DNA of 57,564 nt from Terriglobia bacterium. GTDB taxonomy: Bacteria > Acidobacteriota > Terriglobia > 20CM-2-55-15. A model generated the notes under the pieces. That model was not told the DNA's origin. It did no database searches and saw nothing but the letters and a program-made list of their open reading frames with translations. The stretch is taken from contig DASXLG010000074.1 of NCBI GenBank assembly GCA_036496425.1, positions 1 to 57,564 of the forward strand, in the 5' to 3' direction. The translations under genes and the position numbers were made by a program. This document shows, one piece after another, positions 1 through 57,564 of the stretch (position 1 is the stretch's first letter; each line of letters begins with the position of its first letter).

Positions 1-300
1 ACTGTCGAGGACGATCACGATTCGTTCGTTTTTCCCGGTCAGCGATGGGATCTCCGGCCTCGCGATGGACAGAGCAATCAGCAGCGCAATGGTCACCGTC
101 ACCGCAATCGAGATGATCCTGCGCAGCTTTTCCCACAATGAATGCGACTGCCGCTCGTCCAGGACGCGCCGCCAGAGAATCGATGAAGAAATGAAAACCC
201 GCCGGTGCCTGAGCTTCAGAAAGTACAGCGCGATGATGGTTCCCGCGGTCAATAAGGCAAGCACTGCCGTCTGGAGCGGGGTCAGCGTAAGGAAGTTCAT
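1..300 (-). CDS. BatA-like VWA-domain membrane protein, N-terminal part (truncated by window edge)
   Basis: A reading frame starts with ATG at 300 and runs off the left edge, giving about 100 residues. They begin MNFLTLTPLQTAVLALLTAG, which is a membrane helix, followed by a short basic stretch (LKLRHRR), a second hydrophobic helix and then RIVIVLDS at the edge, the usual start of a von Willebrand A fold with its metal-binding DxS motif. This is the layout of the BatA N-terminal (aerotolerance-type) family. Its ATG overlaps the stop of the DUF58 gene as ATGA, so the two are translationally coupled and belong to one MoxR-type operon. In such operons the VWA membrane protein is thought to act in the periplasm with a MoxR chaperone. 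The C-terminal part is not visible, so BatA or BatB identity cannot be settled. Confidence 0.75.
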   Translation of the reverse strand, partial: MNFLTLTPLQTAVLALLTAGTIIALYFLKLRHRRVFISSSILWRRVLDERQSHSLWEKLRRIISIAVTVTIALLIALSIARPEIPSLTGKNERIVIVLDS

Positions 301-1193
301 TTCAGGAACCTGCCCTGCCGGAAGACCTTCAAAACCAGTTCTTCAAACGGATAGTCCGTGACGGTGCGAACGTAGCCCAGTTGATATTTTCCGCAATACG
401 ACTCGATGGCCTCGCAATGTTTCGCGTACTCCGTCTTATAGGCTGCCAGGAGCGAGGGAGTGACCGTGATTTCGCGGGTCTGATTGCTCTCCGCATCGAC
501 CAGCAGCAGCTCGCCCCGCAGCCTGGGATCGATCTCTTCATGACTGGCGATGTGGAGAACAAAGATGTCGTGACGGAAATGCCGCAGGATATCCAGGGCT
601 CCTTCGAAGCCGTGGCCGTCGAAAAAGTCGGAAATCACGACAGCGAGGCCACGCCTCCGGGTTTCCGTGCAGTACGTCTTGAACGACGCGCGCGCGTCCG
701 TCTGGCCGCCCGCATTGATATCGGTCAGGAAGCGGAAAATTTTGAAAATCCGTCCCTTGCCGCGCTGCGGCGGCAGTTCGGATTTGACGCCGTCCGCAAA
801 TGAGACGACATTGACCCGGTCCAGATTCGCCAGGCCGATGTAACAGAGTGCGGCCGCAATCCGGCGGGCATAATCGATTTTCGCCGGCTCTCCGTAGCTC
901 ATCGACTGGCTGCTGTCGACGAAGAAATAGATCGGCAGGTCTTCTTCTTCCTCGAACAGCTTGAGGATAAGGCGGTTCAGCCGGAGATACGCCTTCCAGT
1001 CGAGATGACGGAAATCATCGCCCGGCACATACGCCCGATAGTCCGCAAACTCCAGTCCCGTGCCACGCCGCCGGGTGCGCCGCTCCGCGCGGAGCTGGCC
1101 GGCGAACAGCCGTTTCGAAATGATATTGAGGTATTCGAGTTTCTTCATGAACTCGTCATCGAACAGCGTGGTTTGTGGGTTTGCGGTGGACAT
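297..1193 (-). CDS. DUF58 domain protein of a MoxR operon
   Basis: A cytoplasmic 298-residue protein without membrane segments. The family signature DYRAYVPGDDFRHLDW lies at residues 51-66, and a VWA-like FVDSSQSM (about 91-98) carries the MIDAS-type DxSxS. The length matches the short, soluble class of DUF58 proteins. These are regularly encoded after a MoxR AAA ATPase and before BatA-type VWA proteins, as here. The biochemical role of the family is unproven; association with protein complex assembly or stress tolerance is inferred from family context. The stop overlaps the start of the downstream VWA gene. A 113-bp gap with an AT-rich inverted repeat separates it from moxR upstream. Confidence 0.9.
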   Translation of the reverse strand: MSTANPQTTLFDDEFMKKLEYLNIISKRLFAGQLRAERRTRRRGTGLEFADYRAYVPGDDFRHLDWKAYLRLNRLILKLFEEEEDLPIYFFVDSSQSMSYGEPAKIDYARRIAAALCYIGLANLDRVNVVSFADGVKSELPPQRGKGRIFKIFRFLTDINAGGQTDARASFKTYCTETRRRGLAVVISDFFDGHGFEGALDILRHFRHDIFVLHIASHEEIDPRLRGELLLVDAESNQTREITVTPSLLAAYKTEYAKHCEAIESYCGKYQLGYVRTVTDYPFEELVLKVFRQGRFLK

Positions 1194-1214
1194 ACTTAAT
1201 ACAGCGGACTACTT

Positions 1215-1302
1215 ATTGGAAATTCGAGATTGAAGGTTGGAAATTGGAGATCTGCGGTACCGAAAATTTCCAATTTCAAACTTCCAATTTGAAATTTCCA
1301 AT
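1215..1302. repeat. AT-rich imperfect inverted repeat between moxR and DUF58
   Basis: The left arm starts ATTGGAAATT at 1215 and the right arm ends AATTTCCAAT at 1302. Between them the arms match imperfectly over about 37 bp and contain several copies of ATTGGA/TCCAAT. The patch is far richer in A+T than its neighbours. It could fold into a long hairpin in the mRNA between two operon genes, or be a remnant of a small dispersed repeat. A similar AT-rich patch lies near 21980-22060. Confidence 0.6.
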
Positions 1303-1306
1303 GGAC

Positions 1307-2299
1307 TTAACTCGGTTCCGGTGTGTTCTCCAATATTCCTTTGATGACGGTGTCCGGGTCGACGCGTTCCGCTTCGCCCTCGAAATTCAGAAGGACGCGA
1401 TGCCGGAGAGCGCCGTAGGCCACGGTGCGGATATCGTCGCAGGAAACGTGCAGCCGGTTATTCAGCAGAGCCCGGATCTTGCCGCCGACGACCAGCGCCT
1501 GAGCGCCTCGTGGACTGGAGCCGTAGCGCACGTATTTCATGGTCAGAGGATGCGCATATGGCGGCTGCGGGTGCGTGGCCATGGTAATGCGGATCGCATA
1601 GTCCTGCACGGGCCGCGCGATCGGAACGGCGCGCACGGTTTTCCGCATTTCCAGGACTTCACCCTGGCCGAGCACGCGGTCGACCTTAGGTTCCTGAACC
1701 TTTGTCGTGCGATTCAAAATGGTGTGAAGGCTGTCGATGGTGGGATAGTCCACCTTGAGCTTCAAAAAGAAGCGGTCAAGCTGCGCTTCAGGCAGCGGGT
1801 ACGTGCCTTCCATTTCCAGAGGATTCTGGGTGGCGAGTACGAAGAACGGAGAATCGAGTTTGTGCGTCGTCTTGCCGACGGTGACACTGCGCTCTTCCAT
1901 CGCTTCAAGCAGCGCCGACTGCGTTTTGGGCGTCGCGCGATTGACTTCATCCGCCAGCACGATGTTGGAAAAAATCGGCCCGGGCTGGAACTCCAGAAAC
2001 TTTTCGCCCATGGCGTTTTCCTGGACGACGTTGGTGCCGGTGATGTCGGCCGGCATGAGGTCCGGCGTGAACTGAATGCGGGAAAACTTGAGATGCATGA
2101 CGTCGCTCAAAGTCGATACGAGCTTCGTCTTGCCGAGTCCCGGAACGCCTTCGAGAAGGACGTGGCCGCCTGCAAGCAGACTCATGATGACGCCATCGAT
2201 GATGTCCCCGGCCCCAACGATGACCTTGGAGACTTCTGTTTTGACGCGATTGAACTGTTCCTGAAACGTGACGACCTGTTGATCGATGGCGGAGCTCAT
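1307..2299 (-). CDS. MoxR-family AAA+ ATPase
   Basis: A 330-residue AAA+ ATPase of the MoxR/RavA class. Walker A is GVPGLGKTK (51-59). Walker B with the sensor segment reads NIVLADEVNRATPKTQSALL, the family hallmark. The C-terminal lid is present and the length is typical. MoxR proteins are ATP-driven chaperones that act with VWA-domain partners; DUF58 and a VWA membrane protein follow in the same direction. The gene begins 12 bp after the stop of the DUF4175-like gene, which supports one operon. A second, divergent MoxR copy lies at 36354-37325. Confidence 0.95.
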   Translation of the reverse strand: MSSAIDQQVVTFQEQFNRVKTEVSKVIVGAGDIIDGVIMSLLAGGHVLLEGVPGLGKTKLVSTLSDVMHLKFSRIQFTPDLMPADITGTNVVQENAMGEKFLEFQPGPIFSNIVLADEVNRATPKTQSALLEAMEERSVTVGKTTHKLDSPFFVLATQNPLEMEGTYPLPEAQLDRFFLKLKVDYPTIDSLHTILNRTTKVQEPKVDRVLGQGEVLEMRKTVRAVPIARPVQDYAIRITMATHPQPPYAHPLTMKYVRYGSSPRGAQALVVGGKIRALLNNRLHVSCDDIRTVAYGALRHRVLLNFEGEAERVDPDTVIKGILENTPEPS

Positions 2300-2311
2300 T
2301 ATTCTTACAAC

Positions 2312-3955
2312 CTACTTCTTCCCGTTTGCTGCGGGCCGGATGGCCTGGAAATAATTTTTGATCAGCGGGCGATACTCCCATGGAATGCGGTCCTGATTCA
2401 GCAAATCTTTTTGCGCGGGGGTCAAATCCGATTTGACGTTCCGGTAATCCAGCATGGAGCGCTCCTGTTTGCTGATTTCCTCGAGCTTTTCCGGCTTCTC
2501 TCCGCCGTCCGACATGCCGTCCACCTTCTCCTGCTTCAATTTGACGTCGAGTTTCGTCGCTGCGCCTTCGCGCGGCGCATCGGCTCCGCCTTTGCCCGAA
2601 GGCATCAATCCGTTGCCATTGCCTCCGCCGGGAACCGGAGCGGCGTTTTGCGAGCCGTCGTTTTGCGCCGTCTGATCGGTGGGTTCGCCTTCGCCGCCAT
2701 CCTGAGCCTGTCCCTGAGCATTCGGGTCGGTCTGGCCAGGCTGCGCCTTCTGGTTCTGCCCGCCCTGAGCTTTGCCGGCCTGCTGCTGTTGGCCTTTGCC
2801 GCCTTTCTGCCCGGCGCTTTGCTGACCGCGTTGTTGGAGCGAATCCTTCAGGTTTTGGAGATCCTGGCTTGCGAGGTTCTTCAGATCCTGGCTTTCGATG
2901 CGTTGTTGCAGTGCTTCCAGTTGCTGCGCGGCCCCGTCCAGACCCTGCTGCGCCGCATCCTGCTGCCCGTTCTTGAGGTTTTCTGCAGCCTGTTTGAGCA
3001 TTTCTGCCAGGTCTTCGAGTCCGGGCCGCGTGTTCTCCGCGGCTTGTTCCAGGCTCTTCTGGATGTCCTTGGTCTGGCCGGCGGTATTCAAGCCAAGCTT
3101 GTCCGCAAGTTTGCGTAATTCGTCGGCGGCAAGGTTCAACTGCTTGTTCTGCATGGCCTGCGCCGCGGGATCGAGCTGCTCCGACTGCGCCAGGTCCTTC
3201 GCCATCTCTTCCAGACCTTCGTTGATGCTGGCCGCGTCGAGGTTGCCTTCCTCCAGCTGATTCTGGATGTTATCGAGCATCTGCGCCGCCTGCTGCGGGT
3301 CGATCTTTCCGTCCTGGAGCTGCTGCACCACGTCCTCGAGCCTCTGTGCGAGATCGCTCTGTTTCAGCTTTTCAGCTTTGTGGATCAATTCTTTCGTCTG
3401 TTTGACGATCGCCGCTTCCTTTTCACTCAACGCGAACGCCGGCGCCGCCTGCAGCGCGAGCCAGTTATGATTGAACGACATCGGAACGAAATTGAGCCCC
3501 ACGAACAGAAGAATCATGGAGGCGGCGATAAAAGAGGTCTTGGGGATATGGCGCGGATACAGAGCGTCGAGCTTGAGGGCCTGCGCATTCCTGGCGGCGC
3601 GATGAACCTGGGCGTCGACCCAATCGGAGGGCCGCGGATTGTTCACAAACCAGAAGGCGGTTTTCAACTCGTCGTGCATGCCCGCCCGGCTATCGGCCGA
3701 AGACGCGGCATCGTTCAATGTGCCTTTCTGGAAAACCCGATAGCCGGCGTAGGCGGCAAAAAGTAGCACGCAGATGCCAACGATGGTGCTGACGGTTACC
3801 CCCGGAAGGGGGTCGAACAGGTCCCAGATTTTCACCAGCAGGAGGATGGCTCCACAGACAAGGGCCCCGAAAGTAAGCTCATTCAAGAGCCGGTTCGCCC
3901 GAATTCGCCTTTCCACCCGCTGAAGCGAGGCGACGATGATTTCCTTATCCGACAT
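2312..3955 (-). CDS. DUF4175-like membrane protein with long coiled coil and Gln/Gly-rich region
   Basis: About 547 residues from the ATG at 3955. A GTG at 3988 in the same frame would add 11 residues. Two membrane helices lie near the N-terminus (roughly 30-80), and a third near 150-170 precedes the sequence LQAAPAFALSEKEAA. Residues about 180-370 are a charged coiled coil with repeated KELIHKAEKLKQS-like heptads. They are followed by a low-complexity Gln/Gly/Asn-rich tract and a conserved C-terminal stretch ending with RPLIKNYFQAIRP. This architecture is typical of the DUF4175-like proteins encoded upstream of MoxR/DUF58/BatA genes. The molecular role is unknown; a periplasmic scaffold tied to the VWA proteins is inference. 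Confidence 0.75.
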   Translation of the reverse strand: MSDKEIIVASLQRVERRIRANRLLNELTFGALVCGAILLLVKIWDLFDPLPGVTVSTIVGICVLLFAAYAGYRVFQKGTLNDAASSADSRAGMHDELKTAFWFVNNPRPSDWVDAQVHRAARNAQALKLDALYPRHIPKTSFIAASMILLFVGLNFVPMSFNHNWLALQAAPAFALSEKEAAIVKQTKELIHKAEKLKQSDLAQRLEDVVQQLQDGKIDPQQAAQMLDNIQNQLEEGNLDAASINEGLEEMAKDLAQSEQLDPAAQAMQNKQLNLAADELRKLADKLGLNTAGQTKDIQKSLEQAAENTRPGLEDLAEMLKQAAENLKNGQQDAAQQGLDGAAQQLEALQQRIESQDLKNLASQDLQNLKDSLQQRGQQSAGQKGGKGQQQQAGKAQGGQNQKAQPGQTDPNAQGQAQDGGEGEPTDQTAQNDGSQNAAPVPGGGNGNGLMPSGKGGADAPREGAATKLDVKLKQEKVDGMSDGGEKPEKLEEISKQERSMLDYRNVKSDLTPAQKDLLNQDRIPWEYRPLIKNYFQAIRPAANGKK

Positions 3956-4058
3956 TGAATGGATAGGCTCTTTCTCTTTCCTAAACACTAAGATCCGGTA
4001 CGCCTACCATACCCCAGGTAGGGCAGTAAGAAAAGACGGAATTGCCGCAGAAAGAAAT

Positions 4059-4083
4059 GGGCGCCGGTGGCAAATCGGCGCCC
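4059..4083. terminator. Short GC-rich hairpin in divergent intergenic region
   Basis: GGGCGCCG at 4059-4066 pairs with CGGCGCCC at 4076-4083 around a 9-base loop. There is no T-run, so it is a stem-loop rather than a classical intrinsic terminator. It sits between two divergent genes, upstream of the short ORF at 4114, so it could equally be part of a 5' leader. Confidence 0.3.
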
Positions 4084-4113
4084 CTCCTAACGGAGAATCT
4101 ACAAGGAGAATCA

Positions 4114-4218
4114 ATGTCGGTATTTGTTGAGCAATCCGGATGCCGGAGAACACTTCTGTCGAATTTCCAGACGGGTGCTTTGTTGCTTGTGGTTCCTCCA
4201 TCTTTGGTTTCTAATTAA
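4114..4218 (+). CDS. 34-residue upstream ORF preceding the DUF4159 gene
   Basis: A short frame starts MSVFVEQSGC and ends at TAA, five bases before the ATG of the DUF4159 gene and in a different frame. It has a strong ribosome binding site (AAGGAG, seven bases upstream), whereas the DUF4159 ATG at 4224 has no recognisable one. This suggests translational coupling, with ribosomes ending here re-initiating at 4224. No family is recognised for the peptide. It may be a leader with no function of its own. Confidence 0.4.
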   Translation: MSVFVEQSGCRRTLLSNFQTGALLLVVPPSLVSN

Positions 4219-4223
4219 CCCAA

Positions 4224-4988
4224 ATGAAAAAGGCGGCGCTCCTCGGGTTCGTTGGAATATTTTTCGGACTCTGTGTGTTTCATTCGCGCCTGTCATCCGA
4301 TGCGCAAGTCCGCGATCCCGAATTCGTCTACGCGCGCGTTCGATATCACATGACTCCCGACGCGATTTTCGTACGCGAGGTGCCCTGGCATCACGACTAT
4401 CCATACAGCGATCAGCAGTTCCCCTCCGTTGTTGCCGAGGTTTCGAGTATCCGAACGTCTTCGATGGCGTACCAGATCGTCGATATCGACAGTCCCGATC
4501 TTTTCAAGTATCCGTTTGCATACCTGTGCGAGCCTGGATATCTGGAGTTGAACGCGAAGGATGTCGTCAACCTGAGAGAGTATCTCGACCGCGGAGGGTT
4601 TCTTCTCATTGATGATATGCGCACCGCGGCGTATTCCCAGCAGACCGGATTCGGACCCGAAGATGATATTCGCCATTTCCAGGCCGAAATGAAGAAGGTC
4701 TATCCGGATCGCACATTTGTCCGGCTTGACCTGTCCGACCCGGTTTTCAATACGTTCTACAAAATCAACTCGCTCGACATGATCGCGCCGTACATTTTCC
4801 CCGGCCAGAGACCGGTCGAGTTTCTGGGGCTGCGGGATCCCCACGGTAATTTGCAGATGGTCATCAACGACAACAATGACATCAGCGAATTCTGGGAATG
4901 GCTGAATGAAGGCCGCCGCTCCCTCCACGACGCTTCCAATTCGCTCGAATTCGGCATCAATTATTTGATGTATTCGTTCACGCACTGA
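4224..4988 (+). CDS. DUF4159 domain exported protein
   Basis: A 254-residue protein with an N-terminal signal sequence (MKKAALLGFVGIFFGLCVFH). The mature part starts FVYARVRYHM and continues through a DYPYSDQQF segment to YPFAYLCEPGYLEL, LREYLDRGGFLLIDDM and a C-terminal EFGINYLMYSFTH, the recognised pattern of DUF4159. These proteins resemble a glutamine-amidotransferase-like fold and often accompany MoxR/DUF58/VWA operons. Here the gene is divergent from such an operon. No catalytic activity is established. The start codon lacks its own ribosome binding site and follows a 34-codon ORF by five bases. A second DUF4159 protein lies at 46898-47704. Confidence 0.85.
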   Translation: MKKAALLGFVGIFFGLCVFHSRLSSDAQVRDPEFVYARVRYHMTPDAIFVREVPWHHDYPYSDQQFPSVVAEVSSIRTSSMAYQIVDIDSPDLFKYPFAYLCEPGYLELNAKDVVNLREYLDRGGFLLIDDMRTAAYSQQTGFGPEDDIRHFQAEMKKVYPDRTFVRLDLSDPVFNTFYKINSLDMIAPYIFPGQRPVEFLGLRDPHGNLQMVINDNNDISEFWEWLNEGRRSLHDASNSLEFGINYLMYSFTH

Positions 4989-5002
4989 GCCGCCCCGAAC
5001 AA

Positions 5003-5917
5003 ATGAAAGTCGTGAAGAGACTCTTCGTGGTGCTGGCCTCGTTGGCGCTGGCGACAGTGGCATCCGCGCAGAGCGCGGACGATTATCGCGGCGGTTGGCG
5101 GACGGAGGCCGGCGATCCCCACGTCTATCAGTTCTCGATCCGCGGCGATCAGGTCCGCGGCGTGTATTGCACGCGCTGCAGCGATGCGACGACGCTTGCG
5201 TTCGTTGACGGAAAGCTGGGAGCAGACGGCATCACCTTCGTGGTGACGCATGTGAAAGCGGACGGCAGTACGGCATATCAGGATCATGCGTCGGCCAGGT
5301 TCGACAAAGGGAACCTCATCATCAGCGGAACCGCCGGCGGTCCGAATGGCGGCAAGTTTCAACGAACCGTAATCAAAGATCCGCGCGGCCCCGATGGACT
5401 TCCGATAGCGGTATCGAGGCTTCCGGCAGGCAACGGCCCCGTGCCCGCGATTGCGCGGGGGGGCGGTGGTGGTGGTGGTGCAGGCGGTGGCGGCGCCGGC
5501 CGCGGAGGCTATGTTCCACCTGCGCCGTGGAAGCAACTCACCCAGACAGATGTCATTGGTGTATGGCTCGGCTTTGGCGTCGGCGTCAACAAGCAGTACT
5601 TCATCATCCGGAAGGTCGGCGGCAACCTGCGCGGCATGGTGTGCGGCCGCTGCGACAATCCGTACACCATGGCGGCGCTGGACGATTTCGTCATTAAAAG
5701 CGACACCATGACCTTTAATATCCTGCACGAGGACTGGGGGCCCGGCTCGCTGCCCTTTCACAATCAGGCTACCGTTCACGTCACGATGAACGAAATGCGC
5801 ATGACCACTCAGCAGGACAACATGTCCGCGCCTGCCCAACCGCCCGGCCCGAACGCCGGGACTTCACTCCTCGGTCCCATATCTATCGAGGCGACCAGAG
5901 GTAACGATTCGCGGTGA
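5003..5917 (+). CDS. Exported protein with two copies of a CxRC domain joined by a Gly-rich linker
   Basis: 304 residues with a signal peptide ([20 protein letters not shown], cleavage near ASAQ). The mature protein has two related halves. The first contains [19 protein letters not shown] and the second [19 protein letters not shown]. In each, a CxRC pair follows a beta-rich segment and precedes a similar strand ending GITFVVTH or [10 protein letters not shown]. The halves are joined by a glycine-rich linker (about residues 152-170). No named family is recognised. The paired cysteines could bind a metal or form a disulfide after export; this is inference. The gene starts 14 bp after the DUF4159 stop and is probably co-transcribed with it. 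Confidence 0.75.
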
Positions 5918-6220
5918 GGCCCTGTAAGCGCGGATTTTCTGGAACGGAGCCAGATCCTGTGTCCGCGCCTCGATCTCCTTCATCGCCAGATCGTGCCGGT
6001 TCTCGATCGGTTGAGGCGCCACTGTCGGTCTCCTGAAGGGGCAGCCGCTCACTCTTGGCAGAATATTCGATATCAGATTCCGGTGCGTCAGCATTGCACC
6101 CTTCGGAACACCGGTGGGACCCGAAGTGTGAATAATGGTGGCAAGTTGGTCCGGATCGACACTCATGGCCGCCCCCTGAAAACGCCTGGACGCGCTGCCT
6201 GCCGTCCCATTTCGAGGACC
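5915..6220 (-). pseudogene. Relic of a long-chain acyl-CoA synthetase (AMP-binding enzyme)
   Basis: The reverse strand at about 6059-6151 encodes [20 protein letters not shown] followed by LTHRNLISN, which is the AMP-binding P-loop region of acyl-CoA synthetases with Pro replacing the second Thr of TSGTTG. About 25 codons later, at 5918-5986, comes [15 protein letters not shown], which matches the extreme C-terminus of the same family. More than 300 residues between them are missing. Upstream of the P-loop the homologous reading ([12 protein letters not shown]) lies in another frame, which suggests a frameshift. The locus is a deletion remnant and cannot make an active enzyme. Confidence 0.7.
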
Positions 6221-6420
6221 GCGTTTACACGCGCCAGAACATCCTTGGCTGAGTTTTTCTTGAAAACCCAGCGTGGCTTTGATCGGTGTCGTCTGTGTCC
6301 TAGCTTTCTCCTTTCTGCGGGCCGCAGCCCGCGATTGAATTCCAGCGAACGGCATCAAGCGCAACATACCGGTTGCGGCCGCTCTGCTGAAGGCGCGATT
6401 CGCTGCTGTTCAGGAAATGC

Positions 6421-6760
6421 CGGAGCAACACTGCTGAATCATTAGCAGTGCTGCTCCGACCGGAATAGCACTGCTAAATCGTTTCCAACGCTGTTCCCGC
6501 GGGAGCAGTGCTGCTCCATCGTTTGCAAGACTGCTCCCACCGGAGCAACACTGCTCAATCGTTTCCAACCCTGGAAACACCACAGCAGGACTGCTGAATC
6601 TACTCCAAGACTGGAGTTCAGGCAGCAGCGCTGCTGATTCAACTCCAACGCTGGAACCGAAACAACAGCACTGTTAATCGAATTCCAGCCTTGGAAGCGC
6701 CGCAGCAGCTCTGCTGAATCGATTCCAGCGCTGGAGTCGCCAGAGCAGCACTGCCGCCTG
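6421..6760. repeat. Tandem array of eight 40-bp units, each with two short palindromes
   Basis: The landmark GCACTGCTGAATC or a close variant ends at 6440, 6480, 6520, 6560, 6600, 6640, 6679 and 6720, a period of 40 bp. Each unit holds one imperfect dyad of the type AGCAGCACTGCT and, about 8 bp later, a second of the type TTCCAACGCTGGAA. The dyad symmetry is kept while individual bases drift, including paired changes on both arms. Because 40 is not a multiple of three, an encoded protein repeat is unlikely. The array is non-coding and lies between the acyl-CoA synthetase relic and a GNAT gene. Confidence 0.85.
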
Positions 6761-7057
6761 ATCCCGCTCAAACGCGACTACGTCGTCGCACCGAATTTGT
6801 TATACGATCAGCCCGGACAAGGAGTAATGGTAGGAATTTTAATGGGGGCCGCGGACGATGATGGGGGTGCGTTTTATGAGCTTCCTCCGCCGTTCATGCA
6901 GGGAACTGCTCGCGGCGATCTCACGGAATCGGGAGGCCGCAGACCAGTTCGCCGGGTTGGATTCGGGCACGGTTCGTTGCGAGGACTTCTTCCGTCCGAC
7001 AATATCGCGCGGATTATGCAGGCAGGCGCGGCGGCCGGCGGTCTCTGATAAAGCAGT
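6761..7057. other. Intergenic region with no supported gene
   Basis: Several small frames exist on both strands, but none has a convincing family signature. The one starting at 6827 has AGGAG only two bases before its ATG. A GC-rich patch precedes the GNAT start. It may contain the GNAT promoter; no clear -35/-10 pair was recognised. Confidence 0.4.
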
Positions 7058-7531
7058 ATGTTTTCTGTGACGTATCGTGAGGCTGACGCCAGGGACGTTG
7101 CTGCCATTGTCCGGTTTCAAATGGAAATGGCCCGGGAAACGGAGGATCTGGAGTTAGATCGCGCAACTGTTACTGGGGGAGTTTGCCGCGTATTTGAGAG
7201 CGGCACGCATGGCCGCTATTTCGTGGCAGAACGTGGGGGCACCGTGATCGCTTGCACTCTGATCACCTACGAATGGAGCGATTGGCGATGCGGAACGGTA
7301 TGGTGGATCCAAAGCGTTTATGTCGTTCCGGAAGAACGCCGGCAAGGTGTTTATGCCGGCCTCTATAGCCACATCAAAGCGATCGCCGAAGCCACTCCGC
7401 GTGTGAAAGGCATCCGGCTGTATGTCGACCGGCGAAACACCCGCGCGCAGACGGTCTACACGCGGTTAGGCATGAACGGCGATCATTACCAGGTGTTCGA
7501 GTGGATGAAGACATCGGAGCAAAAAGACTGA
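7058..7531 (+). CDS. GNAT-family N-acetyltransferase
   Basis: 157 residues with the full GNAT layout. The N-terminus TYREADARDVAAIVRFQ matches strand 1/helix 1. VWWIQSVYVVPEERRQGVY supplies strand 4 and the acetyl-CoA pyrophosphate-binding Q/RxxGxY loop (about residues 87-105). LYVDRRNTRAQTVYTRLGM gives the C-terminal ARxxYxxxGF-like motif. It should transfer an acetyl group from acetyl-CoA to an amine, but the substrate cannot be told. It stands alone between a repeat array and a convergent Uma2 gene, and no resistance or ribosomal neighbour points to a target. Confidence 0.9.
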   Translation: MFSVTYREADARDVAAIVRFQMEMARETEDLELDRATVTGGVCRVFESGTHGRYFVAERGGTVIACTLITYEWSDWRCGTVWWIQSVYVVPEERRQGVYAGLYSHIKAIAEATPRVKGIRLYVDRRNTRAQTVYTRLGMNGDHYQVFEWMKTSEQKD

Positions 7532-7538
7532 AGGATCT

Positions 7539-8171
7539 CTATTTCATCAACGAGTGAATGCGTTGCCGTGTGTTACGTGCCCAAGCCGGCCTTTGTAATG
7601 TCAGGCTCGATTCCATCAGTTCGGTGATGAGCCTATCGCCGAGGATTGGAATTGCTTTGCTGGTGTTCTGCCGGACATAACGATTCTGTTGGAGGACCCA
7701 GACTTCGACTGCGCCGGCATAGCGCCACACTTCATTGACCTGGAGCGCAGCGTAAAGGGGAAACTTGTCCATGGAATCGCCTGTCACATCGATCTCGATA
7801 ATCAGTTCCGGAGGAGGATCGATTTCCATGTTCAGGCGTTTCTTTCCGCGAACCCGAGCGGCATTCCGGATATAAAATGATGCGTCAGGTTCGAAGCCTC
7901 TTTTTAAGACTCCGCGCTTGAATGTCGTGGAACCTGCGGCGACGAAATCGATGTCCTGCTCCTCCAGAGCGATGATTGCAATGTACGCCAGTACTTCCTT
8001 GGCCGCATCGTGTTCAAAATGTGGACTCATGATTTCCAGAACTCCCTGGTCGTAAGCGAGCCGAGGCGAGCTCTGGTTTTCCAGGTCCTTCAGGAGACTT
8101 TCGTACGTCTCCCAACTGACGTTGGAAATGATAATGCGGTCCGTCGGGGGCGCCTTGAGCAGCACAGACAT
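7539..8171 (-). CDS. Uma2 (DUF820) family PD-(D/E)XK nuclease-like protein
   Basis: 210 residues with the Uma2 pattern: the N-terminal SWETYESLLKDLE, then YDQGVLEIMSP, GFEPDASFYI and ELIIEIDVTGDSMDKFPLYA, ending with EVWRYAGAVEVWVL. The acidic residues of EPD and EID, and the conserved Lys-containing DKFPLY segment, fit the restriction-endonuclease-like core. These proteins are abundant in Acidobacteria, cyanobacteria and Planctomycetes and often sit in accessory DNA. Their biological role is not established. The gene is monocistronic, and its 3' end faces the GNAT gene 7 bp away. Confidence 0.85.
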   Translation of the reverse strand: MSVLLKAPPTDRIIISNVSWETYESLLKDLENQSSPRLAYDQGVLEIMSPHFEHDAAKEVLAYIAIIALEEQDIDFVAAGSTTFKRGVLKRGFEPDASFYIRNAARVRGKKRLNMEIDPPPELIIEIDVTGDSMDKFPLYAALQVNEVWRYAGAVEVWVLQQNRYVRQNTSKAIPILGDRLITELMESSLTLQRPAWARNTRQRIHSLMK

Positions 8172-8244
8172 ACGACTACTCTAGCGCCGGGCCAATTGGT
8201 TCGCAACGGGTCAGGAAAAAGAGGAGAAAGAGGGATAGGGAAAG

Positions 8245-8288
8245 AGGGATAGTGAGCAATTTCGAAATGGAAATCGCTCACTATCCCC
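8245..8288. terminator. Long inverted repeat downstream of the 8333-9358 gene
   Basis: AGGGATAGTGAGCAATTTC at 8245-8263 pairs with GAAATCGCTCACTATCCC at 8270-8287 (one mismatch) around a short loop. It lies 45 bp past the stop of the leftward gene at 8333 and before the divergent start of the Uma2 gene. The purine-rich flank AAAGAGGGATAGGG repeats part of the stem. It could act as a terminator or be a dispersed REP-like palindrome. Confidence 0.55.
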
Positions 8289-8332
8289 CTTTTCCGTCCC
8301 CTGTTTTCCGCGAACACTGATCGCGCGCTGAC

Positions 8333-9358
8333 TTACCGGAAGATCCGCTGGCTGCGGACGAAATCCGTCATTGATGACAGGGATGTAAATCCTGCTGTGG
8401 TCCAGCGTATCAGGACGCTGGATGGGTCCATGGGCAGCGACGAGATATTCGCCACGTACTGGCCCCAGGCCCGGATGTAATCCTCGACATTCGAAATGTA
8501 GAACGCATGGACGACCGCGCCATGCTCTTTCAGATATTGGGCTACGGCGCGAATCGCTTTCGGGCCGGCGAAGTCGCCGACGATCGGCACAATCAGATTC
8601 GCCTGGTGCATGGCGCGAATGCGGTCATAGTTTTCGCGCGCCGCCAGGTAACTCCAGTTTTTGCCGGCACCGTCGGTCAGCGTCATCAACGCGGCATAGC
8701 CGGGACTTCTGAAACTCGAATCGAAACTCAGCACGCCTTCGCGGGCGAAGTTCCGGTAGATCGTGCGAATTCCGCGTTCATCCCCGGCGGTGAGCGGAAA
8801 GTGGTGCCGGGTTTTCAGCCGGTCCAGGATCCCTTTCGTGTGTTGTTCGACCAGCGCCGGGTCTACCGGAGCTCCCGTGAACGTGCGGAAGATCGTTTCG
8901 ATCGGACTGCCGGCGGTCAGCTGGGCCGGAGCCTTTCTCGAGAACAGGTTCGATACGAACTCCACGCGATCGGCCGACATTTCGAAGATGCTCTTGTACA
9001 TCAGATGCTCGAGCATCATGTCGCGCCGGATGTCGAAAATGAAGGCGATTTTCGGTTTTAGCGCCGCGATGTACGTGAAATTCTGTTCAGGCCCCACACC
9101 AAGGTATGCCCCGCCCGTTCGCGGTGTTCTCATCAAGCCCGGCAGGACCTGCTGATACGAGACCTCGTTGGACGTGATGATTTCATACTGGAAATAGCCG
9201 CTCGGCTCGGAAAATCCGAAAATCATCTGCCAGTAGTCGGAATCGCTGAGCTGTGCCGGCAGCGTTTCTGCGGAACGCGAAACGGCCGCGGGCAGAAGAA
9301 TGAGGAATGCGAGAAGCGCTGTTGCGATGACGGGCGTCCAATTGCCTCTGATCTGCAT
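8333..9358 (-). CDS. Exported protein of unknown family, paralogue of the 43284-44414 product
   Basis: 341 residues with an N-terminal signal or anchor helix (TALLAFLILLPAAVSRSAE). The central block GGAYLGVGPEQNFTYIAAL, then KIAFIFDIRR and LEHLMYKSIFELS-like residues, resembles the nucleotide-binding loop arrangement of methyltransferase-like folds. A C-terminal block reads GDFAGPKAIRAVAQYLKEHG followed by YISNVEDYI. The same blocks occur in the same order in the gene at 43284. The family appears conserved and uncharacterised (possibly the DUF7790 group, not certain). No catalytic residues can be assigned. A long hairpin follows the stop. Confidence 0.75.
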   Translation of the reverse strand: MQIRGNWTPVIATALLAFLILLPAAVSRSAETLPAQLSDSDYWQMIFGFSEPSGYFQYEIITSNEVSYQQVLPGLMRTPRTGGAYLGVGPEQNFTYIAALKPKIAFIFDIRRDMMLEHLMYKSIFEMSADRVEFVSNLFSRKAPAQLTAGSPIETIFRTFTGAPVDPALVEQHTKGILDRLKTRHHFPLTAGDERGIRTIYRNFAREGVLSFDSSFRSPGYAALMTLTDGAGKNWSYLAARENYDRIRAMHQANLIVPIVGDFAGPKAIRAVAQYLKEHGAVVHAFYISNVEDYIRAWGQYVANISSLPMDPSSVLIRWTTAGFTSLSSMTDFVRSQRIFR

Positions 9359-9459
9359 CTTGTCGCTGAGATTACCTGAAGTTGCGTCAAACGAAAAGAT
9401 CCTGGAAGTGATGTGTTGCCGGCCCGAAAGCGCGGTATGCTGAGACCGCCCTGAAGCAG

Positions 9460-12216
9460 ATGAAAAGCGAGGAACTGAACCAAACTTTCGAAAAGTTCTG
9501 GTCCGACATCCGCGGTTTCAACCTGTACGCGGGACAACCCAGCAACCGCCAGTCCGAATTGGCGGTAGCGATGGCGCGCGAGGCGGTACGGCTGGCAACA
9601 GAGGCCGCCAACGCCGATCTGCTCCTGCAAGCCCACGACATGCTGCGCTACGGCCTGACGGCAAACGAGCAGGCGGACGAAGCCCTTCCTTACTACAACC
9701 TGGTGATCGCGGGTTATGAGGCTCGTGGAAACCAGGCGAGGGTTTCCCGCGTTCGCGTTGGTTTTGTTGAGGCGCTTCTGCGCTCAGGCCGTTATGCCGA
9801 TGCATTCAGCGTCGCGCATGTTGCCGAGCGATGGCTGAAGGACCATGGTGATAACGACGGATACGCGCGCCTCTGCACCGGCGTCGCGAACGCGTATTCC
9901 CGGCTGGGTCAGCACCAACGTTCCAGCGAGTACTATGCCGTCGCCGCGCGGGTGTTCGAAGAAATCGGTGATCGTGCCGCATTGGCCAAGGTATATCTGA
10001 GCCTCGCCTACGCGCTTTACCGGCTCGATCAGTACGAGCAGTCCGACGCCATGTACGAAAAGGCCGAGCAGACCGCCCGCGAAATGCGGCTGGATGCGCT
10101 CGAGGAACAGGCGAAATACAATCGCGCCTATCTTCACTATCTGCGAGGCCTCTACAGCCAGGCGCTGCAAGGCTTCTCCCGTATCCGACGGCAGCTCACG
10201 AGCAGCCCGCGTCATATCGCCTTGTGCGACCTCGACGAAGCGGAAATCTATCTTCAGCTCAACCTGCCCAAAGAGGCTGCAACGCTTGCGAGGCGGGCGA
10301 TCGAAGAATGCAACCGGATCGGAATGCGCTGTGAGGAGGCGAAAGCCCGGACCTTCTTTGGCGTCGCGCTTATGCGCCTGCGGCGCTTCGATGAAGCGCT
10401 GGACATCTTTCGCGCCGCCCGGAAAGGCTTCGAAGACGAAGGCAACGACTATTGGATCGCCCTGCTCGACATTCACGCGGCGGATGTCCACCTGGCCCTC
10501 CAACATTACAACGACGCGCGATTGCTGGCGGCCGAGGCGAAGCGGCTTTTTGAAACTCTCGGAATTCCTTCCTGCCGCATGCTCAGTTTTGCCCTACTGG
10601 TCCGAATAGCGATCGCTTTGAACGACGTGACCACTGCCGAAGAACATCTCGCGCAAATGTCTGCCATCATCGATGAGACTCGCATGCCGCTCCTGGTTTT
10701 TCCCTACTACATGCTTTGCGGCCAGGTCGCCGAGATCAAGAAGGTCTGGAAAGAGGCCGAACGGGCATATCGTCTTGCGGCAGAGGATCTGGAAGAACAT
10801 CATACCCGGCTGCAGCACGATGACCTCAAGGTCACGTTTCTGGAAGGCCGCAATCAGGTCTACGAAGCCCTCACCCGTTTGAATCTCGACGCAGAAGAGG
10901 AATCGGTAAGCGCCGCCTTCTCCTGGTGCGAGCGCGCGAAATCCCGGAGTCTGGTCGAACTTCTCGCGCAGAGCCTGCCATCTGTTCCTGCCCGTACCGA
11001 TAACGCTCTGCTCCGGCGGATCGAGCACCTGCGTGAAGAGTTGAATGTTCACTACATGCGGTGCAAGCCGGAGAGCCGATCCCGCAAGGCTGTGAAGAAT
11101 TTCGACGTGATTGTGGCGAAGGAGCGGGAAATCGCCCATGCTCTGCGTGAAACCGCCACCGAAGACTCCGAGTACGCATCGCTGCAGCAGGTCCATGCTG
11201 CAGGGCTCGAAGAGGTCCAGGAATTCCTTCCCGATCGCACAACGTTGATCGAGTACTTCATCACGCAGCAGGAACTGATTGCTTTCGTCATCTCCCCGCG
11301 TACTGCCAGGGCGGTCCGGCGGCTCGCGCTCACCGGATATGTGCGGGCGCTTTATGAGAAGCTGTCGTTCCAACTCGACAATTTTCTGCTTGGCCGGGGT
11401 TTTATAACATCGCACTCCGCACAAATTCTTGAAGTGACGACGCACTATCTGCAGGCATTACACAAGGCGCTGGTCGAACCGCTGCTGGGGGAGGTTACGA
11501 CGCCACACATCGTTATCGTGCCCCACGGATTTCTTCATCACCTTCCCTTTCATGCCTTTTATGACGGGTCACGCTACCTCTGTGACCGCTTCGAGATCAC
11601 ATATGCGCCAAGCGCTTCTGTTCTGCGTTACTGCATAAAAAAAACCGATGTCGCGGATGCCCGGCCCCTGATCGTCGGTGTGGCCGACACCAATGCCCCG
11701 CGGGTGGACTTTGAGGTCTCGGCCCTGCAAAACATTTTTCCCGAATCCACTGTTCTTTCCGGAGAACGCGCCAACCGCGAGGGCTTCTCTCAAGCGGCCC
11801 AGCGTGCCTCATTTGTTCATGTGGCGACCCACGCGGCCTACCGCCGGGACAATCCAATGTTCTCGAGCTTCAAACTGGCAGACGGCTATGTCACGGCGCT
11901 GGATCTGTTCTCTATGAATTGCCAGGCAAACCTGGTCACACTCAGCGGGTGCCAGTCCGGTCTGGGTCAGATCGCTGATAGTGACGATCTGCTCGGACTC
12001 ACCCGCGGTTTTCTTTACGCGGGCGCCCGCTCACTTCTGATGAGCCTTTGGACCGTCAGCGACGAGTCAACCGTGACTCTCATGAGCGCGTTCTACAAAG
12101 AGTGGCGGGCAGGGGCCACCAGAGCGAAAGCGCTTCAGAACGCAATGCAAACTGTTCGCGTTGCTTATCCGAATCCATTCTACTGGGCGCCCTTCGTACT
12201 GATTGGAAAGACGTGA
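9460..12216 (+). CDS. TPR-CHAT protein with intact caspase-like His/Cys dyad
   Basis: 918 residues. About 1-480 form a chain of tetratricopeptide repeats (for example the LGQHRSSEYYAVAARVFEEI region), followed by a linker (about 480-630) and a C-terminal CHAT peptidase domain (about 640-918). The CHAT dyad is complete: His791 in VHVATH and Cys831 in LVTLSGCQSG, followed by the usual DDLLGLTRGFLYAGARS and SLWTVSDEST. CHAT domains are caspase-like proteases found in separase-like, HetF and CRISPR-associated Csx29 proteins. The substrate here is unknown; the TPRs probably sense a partner. It is followed by a 134-residue protein and a histidine kinase. A degenerate paralogue lies at 37410. Confidence 0.93.
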   Translation: MKSEELNQTFEKFWSDIRGFNLYAGQPSNRQSELAVAMAREAVRLATEAANADLLLQAHDMLRYGLTANEQADEALPYYNLVIAGYEARGNQARVSRVRVGFVEALLRSGRYADAFSVAHVAERWLKDHGDNDGYARLCTGVANAYSRLGQHQRSSEYYAVAARVFEEIGDRAALAKVYLSLAYALYRLDQYEQSDAMYEKAEQTAREMRLDALEEQAKYNRAYLHYLRGLYSQALQGFSRIRRQLTSSPRHIALCDLDEAEIYLQLNLPKEAATLARRAIEECNRIGMRCEEAKARTFFGVALMRLRRFDEALDIFRAARKGFEDEGNDYWIALLDIHAADVHLALQHYNDARLLAAEAKRLFETLGIPSCRMLSFALLVRIAIALNDVTTAEEHLAQMSAIIDETRMPLLVFPYYMLCGQVAEIKKVWKEAERAYRLAAEDLEEHHTRLQHDDLKVTFLEGRNQVYEALTRLNLDAEEESVSAAFSWCERAKSRSLVELLAQSLPSVPARTDNALLRRIEHLREELNVHYMRCKPESRSRKAVKNFDVIVAKEREIAHALRETATEDSEYASLQQVHAAGLEEVQEFLPDRTTLIEYFITQQELIAFVISPRTARAVRRLALTGYVRALYEKLSFQLDNFLLGRGFITSHSAQILEVTTHYLQALHKALVEPLLGEVTTPHIVIVPHGFLHHLPFHAFYDGSRYLCDRFEITYAPSASVLRYCIKKTDVADARPLIVGVADTNAPRVDFEVSALQNIFPESTVLSGERANREGFSQAAQRASFVHVATHAAYRRDNPMFSSFKLADGYVTALDLFSMNCQANLVTLSGCQSGLGQIADSDDLLGLTRGFLYAGARSLLMSLWTVSDESTVTLMSAFYKEWRAGATRAKALQNAMQTVRVAYPNPFYWAPFVLIGKT

Positions 12217-12302
12217 TTCCAGCGTCTTGGCGCGCTCAAAACATCTCAATATGGTTTTTACTCTGTCTCCGGATACGTATAATGCCGGTAAGGAGATGGC
12301 TG

Positions 12303-12707
12303 ATGCAGTCGGGCGAAAAACTTGCTGAGCCGAATTTCGATGCGCGGCGGGAGCTTGCCGCGGCAATCGTGTTTGATAGTCTGACGCAACCATTTGCCGA
12401 TGCCCGCGGCGCCACAGACGCCCGCCAGGTTGTCATGGGCGCCGAGGAATTCGATATCCATCTGAAGATTTCCACGAATCCTTCCCAGCATCAGATCGTC
12501 GGCCAGGTTTTTGCTCGAAACGAAAAGCAGTTTCTGAACAGCATCCGCCTGCACTTGCTGCTGGACGGAGAGCCCTTCCAGACGGCCTGGAGCGATAACT
12601 TCGGCCAGTTTCATTTCGACGACGTTCCAGCGGGTGTGTTCCGCCTTCAGATTTGTTTGCCGCAGCTGACGATCGTTGGTGGAATAACGATCGATGAACA
12701 GACCTGA
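12303..12707 (+). CDS. Small partner protein of the TPR-CHAT gene, with carboxypeptidase-regulatory-like fold
   Basis: 134 residues starting MQSGEKLAEP. The ATG at 12303 was chosen because AGGAG sits seven bases before it; a longer frame upstream overlaps the CHAT gene and lacks support. The N-terminal third is helical and acidic. The C-terminal half (IRLHLLLDGEPFQTAWSDN, then FGQFHFDDVPAGVFRLQI) looks like a beta-sandwich of the carboxypeptidase regulatory-like or prealbumin kind. No enzyme motif is visible. Its position 86 bp after CHAT and 46 bp before a histidine kinase suggests a role as adaptor or substrate in the same circuit; this is inference. Confidence 0.65.
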   Translation: MQSGEKLAEPNFDARRELAAAIVFDSLTQPFADARGATDARQVVMGAEEFDIHLKISTNPSQHQIVGQVFARNEKQFLNSIRLHLLLDGEPFQTAWSDNFGQFHFDDVPAGVFRLQICLPQLTIVGGITIDEQT

Positions 12708-12753
12708 ACGACGTTCGGGATGCGTTGACCTCTGATATAGAACAGGAAGATAC

Positions 12754-13863
12754 ATGCAACTCTTTTTGATTTTCTTGTCTGTTCTGTTGATGTTCGTGTC
12801 CGTGATCACATATCGGCAAAGCAGGAAGGCGAGAGAGAGTGAGGAGCGCTTTCGATCGCTGCTGGACGTCGCCCCGGCCATGTTGTGGAACTCAGATACG
12901 GATGGGCGCTGCACGTTCTTCAATAAATCGTGGCTGGATTTTACCGGGCTGTCTCTCAAAGAACAAGCGCAGCTGGATTGGGTTGGACGCATTCACCCCG
13001 AAGATCGCGAACGCTGCGTCACCAACTATCTCTCCGCGTTCAATTCGCGGCAGAAATTTACCGCGGAGTACCGGCTGTTGAGTAACGAAGGCGTTTACCG
13101 CTGGGTGCTTCAGAGCGGCGTACCGCGATACTCGGACGATGGTGCTTTTCACGGTTACGTCGGCAGCCGTGCCGACATAACCGATCGAAAAGAGGCGGAA
13201 GAACATTCGCGGAGACTGAGCACCCTGCTGGTTAACGCACAGGAAACCGAATGCAGCCGCATTGGAAATGAGCTTCACGAGGATCTCGCACCGAAGCTTT
13301 GCGCCTTTTCGATCGGTCTGAGCCGTTTTTCCCGCGACTGCGGCGAAAACCTCAATCTGGCCGCCGGCCTGAACGACCTGCAGCAACGGTTAAGGGAGCT
13401 TTGCGGGGACGTCGTGCACCTTTCGCGTCAACTGCGCCCGGTAACTGTGGAAGGGCTGGGGTTACCGGCCGCTTTGCGCAATCTGTGCCGGCAGGCCACA
13501 GATAGCGAGTGCGCTGTTCTCTTTGTGCAGGACGAAGACATGCCTCCGCTTCCCCAGAACGTATCCCTGTCTCTGTATCGGGTCGCTCAAGAATCGTTAC
13601 GAAACGCTCTGACTCACAGCCGGGCCACCGACATCAAGGTCGAGCTCAGCGCATCGGCAGCAACCGCTCGACTTTCGGTGAGAGACAATGGATGTGGCTT
13701 CGTCGTGGGACTCCATGCGAATCCGGGACTGGGGCTCGCTGACATGTCCGAGCGCATGAGACGCTCGGGCGGCGTTTTCACCATCATCTCCAACCCGGGC
13801 GAGGGAACTACGGTAATAGTGACAATGCCCCTGGCCCAGGCGATGATGGCTACTTCGGCTTAA
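12754..13863 (+). CDS. PAS-domain sensor histidine kinase, NarL/DegS type
   Basis: 369 residues. An N-terminal membrane helix (LFLIFLSVLLMFVSVI) is followed by a PAS domain (about 28-145) with a PAC end SRADITDRKEAEEHSR. Then comes a HisKA_3 dimerisation domain with the H-box ECSRIGNELHEDL, phospho-acceptor His175. The HATPase has an N-box (VAQESLRNALTHSRA), G1 box (VRDNGCGF) and G2 region (GLGLADMSERM). It lacks a receiver domain and no response regulator gene is adjacent, so its partner is elsewhere. The ribosome binding site AGGAAG precedes the ATG. Its place after the TPR-CHAT pair hints at a shared signalling role. Confidence 0.92.
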   Translation: MQLFLIFLSVLLMFVSVITYRQSRKARESEERFRSLLDVAPAMLWNSDTDGRCTFFNKSWLDFTGLSLKEQAQLDWVGRIHPEDRERCVTNYLSAFNSRQKFTAEYRLLSNEGVYRWVLQSGVPRYSDDGAFHGYVGSRADITDRKEAEEHSRRLSTLLVNAQETECSRIGNELHEDLAPKLCAFSIGLSRFSRDCGENLNLAAGLNDLQQRLRELCGDVVHLSRQLRPVTVEGLGLPAALRNLCRQATDSECAVLFVQDEDMPPLPQNVSLSLYRVAQESLRNALTHSRATDIKVELSASAATARLSVRDNGCGFVVGLHANPGLGLADMSERMRRSGGVFTIISNPGEGTTVIVTMPLAQAMMATSA

Positions 13864-13941
13864 CGGGTTTGGTACCGAACACAAGTGGTACGGGAAGGTT
13901 CAACAGGGGCACCGAAAATGGCGGCCGGCGCCCCTTGAGGA

Positions 13942-14079
13942 TCAATCCAGGAAGCCCGCAGTGCTTTCGGGCATGATCCTCGGTTCCAGCTGTTCGACGC
14001 CAACCTCGACATCCTCGCCCTCAAACCCCCTGATAATAACCAGTCCAGCCGTTGACTGACCAATATACGGTGTGTTCAT
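13942..14079 (-). CDS. 45-residue peptide of unknown function (possible RiPP-like precursor)
   Basis: The ORF starts MNTPYIGQSTAGLVIIRG and ends PRIMPESTAGFLD, with a ribosome binding site (GAAAGGAT) seven bases before the ATG. The element STAG followed by a hydrophobic residue occurs twice, near the N-terminus and at the C-terminus, and the middle is acidic (EGEDVEVGVEQLEP). Size, acidity and the repeated end motif resemble small precursor peptides, but no leader family is recognised and no modifying enzyme is adjacent. It lies on the opposite strand between the histidine kinase and the DUF1572 gene. Confidence 0.45.
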   Translation of the reverse strand: MNTPYIGQSTAGLVIIRGFEGEDVEVGVEQLEPRIMPESTAGFLD

Positions 14080-14183
14080 GGTGCTGATCCTTTCTCGTGA
14101 TGGGCAGCACGCCAGCACCATGCGCGCCACCTTGTTCACCCCAGCACATTTTCAGGGCACTCCCCGTTTTTCTACGGAGTATG

Positions 14184-14834
14184 ATGTTCAGCTTAAATCC
14201 CATGCAAACTACAACCGGAACCTCCAGAACCGCCGCCGAGGAATTCATCGAATCGTCGCGGGTGTTTTTAAAGCAGGATTTCCTGCCGAAGCTTCTTCAT
14301 TGCCTTGAAGACATGACGGAGGCGGACATCTGGTGGCGTCCCAATGAGCAGTCGAACAGCGCGGGCAACCTGATTCTCCATCTCTGCGGGAATCTGCGGC
14401 AGTGGATTCTGAGTTCCTTAGGCGGTGCGCACTTCGAGCGTAATCGTGACGCCGAGTTCGATGAGAGACGGCCATGCCCGAAGCAGGAATTGATCGCCGC
14501 CATCAGCGAAACCATTGACGCCGTCGATCGTGTTCTGGGGAGTCTGCCGCAGGAAACGCTGCGCGAACGGTTTTCCGTGCAGTCTTATGAGTCCTCCCGC
14601 CTACAGGCGATCTATCACGTGGTGGAACATTTCAGTTACCATCTGGGACAAATTCTCTACATTTATAAGATGCGGACGGGGCGGGATCCGGGCTTCTACC
14701 GGCATCTGTCACGTGGGCTCTCACACCGTGACAAACCAGGCGGCGAACATCCAGCCTTGGACGAGCGCGGCAAAAAGAGCGGCGGCGACGGGATTTCGGA
14801 CGTGCCGGCCGACGAGGCCGGTAGCAATCCATAG
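14184..14834 (+). CDS. DinB/DUF1572-like protein
   Basis: About 216 residues with the DinB-like pattern of DUF1572: FLPKLLHCLEDMTEADIWWR, then SNSAGNLILHLCGNLRQWIL and YHVVEHFSYHLGQILYIYKM. The histidines of LILHL and VEHFSYH are in the positions that bind metal in the DinB four-helix bundle. These proteins are predicted thiol-dependent metalloenzymes, but no reaction is established here. GGAG lies just before two tandem ATGs (14181, 14184); a later ATG at 14202 is possible. The last about 38 residues overlap the convergent hydrolase gene and do not resemble the family, so the natural end may have been extended by a lost stop. Confidence 0.75.
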   Translation: MFSLNPMQTTTGTSRTAAEEFIESSRVFLKQDFLPKLLHCLEDMTEADIWWRPNEQSNSAGNLILHLCGNLRQWILSSLGGAHFERNRDAEFDERRPCPKQELIAAISETIDAVDRVLGSLPQETLRERFSVQSYESSRLQAIYHVVEHFSYHLGQILYIYKMRTGRDPGFYRHLSRGLSHRDKPGGEHPALDERGKKSGGDGISDVPADEAGSNP

Positions 14835-16112
14835 TGTCAGCCAGAATACGAGAAACAATCCGAGAAGAAGGACGATGAAGGCGGACTGCCGATTCAGCAA
14901 CAGGACCCCGGTCGCGATCGAAGCGGCGATCAAGGTCCGGGTCACAACTGCGATACCGGCATTCCGCCATCGGGCACCAATCTCTCGCGTTATCGTTTCG
15001 TCGAACAGATAGAGCGGGAATGACGCTGCGGAAATCACGAGAAAACGCCACCAACGCCCATCCGAAAGCGACATGTGAATGAAATGGGAACCCGCGATCA
15101 AACCCAATAACACGATAACGAATGCCGACGCCATGATGGCCTTGACGATTGCCTTCGGATCGCCGGAGGGCAGCTGTTTCTTCGCCGTAAGAATCGCAAC
15201 CAGCACGACTCCGGCAACGAAGAAGAAACTCACTAGGTAATCCATCGCGAACAGCCGGACAAAGCGGAGGACCACGACATATTTCTGCACGACCACCGCC
15301 GCTCCCCCCGCGACGACGTAGCACAGAACCACATCGGCTTTCGAAAAGGGAAGCGTTTGCGCGATCGCCGGACGTTTCGGAAGCAGCACGATCCCCAGAG
15401 TGCTTGCGGCCGCGAACATCAAGCCCAGCCATGCGAGCCGCCGGCCGGTGCGCAGCTTGTCAGGATCGCCGCCCAGCCACTTCACGATCTCGCGGATCTG
15501 GTCCGGCTTCATAAGCGCTGATGAGTGCATGCCCCAGGTGAATTTCCGCCATTCCGCACCATCCAGATGGGGTGCGAAGGCATTGACTGCGGGGATGTCC
15601 CAGGTTTCGCTCGTGACGAGTGTGTTTTCGAACTTCAGATCATTTACTGCCGTAGTGCCGGGCGATATCAGAACGAGTTTCCGGAATTTCGCGTGGTGCG
15701 CCAGATCGATCAGGAGCGACGCGCCCATCGAGTGGCCGATCGCAATGTCCGGATTAAGAAGGGACACGGCCTGGTCGAGAACTCTGTCGGCCAGCACGGC
15801 ATTGAAACCGACGTTCGAATCTCCATGGCCGGGCAAGTCGATGGCATAAGCCTCAAATCCCGCATCGGCAAGGGCAGCGCAGAAAATCTGCATGAAAGCC
15901 TTGTTCGAATTCAGACCATGCACGACCAGAACGCGCGGCGCCGCTTGCGCACCTGAAAAATAGCGGAAGTAGGGAGTCGGCGGCTGAGTTGGCAGTGTTC
16001 CTGTCTCCCGGCGCGGTTCCAGGGCGTCAGTTCGCATGATGCTCAAGGAAAAGAGGACCACTGCCAGTCCGCCTATCCAGAGCCGTAAATGAAGCCGGGG
16101 TGCGTTTCTCAA
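14721..16112 (-). CDS. Alpha/beta hydrolase fused to a multi-pass membrane domain
   Basis: 463 residues. After a signal-anchor helix, a hydrolase domain (about 55-225) shows VLVVHGLNSNKAF (oxyanion region), LPGHGDSNVG and the nucleophile elbow IGHSMGAS, with a late His in WGMHSSALM. Residues about 235-463 form seven or so hydrophobic helices. The hydrolase therefore probably sits on the outer face of the inner membrane and acts on a lipid or lipophilic ester; the substrate is unknown. The 3' end overlaps the convergent DUF1572 gene by 114 bp. Confidence 0.85.
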   Translation of the reverse strand: MRNAPRLHLRLWIGGLAVVLFSLSIMRTDALEPRRETGTLPTQPPTPYFRYFSGAQAAPRVLVVHGLNSNKAFMQIFCAALADAGFEAYAIDLPGHGDSNVGFNAVLADRVLDQAVSLLNPDIAIGHSMGASLLIDLAHHAKFRKLVLISPGTTAVNDLKFENTLVTSETWDIPAVNAFAPHLDGAEWRKFTWGMHSSALMKPDQIREIVKWLGGDPDKLRTGRRLAWLGLMFAAASTLGIVLLPKRPAIAQTLPFSKADVVLCYVVAGGAAVVVQKYVVVLRFVRLFAMDYLVSFFFVAGVVLVAILTAKKQLPSGDPKAIVKAIMASAFVIVLLGLIAGSHFIHMSLSDGRWWRFLVISAASFPLYLFDETITREIGARWRNAGIAVVTRTLIAASIATGVLLLNRQSAFIVLLLGLFLVFWLTLWIATGLVGRHVRNPVAAALFAALVQGWMFAAWFVTV

Positions 16113-16230
16113 GCCTTCATTCTAGCCTGCGCCTTGTACCGTCCGCGCCGGATCTGCCATACTTCGCAAAATTGGACATTCAACCTGACGAAGCACGAAT
16201 CCAAAACAGAAACCCAGATAGGAGAATTTC

Positions 16231-16728
16231 ATGAGCCTGCGAACCACGCGTTTTATTTTTCTCATAACATCGATTCTCATCGCTTCCATGCTTCGCGCCC
16301 AAACGGCGCCGGCTCCCGCGCCCGCCTACGGCATGCCCATCGCTGTCGACGCCGCCAGGAAAGTCGCTGCTGCCGCCGTTGCCGAAGCTCGAAAACACAG
16401 CTTCATGATGGCGGTGGCTGTCGTGGATACTGCGGGCAATCTCGTCTACTTTGAAAAAATGGACGGCACGCAGACAGGCAGCGTCAACGTCGCGATCGAG
16501 AAGGCACGCTCCGCGGCGCTGTTCAGACGGCCAACCAAGGTGTTTCAGGACGCTGTGGCCCAGGGCGGTATCGGGCTGCGCATGCTTGGCCTTCCTGGAG
16601 CGGTGCCGGTTGAAGGCGGTATTCCGTTAATGGAAGGCGGGAAGGTTGTCGGCGCGATCGGAGCATCGGGTGGCACCAGTGTCGAAGACGGGCAGACCGC
16701 GCAGGCCGGAGCCAACCTCATGAAGTAG
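16231..16728 (+). CDS. Exported GlcG/HbpS-like heme-binding family protein
   Basis: 165 residues with a signal peptide (FIFLITSILIASMLRAQ). The mature part has the GlcG/HbpS pattern: AARKVAAAAVAEARKHSF, then MAVAVVDTAGNLVYFEKMDG, SVNVAIEKARSAALFRRPT and a glycine-rich GGIPLMEGGKVVGAIGASGG. HbpS of Streptomyces binds heme and iron extracellularly; many members have no tested ligand. A clear ribosome binding site (AGGAG) precedes the ATG. It is monocistronic, ending about 20 bp before a palindromic element. Confidence 0.9.
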   Translation: MSLRTTRFIFLITSILIASMLRAQTAPAPAPAYGMPIAVDAARKVAAAAVAEARKHSFMMAVAVVDTAGNLVYFEKMDGTQTGSVNVAIEKARSAALFRRPTKVFQDAVAQGGIGLRMLGLPGAVPVEGGIPLMEGGKVVGAIGASGGTSVEDGQTAQAGANLMK

Positions 16729-16747
16729 GGAAGAGAACAGCCACAAG

Positions 16748-16963
16748 AGGAACATGGCTTGTGAGCGACCCCCTGCCGCCGCGCTTGCGGCGGCTGTCAC
16801 CCTGTATCAGGGGGACAGTAACTCCCCCCTGATACAGGGTGATACAGGGGCAGCCTTCTGAACAAGCTGATTTGCGTAAAGGTGCGTATTGGACAGTAAC
16901 TCTCCCCCTGATACAGGGGGAGAGCCGCGAAGCGGCAGGGGGTCGCTCACAAGCCCTGTTCCT
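16748..16963. mobile_element. 216-bp MITE-like element with 32-bp terminal inverted repeats
   Basis: AGGAACATGGCTTGTGAGCG and the following 12 bases (16748-16779) are the reverse complement of 16932-16963 with a single mismatch. Inside are a hairpin at the left (GCCGCC/GGCGGC), a palindrome built on CCCTGTATCAGGGGG, and a second copy of GGACAGTAACTC plus CCCCCTGATACAGGG near the right end. There is no coding capacity. Size, long terminal repeats and nested palindromes fit a miniature inverted-repeat element. It lies between the stops of the convergent HbpS-like and ribBA genes and may also terminate both. No target duplication was identified with certainty. Confidence 0.65.
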
Positions 16964-16970
16964 TTTTTCT

Positions 16971-18110
16971 CTAATTCTTTGTCGAAATTTTCTCGCCAAG
17001 CGGAACCTGGGCGACAATCTTCAGTCCGTAGGCCTCAAGCGCCACCAGCTTTCGCGGATGATTCGTCAGGATCCGCATGGTGCGGACATTCAGCGCTGCC
17101 AGAATCTGCGCTCCGATACCGTACTCACGCTGTTCGCCGCGCAATCCGATGGTCTCGTTCGAATCGCTGCCGTGCTTGCCATGGAACTCCAGCAATGCGC
17201 TGCTGTCGCGGGTGCGGCCCATCTCATTCAAATAGAGCAGGATTCCGCGCCCGGCATCCGCGATCGTCTGCATCGCCCGATCCATCTGTTCATGGCAGCG
17301 GCAGGCCGGCGATCCGAAAACATGCCCCGTCAGGCAGTGCGTCTGCACACGAACCAGGACATCCTCGCCGTTCTCGATGTTGCCGCGAACGAGGGCAATA
17401 TGCGTCTGCTGATCGAGCATGCTGTCGAAAACGAACATGCGGAAGTTGCCGTGGGGAGTCGGTAAAGTCGTCTCGCCATACTTGCGGACGAAACGCTCGG
17501 TACGAAGCCGGTAACGGATCAGGTCGGCGACGGTGATGACCTTCAACTGGTGGCGTTCGGCGAACTCCGCAAGGTCCGGAATTCGCGCCATGGTTCCGTC
17601 TTCTTTCATCACTTCGCAAATCACGCCTGCAGGATTCAGTCCCGCTGCGCCAGCAAGATCGACGGCCGCTTCCGTTTGGCCTGCGCGAATCAGCACTCCA
17701 CCGTCGCGCGCTCGAAGCGGGAAAATGTGGCCCGGCCGCGCCAGATCGTTGGGTTTGGTCTTCGGGTCGATGGCGGTAAGGATGGTTTGAGCGCGATCGA
17801 ACGCTGAAATCCCGGTAGATACGTTGCGGCGGCCTTCGATCGTGACGCAAAATGCCGTTCCGTAAGGCGATGTATTGCTGTGATCCGAGACCATGAGCGG
17901 AATATGCAAATCGTCCAGCCGCTGCCCCGTCATCGAAAGACAGATCAAGCCGCGGCCGTGAGTCGCCATGAAATTGATGGCGTCCGGCGTGACCTTTTCC
18001 GCAGCGATCATCAGGTCGCCTTCGTTTTCGCGGTCTTCATCGTCGACGATGACGACCATACGCCCTTCCTGAATCTCGTTGATCGCTTCTTCAATCGTTG
18101 CGAATTGCAT
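16971..18110 (-). CDS. ribBA: RibBA-type protein: DHBP synthase with a diverged GTP cyclohydrolase II domain
   Basis: 379 residues. The N-terminal 200 are a full 3,4-dihydroxy-2-butanone-4-phosphate synthase ([17 protein letters not shown] at about 22-38, then [16 protein letters not shown] and [13 protein letters not shown]). This domain makes the four-carbon unit of riboflavin from ribulose 5-phosphate. The C-terminal half has the GTP cyclohydrolase II zinc cysteines (259, 270, 272). However, the usual YxRQEGRGIGL catalytic segment reads [13 protein letters not shown], and the catalytic Tyr position appears to be Phe309, although Arg328 of REYG is kept. The second activity is therefore doubtful, as in RibBX proteins. 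Its start overlaps the ribE stop by 20 bp. Confidence 0.93.
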
Positions 18111-18702
18111 TCGTTCTGCTCAAAAGGTTCTCGACGTACTTGGCCACGATGTCGAATTCCAGGTTCACCGGATCGCCCGGCCGGGCCGCTCTCAAATTCG
18201 TATTTTCGAATGTGTGCGGAATTATTGCGACCGAAAACGTGTGTGGAGCCCGTAACGAAGCCACCGTCAGGCTGATCCCGTCGACTGCAATCGATCCCTT
18301 TTCGACAATATAACGTCCGGCTGAAGCGGAATATTCGACGGCTAAATCCCAGGCATCACCCTCCCGGTTGAACTGCGCGAGGCGGCCCAGGCCATCCACG
18401 TGTCCCTGGACGATATGTCCGCCGAAACGCGCGTCGGCCCGCATGGGACGCTCCAGATTCACGATGGAGTGCGAAGCGAGTTGGGCGAGGCTCGTACGAT
18501 CCAGGGTTTCACGCGACATTTCGGCCGAGAAGACATCCCCGGAAATAGTGCGCACCGTCAGACAGACGCCGTTGACGGCGATGCTCGAACCAAGCTTCAA
18601 ATCGTCGAAAACGCGGCCGCCTCGAACGTAAATGGCGCGGAAGCCGCCGGTGTCCCGGGTTTCGACAACCTCGCCGATTTCCTCAATGATGCCTGTGAAC
18701 AT
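18091..18702 (-). CDS. ribE: Riboflavin synthase alpha chain
   Basis: 203 residues, the usual length. It begins MFTGIIEEIGEV and has two lumazine-binding repeats: SSIAVNGVCLTVRTI in the first, and ARFGGHIVQGHVDGLGRL with KGSIAVDGISLTVASL in the second. It dismutates two 6,7-dimethyl-8-ribityllumazine molecules to riboflavin. It overlaps ribD upstream and ribBA downstream by 20 bp each, giving a tightly coupled operon. The lumazine synthase gene ribH is not in the window, although it often follows ribBA. Confidence 0.97.
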   Translation of the reverse strand: MFTGIIEEIGEVVETRDTGGFRAIYVRGGRVFDDLKLGSSIAVNGVCLTVRTISGDVFSAEMSRETLDRTSLAQLASHSIVNLERPMRADARFGGHIVQGHVDGLGRLAQFNREGDAWDLAVEYSASAGRYIVEKGSIAVDGISLTVASLRAPHTFSVAIIPHTFENTNLRAARPGDPVNLEFDIVAKYVENLLSRTNAIRND

Positions 18703-19672
18703 ATGCAGTCAATACCAGATCGGGACCCGCATGCGCGACGGACCAGTCCTGCAGCGGAACAGCGTCCGAGAGACGCTGCACGCCTTCCCCGCCAATCCCG
18801 GGAATTTCCCGGCCGCCCAATATCCTGGGCGCTACAAAGACCACCAGTTTATCAATGATCCCGCCCGTTATGGCGTTGAAAGCCAGATCCGGCCCGCATT
18901 CCAGGAGAAAGCTCTGGATCTCTCTCGCATACAGTTCGGCGGAAAGCTGTTCCAGCGAGCCGCGGAAGAGCAGGGCATCCGGAAACCCGGAGATGCGTCC
19001 GCGCCGGTCGAGGATCACTCGCAACAGCGGTCTGCGGCGCGGCAGCGCGCTGCGATCCGTCAGTTGAGGCTTGTCGGTGAGGACGGTTCCGCTGCCGGTG
19101 ATCAGGGCGTCGCAGCGATGCCGCAGCCGGTGAACGAGCGCGCGGGATGCTTCGGAGGTAATCCAGCGGGACTCGCCGTGGCGCGTGGCAATCTTGCCGT
19201 CGAGAGTCATCGCGATCTTTAGAATGCCGAATGGGCGCCGCTCCGTCTTGCAGGTGATGAATGCCTCATTAAGTTGCTGGGCTTCGCGCTCGAGCAGTCC
19301 GCATTCTACGGCGATGCCGGCCGCGCGAAGCATAGCCAGACCTTGGCCGTTGACGTCAGGATTGGGATCCGGCATGGATGTAACGACGCGCGCCACGCCG
19401 GCGTCGATCAGCGCTTGCGCGCAAGGCGGGGTTCGTCCGTGATGCGAACAGGGTTCGAGATTCGTATAAACGGTCGAGCCGCGAGCGGCGGCGCCTGCCT
19501 GCTCGAGAGCGATGACTTCGGCGTGCCGGACGCCGTCGTAGGTATAGAACCCTTCGCCAGCGACGCGTCCTTCTTTCACGATAACCGCGCCAACCATGAC
19601 TCCGGGGCTCGTCAGTCCTGCGCCTTTTTCGGCCAGCTCGAGCGCACGGCGGATGTAGGCTTCATCATTCAT
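18683..19672 (-). CDS. ribD: Bifunctional riboflavin deaminase/reductase RibD
   Basis: 329 residues. The deaminase domain (about 1-145) has the zinc motifs HAEVIAL and NLEPCSHHGRTPPCAQAL. The reductase domain has FGILKIAMTLDGKIAT and SRWITSEASRALVHRLRH, and ends with ECGPDLAFNAITGGIIDKL. It carries out the second and third steps of riboflavin synthesis. The reductase part is somewhat shorter than in E. coli RibD, mainly in loops; nothing essential seems missing. It follows dusB by 44 bp. No FMN riboswitch was seen in that gap. Confidence 0.96.
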   Translation of the reverse strand: MNDEAYIRRALELAEKGAGLTSPGVMVGAVIVKEGRVAGEGFYTYDGVRHAEVIALEQAGAAARGSTVYTNLEPCSHHGRTPPCAQALIDAGVARVVTSMPDPNPDVNGQGLAMLRAAGIAVECGLLEREAQQLNEAFITCKTERRPFGILKIAMTLDGKIATRHGESRWITSEASRALVHRLRHRCDALITGSGTVLTDKPQLTDRSALPRRRPLLRVILDRRGRISGFPDALLFRGSLEQLSAELYAREIQSFLLECGPDLAFNAITGGIIDKLVVFVAPRILGGREIPGIGGEGVQRLSDAVPLQDWSVAHAGPDLVLTAYVHRHH

Positions 19673-19716
19673 TCTTCACTGTATATTCTATGGATTCCGC
19701 CCGGGTTCCGCAGGGT

Positions 19717-20763
19717 TCAGGCTTCGGCTCCGGCTGCGATCAGGTCTGCAGGCATCTCGCGCTGTTTCATCTCAGGCCATTCGCGGCTGCTGTCATACCA
19801 GGCAGAAATTATATTTTCGACCGCCTGTGTGCTTTTTGCGTCGATGAATGCCTGGCGGACTTCATTGCTCATGGGATGGAGGGCGGCGTACGAGATCCCG
19901 AATTTCCGGAAGACGCCGCCGGCATATGCGGCGCCGTGAAGCTTCAGCGTTTCGGCAAATTGAAACTCGATGGCGTCGCGCTGTTCGGCCACCGATGGCG
20001 GCGAAATCGGGTTTCCTTCGAACAGTGCGCGGCATTCACGGAAGATAAATGGATTTCCGATGGCTCCGCGTGCGACGGTCACGCCATCCACCCCGGTCTC
20101 ATTCATCATTCGGTAAACCGCCGCTGAAGTAAACAGGTCTCCGCTGCCAAGGATCGTGTGCGATCCGGCGTGCCGCTTCACGCGCGCAAGGAAATCCCAG
20201 TCGGATGGTCCGACGTAGCGCTGCTTGACCGTGCGGCCGTGGACCGTGACGGCCGCCGCGCCGAGTTCGAAGGCGCCGTCGAGGATCGAGAAAAACTTTC
20301 GCTCGCTCTCTGCCGAGTCGTCGAATCCACGCCGCATCTTGAGAGTGACAGGCCGGCGGCGGTCGACACTGTCGACGACTGCCTTGACGATCGCGAGCGC
20401 AGTCTCCGGCTCGCTCAGCAGAAATCCGCCGCGGCATCGGCCAAGGACCTTCTTAACGGGACAGCCGAAATTGATATCGATCAGGTCATAACCCGCCTCG
20501 ACCAGATCATTCGCCGCCTCGGCGAACTGCTCTGCGCGGCTTCCCATGAGTTGTCCGCCGATCGGGTGGTCGTCGTTCCCGATCTCGAACAGCCGCGCCC
20601 GGAGCTTCCCCTTAAGGATGACCAGTTCATCGAGGACCACCTCGGCCATGGCAAATTCTGCACCGAAGCGGCGGGCGACAACACGCATCGGCCGGTCTGA
20701 AAAGCCGGAAAGCGCGGCTTGGATGGCGGGCAGCGGAATCTTGAGAGAACCAATCGTAAGCAC
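19717..20763 (-). CDS. dusB: tRNA-dihydrouridine synthase (DusB-type)
   Basis: 348 residues with the FMN-barrel pattern: IPLPAIQAALSGFSDRPMR at the N-terminus, DLIDINFGCPVKKV with the catalytic Cys, PVTLKMRRGFDDS, VTVHGRTVKQRYVGPSDWDF, then ILGSGDLFTSAAV and DGVTVARGAIGNPFIF. It reduces specific uridines in tRNA using NADPH. The usual catalytic-loop sequence after GCPVKKV is slightly altered (LGRCRGGFLL) but keeps the pattern. As the first gene before ribD it probably shares a promoter with the riboflavin genes. Confidence 0.95.
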   Translation of the reverse strand: MLTIGSLKIPLPAIQAALSGFSDRPMRVVARRFGAEFAMAEVVLDELVILKGKLRARLFEIGNDDHPIGGQLMGSRAEQFAEAANDLVEAGYDLIDINFGCPVKKVLGRCRGGFLLSEPETALAIVKAVVDSVDRRRPVTLKMRRGFDDSAESERKFFSILDGAFELGAAAVTVHGRTVKQRYVGPSDWDFLARVKRHAGSHTILGSGDLFTSAAVYRMMNETGVDGVTVARGAIGNPFIFRECRALFEGNPISPPSVAEQRDAIEFQFAETLKLHGAAYAGGVFRKFGISYAALHPMSNEVRQAFIDAKSTQAVENIISAWYDSSREWPEMKQREMPADLIAAGAEA

Positions 20764-20844
20764 GGCGTATTATAAGCCCTTCGAAGCACAAACTCTCAAG
20801 GTTCGACGGCACAAACAACGGGATATGAGGTGGCCGGGATGCGC

Positions 20845-21846
20845 TTAGTTTGAACCTCTCCCGCCGCCCCGGCCCTGTCCGCCTCGGCCCTGTCCGCCGC
20901 GAGCACCGCCACCGCGTCCGCCGCCGCCGCCCCCGAAACCCGGATACGGCTTCGGATTGACGATCAGACGGTCGAGGAACAGATCGATCGAGTGCGCCAT
21001 GACTTCAACCGCGTCGAGCGCGGCGTTATCGAACGCGTGAGCTGCGCCCTGGATCGTCGTGATCGACGTGGGAACGCCGGCGGCGGTGAGCTTCGTGAAG
21101 AAATCGAGGCTCGAAGTCAGTGGCACCGTCGTGTCGGCCGTACCGTGAATGAAGATCGTCGGCGCGAAGGTCTTGCCGATGTATTTGGCGGGAGACGCAG
21201 CGTCCATCATTTTCGTGCGCTCTTCCGCGCTCAGGTTGGTGGGGAACAGGCTTCCTGCGGTCTGCGTGCTCGCGAGCGGATAGACGCCGATGGCCGCCTG
21301 CACGTTCGAACTGACGCCCGCGTTGCCGCCGTTGCCCTCGAACTCGGCCATGCCGTTGGTTCCGGCCGCCAGCAGTGAGAGCAGGCCGCCGGCGGAGTAG
21401 CCGGCAATAGCGATCTTGTCGGCGTCGATGCCGATCTTTGCTGCGTTCGCGCGCACCCAGCGGATCGCGGCCTTCGTGTCATAAATTTGCGCCGGCCACA
21501 AGCCCTGACCTGTCAGGCGATAGTTCGCGGAAATGCCGGTGTAGCCGAGACGCCCCAGCGCCCGCACATCGTTGACGATGTAACCCGCATTCTTGTTGCC
21601 GGTGAAAAAGCCTCCACCGAACAGATGAATGATGCCCATCCGTTTCGGTGTTACGCCCTGGGGCGGATGGTAGACGTCGAGCAAGAGATCGATGTCGCCG
21701 CCTTTGCCAAAGACAATGTCTTTATCCACGCGCAAGTCGCCGGTGTTCTGAGCCTGTGCCGCGAAGGCCGGAAGACCCCCCAGCGCAGGAGCCGCCATGA
21801 GCGCGCCCGTCGCTTTTACAAAACTGCGTCTGTTGATTTGCTTCAT
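20845..21846 (-). CDS. Tat-exported alpha/beta hydrolase (esterase-like) with RGG-rich tail
   Basis: 333 residues from the ATG at 21846, chosen because GGAGGAG lies 11 bases upstream; an ATG at 21855 is too close to that site. The N-terminus NRRSFVKATGALMAAPALGG is a twin-arginine signal. The hydrolase part has HLFGGGFFTGNK (oxyanion loop), the nucleophile motif IAGYSAGGLLS, an acid near IFIHGTADTTVP and a late His in GAAHAFD, so the triad is complete. The C-terminus is a Gly/Arg-rich tail. It resembles carboxylesterase/BD-FAE-type enzymes. The substrate, probably an ester in the periplasm, is unknown. Confidence 0.85.
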   Translation of the reverse strand: MKQINRRSFVKATGALMAAPALGGLPAFAAQAQNTGDLRVDKDIVFGKGGDIDLLLDVYHPPQGVTPKRMGIIHLFGGGFFTGNKNAGYIVNDVRALGRLGYTGISANYRLTGQGLWPAQIYDTKAAIRWVRANAAKIGIDADKIAIAGYSAGGLLSLLAAGTNGMAEFEGNGGNAGVSSNVQAAIGVYPLASTQTAGSLFPTNLSAEERTKMMDAASPAKYIGKTFAPTIFIHGTADTTVPLTSSLDFFTKLTAAGVPTSITTIQGAAHAFDNAALDAVEVMAHSIDLFLDRLIVNPKPYPGFGGGGGGRGGGARGGQGRGGQGRGGGRGSN

Positions 21847-22270
21847 CTTTATCATCTCCTCCCTGTACAGCTTTCGACCGGCAACGATCATACTGATATT
21901 CTTACGCTCGACAAAGGAGACTCTATGAAACCGATGAAGAGCAGGACGATCCTTGGATTGCTGATGGCGGTTTGGATACGCGGCGCCACTGCAATTTCCA
22001 AATTGAACGCCAATTCGAAAATTTAGCGATGAATTTTGAATTTTAAACGAAATCAAAAAACGCTCAAACCTGAATTGTTTCGCTACATTTCCGAATTTTG
22101 GCGTGCAAGAGCACTGCCGCAAAACCTAACAGTTTTCATCATTTTTTTTAAACCGATCGGTTGGCGTGAGATCCGATCGGTTTGTGGACGGGCCGATCGG
22201 TTCGAGAGTTTGTCCGCGCACCGTCACGCTTCTCCGCTCCGGCCAAGATCCCGCGCAATAAGACGGTCGA
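21847..22270. other. AT-rich intergenic region upstream of the Tat-esterase
   Basis: No gene is supported in these 424 bases. A long minus-strand frame continues upstream of the esterase to 22122, but it has no family pattern and lies ahead of the good ribosome binding site. Around 21980-22060 is an AT-rich patch with AATTTCCAAATTG and GAATTTTGAATTTT motifs resembling the repeat at 1215-1302. Three spaced palindromes lie at 22151-22202. Confidence 0.5.
22151..22202. promoter_or_regulatory. Three CCGATCGG palindromes at exact 20-bp spacing (operator-like)
   Basis: AACCGATCGGTT at 22151-22162 is a perfect 12-bp palindrome. CCGATCGGTT recurs at 22173-22182 and 22193-22202, so the eight-base cores start at 22153, 22173 and 22193. 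A 20-bp period is close to two helical turns and would place three dimeric binding sites on one DNA face. The sites lie about 300 bp upstream of the leftward esterase and just downstream of the small coiled-coil gene. The regulator is not identified. Confidence 0.5.
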
Positions 22271-22474
22271 TCAGGATGGCCTGATTGGCTTGTTTTCGCC
22301 GATTTCTTCAACCAGGGCGGCGATGCGATCCAGCCGCTTATCGGTATTTGCCTGCGCAGCCTCCACTTCCATATGGGCCTCGCGGATCGCGGCCATCTGC
22401 TCGGCATGAGCGCGTCCGCTCGCTTCCAGTATCCGCTCGATGCGTTCGAACCGTTCTTGTACGTCTTTGTCCAT
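22271..22474 (-). CDS. Small coiled-coil protein
   Basis: 67 residues beginning MDKDVQERFERIERILEASG and ending VEEIGENKPIRPS. Nearly the whole protein is one amphipathic, highly charged helix. The start at 22474 is preceded by GGGATCA. A longer frame extends upstream but its sequence is not protein-like. Similar short charged-helix proteins are common in Acidobacteria; no function is known. It stands alone. Confidence 0.6.
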   Translation of the reverse strand: MDKDVQERFERIERILEASGRAHAEQMAAIREAHMEVEAAQANTDKRLDRIAALVEEIGENKPIRPS

Positions 22475-22667
22475 TGATCCCACGTTTGTGCGGCTGAAGA
22501 TCGCCGACAGAAAAATTTCAGAGATCGAAACGATGGTCACACGCAACCGGGCCGAGGGAGCGCTGTTCTCGAAAGTAGAGAAGCCGAAGTAGAGGCACAA
22601 TGCCTGGATCGGCTTAATACTTGACCCGCGAGAATCAAAAGGACTGATTCCATGGCGTTTATCAGTG

Positions 22668-23537
22668 CTAAGCCAGAGCCCGCTTGAACAGAACAAGCAA
22701 CCGGGCATGAGCGCGCTCTGCTTCATCCTTATTATATTGGTCGGAGTCGAGTGCACACCAACCATGGTCCGCTTTGTAGACTTCGATTTCTGCGGACAAT
22801 CTGGCGTCATCGTACGCTTTCTTCAGCAGCGCTTTGTTATTCGGATCGCGCATATCGTCGTTCTGTGCCACACAGTGAAGGAACTGCGCCTTCATCCGGG
22901 GAACAAGCAGATGCGGACTGTCTTGGGCCGCACTCGCGAGTGTGCCGCCATGGAACGTGGCACCGGCGCCGATACGATCGGGAACCGCCGCTACAGCGCG
23001 CATCACCATCGGGCCGCCCATGCAGTAGCCCATGGTTCCAATCTTTCTTGTCTTCGAAACAGACGACTGAGAATCGAGCCAGCCGGCGAATGCTTTTGCA
23101 TCGGTAGCATGCGTTGCCGGATTCAACAGTTGGGCCATGGGTCGTGCGATCGGCATGCCATCGGTGATCTTCGTCCCATCGGGAACGATCGGCGCCTTTC
23201 TGGATCTGTAAAACGGATTCACGACCAATACCGAATAGCCTTCTTGCGCCAGCCGCTTGCCCATCGTGCGATATGCCGGGCGCAGGCCGAGAATGTCCGG
23301 CCAGACAATGACGCCCGCGCCGGTGCCGGTAGTGGGGTGGACGAAATAGGCGTCCGCCGTGCCGTCCGGAGTCTTAATGTTGGCTTCTTCCTCCCTCACT
23401 TCGACGGCGGCTTCTGCTGCGTGAGGCAACAGAATCGATAAGCCGGCTGCTGCGGTCAGCGCAGCGAATTCCCGCCGGCTCAGGCCTGAACGGAGGCGGT
23501 GTTGTTCCACGTCGTTTTCATAATGTTCGTCGCACAT
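22668..23537 (-). CDS. Tat-exported dienelactone hydrolase family protein
   Basis: 289 residues. A twin-arginine signal (SRREFAALTAAAGLSILLP) follows a 19-residue charged extension. The hydrolase domain shows GVIVWPDILGLRPAYRTMGK, the nucleophile elbow MGYCMGG with Cys as in dienelactone hydrolases, an Asp in QNDDMRDP and the catalytic His in KADHGWCALD. It may hydrolyse cyclic or simple esters in the periplasm. AGGAG lies 10 bases before the start. There is no aromatic-degradation neighbour to define the substrate. Confidence 0.9.
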   Translation of the reverse strand: MCDEHYENDVEQHRLRSGLSRREFAALTAAAGLSILLPHAAEAAVEVREEEANIKTPDGTADAYFVHPTTGTGAGVIVWPDILGLRPAYRTMGKRLAQEGYSVLVVNPFYRSRKAPIVPDGTKITDGMPIARPMAQLLNPATHATDAKAFAGWLDSQSSVSKTRKIGTMGYCMGGPMVMRAVAAVPDRIGAGATFHGGTLASAAQDSPHLLVPRMKAQFLHCVAQNDDMRDPNNKALLKKAYDDARLSAEIEVYKADHGWCALDSDQYNKDEAERAHARLLVLFKRALA

Positions 23538-23612
23538 AGGGTTGGGTTCTCCTTTTTTGTGGCACCTTACTATAGCGCAAGAGGTTCCCCGTTTTTGACA
23601 GCACCGGCTGAG

Positions 23613-23629
23613 TTAGCTAGACTAGCTAA
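23613..23629. promoter_or_regulatory. Perfect palindrome at the start of the toxin-antitoxin operon
   Basis: TTAGCTAG, a single A and CTAGCTAA form an 8+1+8 perfect dyad that ends one base before the antitoxin ATG at 23631. Phd/YefM-type antitoxins repress their own operon by binding such palindromes, so this is a good candidate operator. It occupies the place where a ribosome binding site would be, and no Shine-Dalgarno sequence is visible. Confidence 0.6.
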
Positions 23630-23630
23630 T

Positions 23631-23876
23631 ATGATCACGGTGAACATGCATGATGCAAAAACACGCTTGTCTGAACTGGTTAAGGCCGTTGAAGAAAAGG
23701 GCGAGGTGGTGATTTTATGCCGGGATGGAAAGGAAGTCGCCGAAATTCGGCGCCGGTCCAAGCGTGCGCAGAGCCGGAATATCGATCCGGATCCCAAGTT
23801 TCGAGTAGAGTTCGCGCGGGGCTACAGACCCGATGAACCGCTTAGCGAAGACGAATGGCCGGACGATCTGCGGTAA
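23631..23876 (+). CDS. Phd/YefM-like antitoxin
   Basis: 81 residues: MITVNMHDAKTRLSELVKAV gives the Phd/YefM DNA-binding N-terminal fold, and EEKGEVVILCRDGKEVAEI completes it. The acidic C-terminus (YRPDEPLSEDEWPDDLR) is the part expected to wrap the toxin. It should neutralise the PIN toxin encoded next and repress the operon through the palindrome just upstream. The stop overlaps the toxin start by 22 bp. Confidence 0.9.
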   Translation: MITVNMHDAKTRLSELVKAVEEKGEVVILCRDGKEVAEIRRRSKRAQSRNIDPDPKFRVEFARGYRPDEPLSEDEWPDDLR

Positions 23877-24253
23877 ATGTTCTGCTCGATACGTGCGCGG
23901 TGCTTGCGCTTACGCGTGGCGAACTGCCTCACGCCGCCGCATTTGCGCTTCGGTCGGCTCCGGAAGCATATGTTTCAATCGTTACACCCTGGGAAATGGC
24001 AATCAAGGCCGCTGCGGGAAAACTCGAGTTGCAGGATCCTCCCTTGTTGTGGTTTTTGGGTATTGCGGACCGTTATAGATTGCGTGAGCTTCAAATCGAT
24101 GTCCGGACCGTTTGCGCCGCCGCCGCGCTCTCTCCCATTCATCGCGATCCGTTCGACCGCATTTTGGTGGCGCTCGCGCAGGAAACCGCGCTCACAATCC
24201 TGACTTCCGACCACAATATCGCGAAATACAACGGCATCAAAACGCTCTGGTGA
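23855..24253 (+). CDS. PIN-domain toxin (VapC-like ribonuclease)
   Basis: 132 residues with the PIN acidic set: Asp in NVLLDTCAVLAL, Glu in VTPWEMAIK, and the two Asp residues of HRDPFDRILVA with a late TSD. It is a Mg-dependent RNase fold; the RNA target is unknown. It is the second gene of a Phd-type toxin-antitoxin operon and its start lies inside the antitoxin gene. Length and motifs look intact, so the toxin is probably functional. Confidence 0.92.
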   Translation: MAGRSAVNVLLDTCAVLALTRGELPHAAAFALRSAPEAYVSIVTPWEMAIKAAAGKLELQDPPLLWFLGIADRYRLRELQIDVRTVCAAAALSPIHRDPFDRILVALAQETALTILTSDHNIAKYNGIKTLW

Positions 24254-24269
24254 TCCACAGCGTGCGGCC

Positions 24270-25229
24270 TTACGCCGCGAAAAGCGACTCGACAAAGTCG
24301 TCGGCGGAGAACTCGATCAAGTCGTCCATCTTCTCGCCGACACCGACAAACCGGATCGGAATCTTCAGTTCCTTCGCGATTGCCGTCACGACGCCCCCCT
24401 TTGCGGTTCCGTCGAGCTTCGTCAAGACCAGTCCCGTCACTCCGGCGCTCTTCGTGAATTCTTTAGCCTGCGTGAGGCCGTTCTGTCCCGTGGTCGCATC
24501 GAGTACCAGAAGAACTTCGTGCGGAGCTCCCGGAACTTCGCGTTTCGCGATACGGGTCATCTTTTCGAGTTCAGCCATGAGGTTGTGCTTCGTGTGCAAT
24601 CGTCCTGCGGTATCGACGATGACATAGTCGATTTTCTTGGCTTTCGCGGACTGCAGGGCATCAAACAGAACCGCCGAAGGGTCTGCTCCGGACTTTTGTT
24701 TGACGATCGGAACGTCGGCACGGTCCGCCCAGATCTCCAGTTGCTCTGTCGCCGCGGCGCGGAAGGTGTCGGATGCGCACAGCATGACCTTCTTGCTGTC
24801 ATTGCGGAACCGGTTTGCCAGTTTTCCGATAGTCGTGGTTTTGCCGACGCCATTCACGCCGACCATCACGATGACGAAGGGATCGCCTTCGGCAACCTGT
24901 TTGGGCGGCGTGTAATTCACATTCAGGATCTTTCGCAGTTCTTCTTTGATCGCACTGCGCAGTTCTTTGGGGTCCTGCAGCATTTTGCGCGACATGCGGT
25001 CTTTGATGGCTTTCAGGATGTCGTTCGTGGTCGTCACGCCGATGTCGGCGCCGATCATGATTGCTTCGAGCTGATCCAGCATGGCGGCGTCGATTTCCTT
25101 CTGGCCTTCGACAAGATCCTGGATCTGCCCGGTGAAATTTTCTTTCGTCTGCTTGACGGCTTCCTTGATTTTTTCAAAGACCGTCGGTTCTTTCTTTTTC
25201 GGCGGCCCAAATAGGGTGATGAATTCCAT
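24270..25229 (-). CDS. ftsY: Signal recognition particle receptor FtsY
   Basis: 319 residues with the N and G domains of the SRP GTPase family: MVGVNGVGKTTTIGKLA (G1), CASDTFRAAATEQL, VIVDTAGRLHTKHNLM, LVLTKLDGTAKGG and GVGEKMDDLIEF at the C-terminus. The acidic A domain of E. coli FtsY is absent, as in many bacteria. The N-terminus (MEFITLFGPPKKKE) could associate with the membrane. It docks ribosome-SRP complexes at the translocon. It is the last gene of the leftward housekeeping operon, 3 bp after gpsA. Confidence 0.98.
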   Translation of the reverse strand: MEFITLFGPPKKKEPTVFEKIKEAVKQTKENFTGQIQDLVEGQKEIDAAMLDQLEAIMIGADIGVTTTNDILKAIKDRMSRKMLQDPKELRSAIKEELRKILNVNYTPPKQVAEGDPFVIVMVGVNGVGKTTTIGKLANRFRNDSKKVMLCASDTFRAAATEQLEIWADRADVPIVKQKSGADPSAVLFDALQSAKAKKIDYVIVDTAGRLHTKHNLMAELEKMTRIAKREVPGAPHEVLLVLDATTGQNGLTQAKEFTKSAGVTGLVLTKLDGTAKGGVVTAIAKELKIPIRFVGVGEKMDDLIEFSADDFVESLFAA

Positions 25230-25232
25230 CGG

Positions 25233-26234
25233 CTATTCTTCCTTCAGTTTCCTGTCCATCAAGTCGTTGATTGCATCTTGCGGGGCCCGTCCTTCATGCA
25301 ATACCGAATACATTTTTTCGACGATGGGCATTTCAACATTGTGCCTGCGGGCGAGCGCAACTGTCGATTTTGCGGTTTTTACGCCTTCGGCAACCATTCG
25401 CATGTTTGAGAGCACCTCGTCGATCGGCTTTCCCTGTCCGAGCGCCACACCGACGCGACGGTTCCGGCTCAGACTGCCGTATGACGTCAAAACGAGGTCG
25501 CCGAGCCCGGCCAGTCCGGAGAGGGTTTCACGCTTTCCTCCACAGGCTCCCGCGAGACGCGTGATTTCGACGAGTCCCCGCGTGATCAGGGCCGCTGTTG
25601 CGTTGGATCCCAATCCCAGTCCTTCAACAACGCCTGCGGCGATCGCAATGATGTTTTTTACGGCCGCGGCAATTTCGACGCCAATCGGATCTGCGTTGGT
25701 ATAAAGCCGGAACCGGGGCGCCGACAGTTCTGCCTGAAGATAAAGCCGCAGTTTCTCTTCCCGCGATGCGACGACGAGCGCCGTCGGTTCTCCCCGGGCG
25801 ACTTCGGGAGCAAATGTCGGGCCCGATATCACGCCAACCTGAGGGACAAATTGACTCCCGGCGACGTCGACCACGATCTCCGACATCCGCATCAGCGTGT
25901 CGTTTTCAATGCCCTTCGTTGCACTGACGAATACTGTTTCTCCGCTCAATAGCGGTACGGCCTGCAACAGCACCTGGCGATACACATGCGACGGGACGGC
26001 AACGATGACAATGGGAGCGTCACTCAGCGTGTCGTTCATCGAATTGCTGACGCGAACGGACTCCGGAACACGCGCGCCGGGCAGATAGATGGGATTTTCG
26101 CGCGTGGCGAGCAGAGTTTCAACGAGATACGGCTCGTACGCCCATAGCCGGACCTCGCGCTCATCGCGAGCCATGGTGATGGCGAGGGCCGTTCCCCAGC
26201 CTCCGGCTCCGATGATGGCGATGGGTGACTTCAT
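25233..26234 (-). CDS. gpsA: Glycerol-3-phosphate dehydrogenase [NAD(P)+]
   Basis: 333 residues: N-terminal Rossmann motif IIGAGGWGTALAI, FVSATKGIEND, the catalytic Lys in AAVKNIIAIAAGVVEGLGLG and TRGLVEITRLA, then SGLAGLGDLVLT. It reduces dihydroxyacetone phosphate to sn-glycerol 3-phosphate for phospholipid synthesis. It lies 6 bp after thpR and 3 bp before ftsY. The same operon contains pgpA, another phospholipid gene. Confidence 0.98.
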   Translation of the reverse strand: MKSPIAIIGAGGWGTALAITMARDEREVRLWAYEPYLVETLLATRENPIYLPGARVPESVRVSNSMNDTLSDAPIVIVAVPSHVYRQVLLQAVPLLSGETVFVSATKGIENDTLMRMSEIVVDVAGSQFVPQVGVISGPTFAPEVARGEPTALVVASREEKLRLYLQAELSAPRFRLYTNADPIGVEIAAAVKNIIAIAAGVVEGLGLGSNATAALITRGLVEITRLAGACGGKRETLSGLAGLGDLVLTSYGSLSRNRRVGVALGQGKPIDEVLSNMRMVAEGVKTAKSTVALARRHNVEMPIVEKMYSVLHEGRAPQDAINDLMDRKLKEE

Positions 26235-26240
26235 GGAAGG

Positions 26241-26783
26241 TTAAAGCAGATACTCTTTCAACTTCTCGTAAACCGATCCGGTGGATTTCAGCGTGCTTTT
26301 GATGACGAACAAGCGATCGGCCGTGAAGGATCCGAAATCATGCTCTTCATATTGCGCGGCGCCGGTAACCAGTGAGGAATCGATCCTGGTGTCCCGGGCG
26401 CGCGCGAGTGTGATATGAGGCCGGAAGGCGCGCTTTTCCCTTTCGAATCCCAGCCGTTCCATTCGGGAATCCAGTTCCTCCGCGAGGCCTTGCATCGTCG
26501 GGGCTTCCATTCCCGCCCAGAAAACACGTGGCGACCGATTGCCTGGAAAGAAGCCGACACCGCGGACGGAGATTGTAAACGGTTTCCATGACAGCCCGTT
26601 CATCGCTGTGTTGATGTCGTCCAGCTGTTTTTCCGGAACTTCCCCGAGAAATTTCAGCGTGATGTGAATGGACTCCGGAGCAACCCATTTGGCGCTCTCC
26701 GCCAGTGGACGCAGCGCCCGCTGAACGTCGGCGACGTTACTGCGGACTTCGGCTGGCAGATCGATGGCGATGAAGAGTCTCAT
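26241..26783 (-). CDS. thpR: RNA 2',3'-cyclic phosphodiesterase
   Basis: 180 residues with both HxT motifs of the 2H phosphoesterase fold: His40-Ile-Thr42 (SIHITLKFLGE) and His123-Ile-Thr125 (FRPHITLARAR). The N-terminus MRLFIAIDLP is the typical ThpR/LigT start. It hydrolyses 2',3'-cyclic phosphates on RNA in vitro; its biological role is uncertain. It lies 44 bp downstream of cinA, as in many bacterial genomes. Confidence 0.95.
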   Translation of the reverse strand: MRLFIAIDLPAEVRSNVADVQRALRPLAESAKWVAPESIHITLKFLGEVPEKQLDDINTAMNGLSWKPFTISVRGVGFFPGNRSPRVFWAGMEAPTMQGLAEELDSRMERLGFEREKRAFRPHITLARARDTRIDSSLVTGAAQYEEHDFGSFTADRLFVIKSTLKSTGSVYEKLKEYLL

Positions 26784-26827
26784 TTATAGATCGCTGCGCG
26801 CTGCCGCGCTTGCATTCGCTCCGCTCA

Positions 26828-28069
26828 TTACATTTTCATCAGTTCGCGCCGGGCCATGTCCAGCGCAGCTTGAGAGGCTTGCCAGCGGACTCTTCCACGG
26901 TCGCCTGGGAACTGAAAGTGGCGATGCACGGTTCCGGCTGGTGTGGCGACTCCGATATGAACGGTTCCTACAGGTTTCTCAGTGGAGCCGCCGTCCGGAC
27001 CAGCGATTCCTGTTATGCCGATACCAAGCGTTGTTTTTGCGCGCGCCCGGATTCCTTCGGCAAGACCGACGGCCACTTCGGCGCTGACTGCCCCCTGCAT
27101 TTCGAGAAGAAGGGGTGGAATTCCCGCCAGTTCCATTTTGGATTCATTACTGTAAGAAACAACACCCGACATGAAATATCGCGAACTGCCGGGAACATCC
27201 GTCAGTCTTTCAGCAATAAGGCCGCCGGTGCACGATTCGGCCGTGGCAATTGTCGCGTTTTTTAAAACCAGGAACATGCCGACGACTTCTTCGAGAGACT
27301 GTTCATTGCGCGCAAAGATAAATTCATCGAGTTCTTCGTCAATCTGGTCGCCGAGTTCCTTCAGGAGCCGTTCGGCTTCCTCCTTGTTTTTGCCCCGCGC
27401 GGTCAGCCGAACTTCGACCTGACCGGGTTTGGCCAGCACCGTGGTTTCCGGGTTTTTGTATTTTGTATAAATCGGAGCGATCCGGGCGTCAAGCGTGGAT
27501 TCCGGCAGCCCCGCCGTCCGGAACACGGATCGAGCCATCGCCACACCGCCGGCCATCTCGTGCAGCCGCGGCATGCAGGCTTGTTCGAACATCGGTTTCA
27601 GTTCGGACGGAGGGCCCGGCAACAGAATGACATGATTTTTTTCAGCGTTTACCCAGAGACCGGGAGCTGTTCCGTGATGGTTCTCCAGGATATCGGAGCC
27701 CGTCAGCACGAGTGCCTGGCGCGCGTTGTTGGCGGGCATTTCGACCCCGCGCGCCTTGAAGCGGCGCTGCAGTCTCGCCAGGATGTCGTCGTTGAGTACG
27801 AGTTGCCGCTGCAGAACGCGGGCGATGACTTTTCTGGTGACGTCATCTTCGGTCGGGCCCAGCCCGCCGATCGTAATAAGAACAGGCGTGCGCGCCAGAG
27901 AATTCCGCACGGCGGACTCGATATAAGTCTCGTCGTCGCCGACAATCGTCTTCATCACCACGGGGATTCCCACCGCGTTGAGCTGTTCGGTTAAAAACAG
28001 GGAATTAGTGTCCTTGAAACGCGGCGTCAAAAGCTCGGAACCGATCGCGATGATTTCAGCAGAGACCAT
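26828..28069 (-). CDS. cinA: CinA-like protein (competence/damage-inducible family, NMN amidase domain)
   Basis: 413 residues. The N-terminal molybdopterin-binding-like domain starts AEIIAIGSELLTPRFKDTNS and has ITIGGLGPTEDDVT with LLPGPPSELKPMF. The C-terminal CinA amidohydrolase domain has ATAESCTGGLIAERLTDVPG and SYSNESK through GIAGPDGGS. The family acts in pyridine nucleotide recycling (ADP-ribose pyrophosphatase/NMN deamidase) and is linked to recA in some bacteria, although recA is not here. The start is 2 bp after the preceding gene. Confidence 0.96.
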   Translation of the reverse strand: MVSAEIIAIGSELLTPRFKDTNSLFLTEQLNAVGIPVVMKTIVGDDETYIESAVRNSLARTPVLITIGGLGPTEDDVTRKVIARVLQRQLVLNDDILARLQRRFKARGVEMPANNARQALVLTGSDILENHHGTAPGLWVNAEKNHVILLPGPPSELKPMFEQACMPRLHEMAGGVAMARSVFRTAGLPESTLDARIAPIYTKYKNPETTVLAKPGQVEVRLTARGKNKEEAERLLKELGDQIDEELDEFIFARNEQSLEEVVGMFLVLKNATIATAESCTGGLIAERLTDVPGSSRYFMSGVVSYSNESKMELAGIPPLLLEMQGAVSAEVAVGLAEGIRARAKTTLGIGITGIAGPDGGSTEKPVGTVHIGVATPAGTVHRHFQFPGDRGRVRWQASQAALDMARRELMKM

Positions 28070-28071
28070 GA

Positions 28072-29094
28072 TTAAGGTAATGGCTTTCCGGTGACGCCGA
28101 GGCGTACCCGGTATAGCGAACCCGAGTCGACCACCATCAACCCGTCCTGCAGATCGAAAGCCAGGCCCACGAGGCTGAGGCCCGCCACTACGAGTTCCGG
28201 TTTCTTCGGATCGCGGAAACGGAAGATACCACGGCGCCCCCGGTATGAGGCCACCCCGTAGAGATGGCCCTCGATATCGAAGGCGAGGCCCTGTGGCCTG
28301 CCGAGGCCGGTGAAAAAGCGTTCCACCGCGCCGCTCGGGGAAATCCGGTAAATGGAATCGAAGCTCGATGTCGTGGGACCCGTGACGTAAAGATAATCAT
28401 CGAAACCGAACGCCAGATGATAGGCCGCGATGCTCGGCTCGAGCGTCGCAAAAACGAAGACTTCCTTCGAGGCATTGATCTTGAAGATGCTGCCGCTTCG
28501 ATCCCCTACATAAAGGTTGGCGTCATGATCGAAGGCAATGCCGGTGGCGATTCCCATCCCTTCGATGAACATCTCCGTACGGCCCGAACGGTCGACATGA
28601 TAGACATTGCCTTCAAACCGGCTGGAGACGTAGAGCTCACCGTTCAGGTTGAACGCCAGGCCGGTCGCATTCATGATGTCCGTGACAAACGAAGTTACGG
28701 CGCCTTTCGGCGTCACCTTGTAGATCGATACCGGAGTTTTCTGGCCTCGCCTGCCGCTGTAGGTCGCGTAGATATTGCCGTCGCCATCGATGGCCGGATT
28801 GGCCACCGGGTGAAGGTTTGAGGCGATCTTTTTTCCGATCTCGTAAGGAAAGGGCCTGCTCGTGTCGCCGTTGGTGGCGACTACCAGTTCCGAGGTTCCG
28901 AGTTCGGCCGAGTGTTCGGGGACCTTCGCAATGATCTGCGCGCTCGACGCCATGGTGATCTGAGCGGAAAAATCGCCGAACCGGACTTGAGGCTGAGATG
29001 TTCCTGCCAGTTCCCGGCCGGAATACTCGATCACGACCTCGCCTCCGGGCAGCGCGGCCCTGGGCATGACGTTCTTGATGGTGATGTCCGCCAT
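28072..29094 (-). CDS. IPT/TIG plus NHL-type beta-propeller protein
   Basis: 340 residues without a signal peptide. Residues about 1-85 form an immunoglobulin-like IPT/TIG domain (PRAALPGGEVVIEYSGREL). The rest is a six-bladed propeller of NHL/SMP-30-like repeats, seen as ATGLAFNLNGELYVSSR, ATGIAFDHDANLYVGDR, AYHLAFGFDDYLYVTG and PQGLAFDIEGHLYGVAS at about 40-50 residue intervals. Such propellers bind ligands or proteins; no active-site residues can be named. It sits in the housekeeping operon between pgpA and cinA with gaps of 8 and 2 bp, so it is co-expressed with them. Confidence 0.85.
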   Translation of the reverse strand: MADITIKNVMPRAALPGGEVVIEYSGRELAGTSQPQVRFGDFSAQITMASSAQIIAKVPEHSAELGTSELVVATNGDTSRPFPYEIGKKIASNLHPVANPAIDGDGNIYATYSGRRGQKTPVSIYKVTPKGAVTSFVTDIMNATGLAFNLNGELYVSSRFEGNVYHVDRSGRTEMFIEGMGIATGIAFDHDANLYVGDRSGSIFKINASKEVFVFATLEPSIAAYHLAFGFDDYLYVTGPTTSSFDSIYRISPSGAVERFFTGLGRPQGLAFDIEGHLYGVASYRGRRGIFRFRDPKKPELVVAGLSLVGLAFDLQDGLMVVDSGSLYRVRLGVTGKPLP

Positions 29095-29102
29095 TTTATC
29101 GA

Positions 29103-29588
29103 TTATCCAACGAATATGCGACGAATCAGTGTCAGTAGTGCAAGCGCATACAACCCTGCACCCACATCGTCAGCGACCACGCCCAGCCCGCCTTTCAATC
29201 GTTCGAGGCGCCGGATTGGAAAGGGTTTCACGATATCGAATAACCGAAAGAGCCCGAATCCCAGCAAAACATAAAATGCCGAAAGTTGATATCTGCCGGC
29301 GGCGATTGCGAACGTGATCATCTGCCCAACAACTTCATCAATGACAATCCGCTGAGCATCATGTCCCCACAGATGTTCAACGCGTGACGAAGCCCAGATG
29401 CCGACGATGAAGAGAAAAATTATAGCATGCGGATAATAAGCGCCGGCATGCATCGCTTCGATCAGAAGATATACCGCGACGCCGACAATGGACCCGGCGG
29501 TGCCGGGAGCTTTAGGCGCAAAGCCTGCGCCGCCGGCGGTTGCAATGCAGATTGCAGCCCAATCAGTCCTCGTCTTCGCGATTTCCAT
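29103..29588 (-). CDS. pgpA: Phosphatidylglycerophosphatase A
   Basis: 161 residues from the ATG at 29588; an upstream frame extension overlaps yacG and is not family-like. The PgpA pattern is complete: [19 protein letters not shown], then [10 protein letters not shown] (metal-binding Asp-Glu), [15 protein letters not shown], and [15 protein letters not shown]. Four hydrophobic segments place it in the inner membrane. It removes the terminal phosphate of phosphatidylglycerophosphate. The start overlaps the 3' end of yacG by 26 bp. Confidence 0.95.
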
Positions 29589-29748
29589 TGGAAAAGTGGG
29601 TCTCTTCAGGCGGCCTTTCTTTCGTAGGAAGCCGAAATTCTCCGCCGGCCCACTTACCCAGATCGATGAGCTTGCAGCGTTCACTGCAGAACGGACGGTA
29701 AGGATTGGCCGTGTATTCGGTTTCTTTGTTGCAGGTCGGACACTTCAT
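29563..29748 (-). CDS. yacG: DNA gyrase inhibitor YacG-family zinc protein
   Basis: 61 residues with four zinc-binding cysteines in the YacG arrangement: MKCPTCNKE (C3, C6) and [20 protein letters not shown] (CSERC). The acidic tail is typical. In E. coli YacG binds gyrase GyrB and inhibits its activity. Here it lies 12 bp after rimO and overlaps pgpA, so it is part of the same operon. Confidence 0.93.
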
Positions 29749-29760
29749 TCGCCGTCTCGA

Positions 29761-31116
29761 TCAAATGATCTTTCCGATCAGATCGTACTCGAGGCTGTCA
29801 GTGATTTCGACATCATAGAACCCGCCGGGTGTTACCTGTTTATCGCCGGTATCGTTGATCAAAACGTGTCCATCGATTTCCGGGGCCTGCGTTTGCATTC
29901 GGCCCTGCAGCAGCAGATCGGATTCATCGGATGCGCCGTCCAATAAAACTTCAACCGTTCTTCCGACCATCCCGGTCAGTTTCTTCCTGGAAATCTTCGA
30001 TTGTTCCTTCATTAAAGTGTTGCGCCGGCGTGCCGCAACCGCGCGCGTTACTTTCGAATCGAGATCGAATGCGCCGGTTCCTTCTTCGTCGGAATAGAGG
30101 AATACGCCGACGTTATCGAAGCCGACATTCCGGGTGAACGTCCGCACTTCCTGGAAATCCTGTTCGCTTTCGCCGGGGAAGCCGACGATAAAAGACGTGC
30201 GAAGGCCGGCATCCGGCATGATCCTTCGGATGCTCCCGATTTGCCGTTCGTAAGCTTCCCGGTGCCCGCCACGCTTCATCCGTTCGAGAACCGGGCGGCT
30301 TGCGTGCTGATAGGGAATGTCGAAGTACTTGCAGAGGCGTTTCTCCTCTGCGACAAGCTGCACGAGTTCGTCCGAAACCATGTTTGGGTAGCAGTACAGA
30401 AACCGGACCCACTTCAGCCCGTCGATTTTGACGAGTTGCCGGAGCAGTTCGGTGATTCCGTTCGGCATCCCGAGATCCTTCCCGTAAGCCATGGTGTCCT
30501 GAGACACGATGACCAGTTCACGTACGCCCTGCTCCGCAAGCCTGCGGGCTTCGGCGATCAGGTCGGAGGTTGTCCGGCTCCGGAAGCGGCCGCGGAAGCC
30601 CGGGATCGCGCAAAATGTGCAAACGTGATCGCAGCCTTCGGAGATCTTCAAATACGCCATGTGCGCGGGCGTCGTCAGCATGCGCGGAATCGTCGGGATT
30701 TCCTTCGATGAATACAGGGCGTCGATCGTGACGGAAGGTGCAGCAGCGGAAGACTCCAGTTGGACCGCTTCAAGAATGCGCCCCAGTTCGTCGGGTCCGA
30801 AAATGAAATCGATTTCCGGAATCTCTTTCTGAATCTCGCTTCGATAACGTTCCGCAAGACAACCGGCCACGACCAGTTTTTTGCAGTTACCGCTGTTTTT
30901 GAGTTCCGCCATCTCGAGGATGGTGTCGATGGACTCTTTTTTTGCGCTGTCGATGAAGCCGCAGGTGTTCACGACAATGACGTCCGCATCTTCTTTTTGA
31001 GGAGTGATGGAGTAGCCTTGCCGGGCAAGCGTCCCGAGCATGACTTCACTATCCACCAGGTTTTTAGGACAGCCGAGGCTGACAAACCCGATCTTCGGCG
31101 TTTTTTGATCCGGCAT
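29761..31116 (-). CDS. rimO: Ribosomal protein S12 methylthiotransferase RimO
   Basis: 451 residues, the usual length. The N-terminal MTTase domain starts IGFVSLGCPKNLVDSEVMLG with cluster cysteines C16, C52 and C86. The radical SAM domain has CDHVCTFC (C162, C166, C169), and a C-terminal TRAM domain ends IGKII. The MPRM-free GCPKNL start and DLGMPNG linker fit RimO rather than MiaB. It adds a methylthio group to an Asp of ribosomal protein S12. It is the first recognisable gene of the housekeeping operon. Confidence 0.97.
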   Translation of the reverse strand: MPDQKTPKIGFVSLGCPKNLVDSEVMLGTLARQGYSITPQKEDADVIVVNTCGFIDSAKKESIDTILEMAELKNSGNCKKLVVAGCLAERYRSEIQKEIPEIDFIFGPDELGRILEAVQLESSAAAPSVTIDALYSSKEIPTIPRMLTTPAHMAYLKISEGCDHVCTFCAIPGFRGRFRSRTTSDLIAEARRLAEQGVRELVIVSQDTMAYGKDLGMPNGITELLRQLVKIDGLKWVRFLYCYPNMVSDELVQLVAEEKRLCKYFDIPYQHASRPVLERMKRGGHREAYERQIGSIRRIMPDAGLRTSFIVGFPGESEQDFQEVRTFTRNVGFDNVGVFLYSDEEGTGAFDLDSKVTRAVAARRRNTLMKEQSKISRKKLTGMVGRTVEVLLDGASDESDLLLQGRMQTQAPEIDGHVLINDTGDKQVTPGGFYDVEITDSLEYDLIGKII

Positions 31117-31140
31117 GTTTAGTTACTGACTGTTGGCGCC

Positions 31141-31368
31141 TTATTGGCGCGGCGGACGCTCATGGACTCGCTTTAAATCCTTGTCCAGGAGGTCGATTCC
31201 ACGATCGAGCAGCGAGCGTACCGCAAGAAGCCCCTCTTTTTGAGCGTTGACCAGGTGCTCGGCCGTCCTGCGCGGAAAGAGCCCAAGGACTTTGTCCGTG
31301 ACGGTATTGCGCCAATCCCACACTTGATCGCTCAACCTGGCGTCCTGCTCTTTCGCTTCTTCGGCCAT
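31141..31368 (-). CDS. Small protein of unknown function upstream of rimO
   Basis: 75 residues from the ATG at 31368 (MAEEAKEQDARLSDQVWDW); a start at 31404 is possible but adds an unlikely hydrophobic stub. The protein is charged and helical, with RRTAEHLVNAQKEGLLAVRS and a basic Arg/Pro-rich end. The middle resembles short helical proteins of acidobacterial genomes that precede chaperone- or kinase-type genes. No family is assigned. It lies 24 bp upstream of rimO and 47 bp after the UbiB-like gene. Confidence 0.6.
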   Translation of the reverse strand: MAEEAKEQDARLSDQVWDWRNTVTDKVLGLFPRRTAEHLVNAQKEGLLAVRSLLDRGIDLLDKDLKRVHERPPRQ

Positions 31369-31415
31369 GTTCCCAATTGTACCAGAAAGGGGGAACGCGG
31401 GCATAAAGCCCGCGG

Positions 31416-33062
31416 TTACAGGATTCGTCCCGCTTTACGGGCGCGGCGGACGCGGAAAGGATATCGCTGCGGGTTCGGCAGGAGAAATACCAGTGTGATC
31501 AGCCAGAAACTGAAGAGCAGGCCGAGTGCGAGCAGCAGGAGGCTGCCGATTTTCAGATAGAGAATACTTGTCACGACAGCGAGCCCGACCCCGGATATGG
31601 TCATCACGACACGGCGGAACAGATGGGATATGAATTTTTCCAGGCCGTCCATATCCGCGGGGTGAATCCGGATGCGCAGCTGTTCGCGTCCGGCGCGGGC
31701 GAAGACGTTCTCCATGTCCTTGAGCAGGGTGTAGAGAGCGAGTCCTTCTTTCGTTATCGTGTCCTTGACCGTCGGCCATACCGAGGGGCCAAGCGAGCGC
31801 TCGAGAATCTTTTTATAGATCGGAATCGCCGTAGTCAGGCTGTTGAAATGCGGATCATAAGCGATCCCAAGGCCCTCAATAAGGACCGCGGTGCGCAGGA
31901 TGTAAACCAGGTTGGACGGCAATCGCAAAGGGAAGCGGTAAAACGTATTCACGATGTGGAACGAAAGCTCCTGAATCTGCCGCTGCGTCAGGCGTTTGTC
32001 GAGATGAATAGAGATGATGGAGTGCGCCGCTTCACTGAGGGTCGACGGGCTGACGTCGGTTTCGAGCATGTCCAGCTTGTAAGCAGCATCGATGACGCCG
32101 TCGACGTCGCTCCGGACCGCCGCAATCACAGCGCGGACAAGTTCCTGCCGGAATTCCGGCGTGATCTCGACGACCATTCCATAGTCCAGCAGAACGATTC
32201 GCGCGTCGGGCTGCACCAGAATGTTTCCGGGGTGCGGATCGGCGTGGAAAAGACCGTGAATCAGAAGCTGGCCGCCGTAAAACTCGATAAGGTTCTCGAT
32301 CATCTTGCGCGTGTCGATCTTGTGACGAACGATTTCCTGTGTTTCGTCGATACGAAAACCCTCACAGAACTCCATGACCAGCACGCGTGTCGTCGTAACC
32401 TCTCTGTAGACCTTGGGAATGATGACGAAACTGCTGTCGCGGTAAAGCTCGGCAAAACGCTCCACGTTGTCCGCTTCGTGCAGAAAATCCATTTCCTCGG
32501 CAATCACTCTTGAGAATTCGTCGATGATGGTGCGGGTCGACCGGATGATGTGGTGATCGATAAACTGCTCGAGAATGAACACTAGGTTTTGAACAACCCG
32601 GATATCCGTCGCCACCAGCTCTTCGACGCCGGGGCGAAGCACTTTGACAATGACCTCCTGTCCGCGATACCGCGCCCGATGGACCTGTCCTAAAGAAGCT
32701 GCAGCCAGCGCTTCGCCCTGAAATGATTCGAAAACGTCATCAATCCGCTGTTTCAACTCCGATTCGATTCGTTTCCGGACTTCGGGGGTGGGGAAAGGAG
32801 GTACGCGGTCGTGAAGATTGGCGAACTCTTCCACGTAAATGGGCGGGACGATGTCGGCGCGAATGCCGAAAACCTGGGCGAGCTTGATGAAGCTTGGGCC
32901 CAGCGATGCGATCGTTCGAGTGAGCCGTCTGGCGCGGGCGCGGTGCGCATCGTCGCTTTGAAAGCGCGGCGGCCCGGCAAGAATCCACCGCCGCCTGTCG
33001 CGCAGGAATGCAAGCAGGAATGGCGAGAGCCGGTACCAGACGACGAAGATTCGGAGAATCAT
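31416..33062 (-). CDS. UbiB/ABC1 (ADCK) family atypical kinase
   Basis: 548 residues. The KxGQ-like motif reads SFIKLAQVFGIRADIV, the Ala-rich loop ALAAASLGQVHRARY replaces a Gly-rich loop, the Lys is in VIVKVLRPG, the catalytic region is LFHADPHPGN and the metal Asp is in IVLLDYGMV. Two C-terminal membrane helices (about 490-530) anchor it. ADCK proteins are ATPases supporting isoprenoid quinone synthesis. The second position of KxGQ is Ala rather than Gly, so nucleotide preference may differ. There is no ubi/men gene nearby. It could equally support other isoprenoid lipids. Confidence 0.92.
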   Translation of the reverse strand: MILRIFVVWYRLSPFLLAFLRDRRRWILAGPPRFQSDDAHRARARRLTRTIASLGPSFIKLAQVFGIRADIVPPIYVEEFANLHDRVPPFPTPEVRKRIESELKQRIDDVFESFQGEALAAASLGQVHRARYRGQEVIVKVLRPGVEELVATDIRVVQNLVFILEQFIDHHIIRSTRTIIDEFSRVIAEEMDFLHEADNVERFAELYRDSSFVIIPKVYREVTTTRVLVMEFCEGFRIDETQEIVRHKIDTRKMIENLIEFYGGQLLIHGLFHADPHPGNILVQPDARIVLLDYGMVVEITPEFRQELVRAVIAAVRSDVDGVIDAAYKLDMLETDVSPSTLSEAAHSIISIHLDKRLTQRQIQELSFHIVNTFYRFPLRLPSNLVYILRTAVLIEGLGIAYDPHFNSLTTAIPIYKKILERSLGPSVWPTVKDTITKEGLALYTLLKDMENVFARAGREQLRIRIHPADMDGLEKFISHLFRRVVMTISGVGLAVVTSILYLKIGSLLLLALGLLFSFWLITLVFLLPNPQRYPFRVRRARKAGRIL

Positions 33063-33080
33063 TAATAATGGCCTGACCGG

Positions 33081-35186
33081 CTATCCGCGGGCGCTTCGAA
33101 GCTTCCGTACGGATTCCTCCAGGAGCGCAAAATCCGCAGCGGAAACGGACAGCCGCCCGTATTTCGCCTTTTCAAAAATCTCCAGCGATCCAGTCAGAAT
33201 AGATCTCCCCTGGGAATCGGGCAAATCGAATATCCATTCACGCCAGGTTTCCGTGGCGCGCCGCTGGGGTGACCGGCGGCCGGCAATTTTTGCCGCCCGA
33301 TAGAACAGTTGCTCCACGACCTCCTCGTTCACCGCGCCGCGCCCCCGCCGGAGCCGCCAGATCTGCAGCTGAGTACGCAGAGCGCGCCGCTGTTTGAAGG
33401 CGGCACCGGCGAGAATGCCGAGGACCGCTACCACCCAGAAAGCCGGCATCTGCATAACCCTCGTGATCGACGCGGCCGACCGGTCCGAAAATCTCTGCCC
33501 TTGAACCATCCACTGGTCCGATTTGTCGCGGAGTGTCGTTTGCAGGGATTGGATGCGGTCTTGAGCGCTGCGAAAGAGCTGCAGTTGAGTGTTGGAGTCG
33601 TAAACAATCACATATGAGTTCCAGAAAAACTCCATCGCATCGAAATATTGGGCCATTTGCCGGGCGAGATTCAGATCGGGATGATTCGGATCCGGCGGCG
33701 TCGGATCGAATTCCACCCAGCCATGCCCCGGAACATATACCTCGACCCAGCTGTGTGCATCCGATTCGCGAATGATATAGTCCTGTCCGACCGGGTTGTA
33801 TTCACCCATCAGGAAGCCATTGACCAGCCGTGTTGGAATGCCGGCGGATCTCAAAAGGATGGCCATCGAGGACGCGAAATATTCGCAATGTCCTGATTTC
33901 GCTTCGAACAGGAACGTGCTCACCGGCTGCGGTCCGGGCGTCCAGGTCAGGTCCAGCGTGTACTTGTAATTCTTTTTGAGGTACGTCTCGACGAGAGAGG
34001 CTTTGTCCATCGTGGACTTGGCTTTCGCTGTTATGTCATTCGCAAGCTGAGTGATCCTGGGATCAATTCCAAGAGGCAGTTGCAGGTAGCGCCGGCTGAG
34101 TTCTGCCGGAATTGCCTCCTCTTTCAAGCTCGCATCGCGCATGCGGCTTCGAACCGGTATCTCCGAAAGTACTTGATACTGGATTCGCCGGGCGGTGGGA
34201 AACCGCAGGTATAAAGACTCGTCACTGTCATACTCGATCCCCACTAATTTGCCCGATATCGCGCGCACTTCATGGGGACCGAATAGTGTGCTGGTTGCAA
34301 GCGGCTCGAGAAGGATTTCATAGCTCGCCGTGTCGCGCGTGTCGACGACGGGACGCATCGAGTACACACCATCAGGAGATTCTTCCAGCGGCATATGCCT
34401 TCGATTCGTTTTGGACCAGTTATGCCCGTCAAAGCGGTCCAGTGCGATTCCCCGCCATTTCAAAACGTCAAACGGTTTGCCGCTGATCTGACGGGCGTGC
34501 ATCACGACCGCCGTACTGCGTTTCACCTCGCCGATTTCGCCGAGTTGAACACGGTCCGTAAAGCCGGACACCAGCAATGACTGCGTGGCCGCGCGCGTAA
34601 AATAGCCTGTTCCGATTCGCGGAATGGTAAGGAAGAGCGCCACTCCCGTGAAAATGATCCAGATCGTCGCCCAGACACTCATGCCGGTCAGAGGCACTCC
34701 GGCGTCCTCTGCCCGTGCCGGCGCCGTTCGCTCCGAGCGGTACATATCGAAGCTCATCAAGGTCGAAACCAGAGCAACAAGAAATAAAAAGAGCGTTGCT
34801 GCAAACGAGATGTCGATCGTCAGGGAAGCTGCCGCAAGAATCTGCAGGAACGACAGAATGATGAGGTACAGATAGTCCTTATCCGATTTCTCCTGATAAA
34901 GCTTGGCAAGCTGGAGGCACAGGACAAGATGGATCGATGCTGAAATGAACGAACGGGAAATGATGATGCTGTCCAGGAGGAAAAAGAAAATGTACGCGCA
35001 GGACAGTAAGAACGCGCCGCGCGGCGACAGCGGAGCCGGCAGCCCCTTAACAGTGCGGTAAACGCTGATGCCGAGGCCTGCCGTAAAAACCACGATGGCC
35101 GGCGCGTCGAGCCGTCCCGTAAATGCCAGCGCGAGAAATGCGCTGGTCATCAGAGCATGGCACGAAATCTGAAAGTATCGTTTCAT
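33081..35186 (-). CDS. TgpA-type transglutaminase-like membrane protein
   Basis: 701 residues. Five to six N-terminal membrane helices (up to about 190) are followed by a periplasmic domain with a transglutaminase core. The catalytic triad is visible as C434 in SGHCEYFASS, H478 in ESDAHSWVEVY and D494 in WVEFDPTPPDP. Another helix (about 570-585) and a DUF4129-like C-terminal tail (ATETWREWIFDL) follow. This matches the TgpA/DUF3488 family that accompanies MoxR and DUF58. The start overlaps the DUF58 stop as ATGA. The substrate in the periplasm is unknown. Confidence 0.92.
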   Translation of the reverse strand: MKRYFQISCHALMTSAFLALAFTGRLDAPAIVVFTAGLGISVYRTVKGLPAPLSPRGAFLLSCAYIFFFLLDSIIISRSFISASIHLVLCLQLAKLYQEKSDKDYLYLIILSFLQILAAASLTIDISFAATLFLFLVALVSTLMSFDMYRSERTAPARAEDAGVPLTGMSVWATIWIIFTGVALFLTIPRIGTGYFTRAATQSLLVSGFTDRVQLGEIGEVKRSTAVVMHARQISGKPFDVLKWRGIALDRFDGHNWSKTNRRHMPLEESPDGVYSMRPVVDTRDTASYEILLEPLATSTLFGPHEVRAISGKLVGIEYDSDESLYLRFPTARRIQYQVLSEIPVRSRMRDASLKEEAIPAELSRRYLQLPLGIDPRITQLANDITAKAKSTMDKASLVETYLKKNYKYTLDLTWTPGPQPVSTFLFEAKSGHCEYFASSMAILLRSAGIPTRLVNGFLMGEYNPVGQDYIIRESDAHSWVEVYVPGHGWVEFDPTPPDPNHPDLNLARQMAQYFDAMEFFWNSYVIVYDSNTQLQLFRSAQDRIQSLQTTLRDKSDQWMVQGQRFSDRSAASITRVMQMPAFWVVAVLGILAGAAFKQRRALRTQLQIWRLRRGRGAVNEEVVEQLFYRAAKIAGRRSPQRRATETWREWIFDLPDSQGRSILTGSLEIFEKAKYGRLSVSAADFALLEESVRKLRSARG

Positions 35187-36352
35187 CGTATCGACAGCCT
35201 GTAAGCGCCTTCGTAGCGTGGCGGATCTGCCGCAGGCGACATCTGGACCAGCGCCAGATACTCCAGAATGGAATCGAGCGTGGTTGCCGTGTTGCCTTGG
35301 GCGGTCCGCCAGTCGTCGGAGATCATGGAGACCTCGATCCCGTCATTGATCAGGTGACAGGCGAGCGATGCGGTATAGGAAACCAGTTGCTCAAATTTTT
35401 CCGCATCGCCGGGTTGCCCGTAGCGGTCGAAGGCCAGAAGGAGTCGCCTGCTTTCCTCGGCGGCGTACTCGCGGGTTTTGAGCACCGACGTTTTCGCGGA
35501 TGCCTTCCAGTGAACGTGGCGGGCGCTATCCGAGGGCACGTAGTCGCGGATCATGTAGAGATCGTGACCGAGTCCCCTCTCGAATCTCTGGTTTTCACCT
35601 TGCAAATCGAGGGCCGAAATGTCCATCCGATCCGGCGGAATGATTTCGGGATAGCAAATGCATTCGGTGTCAGCGGCGTAAGTCCGATCCTTTAGAAAGA
35701 AACCGAACGGATACCGGGATGACGCTTTCAATTCGCGGCTCAGAAAGCGCCCCCGCTTCATCAGCCGCGCCTGGCCCGTCAGAGATGTCTTTCCCGCACC
35801 CCTCACGGCGGGCAGATAAAGGGTGGAGAATCGAATGGCGGTGTTTTCCACCGGATCGAGTTGGATGGAAAAGCTCGGGAAGAAACGTTTGTGATTTCTT
35901 ACCTGGACGGAAATCGGAAATGGTTCGCCGGCGAAGCAGTGCGAGGGCAGCCGGACATCGAGACGCAGAAATCGGAAATTCAATGCCGACATAAAACCGG
36001 AGAGCAGCAGGACGGCCAGCAACGCGGACAACACCATATACAGGAGATTATTGGCTGTGTTGATCGCAGCAAATATGACGACTGTTACGGCAGCGAAGTA
36101 CATCCAGCCTTCCCGCGTAACGTGATAATGCGAAAAGAAAGGCAGCCATTCCCAATCCACACTGGATGCCAGCCGGGGAACGAATTTGATCCCGACCCAG
36201 ATTGCGATGCCGAGCGCAATGAACGCGGATGTCGCAGCGGCGGCAACCCGGCCATCGCGCCCCGCACTCGACGAGTAAAGGGCCGACATCAACGCGACGG
36301 CGAGCATGCCGATCGCCGACAGGAAATTCTTCCACATTGGAGTCATGATCAA
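35183..36352 (-). CDS. DUF58 protein with N-terminal membrane helices
   Basis: 389 residues, longer than the soluble DUF58 protein at 297-1193 because it begins with two or three membrane segments (about 8-25, 40-60, 85-120). The DUF58 core has IRDYVPSDSARHVHWKASAK, the family signature, with a VWA-like C-terminal part. It begins at a TTG (36352) or, less likely, the ATG two codons later. It lies between moxR and the transglutaminase gene and overlaps the latter, the standard order of this module. Confidence 0.92.
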   Translation of the reverse strand: MIMTPMWKNFLSAIGMLAVALMSALYSSSAGRDGRVAAAATSAFIALGIAIWVGIKFVPRLASSVDWEWLPFFSHYHVTREGWMYFAAVTVVIFAAINTANNLLYMVLSALLAVLLLSGFMSALNFRFLRLDVRLPSHCFAGEPFPISVQVRNHKRFFPSFSIQLDPVENTAIRFSTLYLPAVRGAGKTSLTGQARLMKRGRFLSRELKASSRYPFGFFLKDRTYAADTECICYPEIIPPDRMDISALDLQGENQRFERGLGHDLYMIRDYVPSDSARHVHWKASAKTSVLKTREYAAEESRRLLLAFDRYGQPGDAEKFEQLVSYTASLACHLINDGIEVSMISDDWRTAQGNTATTLDSILEYLALVQMSPAADPPRYEGAYRLSIR

Positions 36353-36353
36353 C

Positions 36354-37325
36354 TTATGCGGGGACAGGCGTTTGATCGACGATCTCCTGCAGAACCGAGT
36401 CTGCGTCCCGATGGCTTCGGGAACCCGAACGGATCATCGCGAGGCGGTGCTCGAAAACCGGGTGCACCAGCTTCTTGATATCGTCAGGGACCACGAAGCT
36501 CCGGCCCTCGAGCATAGCCATTGACTGCGCGGCCCGGAAAAGCGCGGCTGTTCCCCGCGGGCTGATGCCGAGTTCGATTTCGGAGTGCGAACGCGTGCGG
36601 TTCACGATCTCGATCATGTAATCGACGAGCGATTCTTCGATGTGAATCTTCCGGCTTTCGTCCTGCAAGGAGAGAACCTCAGCCGGGCTCAATACCGCTT
36701 CTCCGGGGAGCCGGTTGCCCGAGTTGGAAAATCTCTTCAGGATTTCTTTCTCTGCGGCCGGATCGGGATATCCGATGTTGATGCGCATCAGGAAGCGGTC
36801 CAGTTGCGATTCCGGAAGCGGGTACGTTCCGTGATGTTCGATCGGGTTCTGCGTGGCAAGAACCATAAAAGGGCGCGGCAGGGGATACGTCCGGTTCTCG
36901 ATCGTCACCTGACCTTCGTTCATCGCCTCCAGCAGCGCGCTTTGTGTCTTGGGCGTCGTGCGGTTGATTTCGTCGGCAAGGACGATGTTGGCGAAAATCG
37001 GTCCGGGCTTGAACTCGAATTCACTCAACCTGGGATTGTAGACCGAAACGCCGAGTACGTCCGAGGGGAGAAGATCGCTGGTGAATTGAATGCGATGAAA
37101 TTCGCAATCGAGCGAGCGGGCGAGCGCGTGTCCCAGTGTCGTTTTGCCGACGCCGGGTACATCTTCGATCAGCAGATGGCCTTCGGCCAGCAACGCAACG
37201 ATTGCCAGGTTAATGGTTTCCTGTTTTCCTTTAACCGTGATTCCGATGGCGTCGCGGAGCGCAAAAATCTTCTCCCTGGCCGTTGTTTCGAGCGTTTCCA
37301 TTGTGGTCCGAAGCGATTCTAGCAC
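36354..37325 (-). CDS. MoxR-family AAA+ ATPase, second copy
   Basis: 323 residues beginning at GTG (37325); an ATG nine codons later is an alternative. Walker A is DVPGVGKTT (55-63), and the Walker B/sensor block ANIVLADEINRTTPKTQSAL is complete. The AAA+ lid includes SPRGTAALFRAAQSMAMLEG. It heads the moxR-DUF58-transglutaminase operon. It differs enough from the copy at 1307 (VPGVGKT against VPGLGKT, EINRTTPKT against EVNRATPKT) to be a distinct subfamily and not a recent duplicate. Confidence 0.95.
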   Translation of the reverse strand: MLESLRTTMETLETTAREKIFALRDAIGITVKGKQETINLAIVALLAEGHLLIEDVPGVGKTTLGHALARSLDCEFHRIQFTSDLLPSDVLGVSVYNPRLSEFEFKPGPIFANIVLADEINRTTPKTQSALLEAMNEGQVTIENRTYPLPRPFMVLATQNPIEHHGTYPLPESQLDRFLMRINIGYPDPAAEKEILKRFSNSGNRLPGEAVLSPAEVLSLQDESRKIHIEESLVDYMIEIVNRTRSHSEIELGISPRGTAALFRAAQSMAMLEGRSFVVPDDIKKLVHPVFEHRLAMIRSGSRSHRDADSVLQEIVDQTPVPA

Positions 37326-37409
37326 AGGGACATTTTCAGATTTTCAGCCGCACTGACCCTCTCCTGCTTTATCGGCAGAAGCGGATCGGACTTTAACGAA
37401 AAACGAATA

Positions 37410-40118
37410 ATGAAACACCTGACATTTGCCGAAATAAGGCACATGGAGACGGGTGTATCTGAACTCGATCAGGCAATCGACGACTTGTGGAAACGAGTGC
37501 GCCAGTCCAACTTATATGGCGGGCGTCCCCGTAACTCGGTCTCTGAAGAAAGTGTCGCAGCGGCGCGATCGGCGTTGACCCTCGCGCAGGACTCCGGCGA
37601 TCGCCGTTTCCTGAGGGAAGCGTGGTGCATGATGGCGTGGGCTCTGAATGCGAACGAGCAGCCTGCCGAGTCTCTCATCTATAGCAGGCAGGCGATACCG
37701 GCGCTCGAGCAAGCGGGAGAATTTGAGCGGGCTGCGCGGATGCGATTGGGCTTCATGGTCGCTCTTTCGACGACCGGGCAGTCCAAAGAAGCTCTTGCCG
37801 TTGCGCGTGAGGCGCAGGAATTCTTCCGCAAAAGCGGCGACGACACATCACTGGCGAAAGTGGCGACGAACCTGGGGGCGGTATATCAGCGCCTTGACGA
37901 CCACACGCGCGGGTTTCAGTGCCACCTGGAAGCCGCTGAATTGTTCAGAAAGACCGGTGAAGAGCGCGGGCTGGCTCAAGCCTGTCTAAACCTGGGGAAT
38001 GCGCTCACGGTTCTGGACCGCTTCTCCGAGGCCGAGAAAATGTATGAGGACTGTGACGAGATCGCCACAAGACTCACACTCGATGATTTGCGGGCACATG
38101 CGATATACAACAAAGCATATCTCTATTTCGTTTCGGGCCGTCTCAGCCAGTCGCTTACCGTTTACCGCGACGCCCGGCAAATGTTTTCAGGCAGTGGAAG
38201 CCGTTTGCACGCCGCCTTGTGCGACCTGGATGAGGCGGAAATCTACGTCCAGCTGCGCCTTCCGCAGGACGCGCTGATCCTGGCTCAATCTGCCGCACGA
38301 TCCTTCGCTGAACTCGACATGCCGCACGAGCAGGGAAAGGCGATCGCCTTCGGAGCGGTTGCGCTCACGCAGAAACGGCAGTTCGGCGACGCTCTGGCAG
38401 CATTTAAAGAAGCCCAGACCGTCCTCAGAACAGGCGGCAGCATGTTCTGGATGGCGCAGCTTGATCTGTATCGGGCAGAGGTTTTGTTCTCGATCGGCAG
38501 GTTATGGGAGGCCTACTCCCTGGCATCTGCGGCGGATGGGAAGTTCGAGGAGTTAGGGTACTCCACAAAGCGCCTGATCACGCTCGTGTTGCTCGGCCGT
38601 GTTTCGATGGCCTTGGGAAGGCCCGACGAAGCGGAGTTTCATGCACGCCGGGTGGAGGAACTGGCCGGGCAGACGAAGATTTCAGTCTTTCTCTTCGCCT
38701 GTTACGCCTTATCGGCCGAGGTTGCGGAGGGGGAGCGGCAATTCGAGCGGGCACGTGTCCTTTATGAACGGGCGGCGCGGGAAATAGAACTGCGTCACAC
38801 CCATTTGCACCACGATGAACTGGGCATTACTTTCTATAAGGACAAAGCCGGGGTGTTCGAATCGCTGGTGTACCTGGCGCTGGACTGCGGTGACGGCTCG
38901 GAACCGGCAGCCCAAGCCTTTACCTGGTGCGAGAAAGCAAAATCACAGGTGTTCATCGACGCTCTGGCGCCTCATCTTCCTACAGTTCGAAGCAAGGCCG
39001 ACGAAGCCCTGATTACTCGCGTCGATCGTCTGCGGGCGGAACTGAACGGTTCCTACATGCGTTTTCGTCCGGAGTTTCTGGCCACGCCCGGATTGCCGCA
39101 GGACGCACAGGTTGAACTGAGAGAAGACGAGTTAGCGCGGACGTTGAACGAACTTTCGAGGTCCGATTCTGAGTACGTTTCCCTCCAGGTCGCATCCAGC
39201 GTGCGGTTGGAGGAGCTTCAACAGGCGCTTCCCGAAGACACGACTGTTCTGGAATATTTCTTTGCGCGCGACGAAGTGATGGCCTTCGTTATTTCCGCCT
39301 CAACCTTCCATGTCGTCCGGCACGTGACTCCGACCAAGCGGGTGCAGTTTCTGGCGGGGCGTCTTCAATACCAGTTGGAACGGTTCTCCGCCCTGATTCG
39401 AAACAAGAAGTCGGACGTGTCGATCCAGCGTGCAGCGACGGACGACCTGCTGCGGAATTTTTACAGCGAACTGATCCAGCCCGTCATGCCGTTCATCAAT
39501 ACATCGGGGTTGATCATTGTTCCGCACGGAGTCCTGCATCGAGTCCCATTCCATGCCTTCTTTGACGGCGAGCGATATGTCGCCGATTTATTCGATGTGT
39601 CTTATGCACCGAGCGCTTCTGTTCTGAAGTATTGTCTGGACCGGCAGGATGTAACGGAAAAGGCTCCGCTGCATGCCGTTACCAGGCCCGCTGCCAGTCT
39701 GGTGGCAAGTTTTGTCCATACCGAGGCGCGGGTGGCTTTGAGGCAGGACAACCCAGTGCTTTCGCGTCTCGAGTTTGCCGACGGCGCATCCTGTGTGCCG
39801 GATATCTATGCCGCCCAATGGCAAACGAACCTGTTGTCCATCTGTTCAGCGGAGACTTCGATGAATGGCAGTGCCGATGTGGATGGTTTTCTGGGTTTGC
39901 TGCGGTCCTGCCTGTACGCCGGTTGCCGTTCTGTTTTGATGGAGTTATGGAAGGTACGTCCGGAACCGTCCGTGCGCTTCTTTGATCTCTTCTACTCGGA
40001 ATGGCCGGCGGCGGGAAAGAGCAGGCAGGAAGCGCTATCGATAGCTCAGGAGTGCCTCAGGCGCGAGTTTCCCCATCCGCTCGACTGGGCGCAGTTCATT
40101 CTGGCGGGCGCGCGTTAA
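37410..40118 (+). CDS. TPR-CHAT paralogue with degenerate catalytic site (pseudo-protease)
   Basis: 902 residues, paralogous to the protein at 9460 over the whole length (compare NLYGGRPRNSVSEESVA with NLYAGQPSNRQSELAVA, and both YAPSASVLKYC/RYC). TPRs fill about the first half and the CHAT domain the C-terminus. The dyad is lost: the His of VHVATH is Arg774 in VHTEAR, and the Cys of LSGCQSG is Ala814 in SICSAETS. About 45 residues before the His are also deleted. The flanking fold (RQDNPVLSRLEFADG, GFLGLLRSCLYAGCRSVLM) is kept, so the protein is probably stable and acts as scaffold, decoy or regulator rather than protease. Confidence 0.9.
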   Translation: MKHLTFAEIRHMETGVSELDQAIDDLWKRVRQSNLYGGRPRNSVSEESVAAARSALTLAQDSGDRRFLREAWCMMAWALNANEQPAESLIYSRQAIPALEQAGEFERAARMRLGFMVALSTTGQSKEALAVAREAQEFFRKSGDDTSLAKVATNLGAVYQRLDDHTRGFQCHLEAAELFRKTGEERGLAQACLNLGNALTVLDRFSEAEKMYEDCDEIATRLTLDDLRAHAIYNKAYLYFVSGRLSQSLTVYRDARQMFSGSGSRLHAALCDLDEAEIYVQLRLPQDALILAQSAARSFAELDMPHEQGKAIAFGAVALTQKRQFGDALAAFKEAQTVLRTGGSMFWMAQLDLYRAEVLFSIGRLWEAYSLASAADGKFEELGYSTKRLITLVLLGRVSMALGRPDEAEFHARRVEELAGQTKISVFLFACYALSAEVAEGERQFERARVLYERAAREIELRHTHLHHDELGITFYKDKAGVFESLVYLALDCGDGSEPAAQAFTWCEKAKSQVFIDALAPHLPTVRSKADEALITRVDRLRAELNGSYMRFRPEFLATPGLPQDAQVELREDELARTLNELSRSDSEYVSLQVASSVRLEELQQALPEDTTVLEYFFARDEVMAFVISASTFHVVRHVTPTKRVQFLAGRLQYQLERFSALIRNKKSDVSIQRAATDDLLRNFYSELIQPVMPFINTSGLIIVPHGVLHRVPFHAFFDGERYVADLFDVSYAPSASVLKYCLDRQDVTEKAPLHAVTRPAASLVASFVHTEARVALRQDNPVLSRLEFADGASCVPDIYAAQWQTNLLSICSAETSMNGSADVDGFLGLLRSCLYAGCRSVLMELWKVRPEPSVRFFDLFYSEWPAAGKSRQEALSIAQECLRREFPHPLDWAQFILAGAR

Positions 40119-40750
40119 ACAAACGCGCGCAGAAAAGCATCCACGACGCGCGGGTCAAACTGAGTGTTCGCACAACGCGCGATTTCATTGACGGCTTTTT
40201 CGTGTTCCTGCGAGCGGCGATATGGACGATTCGTTGTAAGGGCGTCATAGGTGTCTGCGACAGCGACGATCCGGGCGCCGAAGGGGATTTGATCTCCCGC
40301 GAGTTCACCAGGATAACCTGCGCCATCAAACCGTTCGTGGTGATGAAGGAGGATGAGGCTGGCCTCTTCGAAACCTTCGACGTTTCTGAGGACCATCCAG
40401 CCGAACTCGGAATGTTTCTTGATGTACTCGAACTCGTCCTCGGTCAACCGTCCTGGTTTCAACAGGATGTGGTCCGGCACACCGATTTTGCCTACGTCGT
40501 GTAATGAGGCGGCCATAAGCACCATTTCCGTTTCCGAATCGGTCATGCCGAGTTCGACGGCGATCCGATGGCTGTATTCCGCGACTCTCGTGCTGTGTCC
40601 GCCGGTGTAGCAATCCCGGAGGTCCACAAGCGATACGAGCGTCGAGGCCATCGCCAGCACCTGCTCCCGGAAGGTATCCTCCATCTTGAGCATGTGAAAG
40701 CGCGTCTGTGCCGGTGTAAGTTGCGACGTTTCCAAAGCAAACCGCTGCAT
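40115..40750 (-). CDS. HD-GYP domain phosphodiesterase
   Basis: 211 residues. After a short helical N-terminus (MQRFALETSQLTPAQTRFHM) comes a full HD-GYP domain: CYTGGHSTRVAEYSHRIA, LHDVGKIGVPDHILLKPG, SLILLHHHERFDGAGYP and ARIVAVADTYDALTTNRPYR. The metal ligands and GYP signature are intact, so it should hydrolyse cyclic di-GMP or a related dinucleotide. There is no receiver or sensor domain in this chain. It is convergent with the degenerate CHAT gene, sharing four bases at the stops. Confidence 0.94.
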   Translation of the reverse strand: MQRFALETSQLTPAQTRFHMLKMEDTFREQVLAMASTLVSLVDLRDCYTGGHSTRVAEYSHRIAVELGMTDSETEMVLMAASLHDVGKIGVPDHILLKPGRLTEDEFEYIKKHSEFGWMVLRNVEGFEEASLILLHHHERFDGAGYPGELAGDQIPFGARIVAVADTYDALTTNRPYRRSQEHEKAVNEIARCANTQFDPRVVDAFLRAFV

Positions 40751-40866
40751 GTATCCTCCAGGTCAAATTAGTCGTACTCCGTCATATCGGCAGTTGTCAG
40801 GCAGGACTTTAGGCTGTAATATCCTGCTCGATAACCTCAAGCAGGTCTGTAAGGAGGAAGAAGTTA

Positions 40867-41304
40867 ATGCAAGCAAAGTTTGTGCGCGCAGCCGCCGTTC
40901 TGGCGGTTCTCGCCATGGTTGTACCGGCGTTCGCGCAGTATGGCTATCCCCTCAAGGGCACGTTCAGCGGGGATTGGTGGATTCAAAAAGGCAAAGAAAA
41001 CCACCTCTTGATTGAGTTTAACTACGAGAACGAAAAAGATCTCGTCACCGGCACTTATACTCCCGGCCCGGACGGAGCGGCTTTACAGAAGTTGACCGTG
41101 ACGCTGCCAAATCCCAAGGTCGTTACGGAGGGGGCGAAACCCTGGCTCGTCCATTTTGAAGTGGACACGAAAGACGACAGCGGCAAGGCCGTCCACCTTG
41201 TTTTCGACGGCAAGCTCGAGAACATCGGCGCCTTTAATAAACACCTCAGCGGCACCGTTGCCTTAGGTGGGCAAAAAGGTGAATTTAAAGCAGTAATGCA
41301 GTAA
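40867..41304 (+). CDS. Small exported protein of unknown function
   Basis: 145 residues with a signal peptide (KFVRAAAVLAVLAMVVPAFA). The mature part is beta-rich: YPLKGTFSGDWWIQKGKENH, LLIEFNYENEKDLVTGTYTP and a repeated DGKLE/SGTVALGG pattern, suggesting a lipocalin-like or jelly-roll fold. No catalytic residue stands out. A strong ribosome binding site (AAGGAGGAAG) precedes the ATG. It is the first of three consecutive exported-protein genes (to 42755), each with a strong ribosome binding site, which suggests a well-expressed operon. Confidence 0.75.
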   Translation: MQAKFVRAAAVLAVLAMVVPAFAQYGYPLKGTFSGDWWIQKGKENHLLIEFNYENEKDLVTGTYTPGPDGAALQKLTVTLPNPKVVTEGAKPWLVHFEVDTKDDSGKAVHLVFDGKLENIGAFNKHLSGTVALGGQKGEFKAVMQ

Positions 41305-41351
41305 AAATTTGATATTGTAGTGACCTAAATCAACTGGAGGATATAAGTAAA

Positions 41352-41750
41352 ATGGCCAAAGTAAACGCCGTCACTCTTGGCTTCGTATTGCTCGTCCTGG
41401 CCGCCGTGCCGGTCCTTGCACATCATTCTTTTTCGGCCGAATTCGACGCGACGAAGCCGGTTAACTTCACGGGCACCGTGACGAAGATCGAGTGGACGAA
41501 CCCGCATAGCTGGTTCTATATCGATGTGAAAGATACCCAGACCGGAAAGGTCCAGAATTGGGGCTTTGAGACCGGTAATCCCGTCGCGTTGGTCCGTCAG
41601 GGTTGGACGCGGGACACCATGAAAGTCGGTATGGTCGTGACCGTCGAAGGCACCCGCGCCAAGGATGGTACGAACCGTGGAAACGCACGCAACATTCTTG
41701 TCAACGGCAAGAAACTTAGCGCCGCATCGAGTGAAGGCACCAACCCGTAA
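41352..41750 (+). CDS. DUF6152 family exported protein
   Basis: 132 residues: signal peptide, then HHSFSAEFDATKPVNFTG, TVTKIEWTNPHSWFYIDV and VKNWGFE-like residues through GMVVTVEGTRAKDGTNRG. The His-rich mature start (AHHSF) and ITKIEWTNPH block are the hallmark of DUF6152, seen in Acidobacteria and Proteobacteria often beside proteins of the type encoded next. The function is unknown; metal binding by the N-terminal histidines is plausible. GGAGG lies nine bases before the ATG. Confidence 0.88.
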   Translation: MAKVNAVTLGFVLLVLAAVPVLAHHSFSAEFDATKPVNFTGTVTKIEWTNPHSWFYIDVKDTQTGKVQNWGFETGNPVALVRQGWTRDTMKVGMVVTVEGTRAKDGTNRGNARNILVNGKKLSAASSEGTNP

Positions 41751-41762
41751 GGAGGATTTGAA

Positions 41763-42755
41763 GTGGTTAAGCGTTTACTTGGTCGGTTGAGTATTTTCGG
41801 CATCGCTGTTGCGTGGCTCGTTGCAATGACTTTAATTGCGCTGAGCCAGCAGGCTCCTGCGCCCGCAGCTGGCGGTGCCCCGGCCGGCGCGGCTGGCCGT
41901 GGTGGTCGTGGCGGTCGCGGCAACAATCCATTGCTCAGCCAGCCCGCGCCGAAATTGGCAGATGGCACCGTGAACCTCGGCCGTGAAGCCGGCGAGAAAG
42001 GCATCTGGAATCTGCCCTATATTACCAACATGGGCGCCAGAAACATCGTCGTCGGCGCGCCTCCTGCTCCAGCGCCTCCAGCGGGCGCCGAGCGTGGCAG
42101 AGGCGGTGGTGGTGGTGGAGGTGGCGGCGGGCAACGCGGCGGAGCTCCCTCCGAGCCGTGGGTCCCCTTTAAGCCCTGGGCTGCAGCTCTCTATAATTAT
42201 CATTCGATGAACGAGACGAAGTACGATCCGGAAAGCATGTGCACTCCTCCGGGTGGACCCCGCATGCAGGCTACGCCGTATCCCATGGAGATCATCCAGA
42301 TCCCTTCCGAAAAGCGCGTCTTCATCGTTTATGAAGGTGGAACACACGTCTGGCGCGAGATCTATATGGACGGCCGTCCGCACCCCGGACCGAAAAGCTT
42401 CGATGGCTCCCATCTCTGGATGGGCCACTCTGTCGGCCATTATGAAGACAACGGCCAGACGCTCGTCGTCGATATCGTGGGCTTCAACGAAGGAACCACA
42501 ATCGACTACTTCGGCCACCCGCATACGGACCAGCTGCATGTCGTCGAACGATTCAGTCGTCCGAACAAGGGCACGCTCCACTACCAGGCTCTCATTGACG
42601 ATCCGGGCGCTTATACCAAGCCCTGGAGCGTCGCGTGGGATATTCAGTGGAATCCTACAGGCGAACTTATCGAGTACATCTGCCAGGGGAACAATCAGTA
42701 TCTGAATCACCTGAAAGATGACTTCGGAGAGCCCGTATTGCTCCGGCAGCAGTAG
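41763..42755 (+). CDS. Exported protein with RGG-rich linker, partner of DUF6152
   Basis: 330 residues starting at GTG with GGAGG seven bases upstream. A signal anchor (IAVAWLVAMTLIALSQQ) is followed by a Pro/Gly/Arg-rich region with two RGG tracts (about 42-55 and 112-125). The folded domain has NYHSMNETKYDPESMCTPPG, PYPMEIIQIPSEKRVFIVYE, MDGRPHPGPKSFDGSHLWMG and LVVDIVGFNEGTTIDYFGHP. This arrangement recurs in acidobacterial exported proteins encoded after DUF6152. The conserved Cys-His-Asp content hints at metal binding; no activity is known. A near-perfect hairpin follows the stop. Confidence 0.82.
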   Translation: MVKRLLGRLSIFGIAVAWLVAMTLIALSQQAPAPAAGGAPAGAAGRGGRGGRGNNPLLSQPAPKLADGTVNLGREAGEKGIWNLPYITNMGARNIVVGAPPAPAPPAGAERGRGGGGGGGGGGQRGGAPSEPWVPFKPWAAALYNYHSMNETKYDPESMCTPPGGPRMQATPYPMEIIQIPSEKRVFIVYEGGTHVWREIYMDGRPHPGPKSFDGSHLWMGHSVGHYEDNGQTLVVDIVGFNEGTTIDYFGHPHTDQLHVVERFSRPNKGTLHYQALIDDPGAYTKPWSVAWDIQWNPTGELIEYICQGNNQYLNHLKDDFGEPVLLRQQ

Positions 42756-42770
42756 CCGGTATTTCTACAA

Positions 42771-42842
42771 AGAGAAAAAAAGGGGCGTCTCCCTATTTCC
42801 GCGAACTTCAGCGGAAATAGGGAGACGCCCCCTTTTTTCTCT
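42771..42842. terminator. Very long near-perfect hairpin, likely bidirectional terminator
   Basis: GGGGCGTCTCCCTATTTCCG and C (42782-42802) pairs perfectly with 42811-42831 around the loop GAACTTCA. Outside that core, AGAGAAAAAAA pairs with TTTTTTCTCT, extending the stem beyond 30 bp. A T-run at 42833-42838 follows the stem for rightward transcription and the A-run gives one for leftward transcription. It lies just after the exported-protein trio. The length exceeds ordinary terminators and may mark a dispersed palindrome that has been co-opted. Confidence 0.75.
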
Positions 42843-42964
42843 TGCCCCCTCTTTTTATTAAGGGAAGTTAATTTTGACCTAATGGGTTCTTAATGGTCGC
42901 GGCGATACATTGGACTCGCTGTCATGGTTGTTACCCTGGCAGTAATGAAAATCGGGAGAGACCA

Positions 42965-43189
42965 ATGAAGAAGCTTACGACCATGATGTTTGCAGCCGTG
43001 ATCGCTGTTGCCCTATCTATGCCTGCCTTAGCCCAGACCGCCGGTACCGGATCATCGACGGCGCCTGCCAAGAAGACCACAACCGACAGCAAGGATAAGA
43101 AGACCGCGAAAAAAGCTACGCCGAAGAAAAAGACCAGCACGAAGAAGACGAACGACAGCAAGACCACAAGTTCCACGGACAAGAAGTAA
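42965..43189 (+). CDS. Small exported Lys/Thr-rich protein
   Basis: 74 residues: a signal peptide (KKLTTMMFAAVIAVALSMPA, cleavage near ALAQ) followed by a mature chain made almost only of Lys, Thr, Ser and Asp (for example KKATPKKKTSTKKT). The ribosome binding site GGGAG lies eight bases before the ATG at 42965; the frame is open further upstream but has no support. The mature part should be disordered and strongly basic. It could bind polyanions or cell-envelope polymers; no family is recognised. Confidence 0.7.
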   Translation: MKKLTTMMFAAVIAVALSMPALAQTAGTGSSTAPAKKTTTDSKDKKTAKKATPKKKTSTKKTNDSKTTSSTDKK

Positions 43190-43211
43190 GACCGGCAGTA
43201 GCCTTAACGAA

Positions 43212-43268
43212 AAATCTGGGGACAGACACAGATTCGCAAAGCAGAATCCGGTGTCAGCCCCCAGATTT
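43212..43268. repeat. Imperfect inverted repeat between convergent genes
   Basis: AAATCTGGGGACAGACAC followed by AGATTC (43212-43235) pairs imperfectly with GAATCC, GGTGTC and GCCCCCAGATTT (43244-43268). It sits between the Lys-rich protein gene and the convergent gene ending at 43284 and could terminate both. The GGGGACAGACAC motif resembles the core of REP-like palindromes. Confidence 0.55.
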
Positions 43269-43283
43269 CATTTGGACCCTATT

Positions 43284-44414
43284 TTACAGGGCGAACAGGT
43301 CGATATAGGACCGAATCTGACCGCTCTTCACCGCGGCCAGTGTTTCCTGCATTGACGCCAGTACGTTCGGCGCCCGCATTCCGCCTCCAGCGAATCCCCT
43401 GACGCCACCCCCTGCCGATCGGATAAACGTGCTTGATGCATCCAGCGGTAGAGTGGCGGCGTTGTTATAAAAATTCGTCCAGCCGCCGTTCTCATTGCCA
43501 TTTCCCTGGAACAGATACTGTTCAACGTTGGATAAGTAAAACGCAGTAACCGTCGCGTTGTGATCCTTCAAATACTTTCCAACCGACCGGATAGCCTTGG
43601 GTCCGCCGAAGTCTCCAGTCAGGGGGACGATCAGGTTCTTCATTTCCAGATCCCGCAGAAAGCGGTAATGCTCTTCGTTTGCAAGATAGCTTCGCTTTTC
43701 GCCCTTCAGATCGGTTGCGACCATCAATTCGGTATAGTTCGGCATTCCACCTCGTCCACGTCCGCGCAAGCTGCCGCCGGAGTTGTAATCCATTTCCGGA
43801 CCGAAGCTGTGGAACACGGTATAGACATGCGCAATACCGTCTTGATCCTCAGGCGTCAGGCCAAACTTGTGTTTTGTGAGGAGGAGGTCTTTGATGTCCT
43901 GAAGATTTTTCTGAAACGCAGCATTGTCCAGCGGCTCTGCCGCCGCGAACGCATTGAAGAGGTCGTCGACTGTGGATTTTTCGGTCAACCCTGCAGGCCG
44001 CTTAACTGAAAACAGCCGCGCGAGGAAATCGGCGCGATTGGGCGACAATTCGAATACCGCCCGATAGAGCATGTGTTCGAGCATGTTCTGGTGGCGTATG
44101 TCGACAATGAACGCCATCTTCGGCCGGATTCCGGCGATGTACGTAAAGTTTTGTTCGGGCCCGACACCCATGTAAACGCCGCCGGGTTTCGTCGTCTGCT
44201 GGAGGGTCGGGATTACAGCCTGGAATCCGGTCTCGTTGGAAAGGAAATTCTCGGACTGGAAAGCGCCGCCATCCTCGGAAGAACTATCGATCAGTTTCCA
44301 GAATGCATCGTCCGGAAGCTGGTTGGGCAGCGTGTCGGCAGCGCGCAGTGCCGTTGAAGAGAACACGAGCGCCGCGATAATCGAGAGCAGCGCGAAAGGA
44401 AATCGGATCCGCAT
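43284..44414 (-). CDS. Exported protein of unknown family, paralogue of the 8333-9358 product
   Basis: 376 residues with a signal peptide (FALLSIIAALVFSSTALRA). It shares with the protein at 8333 the blocks GVYMGVGPEQNFTYIAGIRP, AFIVDIRHQNMLEHMLYRAVF, GDFGGPKAIRSVGKYLKDHN and FYLSNVEQYLF. An extra glycine-rich insertion (GGGVRGFAGGGMR) lies near the C-terminus, and another (NSGGSLRGRGRGG) in the middle. The GxGxEQNF block looks like a nucleotide- or SAM-binding loop, but an exported location argues against SAM use. The function is unknown. Confidence 0.78.
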   Translation of the reverse strand: MRIRFPFALLSIIAALVFSSTALRAADTLPNQLPDDAFWKLIDSSSEDGGAFQSENFLSNETGFQAVIPTLQQTTKPGGVYMGVGPEQNFTYIAGIRPKMAFIVDIRHQNMLEHMLYRAVFELSPNRADFLARLFSVKRPAGLTEKSTVDDLFNAFAAAEPLDNAAFQKNLQDIKDLLLTKHKFGLTPEDQDGIAHVYTVFHSFGPEMDYNSGGSLRGRGRGGMPNYTELMVATDLKGEKRSYLANEEHYRFLRDLEMKNLIVPLTGDFGGPKAIRSVGKYLKDHNATVTAFYLSNVEQYLFQGNGNENGGWTNFYNNAATLPLDASSTFIRSAGGGVRGFAGGGMRAPNVLASMQETLAAVKSGQIRSYIDLFAL

Positions 44415-44456
44415 GCAGGAAGACCTCCACTCTATTCTTGATGTGGCGATACAGTA

Positions 44457-46862
44457 TCACAGAACCTGAACGTCGAAATTATGGCCTTCCCACTCGCCGT
44501 TGGCCCAACGGAGGGTGAATTCCAGCTTCGTTCCCGGCGCCAGCCCGGTTGTGGGAATATCGACGAAGCAGACACCTACATTGGTCGGAATGGTCAGATT
44601 CTCTTTCTGTGTAGTCCACACACTGGACGTCCACACCACAGTTGCAGGCGTCAAGAGTTCGATGCGGAGCGTAAACCCGGCCGGAACGGAAGTACTCTTC
44701 TGGTTGAACCGCCACACGACGTATTTAACCGTTTTCTTATCGATCAGATAACGCTGTGCTGTTTGCGGCGGCATGTCGAACACGCGTCCATCCCGGAGAG
44801 AACGGAGCAACTTGATGTATTCCGCATGGGCCCACATGAGGGGCATGGCTGAGCCCGACGGCTTGCCATTGAAGAGTTCGAGTTGCGGCATATCTTCTGC
44901 GTCCCAGACCTGTTCAGGAAGGAATCCTCCCGGACTGGTTTGCGCTTCCAGGACGTGAAGCAGCCGCTCTGCCGCGGTCATGTCGCCGCGGGCAATTTCG
45001 TAGTGGGCGCGCTCGCCGGCGAGCAGCGGCCAGCCGCGTCCGGTACCGGTGCCGTCAAATGGACTGCCGTCGCTGTGTTCGCCGTAACCGTCCTCGTTGT
45101 AGCGATGCCAGACCGGGCCGGTCTTTGTGTCGCTCTTCAATGTGGCATCAATGAGGCGAACCGTGTTCAGGATGCGTGGATCGTCGGCCGCACGCAGTCC
45201 GAATCGGACCAATGCCAGCGCATCGGGGCTGACCACGTTTGCCGCCCTTTCGGAACTCTGGTCCGGGGTTCGATTCTTGATTGGAACAAAACCGAGATAC
45301 GGCGAAGCCGCATCGGCGACATCCGCGGATCCGATACGCACATAATATCCGTCAACTCCGTGCTGCCTGCACAGGCTGGAGTCGTTGACGTAAGTCCATC
45401 TTTCGATGTTCCCATTCCAGATGTCTGCCGTTTCGCGCAGATACGCGGCGGTGCCGGACTCCCCGCTTTCATCGGCGAAGTCTGCCGCCGCCAGGAGCGC
45501 CGCGATTTCGACGGCAAGTGTGAACGGGGAATATCCGGCGTCTTCCTCCCAACGATCTTCGGGAGTCACCGGCCCATTGCAGACAAGATACGTTGCCGCC
45601 CGGCGCACTGCCGGCCAGACATCCAGCTTGTGGAGACCGCCTGCGCGGCGGAGCGCGTCCGCCAGGAGTATTGGAAAGGCCGTTTCATCCATCTGTATCC
45701 CGGTCCAATAGGGTGTGCCTTCCAGCCACATATTCTGCGGCCAATGACCGTCGGGTTCCTGCGTTGAGAGAAGGTAAACCAGCACCTGATATGCGCCTTC
45801 GAGGTCGCCAGAAGCCAGTAACGCGCCCGCACCTTCGACTTGATCGCGAGTCCAGACCAGATGGTAGCCGCCGAGATCGTTGTCGCCCTTCGCGAAGCCC
45901 CAGGGAATCGAAGGGCTTGCGATGATACCGCCGGGAATATCTTTCGATTCGCACGCTTTGAGCAGCGCCGTACTCACCCGATAGTAGTTGATGCCGTTCG
46001 ACGACTTGTCGAGCGGCTCGAGCTTCATTTGATAATGCTGCCAGTCTTCAACGTACATCTCAACGGCGTCCTCAAACGGCTGGATGAGTGAACTCAAGGC
46101 CTGTTGGCCGGCCTCCGAACCGTCGCGTCCAAAGCCGAGAGCCAGCGTGAATTCGCCATTCGAGGGAAGCGAGATTTCTCCGGTGAGCGCAATATTTCCA
46201 TCGAGGGCTTCGTCGAAGAACCACGTCATGCGGTTATGCGTGCTGATGTCCTGCCAGCCGTCGCTGAAGCCCACATAGCCGCAACTCATTGCGGAAAAAG
46301 ATGTCGAACAGGCGAGCGCGAGGGCGGTTGAGTTTCGTTGCGCGAAAAGCATCGGCATGCCCTTGTGCCGGCCGGTCCAGCCGCGGTTTCCGAATCCCTG
46401 GTTCTGGAGATGCGGCGCCAGCAGCGCATACACGTGATAGTCCTGCATTGCGCCCTGCAACGCTTCAAAGCGGATATGCTGCAGCACGACATCGCGGCGG
46501 GGATCCGCGATCACGGTTTTATGTAACCGGTAGCGGCCCTCTTTGCAGGTATTCGTCAATAAATAGCCGGGCACACCCGGCGCGATCGGAGTAGTGGTGC
46601 TCTCGGTGTCCCGTTTCTCCTCGGAGAAGAAGCGGGAACCGTCCGTGATGAGCAGTCCAAGGTCGCGTGTGTTCGGCTGGTCGATAAAAGGAAAATAAAC
46701 TTCATCGAGGATGCCGTGCGAAATCGTGAACCACACGCGGCTGTTCGTCCCTGCCGAAGTTCCTGCACCTGTTTTGGCGCTGGATGTCCATGTCGGAGAG
46801 ATGCCGGGGCGGCCGGGAGGAACAGAATTAGTCATTTCCATCCACGATCCCACATCGCGCAT
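44457..46862 (-). CDS. GH15 glucoamylase-like glucan 1,4-alpha-glucosidase
   Basis: 801 residues from the first ATG (46862); ATGs at 46841 and 46835 are also possible. The N-terminal beta-sandwich (about 20-280) has VWFTISHGILDEVYFPFIDQ. The (alpha/alpha)6 barrel follows with GGYHLVWTRDQVEGAGALLA, HWPQNMWLEGTPYWTGIQMD and a late PSGSAMPLMWAHAEYIKLL. These match bacterial glucoamylases that release glucose from starch or maltodextrins. A C-terminal extension (about 690-801) resembles a starch-related beta domain. No signal peptide is visible, so it may act on internal glycogen. It is divergent from a DUF4159 gene 35 bp away. Confidence 0.92.
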   Translation of the reverse strand: MRDVGSWMEMTNSVPPGRPGISPTWTSSAKTGAGTSAGTNSRVWFTISHGILDEVYFPFIDQPNTRDLGLLITDGSRFFSEEKRDTESTTTPIAPGVPGYLLTNTCKEGRYRLHKTVIADPRRDVVLQHIRFEALQGAMQDYHVYALLAPHLQNQGFGNRGWTGRHKGMPMLFAQRNSTALALACSTSFSAMSCGYVGFSDGWQDISTHNRMTWFFDEALDGNIALTGEISLPSNGEFTLALGFGRDGSEAGQQALSSLIQPFEDAVEMYVEDWQHYQMKLEPLDKSSNGINYYRVSTALLKACESKDIPGGIIASPSIPWGFAKGDNDLGGYHLVWTRDQVEGAGALLASGDLEGAYQVLVYLLSTQEPDGHWPQNMWLEGTPYWTGIQMDETAFPILLADALRRAGGLHKLDVWPAVRRAATYLVCNGPVTPEDRWEEDAGYSPFTLAVEIAALLAAADFADESGESGTAAYLRETADIWNGNIERWTYVNDSSLCRQHGVDGYYVRIGSADVADAASPYLGFVPIKNRTPDQSSERAANVVSPDALALVRFGLRAADDPRILNTVRLIDATLKSDTKTGPVWHRYNEDGYGEHSDGSPFDGTGTGRGWPLLAGERAHYEIARGDMTAAERLLHVLEAQTSPGGFLPEQVWDAEDMPQLELFNGKPSGSAMPLMWAHAEYIKLLRSLRDGRVFDMPPQTAQRYLIDKKTVKYVVWRFNQKSTSVPAGFTLRIELLTPATVVWTSSVWTTQKENLTIPTNVGVCFVDIPTTGLAPGTKLEFTLRWANGEWEGHNFDVQVL

Positions 46863-46897
46863 GGAAGCTCAAATGCTTCTTGCTCCGGGGACGCGCG

Positions 46898-47704
46898 ATG
46901 GTCGAAAAACGCAGACAATTCCGCGGACGGTTCGTCAAAACCCTTGGGTTCAGCACGGGATTGGCGATTATCGCCATATCGATTTTACTGGGTTGGTACG
47001 CCGTAGCGGCCGCAGCGCCGGTAAATGCTGTCACTCGAAAGGTAGTCAAGTTCCAGTTTGCGCGAATGCGTTATCCCGGCGGCGTTCCGGATTTCATAAA
47101 GAATTGGTATACCGACTATCCCAACATGGATGATCACCTCACAACCTTGCTCCGCCGCCTGACAGGCATCGATGTTGGGCCACCCCTTCTGGTCGATCCC
47201 GCCAGTCCGGCCTTGTTCGATTACCCCATCGTCTATTCGGTTGAACCCGAGCAAATGGTGCTGGGATCGAGGGAAATCGATAATTTGAGGAGATTTCTGG
47301 TGCGCGGGGGCCTGTGGTTTGCCGACGATTTTCACGGGGACGAGGAATTCGAGCAGTTCATGAAACAGCTCCGGCGCGTCATTCCGGACGCGAAGCCGGT
47401 CGAACTGACCACGGCGCATCCTTTGTTTCACTGCTTTTACGACATCCCGAAAATCATCCAGGTAACCAACGATTCGATCGCAGAGTGCAGCGAATGCGAT
47501 CAATGGGAGAATGGCCCTTCCGGCAAAATCCCCAAAGTTTTCGCGGTTTTTGATGGCCGCGGCCGCATCATCGTCTTGCTGGCCTGGAACACGGATCTCG
47601 GCGACGGTCTGGAATGGGCCGATGACCCCCAATACCCAGCCGAATATTCGGCCTATGCCTTCCGGTTTGTTTCGAACGTTGTCGTATATGCAATGTCGCA
47701 CTAA
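46898..47704 (+). CDS. DUF4159 domain exported protein, second copy
   Basis: 268 residues from the ATG at 46898 (a TTG at 46880 is upstream in frame). A membrane signal (LGFSTGLAIIAISILLGWYA) is followed by FQFARMRYPGGVPDFIKNWY, YPIVYSVEPEQMVL, LRRFLVRGGLWFADDFHGDE and a C-terminal YAFRFVSNVVVYAMSH. This is the same plan as the protein at 4224, but the two have diverged widely. The role is unknown; the fold resembles amidotransferase-like domains. The next gene starts 12 bp later and is probably co-transcribed. Confidence 0.85.
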   Translation: MVEKRRQFRGRFVKTLGFSTGLAIIAISILLGWYAVAAAAPVNAVTRKVVKFQFARMRYPGGVPDFIKNWYTDYPNMDDHLTTLLRRLTGIDVGPPLLVDPASPALFDYPIVYSVEPEQMVLGSREIDNLRRFLVRGGLWFADDFHGDEEFEQFMKQLRRVIPDAKPVELTTAHPLFHCFYDIPKIIQVTNDSIAECSECDQWENGPSGKIPKVFAVFDGRGRIIVLLAWNTDLGDGLEWADDPQYPAEYSAYAFRFVSNVVVYAMSH

Positions 47705-47716
47705 AATAGCGAAGTC

Positions 47717-49075
47717 ATGAAATCCCTGGGGATAACGCTGGCGTTTTCGGCAATTGCTGTTCTGTTGCCGGTGGCCGTTGCCCACGCGCAGCACGAGCGG
47801 CAGCTCCCACCTCCAGAGGAGCTCTCGCATGACCCTTCCACTGAGCCATCGCGGGGCGATTACAGCGCGAAATTCTTCGACGACTTACAGAAAATCTTCG
47901 GGCGTTTTCGCGATTCAGACCTGAAACGGGTGTTCGATGCCGCGCAGCCGGTTCAATGCTCCGATCTGATCACTGATAAAGGCGAATGGCGGGAAGTCGC
48001 CTTCTTCAATGAAAACCGCAAATTAGGCGACTGGTACCACAAAACACTGGACGAAGTGAAAGCCGATCTCTCCGTCTACATCTTCAAGGGCGCGTGCGGC
48101 GGGCAGCGCGCGGCGCTCAGGGTCACCACTGAATTTCCAGTCGGGGAAAGCATTGAACGTGCCGAGGCCGGGAAAATACGGTTCGACCAGATCGACGTAA
48201 ACCTGAATGCGCCTGCGAGCGTGATATTCGATCCGCAGAGCAGGGCATACACCTTCGACCTCCCCTACCTGTTTCACGTCCGGAGTGAAACAGGCGATAT
48301 GGTCTATACGCTGCAGGCGCGGACCTATGATGACCGGTATGATCCGACGGTGACGAATCATTGGGATTGCAAGGCCGTCAAAGCGGACGACGTCACATAC
48401 CAATTTTTGATCTGTCACAATACTCTGGTTCCTCGTGATGCGAGAGAAAGGTACGAAGACAAGGGCTCGTTCGGCTCGTCGGCATATTCGATCCTCTCCG
48501 ACGGCAAAGAGGCCTCGTCCAGCGTCCACCTTTCATTCGGAGACACGGAGCCCGAAAAGGAAACTACGGTACCTCGTCCTGATGATGGAGTCCGAAATGA
48601 CCGAAGAAATGACCGTCAACCCGAATTCCCTCCGCTTGCTCCCGCGTCACCGTCCTGGCGCCCGGCGCCGGCGCAGGCGAATTTGAGTGAAACCGGCGAT
48701 AGTGAATTCAGGTTGCGGTTCAAGCCTGAAGCCTGGAAGGGAAGGATCGACAAAGCTCAATTGATCGAGGATGGAACTCTGCCGGGTTCCAGTCTGCCTC
48801 CTCGAAATAAGGATTATTGTATGTGGCGGCCCAGTGCCGCCACACTAGCCAACAAGTTGCTCGAACCGGCGCCTGCGCCCACGGTTCAAACGATGCAGTT
48901 CAGGAAGGATCCTCAGGGGGTGGTAGCCGTGATCGAGATGGATAACGATTCCGGTTCGGCCGTCGGCTCATTGCAGTGCTTCTTCGCCCAGGCTCGAACT
49001 CCCGCCGATATTACGGTCGCGCGCTGGCTCTCCATCGTTGGTTCGAGCGTTGTGCTCGAGTCTCCCGCTCAATAA
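47717..49075 (+). CDS. Exported protein of unknown function
   Basis: 452 residues with a signal peptide (LAFSAIAVLLPVAVAHA). The mature N-terminal domain has DDLQKIFGRFRDSDLKRVFD and QCSDLITDKGEWREVAFFNE; a beta-rich middle (FDLPYLFHVRSETGDMVYTL) leads to a Pro/Arg/Asn-rich linker (about 290-325) and a C-terminal domain with FRLRFKPEAWKGRID and DYCMWRPSA. Several cysteines could form disulfides. No family is recognised. It sits between DUF4159 and the ABC-GAF gene, whose start directly abuts its stop, so the three probably form an operon. Confidence 0.75.
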   Translation: MKSLGITLAFSAIAVLLPVAVAHAQHERQLPPPEELSHDPSTEPSRGDYSAKFFDDLQKIFGRFRDSDLKRVFDAAQPVQCSDLITDKGEWREVAFFNENRKLGDWYHKTLDEVKADLSVYIFKGACGGQRAALRVTTEFPVGESIERAEAGKIRFDQIDVNLNAPASVIFDPQSRAYTFDLPYLFHVRSETGDMVYTLQARTYDDRYDPTVTNHWDCKAVKADDVTYQFLICHNTLVPRDARERYEDKGSFGSSAYSILSDGKEASSSVHLSFGDTEPEKETTVPRPDDGVRNDRRNDRQPEFPPLAPASPSWRPAPAQANLSETGDSEFRLRFKPEAWKGRIDKAQLIEDGTLPGSSLPPRNKDYCMWRPSAATLANKLLEPAPAPTVQTMQFRKDPQGVVAVIEMDNDSGSAVGSLQCFFAQARTPADITVARWLSIVGSSVVLESPAQ

Positions 49076-50419
49076 ATGGAAGCCGTCATTCGGATCCAGA
49101 ATCTCAATCATTACTATGGCAGCGGTAGTCTGCGAAAACAGGTTTTGTACGATATCTCGCTGGACATCTACCCGGGCGAGATCGTCATTCTGACCGGCCC
49201 GTCGGGCTCGGGAAAGACGACGTTGCTGACGCTTTGCGGCGCTCTCCGCTCGATCGAAGAAGGCAGCGTCAAGGTTCTGGGCCACGAGTTAAACGGCGCA
49301 ACACCGGGAGAGCTTGTGGCGATACGGCAGAATATCGGATTCATATTCCAGGCTCACAATCTGATTGATGCCCTCACGGCCGTGCAGAACGTCCAGATGT
49401 CCCTCGGACTGGATAAACTCAGCCAGTCGGAAGCAAGAAAGCGCTCCCTCTCAATGCTGGGCGCTGTCGGTCTGGAAAACCGGGTGGACTATTTGCCCGA
49501 TCGTCTGTCGGGCGGCCAGAAGCAGCGCGTTGCGATCGCTCGGGCGCTGGTGCGCAAGCCGAAGATCGTCCTCGCGGACGAACCCACTGCCGCGCTCGAC
49601 AAAAAATCCGGTCGCGAAGTTGTCGAGCTGCTTCAGAACCTTGCGCGAGCGCAGAGTTGCACGATCCTGCTGGTGACTCACGACAACCGTATTCTCGATA
49701 TTGCCGACCGCATCGTGACGCTCGAAGACGGCCGCCTCACGTCGTTTGCCGCGGGAATGGTCGCGAACACCGGCCATATGCTGGCGGCGTTCGCTCAGCT
49801 TTCGCGTAAAGGCGAATTGATCCGGCATGTCACACGTCTCTCCTCACATCAGTTTGTCGAAATGCTGGACCAGATCACGTCGGAATTCGAGCAGTTCCTG
49901 AAGGTGGTGGACATCACGCACCAGGAAGCTGCGGGAGCCGAGGCAGTCGGTGCGCTTTTCGACCAGATGTTGGAGGCGGTCACTCTGAAGATTCGGGACC
50001 TGCTTCAAGCGGAGCGGGCGACGATCTTGCTGGTCGATAAAGGCGCAGGCAAACTCCGTTCAAAGATTGCCCACAGCGGCGGCAGTGAACCGCTGGTCAT
50101 CGAAATCCCGATCGGCACGGGCATTGCGGGCCGCGTCGCCGCTACCGGAGAGACGCGGAACATACCGGATCCATACCGCGACCCGGACTTTAACCCGGAT
50201 GTCGACCGCCAGACGGGCTATACGACGCGCAGCATCCTCTGCATGCCGATTTTTGACCGGCAGAAGCATGTTTTTGCGGTGACCCAGCTGTTGAATAAAA
50301 ACGGCGGCCACGCGTTTACGGCGGAAGACGAATCGGCCTTTCGGGACTTTGCGGCGCCGCTGGGACTGATCCTGGAGAGCTGCCTGCAGATGACCCGCGC
50401 ACCGGAAGGGGTTATTTAG
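49076..50419 (+). CDS. DevA-type ABC ATPase fused to a GAF domain
   Basis: 447 residues. Residues 1-230 are an ABC ATPase of the DevA/MacB-like exporter group: GSLRKQVLYDISLDIYPGE, Walker A GPSGSGKTT (41-49), FQAHNLIDALTAVQNVQMSL, signature LSGGQKQ (144-150) and Walker B IVLADEP (164-170). Residues about 285-440 are a GAF domain (LLQAERATILLVDKGAGKLR, then GIAGRVAATGETRNIPDPY). ATP-driven transport under direct control of a sensed ligand is the likely meaning. No permease or membrane-fusion protein gene is adjacent, so its transport partner must be elsewhere. It ends convergent with the PilZ gene, overlapping by 4 bp. Confidence 0.93.
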   Translation: MEAVIRIQNLNHYYGSGSLRKQVLYDISLDIYPGEIVILTGPSGSGKTTLLTLCGALRSIEEGSVKVLGHELNGATPGELVAIRQNIGFIFQAHNLIDALTAVQNVQMSLGLDKLSQSEARKRSLSMLGAVGLENRVDYLPDRLSGGQKQRVAIARALVRKPKIVLADEPTAALDKKSGREVVELLQNLARAQSCTILLVTHDNRILDIADRIVTLEDGRLTSFAAGMVANTGHMLAAFAQLSRKGELIRHVTRLSSHQFVEMLDQITSEFEQFLKVVDITHQEAAGAEAVGALFDQMLEAVTLKIRDLLQAERATILLVDKGAGKLRSKIAHSGGSEPLVIEIPIGTGIAGRVAATGETRNIPDPYRDPDFNPDVDRQTGYTTRSILCMPIFDRQKHVFAVTQLLNKNGGHAFTAEDESAFRDFAAPLGLILESCLQMTRAPEGVI

Positions 50420-50811
50420 ATTGGCATTGGCTGCGAAATCTCAGGTTCCTGAGGCACCTCATTCCCATCAATCGGACTGATCCGCGCTGAGACAACCGCC
50501 AGACGGATCAATTTGGTCTCGATGGCTCTCCTTGAATCCGGGCTCAAACCGGAGAATTTAAAGCCGATCTGCATTCCATCTGTCCGGATGGCCGTGGCTG
50601 TCAGCTGAAGGGATTGGCCACCATTGTCGAAGAACAGCTTGAAGGTATCGCCGGCCAAAAGGCGAGTATCGCAATGCGGAAGCCTCAACAACGCTCCTGC
50701 TGCACTGAGGTTTACGATAGTGGCGCAGACCCACTCCGTTCCAATCTCGATCATCACTTGTTCTTCTCCATGGAGTAGAGCACTGACACGGATATATCGC
50801 CGGCGTTCCAT
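50416..50811 (-). CDS. PilZ domain protein
   Basis: 131 residues with the PilZ cyclic-di-GMP-binding elements: MERRRYIRVSALLHG (RxxxR-type) and VNLSAAGALLRLP (NxSxxG). The beta barrel follows, ending with a short C-terminal tail. The spacing of the two motifs is as in single-domain PilZ proteins. It probably senses cyclic di-GMP, fitting the HD-GYP enzyme at 40115, although there is no direct link. It is divergent from the RiPP precursor gene, 149 bp away. Confidence 0.85.
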   Translation of the reverse strand: MERRRYIRVSALLHGEEQVMIEIGTEWVCATIVNLSAAGALLRLPHCDTRLLAGDTFKLFFDNGGQSLQLTATAIRTDGMQIGFKFSGLSPDSRRAIETKLIRLAVVSARISPIDGNEVPQEPEISQPMPI

Positions 50812-50960
50812 TTAAGATCTTATCGGCACGTGAGCATATTTCATTAGCGGCCGGTTAAATCCCGGATCGATTTGACAGCTTGCTTATTAAACGTCACCTT
50901 CTTATGATCCCGATCGTCCCGTACGTAAATTGTTTGCCAACTCAATTCCAGAGGAGATAT

Positions 50961-51341
50961 ATGGCTGAAATCACACAAGCTCAATTCCTGCAACGTTACG
51001 GCAACCTCATGGTGCAAATCTGGGGAATGCCTTCTCTGTTGGACCGTTTCAAAAAAGAACCCACTGCGGTCTTGAAGGAGCATGGGTTGGACACTGGAAA
51101 AGCCTCGGTAACCCTTCTGCAACCAGGCACACCGAACGCCCTCGGTATTAATGATTCGACAGCGGAAAGCGCCTACCAGCTGTGGGTTGAAGGTCAGAAG
51201 AAAGGGAACATCCCGTTTTATTTTGTCTCACAACCACCCGAAGGTACCGGCAGCGAGTCGCTCTCGGACAGCGAGTTGATGGCGGTTGCGGGCGGCGCGT
51301 TGAGCATCAGCTCCTGCTGCTGCACACCCTGCTGCTGCTAA
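50961..51341 (+). CDS. NHLP-type RiPP precursor with Cys-rich core
   Basis: 126 residues from the ATG at 50961, which has a strong ribosome binding site (AGAGGAG). The leader (about 1-112) follows the nitrile-hydratase-like leader pattern: WGMPSLLDRFKKEPTAVLKE, HGLDTGKASVTLLQ and a terminal LSDSELMAVAGG with the double-glycine cleavage site (111-112). The core, residues 113-126, is ALSISSCCCTPCCC, with six cysteines as two triplets around Thr-Pro plus serines. Such precursors are modified (for example to thioethers or azoles) and exported by peptidase-ABC transporters. No modifying enzyme, NHLM transporter or second precursor is recognised nearby, so it is an orphan here. Confidence 0.85.
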   Translation: MAEITQAQFLQRYGNLMVQIWGMPSLLDRFKKEPTAVLKEHGLDTGKASVTLLQPGTPNALGINDSTAESAYQLWVEGQKKGNIPFYFVSQPPEGTGSESLSDSELMAVAGGALSISSCCCTPCCC

Positions 51342-51349
51342 GAGCCCCG

Positions 51350-51396
51350 GCCGCAGATTACCCGAATTCCGCAAACGAATCGGCGTAATCTGCGGC
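51350..51396. terminator. Hairpin between convergent RiPP precursor and FAD oxidoreductase genes
   Basis: GCCGCAGATTAC (51350-51361) pairs perfectly with GTAATCTGCGGC (51385-51396) across a 23-base loop that has further partial pairing. It follows the precursor stop by nine bases and lies about 50 bp past the stop of the leftward gene. It likely terminates both. Confidence 0.6.
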
Positions 51397-51449
51397 GTTT
51401 CACGCAAGAACCGGAGCAGCCGGCGGCGGCAGAGGAAGCGTGACGGCAT

Positions 51450-52811
51450 CTACTTTACTTTTCTGAATTTCCAACCGTACATCAATCCGCCATAAAAATT
51501 AAACCATCTTGCCGCCTCGCGGTCCTTGAACGGATAGTCGGCGCCCAGCCGCCGCGCTGTGGCCAGTCCGGACACAAAGCACGTTTCCTGGCTGTTGAGC
51601 AAGGTGTGGGCGCCGCAGTGCCAGCTTCGCCTCTTCCCCTGAATGAACTTGAACAGATTGATCACGACAGCAACATGAAACACATCGTGCACGATGTGTT
51701 GAAACCACCATCTCTTGATGATCTTTTGCGGATCGATTTCGCTGACTGGGTTGTAGGTTACCAGGCATGGCTTGTCCGACTTCTTCGCCCAGGGCTGCTG
51801 GTTATGCATGATGTATGTGATTTCGTAATTGTCCGGTCTCGCCCCGTATTGTTCGATGTAGTTACTTCTCGTATCGAGCGGCTCCGTCTCGTTTACCGGC
51901 AGCACGGAGGCGTCGTGGTGAACCACGGTGTGATTGTGCAGTTCACTTTCATAACGTATGGAGGACAGCAGGAAGGTTTCGAGGAAGCCCGGCTTATCGA
52001 GCATCATGAGGGTCTGGTTGGCGTTGCAGGCGAAGATGACCTGATCGAATTCCTCCGTTTGTCCGTTCATGTCTTCGACGGTTACTTTCGATCGCTGCCG
52101 GTGAACTTTCCTTACCGCGCGCCCGAGATAGATCTTGTCGCGAAACGGCTCCGACATTGCCTGATAGATCCGCCTCGTGCCCTGGTCCCAGGTCTGCATC
52201 GGCGTGGCCGTTTCAATATCGAAAAAATCCAGGTAGCGTGCAAACATAGAGGCCGGCATGTCGAAGACATTCGTGGCCATCAGAAAATTCACGAACAGCG
52301 GTTTGAGGATCTTGTAGCGAAAGCCGCCGGAGAATCGGCCGAGGTTCAGCAGCGTTCCCATGCTGACATAGTTGAACGGATTCAGCATGCCAAGTAGTTT
52401 TGATCTCGTTTTACTGAGAACATTGATTGCTTTCAGAAACCGGAGCAGTTTCTGAAACTTTTCGATCTCCGGCAGAAGCTCCTTGCGAATCCTGGAGTTG
52501 AAGTCGTGCGCGTAAAGATCGCCGCGATACCTCACGGCGTAGCTGAACCGTGTAGGGACGAGCGGAATCCCATGTTCCTGCATGAATTGGACGTAGTTGT
52601 GGTACACAGTCGGAATGCAGGCTGTGACAGAGATGTCAAAACACACGGAACGGCCATCATCCTGCGGCATGTCCACAGTAATCGCGTTGCCGCCCAGCCT
52701 GTCATTGGCTTCAAAAAGCCGGATATCGAATCGATCCGGATGCCTGCTCAACGCCCATGCGGCCCCGAGTCCGGCGACACCGCCGCCGACGATTGCGATT
52801 TTCTGGGGCAC
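51450..52811 (-). CDS. FAD-dependent amine-oxidase-like oxidoreductase divergent from the sterol operon
   Basis: 453 residues from GTG at 52811, chosen because AGGAGG lies five bases upstream; a longer frame to 52928 would run into the sterol operon start. The Rossmann FAD motif is IAIVGGGVAGLGAAWALSRH at residues 3-22. Further motifs are RLFEANDRLGGNAITV, DQVIFACNANQTL and a C-terminal FAD contact LNSQETCFVSGLATARRLGA. It resembles COG2907-type predicted FAD proteins, not squalene epoxidase. Starts 26 bp apart on opposite strands suggest shared control with the sterol genes, so it may oxidise or reduce a sterol or isoprenoid. That is inference. Confidence 0.8.
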   Translation of the reverse strand: MPQKIAIVGGGVAGLGAAWALSRHPDRFDIRLFEANDRLGGNAITVDMPQDDGRSVCFDISVTACIPTVYHNYVQFMQEHGIPLVPTRFSYAVRYRGDLYAHDFNSRIRKELLPEIEKFQKLLRFLKAINVLSKTRSKLLGMLNPFNYVSMGTLLNLGRFSGGFRYKILKPLFVNFLMATNVFDMPASMFARYLDFFDIETATPMQTWDQGTRRIYQAMSEPFRDKIYLGRAVRKVHRQRSKVTVEDMNGQTEEFDQVIFACNANQTLMMLDKPGFLETFLLSSIRYESELHNHTVVHHDASVLPVNETEPLDTRSNYIEQYGARPDNYEITYIMHNQQPWAKKSDKPCLVTYNPVSEIDPQKIIKRWWFQHIVHDVFHVAVVINLFKFIQGKRRSWHCGAHTLLNSQETCFVSGLATARRLGADYPFKDREAARWFNFYGGLMYGWKFRKVK

Positions 52812-52837
52812 CTGCTCCTCCTCGAGATACTGAGCTG

Positions 52838-53401
52838 ATGGGCTACATTTTTGAACCCGGCATTTTACAGCAAATCGCGAGAGACGCTCTTTCGAAAAAC
52901 CCGGCGATGGAAGACCTCGTTCCTTCAATTGTCGCGGAACTCTACAAACGCTATCCGGGCCACATCAATACGACTCCCGAGTGGGTTTTCAACAATGCCG
53001 GCGGCGCGATGGGCGCCATGTACATCCTGCACGCGTCGATATCGGAATACGTCATGATTTTCGGCACTCCTCTGGGTACCGAAGGGCATACAGGACGGTT
53101 CGCGGCGGATGATTACTTCATTATCCTGAACGGCGAGCAGTGGGCGTTTGAGCCGGGCCAGTTCGCGCCTGAAATCTACCGGCCTGGCGACATGCACCAT
53201 TTGCGCAGACGCCAGGCGAAACAATACAGGATGGCGGGAGGGTGTTGGGCGTTAGAATATGCCCGCGGTGTTATACCGGCGATGCTGCCGTTCGGAGTCG
53301 CGGATACATTTACCAGCACGTTAGACTTCAGAACCCTCATTCGTACCTTGTGGTTATATGCGACGAGCGCAGTTCGCGAATTGCTGCACGGAAAGATCTG
53401 A
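52838..53401 (+). CDS. ERG2: ERG2/sigma-1-receptor family sterol C8-C7 isomerase
   Basis: 187 residues. The ATG at 52838 gives MGYIFEPGIL, the family start, without the N-terminal membrane helix of eukaryotic homologues. The ERG2/SIGMAR1 pattern is unmistakable: EWVFNNAGGAMGAMYILHAS, ISEYVMIFGTPLGTEGHTGR, DDYFIILNGEQWAFE and WALEYARGVIPAMLPFGVAD, with TSTLDFRTL. Glu140, in WALEYARG, aligns with the catalytic/ligand-binding Glu of the family. ERG2 moves the sterol 8(9) double bond to 7(8). It heads the sterol operon, 15 bp before the SDR gene. Bacterial members are rare. Confidence 0.93.
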   Translation: MGYIFEPGILQQIARDALSKNPAMEDLVPSIVAELYKRYPGHINTTPEWVFNNAGGAMGAMYILHASISEYVMIFGTPLGTEGHTGRFAADDYFIILNGEQWAFEPGQFAPEIYRPGDMHHLRRRQAKQYRMAGGCWALEYARGVIPAMLPFGVADTFTSTLDFRTLIRTLWLYATSAVRELLHGKI

Positions 53402-53416
53402 AATCACGCAACGGCG

Positions 53417-54445
53417 ATGACGACGTTAATTACAGGAGCAAGCGGTCATCTCGGCGCCAATCTCGTCCGCAGGCTGCTCAATGACGGGCAAACGGTCCGC
53501 GCGCTCGTCCGCCGGGGCAGCAACAACGCGGCCTTGGACGGTTTGAATGTCGAACGGATCTATGGCGATCTTCGCGAGCCCGTGCCTGTCGCCGCGGCGG
53601 TCCGCGGATGCCGTCAGATTCACCATTGCGCGGCCTTGCTCTCGACGACCACAGGCCGCGAGCGGGAAATCTTCGACTGCAATGTGATCGGCACGCGCAA
53701 CCTGTTGCGGGCCGCGCTCGATGCCGGAGTATCCCGTGTCGTTGTTTCAGGCTCGTTAAGTGCCGTTGGTCATGTGGATGGCCGGCCGAGCGACGAGACT
53801 GTGCCTTTCTATCCGTTCGAGAAACTGCCGCCGTATTCGCACACGAAAGCGGGCGTGGAACACGAATGCCTCAAAGCCGCAGCCGATGGCCTGGACGTGG
53901 TCATCGCGACGTCCTGTGCGATCATCGGTCCCAATGATTTCAAGCCCTCGCGCATGGGAAAGACCCTGGTGGATTTTTCCCTCGGCAAGTTGCGCGCATA
54001 CATTCCGGGCGGTTTTACCTTTGTTTCCGCAGCCGACATGGTCGAAGGGCATATGCTCTGCATGGAAAAAGGCCGCAGGGGTCAGAAGTATATTTTCAGC
54101 ACAGAGTTTCTGACTGTCGACGAACTGATGGCGATTTTCGAACAGGTCACCGGCCACAGGCGCCCGCGGTTCCGGCTGCCCGCGCCGCTCATGGCCGGCA
54201 TCGCAGAGGTTTCGAGCTTCGTGCTGACGAATTTCTTTCCCGGCAGGGCGCAGCGCTTTACACCGGCGGCCGTGCGATTCCTGCGAATGCAGCGGAAGGC
54301 CGACTCGAGCAAGGCGATGCAGGAACTCGGCTACCGTCCGACCTCCATCGCCCAGGCGGTCCGTGAAGCCCACGAATGCTTCGTCCGGCGCGGTGTCATA
54401 CCGGCTCCGGCGCGCGTGCTGGTTTCACGGCCCCGGGAGTTGTAG
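53417..54445 (+). CDS. sdmB: Extended SDR, sterol 4-alpha-carboxylate 3-dehydrogenase (SdmB-like)
   Basis: 342 residues. Nucleotide-binding TLITGASGHLGANLVRRLL starts the protein. The catalytic set is Ser in VVVSGSLSAVG (about 111-115), Tyr140 and Lys144 in PPYSHTKAGVEHE. The C-terminal half has GGFTFVSAADMVEGHMLCME, typical of 3-beta-hydroxysteroid dehydrogenase/NSDHL-like and SdmB proteins. In Methylococcus capsulatus SdmB completes C-4 demethylation after SdmA oxidises the methyl group. The gene lies 15 bp after ERG2 and 2 bp before CYP51. Another epimerase or dehydrogenase role is possible, but the neighbours strongly favour sterols. Confidence 0.85.
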   Translation: MTTLITGASGHLGANLVRRLLNDGQTVRALVRRGSNNAALDGLNVERIYGDLREPVPVAAAVRGCRQIHHCAALLSTTTGREREIFDCNVIGTRNLLRAALDAGVSRVVVSGSLSAVGHVDGRPSDETVPFYPFEKLPPYSHTKAGVEHECLKAAADGLDVVIATSCAIIGPNDFKPSRMGKTLVDFSLGKLRAYIPGGFTFVSAADMVEGHMLCMEKGRRGQKYIFSTEFLTVDELMAIFEQVTGHRRPRFRLPAPLMAGIAEVSSFVLTNFFPGRAQRFTPAAVRFLRMQRKADSSKAMQELGYRPTSIAQAVREAHECFVRRGVIPAPARVLVSRPREL

Positions 54446-54447
54446 CT

Positions 54448-55800
54448 GTGACGACTGCAACGGAAGCCAGGAAGCTTCCGCCTGAACTCCGTGGCGGACT
54501 GCCGTTTTTCGGTCACGCCATGGAGTTTCATCGCGATCCCGCCGGCCTCCTGCGGCGCGGCCGCGACCGGTTTGGTGAAATTTTCTCCTTTCTGCTGGCA
54601 GGCAAGCTTGTCACCGTACTCACAGGGCCCGAGGCGAACGAGGCTTTCTTTCATGCGCCGGATGATCAGTTGAGCGCGAAAGAAGCCTACCAGTTCACGG
54701 TGCCGATCTTCGGTAAAGGCATCGCCTACGACGTCAGTCCCGATGTGATGAGCGAGCAGTTGGGCCTGCTCTTTCCCGCCTTGCGCGATCAGCGGTTGCA
54801 GACCTACGCCCGGTTCATGGCGGAAGAAGCGGATGCGTACTTTGACAACTGGGGCGAGCAGGGAGAAGCCGATCTCCTCGTAGCCATGAATGAGTTGACA
54901 ACGTTCATTGCGAGCCGCTGTCTGATCGGTCATGAATTCCGTCAGAATCTTTCGACGGAATTTGCTCATCTGTATCACGATCTGGAGGGCGGCCTGAACC
55001 TCGTTGCATTCTTCAAACCGGACATGCCGCTGCCTTCATTCAAGCGCCGCGATCAAGCTCGCGTCCGCATGGCCGAGCTGATTTCGCAGATCATCGCCAC
55101 CCGCCGCAGCACCGGTGTGGAAGGCGAGGATTTTCTGCAGACCTTGATGACGGCGCGTTATTCCGACGGCAGGGCGCTGACCGACGACGAAATTACCGGA
55201 CTCCTGCTGACCGTGATTTTTGCCGGGCAGCATACCAGCGCCGTCCTGGCGACCTGGACTGGAGTTCTGCTTCTTCAGCACCGCCAGTATCTGCCGGGCA
55301 TTCTTAAGGAACAACAGGAAGTCCTGAACGGCAGCCGGAATATGACGCTCGACGCGTTGAGGCGGCTCAGCGCTCTGGAACGCGCCATCAAGGAAGCGGA
55401 ACGGCTGCGGCCGCCCTTGATTATGCTGATGCGGAAAATCGTGCGTGACTTCACGTACCGCGGCTGCCGTGTCCCCGCAGGCGGGTTGCTGATGGTTTCA
55501 CCCGCGGTTTCGCACCGCCTCCCGGAAGTGTTCCAGAATCCGGACGCATATGACCCCGGCCGCTTCGCGCCTGGCCGCGAGGAAGACCGGAAAAGTTCTT
55601 ATACACTGATCGGATTCGGTGGAGGCAGGCATCGTTGTATCGGTCTGACGTTTGCCCAGCAGCAGGTCAAAGTGATCTGGAGCGTGATCCTGCAGCATTT
55701 CGATGTGGAATTGGTGAAACTTCAACATGAGCCGGACTACTCGACCTTCGTCATCGGTCCGCGTCCTCCATGTTTGATTCGCTATCGGAGAAAGGCATGA
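54448..55800 (+). CDS. cyp51: Sterol 14-alpha-demethylase CYP51
   Basis: 450 residues from GTG at 54448, two bases after the SDR stop and eight after GGGAG. CYP51 diagnostics are present: the B-C loop YQFTVPIFGKGIAYD (81-95), I-helix FAGQHTSAVLATW (258-270), ExxR E316-R319 before RPPLIMLMRKIVR, and the heme loop FGGGRHRCIG with Cys397. There is no membrane anchor, as in soluble bacterial CYP51 proteins. It removes the 14-alpha methyl of lanosterol-type sterols by three oxidations using electrons from a redox partner; no ferredoxin gene is seen nearby. The stop overlaps the Rieske gene start as ATGA. Confidence 0.96.
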   Translation: MTTATEARKLPPELRGGLPFFGHAMEFHRDPAGLLRRGRDRFGEIFSFLLAGKLVTVLTGPEANEAFFHAPDDQLSAKEAYQFTVPIFGKGIAYDVSPDVMSEQLGLLFPALRDQRLQTYARFMAEEADAYFDNWGEQGEADLLVAMNELTTFIASRCLIGHEFRQNLSTEFAHLYHDLEGGLNLVAFFKPDMPLPSFKRRDQARVRMAELISQIIATRRSTGVEGEDFLQTLMTARYSDGRALTDDEITGLLLTVIFAGQHTSAVLATWTGVLLLQHRQYLPGILKEQQEVLNGSRNMTLDALRRLSALERAIKEAERLRPPLIMLMRKIVRDFTYRGCRVPAGGLLMVSPAVSHRLPEVFQNPDAYDPGRFAPGREEDRKSSYTLIGFGGGRHRCIGLTFAQQQVKVIWSVILQHFDVELVKLQHEPDYSTFVIGPRPPCLIRYRRKA

Positions 55801-56876
55801 GCACTCAACCTCATCTTCCGGCATTCCATGAAGCTCGAAACCCGCGCCAGAAAGCGCGTTCGGCCGGGCTCCATCCGGATTACTGGTACGCCGTCGAGTA
55901 TGACGCCGCCGTGAAGCCCGGCCGCGTTGTCGAGGTTATATTCTGGAACCGGTCGATAGCCCTGTTCCGCGGAATGGACGGCAAGTTGCGCGCGTTGGAA
56001 AATCGCTGCGCTCACCGGCAGTTGAAGCTTTCGGCCGGCGAGGTCGAGGGCTGCAATCTGGTCTGCGCGTATCACGGATGGGGATACAACGAAGAAGGGC
56101 GCGTGGTTCAAATACCCCACGATCTCTTCGGAAGGGACATGCCGTCGTTCAGGGTGCCGTCGTACCCGGTGAAAGTCCGCTATGGCCTGATCTGGATTTT
56201 TCCGGGTAATCCGGCGCTCGCCGATCAACGGCAGATTCCAGAGATACCGGAATTAAAAGGCGACCGGCAGTGGGCGTGCGTTCCGATCGATTTCAAGTGG
56301 CGGGCGCACCATTCGATGATCATTGATAACGTGAGCGACTTCACGCATGCTCACCTGCACCGCAAATACCGCCCCTTCATCGACGCAAAACTCATAAAGT
56401 GCGAGATGGTGGGCGAGAAGGTTTTCGTGAGCTATAACACGAGGATCGGGACCGGACGTTTCTCCGGTCTTTTTGTCGATCGTGATCGGGTCGATACGGA
56501 TTTCATCGAGCTCTGCCACGACTACCCATACCAATGGTCGAATACAGGCGGAAAGATAAAGCACTGGTGCTTCGTATTGCCTATTGACGAGCGAACGAGC
56601 CGCGTGTTCTTTCTGTTTTATTTTGACGCGCTGAAAATTCCTTTCACCTCGTTACGCATTCCTCAATGGCTGATGAAGCCGTTGCTGAAAATTGCGAACG
56701 AGATATCCATCAAGCCTCTCCTGCGCCAGGACGGATTTGCCGTCGAAGCGGAACAGCAGGGCTACGATACTCATTTCGATGCGCCGCTTGCCGAACTCAA
56801 TCCCGCCGTCAATTTGTTTCAACAACTCACTATCCGCAAGTGGGAAGAGCACGTCGCCAGTGACCGGCGCTCTTGA
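55797..56876 (+). CDS. sdmA: Rieske non-heme iron oxygenase, sterol C-4 demethylase (SdmA-like)
   Basis: 359 residues from the ATG at 55797. The Rieske centre is CAHRQLKLSAGEVEGCNLVC AYHGWGY in two parts: C71-x-H73 and C90-x2-H93. The mononuclear iron site is SMIIDNVSDFTHAHLHRKYR with Asp181, His184 and His188. It has the length and context of SdmA, which oxidises the C-4 methyl group stepwise to a carboxylate. Animal DAF-36/Neverland 7-desaturases are also Rieske enzymes but usually have an N-terminal membrane helix, absent here. Reductase partners are not visible. It overlaps both CYP51 and the cyclase gene. Confidence 0.9.
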   Translation: MSTQPHLPAFHEARNPRQKARSAGLHPDYWYAVEYDAAVKPGRVVEVIFWNRSIALFRGMDGKLRALENRCAHRQLKLSAGEVEGCNLVCAYHGWGYNEEGRVVQIPHDLFGRDMPSFRVPSYPVKVRYGLIWIFPGNPALADQRQIPEIPELKGDRQWACVPIDFKWRAHHSMIIDNVSDFTHAHLHRKYRPFIDAKLIKCEMVGEKVFVSYNTRIGTGRFSGLFVDRDRVDTDFIELCHDYPYQWSNTGGKIKHWCFVLPIDERTSRVFFLFYFDALKIPFTSLRIPQWLMKPLLKIANEISIKPLLRQDGFAVEAEQQGYDTHFDAPLAELNPAVNLFQQLTIRKWEEHVASDRRS

Positions 56877-57564
56877 TCGCGGCGTCAATCATCTGAATTC
56901 GCAACAGCGTGAAAACGGCTGCTGGGAAGGGGAGATGGTCTGGTGCACGATGATTCTCTCCCAGTACGTCATCGTTCAACATGTTGCCGGGAGGACCTTC
57001 GATGAACAAACCCGGGAGCAGATGGTTCGATATTTCCGCGTCAGCCGCACGCCCGAAGGTGTCTGGGGTCTGCATCCCGAATCGGGCGGCTATGTCTTCT
57101 TCACGACGTTGGCTTATATTGCGCTTCGGTTGCTTGGCATAACCGCGGACGACCCGCTTGCCGCAACGGCCCGGCAATGGCTGCGCGGACAAAAGGGCGG
57201 AGTGCTCGCAATTCCGAGCTGGGGCAAGTTCTGGCTCGCCACCGTAGGACTGTACGGATATGAGGGGGTGAATCCGGTTCCGCCGGAAATGTTTCTGCTT
57301 CCAAAATCGCTGCCATTGCATCCCCACCGTTATTACTGCCACACCCGCCTGATCTATATGGGAATGGCCTATCTCTATGGATCGCGTTGCAACGCAGATC
57401 TCGGGCCGATTCGGAACGATTTGCGCCGGGAGCTCTACGAGACCCCTTACGAGGCAATCGACTTTTCGGCTTGGCGGCACACTATAGCCGAATCGGATCT
57501 CTATGTGTCGCCGACCCGATGGCTGCGGATGGCCTATGATTTGCTGCGCGTTTACGAGCGGGTT
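56861..57564 (+). CDS. osc: Oxidosqualene cyclase, N-terminal part (truncated by window edge)
   Basis: Starting at GTG (56861, overlapping sdmA by 16 bp), about 234 residues are present. The sequence LDRGVNHLNSQQRENGCWEG is the first QW-like repeat. It continues with GGYVFFTTLAYIALRLLGI, IPSWGKFWLATVGLYGYEGV, PPEMFLLPKSLPLHPHRYYC and RLIYMGMAYLYGSR. The PSWGKFWL and LLPxxLPxHPxR-xxC blocks are those of oxidosqualene cyclases rather than squalene-hopene cyclases. The product (lanosterol or cycloartenol) depends on C-terminal residues beyond the window. The enzyme supplies the sterol skeleton for the upstream genes. Confidence 0.95.

Follow-up and report, generated by a model that had tools for sequence, protein, structure and literature searches.

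The gene at positions 37410..40118 (+) of the window, by which we mean the whole stretch of 57,564 nucleotides analyzed here from a contig of a Terriglobia bacterium, encodes a TPR-CHAT paralogue of 902 amino acids (P0001) that has lost both residues of the catalytic dyad and was maintained by purifying selection long after that loss. Judged from its sequence, P0001 appears to be a pseudo-protease that stems from an already known kind of operon and is uncoupled from its substrate, so that it would act via binding if it acts at all. The gene is now being lost in sister species and its function is dispensable, with the reservation that one of the breaks, in the genome G002, is possibly an assembly fault.

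P0001 consists of a TPR half (residues 18–590; 37461..39179, +; assigned by Pfam and an AF2 model) and a CHAT half (residues 591–902; 39180..40115, +; assigned by alignment and Pfam). It aligns end-to-end with an intact TPR-CHAT protein of 918 amino acids encoded 28 kb away (P0002; 9460..12216, +; assigned by alignment and Pfam) at 36% identity over 918 columns and 582 bits in BLASTP, which bears out the earlier note in its description of an unbroken 902-codon paralogue of that copy. The alignment equally confirms the two substitutions described there: His791 of the HVATH motif in P0002 (codon 11830..11832, +) corresponds to Arg774 in P0001 (39729..39731, +), and Cys831 of SGCQSG (11950..11952, +) to Ala814 (39849..39851, +), while the flanks of the lost residues are retained (ALRQDNPVLSRLEFADG; GFLGLLRSCLYAGCRSVLM), as is the first histidine of HxxxH (H770). 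A deletion ahead of the catalytic histidine is also present, at residues ~755–757 (39672..39680, +), although it is smaller than the ~45 residues estimated before: L754 and H770 lie 16 residues apart in P0001 and the equivalent L738 and H787 49 residues apart in P0002, which corresponds to ~33 residues. The CHAT family itself is still recognized, with 89 bits against a curated cut-off of 24 for PF12770, but the match falls into two pieces with an E-value of 4e-25 compared to 4e-64 for the intact copy, and R774 and A814 take the place of the His/Cys dyad of that family. In the AF2 models, the TPR helix pairs of P0001 are predicted fairly confidently as far as residue ~460 (pLDDT mostly 70–90). 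With the three-row alignments used for the dead and the intact copy the mean pLDDT is 59, and the CHAT halves of both lie mostly below 50, too poor for a comparison of the dead with the intact fold. PADLOC returned a weak TPR match for the dead copy and nothing for the intact one, thus giving no sign there of a known defence system. The source genome (6.16 Mb in 407 contigs) encodes several more TPR-CHAT paralogues besides those of the window.

How the dead copy arose and fared was followed across the genus (six genomes) and the family (eleven genomes); a scan of genome contigs returned one locus only, in a same-family genome. An orthologue exists in G002 at the same locus, between the MoxR/DUF58/TgpA cluster, whose head, a MoxR-type AAA ATPase (36354..37325, −; Pfam), forms the left syntenic anchor in the window, and the gene of an HD_5 domain protein (40115..40750, −; Pfam) that forms the right anchor and belongs to the family closing many intact operons. 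The MoxR orthologues are 77–80% identical in four of the five other genus genomes, and the HD_5 protein has counterparts of 75% identity next to the dead copy of G002 and of 69% identity next to a third dead copy, which is located on a different contig in G004 and has an open frame. By Pfam, the neighbours of the window gene comprise MoxR, DUF58, TgpA, HD_5, DUF6152 and DUF7790 proteins as well as others. P0001 and its G002 orthologue are 63% identical across the TPR half and 58% across the CHAT half, and the orthologue carries the same deletion before the histidine and lacks both catalytic residues; the histidine column holds P in G002 and E in G004, the cysteine column I and L. Of the CHAT domains of the family and the TPR-CHATs taken as a sample from elsewhere in the class, all those in which both columns are present keep the dyad except these three, which argues that the loss in the window is not a matter of chance. 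In a full-length tree the three dead copies form one group (support 93/97); the TPR-half tree leaves the G004 copy unplaced and does not resolve a single dead lineage, and in the HD-protein tree the three dead loci are not grouped, a grouping that is not rejected either (p-AU 0.12).

Evidence that this lineage was maintained comes from its codons. Between the window gene and its G002 orthologue, codon positions 1/2/3 differ by 28/21/59% in the TPR half and by 33/22/61% in the CHAT half. Pairwise codon likelihood rejects omega = 1 with 2dlnL of 384 (TPR) and 203 (CHAT, residues 614–902) and also omega = 0.3 with 102 and 61, where saturation of the synonymous sites means that omega is bounded and not measured. 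Because neutrality is rejected in the CHAT half of a pair that lacks the dyad, the pseudo-protease lineage was maintained as such. The constraint has moved from the CHAT toward the TPR half: the ratio of CHAT to TPR divergence is 1.05–1.15 in dead pairs, all three confidence intervals reaching below 1, compared to 0.68–0.87 in intact pairs, so that the constraint on the CHAT half was relaxed and not abolished.

On these grounds the earlier proposal of a selected pseudo-protease holds insofar as the dead lineage is shared with other species of the genus and remained subject to purifying selection well beyond the loss of the dyad; what speaks against it is that sister species can do without the gene. 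A short deletion interrupts the reading frame of the G002 orthologue: the codons between QAL and EYFF are absent and the frame shifts; since conservation resumes in the next frame, the break is either recent or an assembly fault. In G001 the same locus retains a relic of only 26 codons that matches residues 676–701 at 65% identity, and no trace of the gene is found at the MoxR locus in G003 or G004. Relic and frame break imply that the gene is dispensable, the latter with the caveat just given, and they show that current selection on it is weak or absent in G002 and G001. The earlier note had taken absence from relatives or frameshifts in them as signs of random decay, and this is in part what we see, with a broken frame in the G002 orthologue and a remnant in G001; G004 has a separate dead copy.

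The same observations feed the strongest of the alternatives, namely that P0001 is a slowly decaying relic which had a long role after dyad loss and has none now, the window genome holding the last unbroken copy. The broken, reduced or missing genes in G001 to G004 would fit such a history, as would the variation of the dead-site residues among species (R/P/E and A/I/L), which resembles that at unconstrained positions. Against this, the window copy is open across all 902 codons, its pair with G002 is ~60% identical and yet has a strong codon-position bias in both halves, and the rates on the two dead tips are similar, which implies that neither has been neutral for long. We therefore treat decay without present function as possible but doubtful.

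To understand what the dead copy has been uncoupled from, one has to look at the operons of its intact relatives. Their order is an ECF sigma gene, the TPR-CHAT gene, the gene of a ~200-residue protein, a secreted subtilase and an HD_5 protein, and this set recurs, more or less complete, at 20 loci that belong either to other families in the class or to same-family outgroups, with the sigma gene at 20/20 of them. An ECF sigma factor adjoins most intact copies; the one on C288 matches the general ECF superfamily model TIGR02937. The ~200-residue protein has three parts. Its head bears an HxxxC..C zinc finger that in some members is recognized as zf-HC2; the linker (FDSFxxPxxAGxRG) contains an Asp and an Arg that are invariant; and the third part is a beta-sandwich weakly similar to CarboxypepD_reg. 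Beside the intact window copy this linker/beta-sandwich protein is encoded at 12282..12707 (+), has 141 amino acids counted from the ATG and lacks the zinc-finger head; its assignment is based on 48% identity to the C288 partner of G000 (tblastn), an HMM E-value of 1e-50 and the alignment. Several variants of these operons were seen. Between their catalytic Asp and His, the subtilases contain LDQSSASF-like repeats of ~9 residues each, ~3 to 8 of them in tandem depending on the locus (L048:4958-6235 −, L014:9205-10530 +, L058:7236-8567 + and others). A locus of G001 (L214:2916-5854) keeps sigma factor, linker protein and subtilase with a CHAT reduced to its last ~43 residues, and the TPR-CHAT on C624 of G002 (L063:2069-4757) keeps the dyad in a frame split into three pieces. 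The idea of a promoter common to the ECF genes was considered and discarded, as the TGGGAAGC...TGATG pair, which is enriched upstream of them in other families, reads as conserved coding sequence (WEAEIDRLM) of an upstream gene; the pair is absent from the dead locus.

The partners have disappeared together with the dyad. The linker/beta-sandwich protein is found beside 17/17 intact family copies with enough flank, including the intact window copy, and beside 0/3 dead copies; Fisher's exact test, calculated by hand, gives 1 in 1140, a figure that overstates independence because the loci are related. An ECF sigma factor likewise adjoins 0/3 dead copies, the sole match being weak (12 bits) and antisense, and a subtilase is present beside the dead copies of G002 and G004 and not in the window. 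Two other intact copies keep the linker protein though they lack the sigma gene and the zinc finger. The dyad thus goes along more closely with the linker protein than with the sigma factor, which makes the linker protein the likely substrate of the CHAT domain. More than once the protease was lost and the TPR part kept, as is evident from TPR-only paralogues of ~430 amino acids without CHAT, which are open in four species, namely G000, G001, G002 and G004 (L015:5256-6554 −, L169:2508-3815 −, L170:4296-5579 +, L171:3460-4740 −). They end alike with LKLTINKR or LKLAINKR and have neither sigma factor nor linker protein beside them, and three of the four adjoin a subtilase.

Two known systems help to place these operons. 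According to a review of ECF sigma factors that cites the ECF re-classification, the neighbourhood of group ECF54 comprises a carboxypeptidase, a subtilase and CHAT proteins, and control without an anti-sigma factor is proposed for it (PMC8999054). The intact operons resemble it by gene content, having an ECF sigma factor, CHAT, subtilase and a protein weakly similar to CarboxypepD_reg; they differ in that the linker protein carries a zf-HC2-type, anti-sigma-like head, and the dead locus differs in having neither the sigma factor nor the CarboxypepD_reg-like protein. The second system is type III-E CRISPR, in which the TPR-CHAT protease Csx29 cleaves Csx30, a protein that inhibits an ECF sigma factor (PMC10028731). 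Csx29 is the best match of the intact CHAT domain among solved structures (E 3e-5), of which the dead copy matches no CHAT chain by sequence. Common to Craspase (Csx29/Csx30/CASP-sigma) and the intact operons are the TPR-CHAT protein, a cleavable sigma inhibitor, here putative, and the ECF sigma factor (PMC10028731). In contrast to Csx29, the dead copy has no catalytic dyad, the family model NF041237 gives only 30 bits for the dead and 62 bits for the intact copy against a cut-off of 300, and neither Cas7-11 nor any other cas/CRISPR gene is among the neighbours identified by Pfam. By this analogy, the intact CHAT likely releases the sigma factor by cleaving the linker protein. Among the papers searched, none joins CHAT with subtilase and tetratricopeptide, and in the literature found the mechanism of such operons has so far been proposed from gene order alone.

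The mechanism we consider somewhat more probable than its opposite is the following. In the intact operons, the TPR half is probably a sensor for a cytoplasmic signal, and the target of the CHAT half is probably the conserved linker (FDSFxxPxxAGxR) of the neighbouring protein. Cleavage would separate the anti-sigma-like zinc finger from the beta-sandwich, and as the two reside at opposite ends of the linker protein, cutting would free the sigma factor. The dead lineage has given up dyad, sigma gene and linker protein and kept its TPR half and CHAT sequence under the purifying selection described above; with partners and dyad lost and the sequence still constrained, function most likely lies in binding alone. 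We infer that the dead copy competes for signal or partners with the intact modules that the genome encodes at other loci, and thereby damps them, so that it would be a non-cutting, dispensable pseudo-protease from an ECF-sigma operon. A far bolder extension, which we regard as speculative and rather unlikely, is that the CHAT family cuts one shared linker on proteins with interchangeable heads (zinc finger, NusG, small N-terminal domain) and so controls several transcription regulators, the dead and TPR-only copies being non-cutting competitors that set the threshold of the network.

A narrower version of regulation, in which P0001 is a dedicated regulator or decoy of the intact 9460..12216 copy as the earlier note had suggested, fares poorly. 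The two genes belong to one family and lie on the same contig, but the 9460 copy is a long branch without a clear orthologue in the other genomes with a dead copy, G002 and G004, and every genome of the genus has several intact CHATs, so that no one-to-one pair exists; we thus deem this relation improbable. Trypanosome prozyme, a catalytically dead paralogue that was shown to regulate its active partner enzyme (PMC5201418), offers a precedent: likewise, an inactive paralogue is kept beside active family members, with the difference that the window gene is only a putative partner and is lost in sister species. That P0001 is still an active peptidase using other residues is hardly credible, for while H770 is kept and residues of other types occupy the sites, both dyad columns are replaced differently in each dead copy, all other TPR-CHATs having these columns keep the dyad, and the locus no longer has the gene of the candidate substrate.

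The comparison of dead and intact copies amounts to a natural experiment on what the protease requires: the partner gene that is missing along with the dyad is the best substrate candidate, and its linker with the invariant Asp and Arg is the candidate cleavage site. If this is true, the logic of sigma release by a CRISPR-linked TPR-CHAT protein would also apply to an ordinary operon on the chromosome, one that occurs across a class of Acidobacteria.

Some further members of the families involved were encountered. At L055:3825-4856 (−) the linker/beta-sandwich protein has a NusG-type domain (Pfam E 6e-16) instead of the zinc finger, and its gene lies upstream of an intact CHAT. Other proteins of this family occur with no CHAT detected in the examined flank (L204, L205, L206, L207, L210, L211 and L213) and carry another small domain at their N-terminus; the family has 19 matches in G002. 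Finally, two DUF7790 proteins that are ~43–45% identical are encoded in the window near the intact and the dead copy (8333-9358, −, and 43284-44414, −), and a third is located near the MoxR cluster in G004 (L167:7812-8888).

Follow-up and report, generated by a model that had tools for sequence, protein, structure and literature searches.

The view that bacterial sterol makers mostly modify lanosterol only in part, repeated in an earlier reading of the DNA described here (made from the sequence alone; below, the sequence-only reading), is outdated: E. salina, using SdmABC, and other myxobacteria make cholesterol (PMC10202945). In Calothrix, a 21-kb cluster combines an oxidosqualene cyclase (OSC), CYP51, SdmAB and C-8 isomerisation, and acidobacteria are named among the carriers of C-14 and C-4 demethylation genes (PMC10202945). 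Sponge symbionts from ten phyla, including Acidobacteriota, hold ERG24-CYP51-LSS clusters, several of them with ERG2 (PMC9531527). Nannocystis has an isomerase of the EBP type (PMC10152446), and Methylotuvimicrobium is said to carry a C-8 isomerase (PMC13277303). Given these reports, the bacterial sterol parts and the idea of a delta7 route are already known.

The locus presented here is a fuller variant of this known bacterial pathway, and it includes an ERG2-type isomerase, which is very rare in bacteria. The window, that is, the whole stretch of DNA analysed, is an entire contig of 57,564 bp (C74) from a metagenome-type bin (MAG) of 6.16 Mb in 407 contigs, 95% complete and with 4.2% contamination. 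At its right end (52838-57564) five plus-strand genes stand in a row, nearly overlapping (Table 1), and these are very probably the principal operon for sterol synthesis in a bacterium that also makes hopanoids and whose phylum is presumed to be Acidobacteriota.

Table 1. Features at the right end of the window (positions counted from its first base).
Feature	Position	Strand	Basis
Amino_oxidase-type flavoprotein, divergent from the operon	51453..52928	-	PF01593 (5.7e-20); link to sterols by position only
ERG2/sigma-1-receptor-family protein, predicted delta8-delta7 sterol isomerase, 187 aa	52838..53401	+	PF04622
SdmB-like NAD(P)-dependent sterol C-4 decarboxylase/3-ketoreductase, 342 aa	53417..54445	+	NF052578
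CYP51 sterol 14alpha-demethylase, 450 aa, GTG start	54448..55800	+	P450 profile and PDB matches
SdmA-like Rieske C-4 methyl oxygenase, 359 aa	55797..56876	+	NF052579
Oxidosqualene cyclase (OSC), N-terminal 235 codons, runs to contig end	56860..57564	+	TIGR03463

Calothrix sp. NIES-4105 likewise unites C-8 isomerisation with OSC, epoxidation, CYP51 and SdmAB at a single locus, but it is a cyanobacterium and its cluster spans 21 kb (PMC10202945). The sponge-symbiont clusters are also operon-like, some with ERG2, and are known from Acidobacteriota hosts and to have spread horizontally; however, their core is ERG24-CYP51-LSS with no SdmAB annotated, whereas here the C-14 reductase is unlinked and SdmAB lies inside the operon (PMC9531527). 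Myxococcota (E. salina, S. amylolyticus) have OSC, CYP51, C-14 reductase, SdmAB and downstream double-bond editing in common with the host (PMC10202945, PMC12004948), but possess a C-24 reductase, of which none was found in the host. The EBP isomerase of Nannocystis is unrelated to the ERG2 of this operon (PMC10152446). Within the host phylum, genome G320 (L046) carries adjacent sdmB-sdmA-cyp51-sqe-osc, with OSC, CYP51, SdmA and SdmB 46-65% identical to those of the operon; it differs in gene order, in having its squalene epoxidase (32% identical) within the cluster, and in having no ERG2. The sequence-only reading considered the acidobacterial placement notable, and the locus is indeed rarer and fuller than usual; it is not the first of its kind, in view of Calothrix (PMC10202945) and the sponge-symbiont clusters with ERG2 (PMC9531527). 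In the literature searched, no description was found of a non-sponge acidobacterium with ERG2, SdmAB, CYP51 and OSC joined in one operon, although prior surveys may list such loci.

The gene families were named by Pfam and NCBIfam profile search, which returned E-values of 1.6e-82 (ERG2_Sigma1R), 1.2e-98 (SdmB model), 2.4e-61 (P450), 1.7e-121 (SdmA model) and 2.2e-100 (OSC model), so that chance matches are excluded. All five genes lie where the sequence-only reading had placed them, on the same strand and in the families it had named, and the OSC, CYP51, Rieske and ERG2 motifs it had quoted occur in the translations. Its gaps of 15 and 2 bp and overlap of 4 bp were also recovered, but not its final overlap of 16 bp, which measures about 17 bp with the OSC start (near 56860) uncertain. 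The divergent flavoprotein gene, whose listed limit is a TTG frame limit and whose true start is probably near 52810, possibly has a promoter region in common with ERG2. Further upstream, a short open reading frame (50880-51338, plus strand) adjoining a DevA-type ABC ATPase gene ends in SISSCCCTPCCC after GG; it matches the TOMM nitrile-hydratase-like leader family TIGR04351 weakly (31 bits against a cut-off of 65), and may possibly encode a RiPP precursor.

The ERG2 protein is a full-length match to its profile (276 bits, positions 22-210 of 210), and its best PDB matches are sigma-1 receptors (2e-35). In an alignment with human sigma-1 (from the PDB) and yeast ERG2, it holds the residues ADDYF and HHL..AKQY, which are ERG2-type, unlike those of the receptor; it also has the Glu140 motif, and is predicted to be a delta8-delta7 sterol isomerase. 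The yeast sequence used matches PF04622 along almost the whole profile (316 bits), but identities to it serve as a lead only; at 54% to yeast ERG2 against 50% to an ERG2 from Candidatus Dadabacteria, they settle nothing on origin. Fungal and animal ERG2/sigma-1 proteins carry an N-terminal membrane helix, whereas the protein from the window has no hydrophobic N-terminal window and starts at the soluble domain. The helix is typical of the eukaryotic members, but the profile match, by which the protein was classified, does not need it. Structure prediction from a two-sequence alignment reached a pLDDT of 36 and was set aside.

The two C-4 demethylation proteins score below the NCBI equivalog cut-offs of 600 bits (SdmB 331, SdmA 405), for which reason they are called SdmB-like and SdmA-like. 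For SdmB the margin over the HpnA model (252 bits) is moderate, while the next Rieske model for SdmA reaches only 33 bits, 12 times lower. SdmA carries the Rieske CxH..CxxH and mononuclear iron NxxDxxHxxxxH motifs; against plasmids it finds only generic Rieske dioxygenases at 25-34% identity, and against the G320 cluster SdmA and SdmB reach 65% and 55%, respectively.

The CYP51 frame opens at 54376, upstream of the GTG start. The protein contains the B-C loop YQFTVPIFGKGIAYD, the I-helix AGQHTS and the heme-cysteine motif FGGGRHRCIG, and its best 56 PDB matches are all CYP51s except one unlabelled P450. By these PDB scores, named CYP51s reach 196-408 bits and the first clearly different P450 141 bits, which bears out the CYP51 identity given in the sequence-only reading. 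The top match, 7jj1 (407 bits, 43% identity), is taken here to be the CYP51 of Methylococcus capsulatus, an organism that resembles the host in having SdmA, SdmB and CYP51 homologues (the best NCBIfam and PDB matches). The CYP51 of M. capsulatus is fused to a ferredoxin; in that of the window no fused ferredoxin was found.

The cyclase continues in frame on the 5.8-kb contig C96 (L003 5778-4504, minus strand), which holds the only further OSC-type fragment of the host genome. TIGR03463 is covered at positions 2-227 on the window and 230-634 on C96, and the joined protein of 658 aa shows no gap at the junction when aligned with four other bacterial OSCs. The join rests on four shared bases and protein continuity: the two ends have only GGGT in common, the last base of the window differs, and the frame stays open through the overlap. 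Two residues before the catalytic Asp the protein has a valine (the Val453 equivalent), as in human lanosterol synthase. Since valine at this position accompanies lanosterol production (PMC10152446), lanosterol is the expected product. Convergent with the OSC on C96 lies a flavoprotein gene whose best PDB match is the squalene monooxygenase 6c6n (79 bits, the next at 41), and which is, on this similarity, assigned as squalene epoxidase. The window and C96 together thus hold an OSC, a squalene epoxidase and at least one linked modifying gene, the combination by which a bacterial sterol cluster is recognised; the linkage of the epoxidase to the operon depends on the join. Rightward extension, which the sequence-only reading had suggested, therefore completed the OSC and yielded the epoxidase, and the genome also provided a C-14 reductase, but no clear C-24 reductase.

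That C-14 sterol reductase, on contig C180 and unlinked to the operon, shares 66% identity across 364 aa with MaSR1, whose structure is known (4QUV). A second PF01222 protein is encoded on contig C170, and its motifs suggest a plant-type delta7-reductase (DHCR7/DWF5). Between an SDR gene and this reductase gene lies a gene whose product joins a P450 to two cyclic-nucleotide-binding domains (L009 4189-6354, plus strand). The hopanoid cluster, with its squalene-hopene cyclase (SHC), is located on contig C7, separate from the sterol genes. Two zinc alcohol dehydrogenases, encoded next to the C96 sterol genes (L003 2178-3230) and within the C7 hopanoid cluster (L004 15542-16597) respectively, are 77% identical, and could reflect a shared step or a duplicated cassette. 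Among the PF04116 matches examined in the host genome no clear C-5 desaturase was found: those on C2 and C92 are short and by eye unlike ERG3, and those on C154 and C405 lie on near-duplicate contigs with a CpaB-like gene that are judged foreign. The PF01565 matches inspected as DHCR24 candidates are by eye of the GlcD, MurB or lactone-oxidase types. A search of the host genome for a sterol methyltransferase, run with no positive control, found none.

From the enzyme families read in the sequence, substrates, an order of steps and an end product can be proposed. The epoxidase and the OSC would convert squalene via oxidosqualene to lanosterol; CYP51 would then carry out 14-demethylation, after which the unlinked C-14 reductase would turn the 14-demethyl diene into a delta8 sterol. 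SdmA and SdmB would remove one or both C-4 methyls oxidatively, and ERG2 would move the delta8 double bond to delta7, giving sterols of the cholesta-7,24-dienol type. The C170 reductase may afterwards remove the delta7 bond. Most likely, the host would thus make C-4- and C-14-demethylated delta7 sterols from lanosterol, alongside hopanoids.

It is conceivable, if less probable, that the operon gives only 4-monomethyl, 14-demethyl sterols as in methanotrophs, with ERG2 having another role or acting at another position. M. capsulatus SdmAB takes off one C-4 methyl only, in contrast to the route proposed for this operon, and E. salina SdmAB requires SdmC; Calothrix SdmAB alone, however, strips both C-4 methyls (PMC10202945). 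Besides, ERG2 is the first gene of the operon and retains the fungal ADDYF/HHL features.

A binning or assembly error, by which the window or its sterol part would belong to another bacterium or to a eukaryote, is improbable, even though the bin is contaminated and ten family relatives lack both OSC and ERG2. Two short near-duplicate contigs, C154 and C405 (L062, L063), with CpaB-like and sterol-desaturase-family genes, do look foreign and are probably bin contaminants from another phylum; together with the contamination estimate, they cast some doubt on the unlinked parts of the pathway, most of all on C170. The sterol genes, however, share one contig with 52 kb of other bacterial genes, densely packed and intron-free across the 57.5 kb. 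A glucoamylase-like gene in the window (44460-46862) is 73-77% identical in two same-genus genomes, in one of which the next gene of the window is also nearby (69%). Between the sterol part and the remainder of the contig, GC (0.58 vs 0.57) and tetranucleotide composition (r 0.92) match. C74, C96, C170 and C180 also resemble one another in composition (r 0.89-0.97). In GC and tetranucleotide profile, the sterol part and contigs C96, C180 and C170 fit in with the rest at r 0.86-0.97, and the two contigs judged foreign by content reach 0.69-0.88 with the sterol contigs, a comparison that is modest evidence because the contigs are short. The OSC, moreover, groups with same-phylum OSCs (support 98/98 in a 13-row tree). 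Eukaryotic contamination, which the sequence-only reading had named as a possible objection, is thereby answered by gene density, the same-genus neighbour gene and composition. Assignment to Acidobacteriota is suggested by a Soli_TIGR03435 gene and a large carboxypeptidase-regulatory/TonB-like protein (the latter recognised by eye) on C180. The sequence-only reading is borne out as to its enzyme families, the operon and a host of acidobacterial type.

A reading of the cyclase as an SHC or some other triterpene cyclase, in a cluster for modified hopanoids, might be suggested by the C7 cluster and the relation of SdmB to HpnA, but it is already largely refuted and highly implausible. The two halves of the cyclase score 337 and 601 bits against TIGR03463 vs 277 for the true SHC on C7, and the protein has DCTAE (HRWPVSDCTAEAL) unlike the DDTA of SHC. 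The same tree places it in the OSC clade (support 100/100), together with human LSS and the bacterial OSCs and distinct from the host's own SHC; a grouping inside SHCs, which the sequence-only reading had named as refuting, is not seen. We know of no role in hopanoids for squalene epoxidase, CYP51 or C-14 reductase.

The distribution of the sterol genes is patchy. ERG2 occurs in one of 396 genomes of the phylum, the host itself, and in 0/10 family relatives. Full-length or joined OSC scores were obtained in four of the 396 (the host, G320, G178 and G129), a few others having short fragments only; in the ten relatives no OSC was found, their best matches lying in the SHC score range. When 84,980 species genomes were scanned with two patterns, a method that undercounts because it requires exact short peptides, a single additional ERG2 came up (50% identity), from a Candidatus Dadabacteria MAG that has an OSC as well; Calothrix sp. 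NIES-4105 gave none. Searches of viral contigs and plasmids found no ERG2. This patchiness suggests horizontal gain, probably as a block, given that OSC and ERG2 are both absent from the other sampled family members. The OSCs of G178 and G129 lie in single frames with a squalene epoxidase (L047 8079-11564, minus strand, 1162 aa; L048 6989-10438, plus strand, 1150 aa), which makes them candidate bifunctional enzymes in the phylum of the host; a brief literature search found no description of such a fusion. In Candidatus Dadabacteria J088, an 800-aa frame (L045 4269-6668, plus strand) holds a squalene epoxidase followed by a squalene/phytoene synthase, directly upstream of an OSC.

These observations touch on which organisms were the first to make complex sterols and on what steps moved between bacteria and eukaryotes, a question that bears on the reading of sterane fossils. 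A bolder proposal, offered tentatively, is that a presumed non-sponge acidobacterium makes delta7 C-4-desmethyl sterols beside hopanoids through bacterial SdmAB and a helix-free, eukaryote-type ERG2, maybe from a fungus-like source. For the ERG2 step bacterial homologues are hardly known, and a short, helix-free bacterial ERG2 beside OSC and CYP51 offers a point at which its history can be tested, as well as a handy sigma-1/ERG2 fold for biochemistry.

Follow-up and report, generated by a model that had tools for sequence, protein, structure and literature searches.

An anchorless ERG2/sigma-1-receptor family protein, predicted to be a sterol delta8-delta7 isomerase, in an acidobacterial sterol operon

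What does an ERG2/sigma-1-receptor family protein that lacks the membrane helix of its eukaryotic relatives do in an acidobacterium, and does it tell us anything about the source of the eukaryotic enzyme? The window (the whole 57,564-nucleotide stretch analyzed, contig DASXLG010000074.1 of a Terriglobia bacterium) carries an ORF at 52838-53401 (+) whose 187-residue product begins MGYIFEPG. The ERG2 core motifs quoted by a first-pass annotation were found in it, and a Pfam scan gave PF04622 alone, at 276.4 bits (E 1.6e-82; curated cut-off 21 bits). The match covers positions 22-210 of the 210 in the profile and misses just its N-terminal stretch, where the anchor lies. No match to the EBP family, the other type of sterol isomerase considered, was found. 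By sequence, its solved relatives in the PDB copy searched were sigma-1 receptors only (125 bits), and small bacterial proteins such as this one could be taken up for structures and enzymology of a drug-target family for which that search matched just the non-catalytic member. We read the gene as a bacterial ERG2-type sterol delta8-to-delta7 isomerase in a native acidobacterial sterol pathway, with a probability of roughly 0.8.

The missing anchor is not an artifact of start-codon choice. The reading frame upstream of 52838 is open only from 52682, and no hidden hydrophobic helix was found in this extension plus the first 33 residues (best 19-residue Kyte-Doolittle mean 0.58, versus 2.24 in human sigma-1 and, by the same measure, 2.30 in yeast ERG2). 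Since the N-terminal transmembrane helix of the eukaryotic ER-anchored form is absent with any possible start, as the first-pass annotation had proposed for the annotated one, we do not file the protein as that form. The yeast ERG2 sequence used here and in our trees and alignments is a presumed one; it scores 316 bits to PF04622. In sigma-1, the C-terminal helices rest against the membrane, and because helices of this type are retained in the 187-residue protein, the absence of a membrane helix need not make it soluble; these helices by themselves may, we infer, hold it to the membrane.

The sterol-operon setting was also borne out. Downstream and in the same direction lie genes for an SdmB-like sterol C4-demethylation reductase (53417-54445, +; NF052578, 331 bits), a CYP51 sterol 14alpha-demethylase (54376-55800, +; longest ORF, best PDB matches CYP51 at 407 bits), an SdmA-like Rieske 4-methylsterol oxygenase (55770-56876, +; longest ORF, NF052579, 405 bits) and the 5' part of a 2,3-oxidosqualene cyclase (OSC; 56860-57564, +; TIGR03463 positions 2-227), which is cut by the contig end. 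We write SdmA-like and SdmB-like because both matches score under the strict curated cut-offs (600 for each, an equivalog cut-off for NF052578). The OSC remainder (TIGR03463 229-634) lies on another contig (G000:C96:4546-5772), where a squalene epoxidase gene adjoins it. The evidence for the operon comes from a single fragmented MAG, with its OSC split over two contigs. An ERG24-type gene at the end of contig C180 matches 4quv, a delta14-sterol reductase of solved structure, at 557 bits. Where yeast has ERG25/26/27, the bacterial operon has the SdmA/SdmB-like genes. Candidates for squalene epoxidase, OSC, CYP51, ERG24, SdmA and SdmB are thus encoded in the genome, so that by sequence each step on the way to a C4-demethylated delta8 sterol has a candidate gene; lack of a C8 sterol pathway, named by the first-pass annotation as evidence against its reading, was not what we found at the gene level.

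In the proposed pathway, squalene would be epoxidised by the product of the C96 gene, and OSC would cyclise the epoxide, giving a product of lanosterol type; at the position of human 453 the OSC has Val, which has been read as indicating lanosterol (PMC10152446). CYP51 would then demethylate C14, the ERG24-type product of the C180 gene would reduce at C14, and the SdmA/SdmB-like proteins would demethylate C4 to yield a delta8 sterol; other bacteria vary in removing one C4 methyl or both (PMC10202945). The 187-residue protein would finally shift delta8 to delta7, a reaction suggested by its kinship and gene setting. Bacteria do make delta7 sterols: lathosterol in Nannocystis (PMC4919349) and cholesta-7,24-dienol in Enhygromyxa salina (PMC10202945), both of them myxobacteria.

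Two other genes may touch this pathway. A second PF01222 gene on contig C170 (252 bits; L009 1495-2967, G000:C170) could by sequence be a further sterol reductase, and the ORF beside it appears by eye to hold the end of a P450 followed by cyclic-nucleotide-binding-like domains. An FAD-dependent oxidoreductase gene (51450-52811, -; PF01593) diverges from ERG2, with about 26 bases between the two starts; no homologue lies near ERG2 in the other loci searched, and it is at most a putative pathway member.

ERG2 in bacterial sterol clusters is already known. It occurs with OSC, CYP51 and ERG24 in clusters of Ircinia sponge symbionts (PMC9531527), which we liken to ours by description rather than by sequence and in which SdmA/SdmB are not annotated; for Calothrix, a homologue for C-8 isomerisation has been noted, in a passage that does not name its family (PMC10202945). 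Our additions are an acidobacterial example bearing SdmA/SdmB-like genes, a tally of anchorless forms and the existence of two pocket types.

How unusual is the short form? The first-pass annotation had singled it out, a view that did not survive a wider search. The family turned up in another 63 bacterial genomes, most of them from Myxococcota. Scanning named genomes, we located it at 14 loci, in Planctomycetota, Gammaproteobacteria including Methylococcales, Rokubacteria, Myxococcales, Hydrogenedentes, Acidimicrobiia and Terriglobia, and a search of the class of one Myxococcales MAG found it in 52/317 genomes (3 of the 52 already among the named-scan loci). In the other samples it is much rarer, with 1/396 in the window's phylum and 1/296 in the Acidimicrobiia MAG's class, in both cases a genome already known; none of the viral contigs, phages and plasmids searched held a relative. 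A start codon falls within 3 residues of the core start in 58/63 bacterial sequences, so bacteria normally have the anchorless form, a trait of a broad branch and nothing peculiar to this genome. One clear exception is a Hydrogenedentes locus (L019 4031-4735) with a hydrophobic, lipobox-like N-terminus (FLLLTVLCTGC), in a genome where no OSC was found; the N-terminus of L079 is borderline.

Across genomes, the gene keeps company with sterol synthesis. Among 21 relatives, ERG2 occurs only in the two genomes with OSC, and in the named scan OSC accompanies ERG2 in 13 of 14 genomes. In the 317 genomes of the Myxococcota class, OSC was found in 46/52 ERG2 genomes versus 65/265 others (Fisher p 2e-18, an optimistic value as the species are related); of the six ERG2-bearing genomes without OSC at the strict threshold, at least one (G1063) has an OSC fragment beside ERG2. 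An ERG24-type gene adjoins ERG2 in 12/14 named loci, spanning five phyla.

The first-pass annotation saw in the protein a window onto the family's origin or transfer. That bearing is real, although it belongs to a whole myxobacterial clade: in a tree of 56 bacterial rows, the protein falls inside a 22-row clade that is otherwise Myxococcota (100/99). Its best identity is 62%, to myxobacterial L094, and it shares with this and other Myxococcota ERG2-type proteins (L098, L101 and others) the start position and a Phe at the sigma-1 Asp126 column; several of their genes adjoin CYP51, whereas host phylum and neighbour gene order differ. When sigma-1 receptors and the presumed yeast ERG2 sequence were added, yeast joined the myxobacterial clade and sigma-1 fell outside on a long branch. 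These trees hold three eukaryotic rows and have long branches, and on them we make no claim about the direction or number of origins.

A fungal or protist ERG2 gene might nevertheless have entered the acidobacterium recently and lost its anchor. The presumed yeast ERG2 sequence is 51-52% identical (about 52% in the core), shares the Glu and the DDYF segment (Asp91-Asp92-Tyr93-Phe94, codons at 53108-53119, +), and pairs with our protein in the best trees (94/77); it differs in having an N-terminal membrane helix and residing in the ER. A first small tree had even paired the two to the exclusion of bacteria (100/98), with eukaryotes not forming one clade (AU p 0.004). We dropped that reading when Myxococcota were added: the pairing weakened (89/77 and 94/77), identity proved higher to L094, and the AU p for one eukaryotic clade rose to 0.059, with p 0.32 for yeast outside the myxobacterial clade. 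As the 100/99 placement holds with eukaryotes in or out of the tree, the myxobacterial relatives are themselves anchorless, and the neighbouring SdmA/SdmB-like genes are bacterial, we regard recent transfer from a eukaryote as improbable.

Does the protein resemble an enzyme or the sigma-1 receptor? An AlphaFold2 model built from 15 input sequences (pLDDT 76, pTM 0.77; weak at 53-58 and 148-162) has the cupin-like barrel of sigma-1, matching human 5hk1 residues 33-218, the portion after the sigma-1 membrane helix, at Z 20.9 and 2.5 A over 181 residues (VIA), with a Foldseek TM of 0.85; the next matches, from other families, reach Z of about 10. A structural comparison with sigma-1 was among the checks that the first-pass annotation had proposed. 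The family Glu it had reported as kept, Glu140 (codon 53255-53257, +), aligns with human sigma-1 Glu172 and is invariant in 64/64 bacterial members. Identity to sigma-1 (5hk1, 7w2b) is about 39%.

A sigma-1-like, non-enzymatic role in sterol binding or as a chaperone would draw on the same fold and on the absence of isomerase activity in the sigma-1 receptor itself (PMC8293995), and since sigma-1 has both fold and Glu, these alone do not prove catalysis. The pocket argues otherwise. The Asp126/Glu172 pair of sigma-1 proper is not found: Phe94 occupies the Asp126 column, and the pocket is of the ERG2 type, with the DDYF signature common to our protein, the presumed yeast ERG2 sequence and much of the myxobacterial clade. 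The gene is also part of a biosynthetic operon, and elsewhere in bacteria family members have ERG24-type genes next to them, which together leave a non-enzymatic role very unlikely. For the isomerase that we favour, the barrel would bury the sterol ring, and an acid/base group around Glu140, with Asp91/Asp92 replacing sigma-1 Asp126, would put a proton onto C9 and take one off C7 without a cofactor.

Two pocket types recur among the bacterial loci (L010-L023 and L060-L108), with Asp at sigma-1 position 126 in 40/64 and Phe in 22/64; genomes G967 and G968 each carry one of both (L100/L091 and L097/L089). Asp126 is common to sigma-1 and those 40 rows, and Phe126 to the myxobacterial clade and the presumed yeast ERG2 sequence, where position 124 is acidic in most. 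Eukaryotic ERG2 could conceivably derive from an anchorless myxobacterial Phe126 type, and sigma-1 from or with the Asp126 type, with ER anchors gained in each within eukaryotes; we offer this as speculation, and rather doubtful. The broad, anchorless bacterial branch makes it possible to test whether sterol isomerisation came to eukaryotes from myxobacteria, an origin already suggested for the sterol pathway (PMC12004948), and the present protein, a real though not exceptional case, may help to trace the source of the eukaryotic enzyme.

The host is an acidobacterium of class Terriglobia. That the sterol island came from another organism through contamination of the contig or bin is scarcely credible, even with a bin of 407 contigs at 4.2% contamination and with OSC and ERG2 both absent from five sampled genus mates, because a gene 6 kb away (44457-46862) is matched at 77% and 75% identity in its genus mates, the family of 47717-49075 is present in 5/5 mates and 0/3 other genomes searched, G+C is even along the contig, and the flanks are bacterial in any case. 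The flanks thus belong to this acidobacterial genus and not to eukaryotic contamination, a possibility the first-pass annotation had raised against itself. Given genus mates without OSC and ERG2, the island was probably acquired, or else kept here and lost by the others, and we document a near-complete sterol gene set in this one member. The loci compared did not reach an empty insertion site in the mates, one of which has a neighbouring gene arranged differently.

A different cluster occurs in another Terriglobia genome (G011; L007 7287-14636), the second ERG2 genome among the relatives, which corresponds to the named MAG L013 and shares the host's class; it has ERG2, an ERG24-type reductase, two methyltransferases, a Rieske oxygenase and a geranylgeranyl-reductase-like gene. 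One methyltransferase has a sterol methyltransferase C-terminal domain, and the gene content suggests side-chain alkylated sterols as products. Back in the window, 50880-51341 (+) encodes a small protein that ends in SISSCCCTPCCC and weakly matches the nitrile-hydratase-leader (TOMM) profile TIGR04351 (31 bits; cut-off 65); near an ABC-transporter/GAF gene (49076-50419), it is a possible RiPP precursor.
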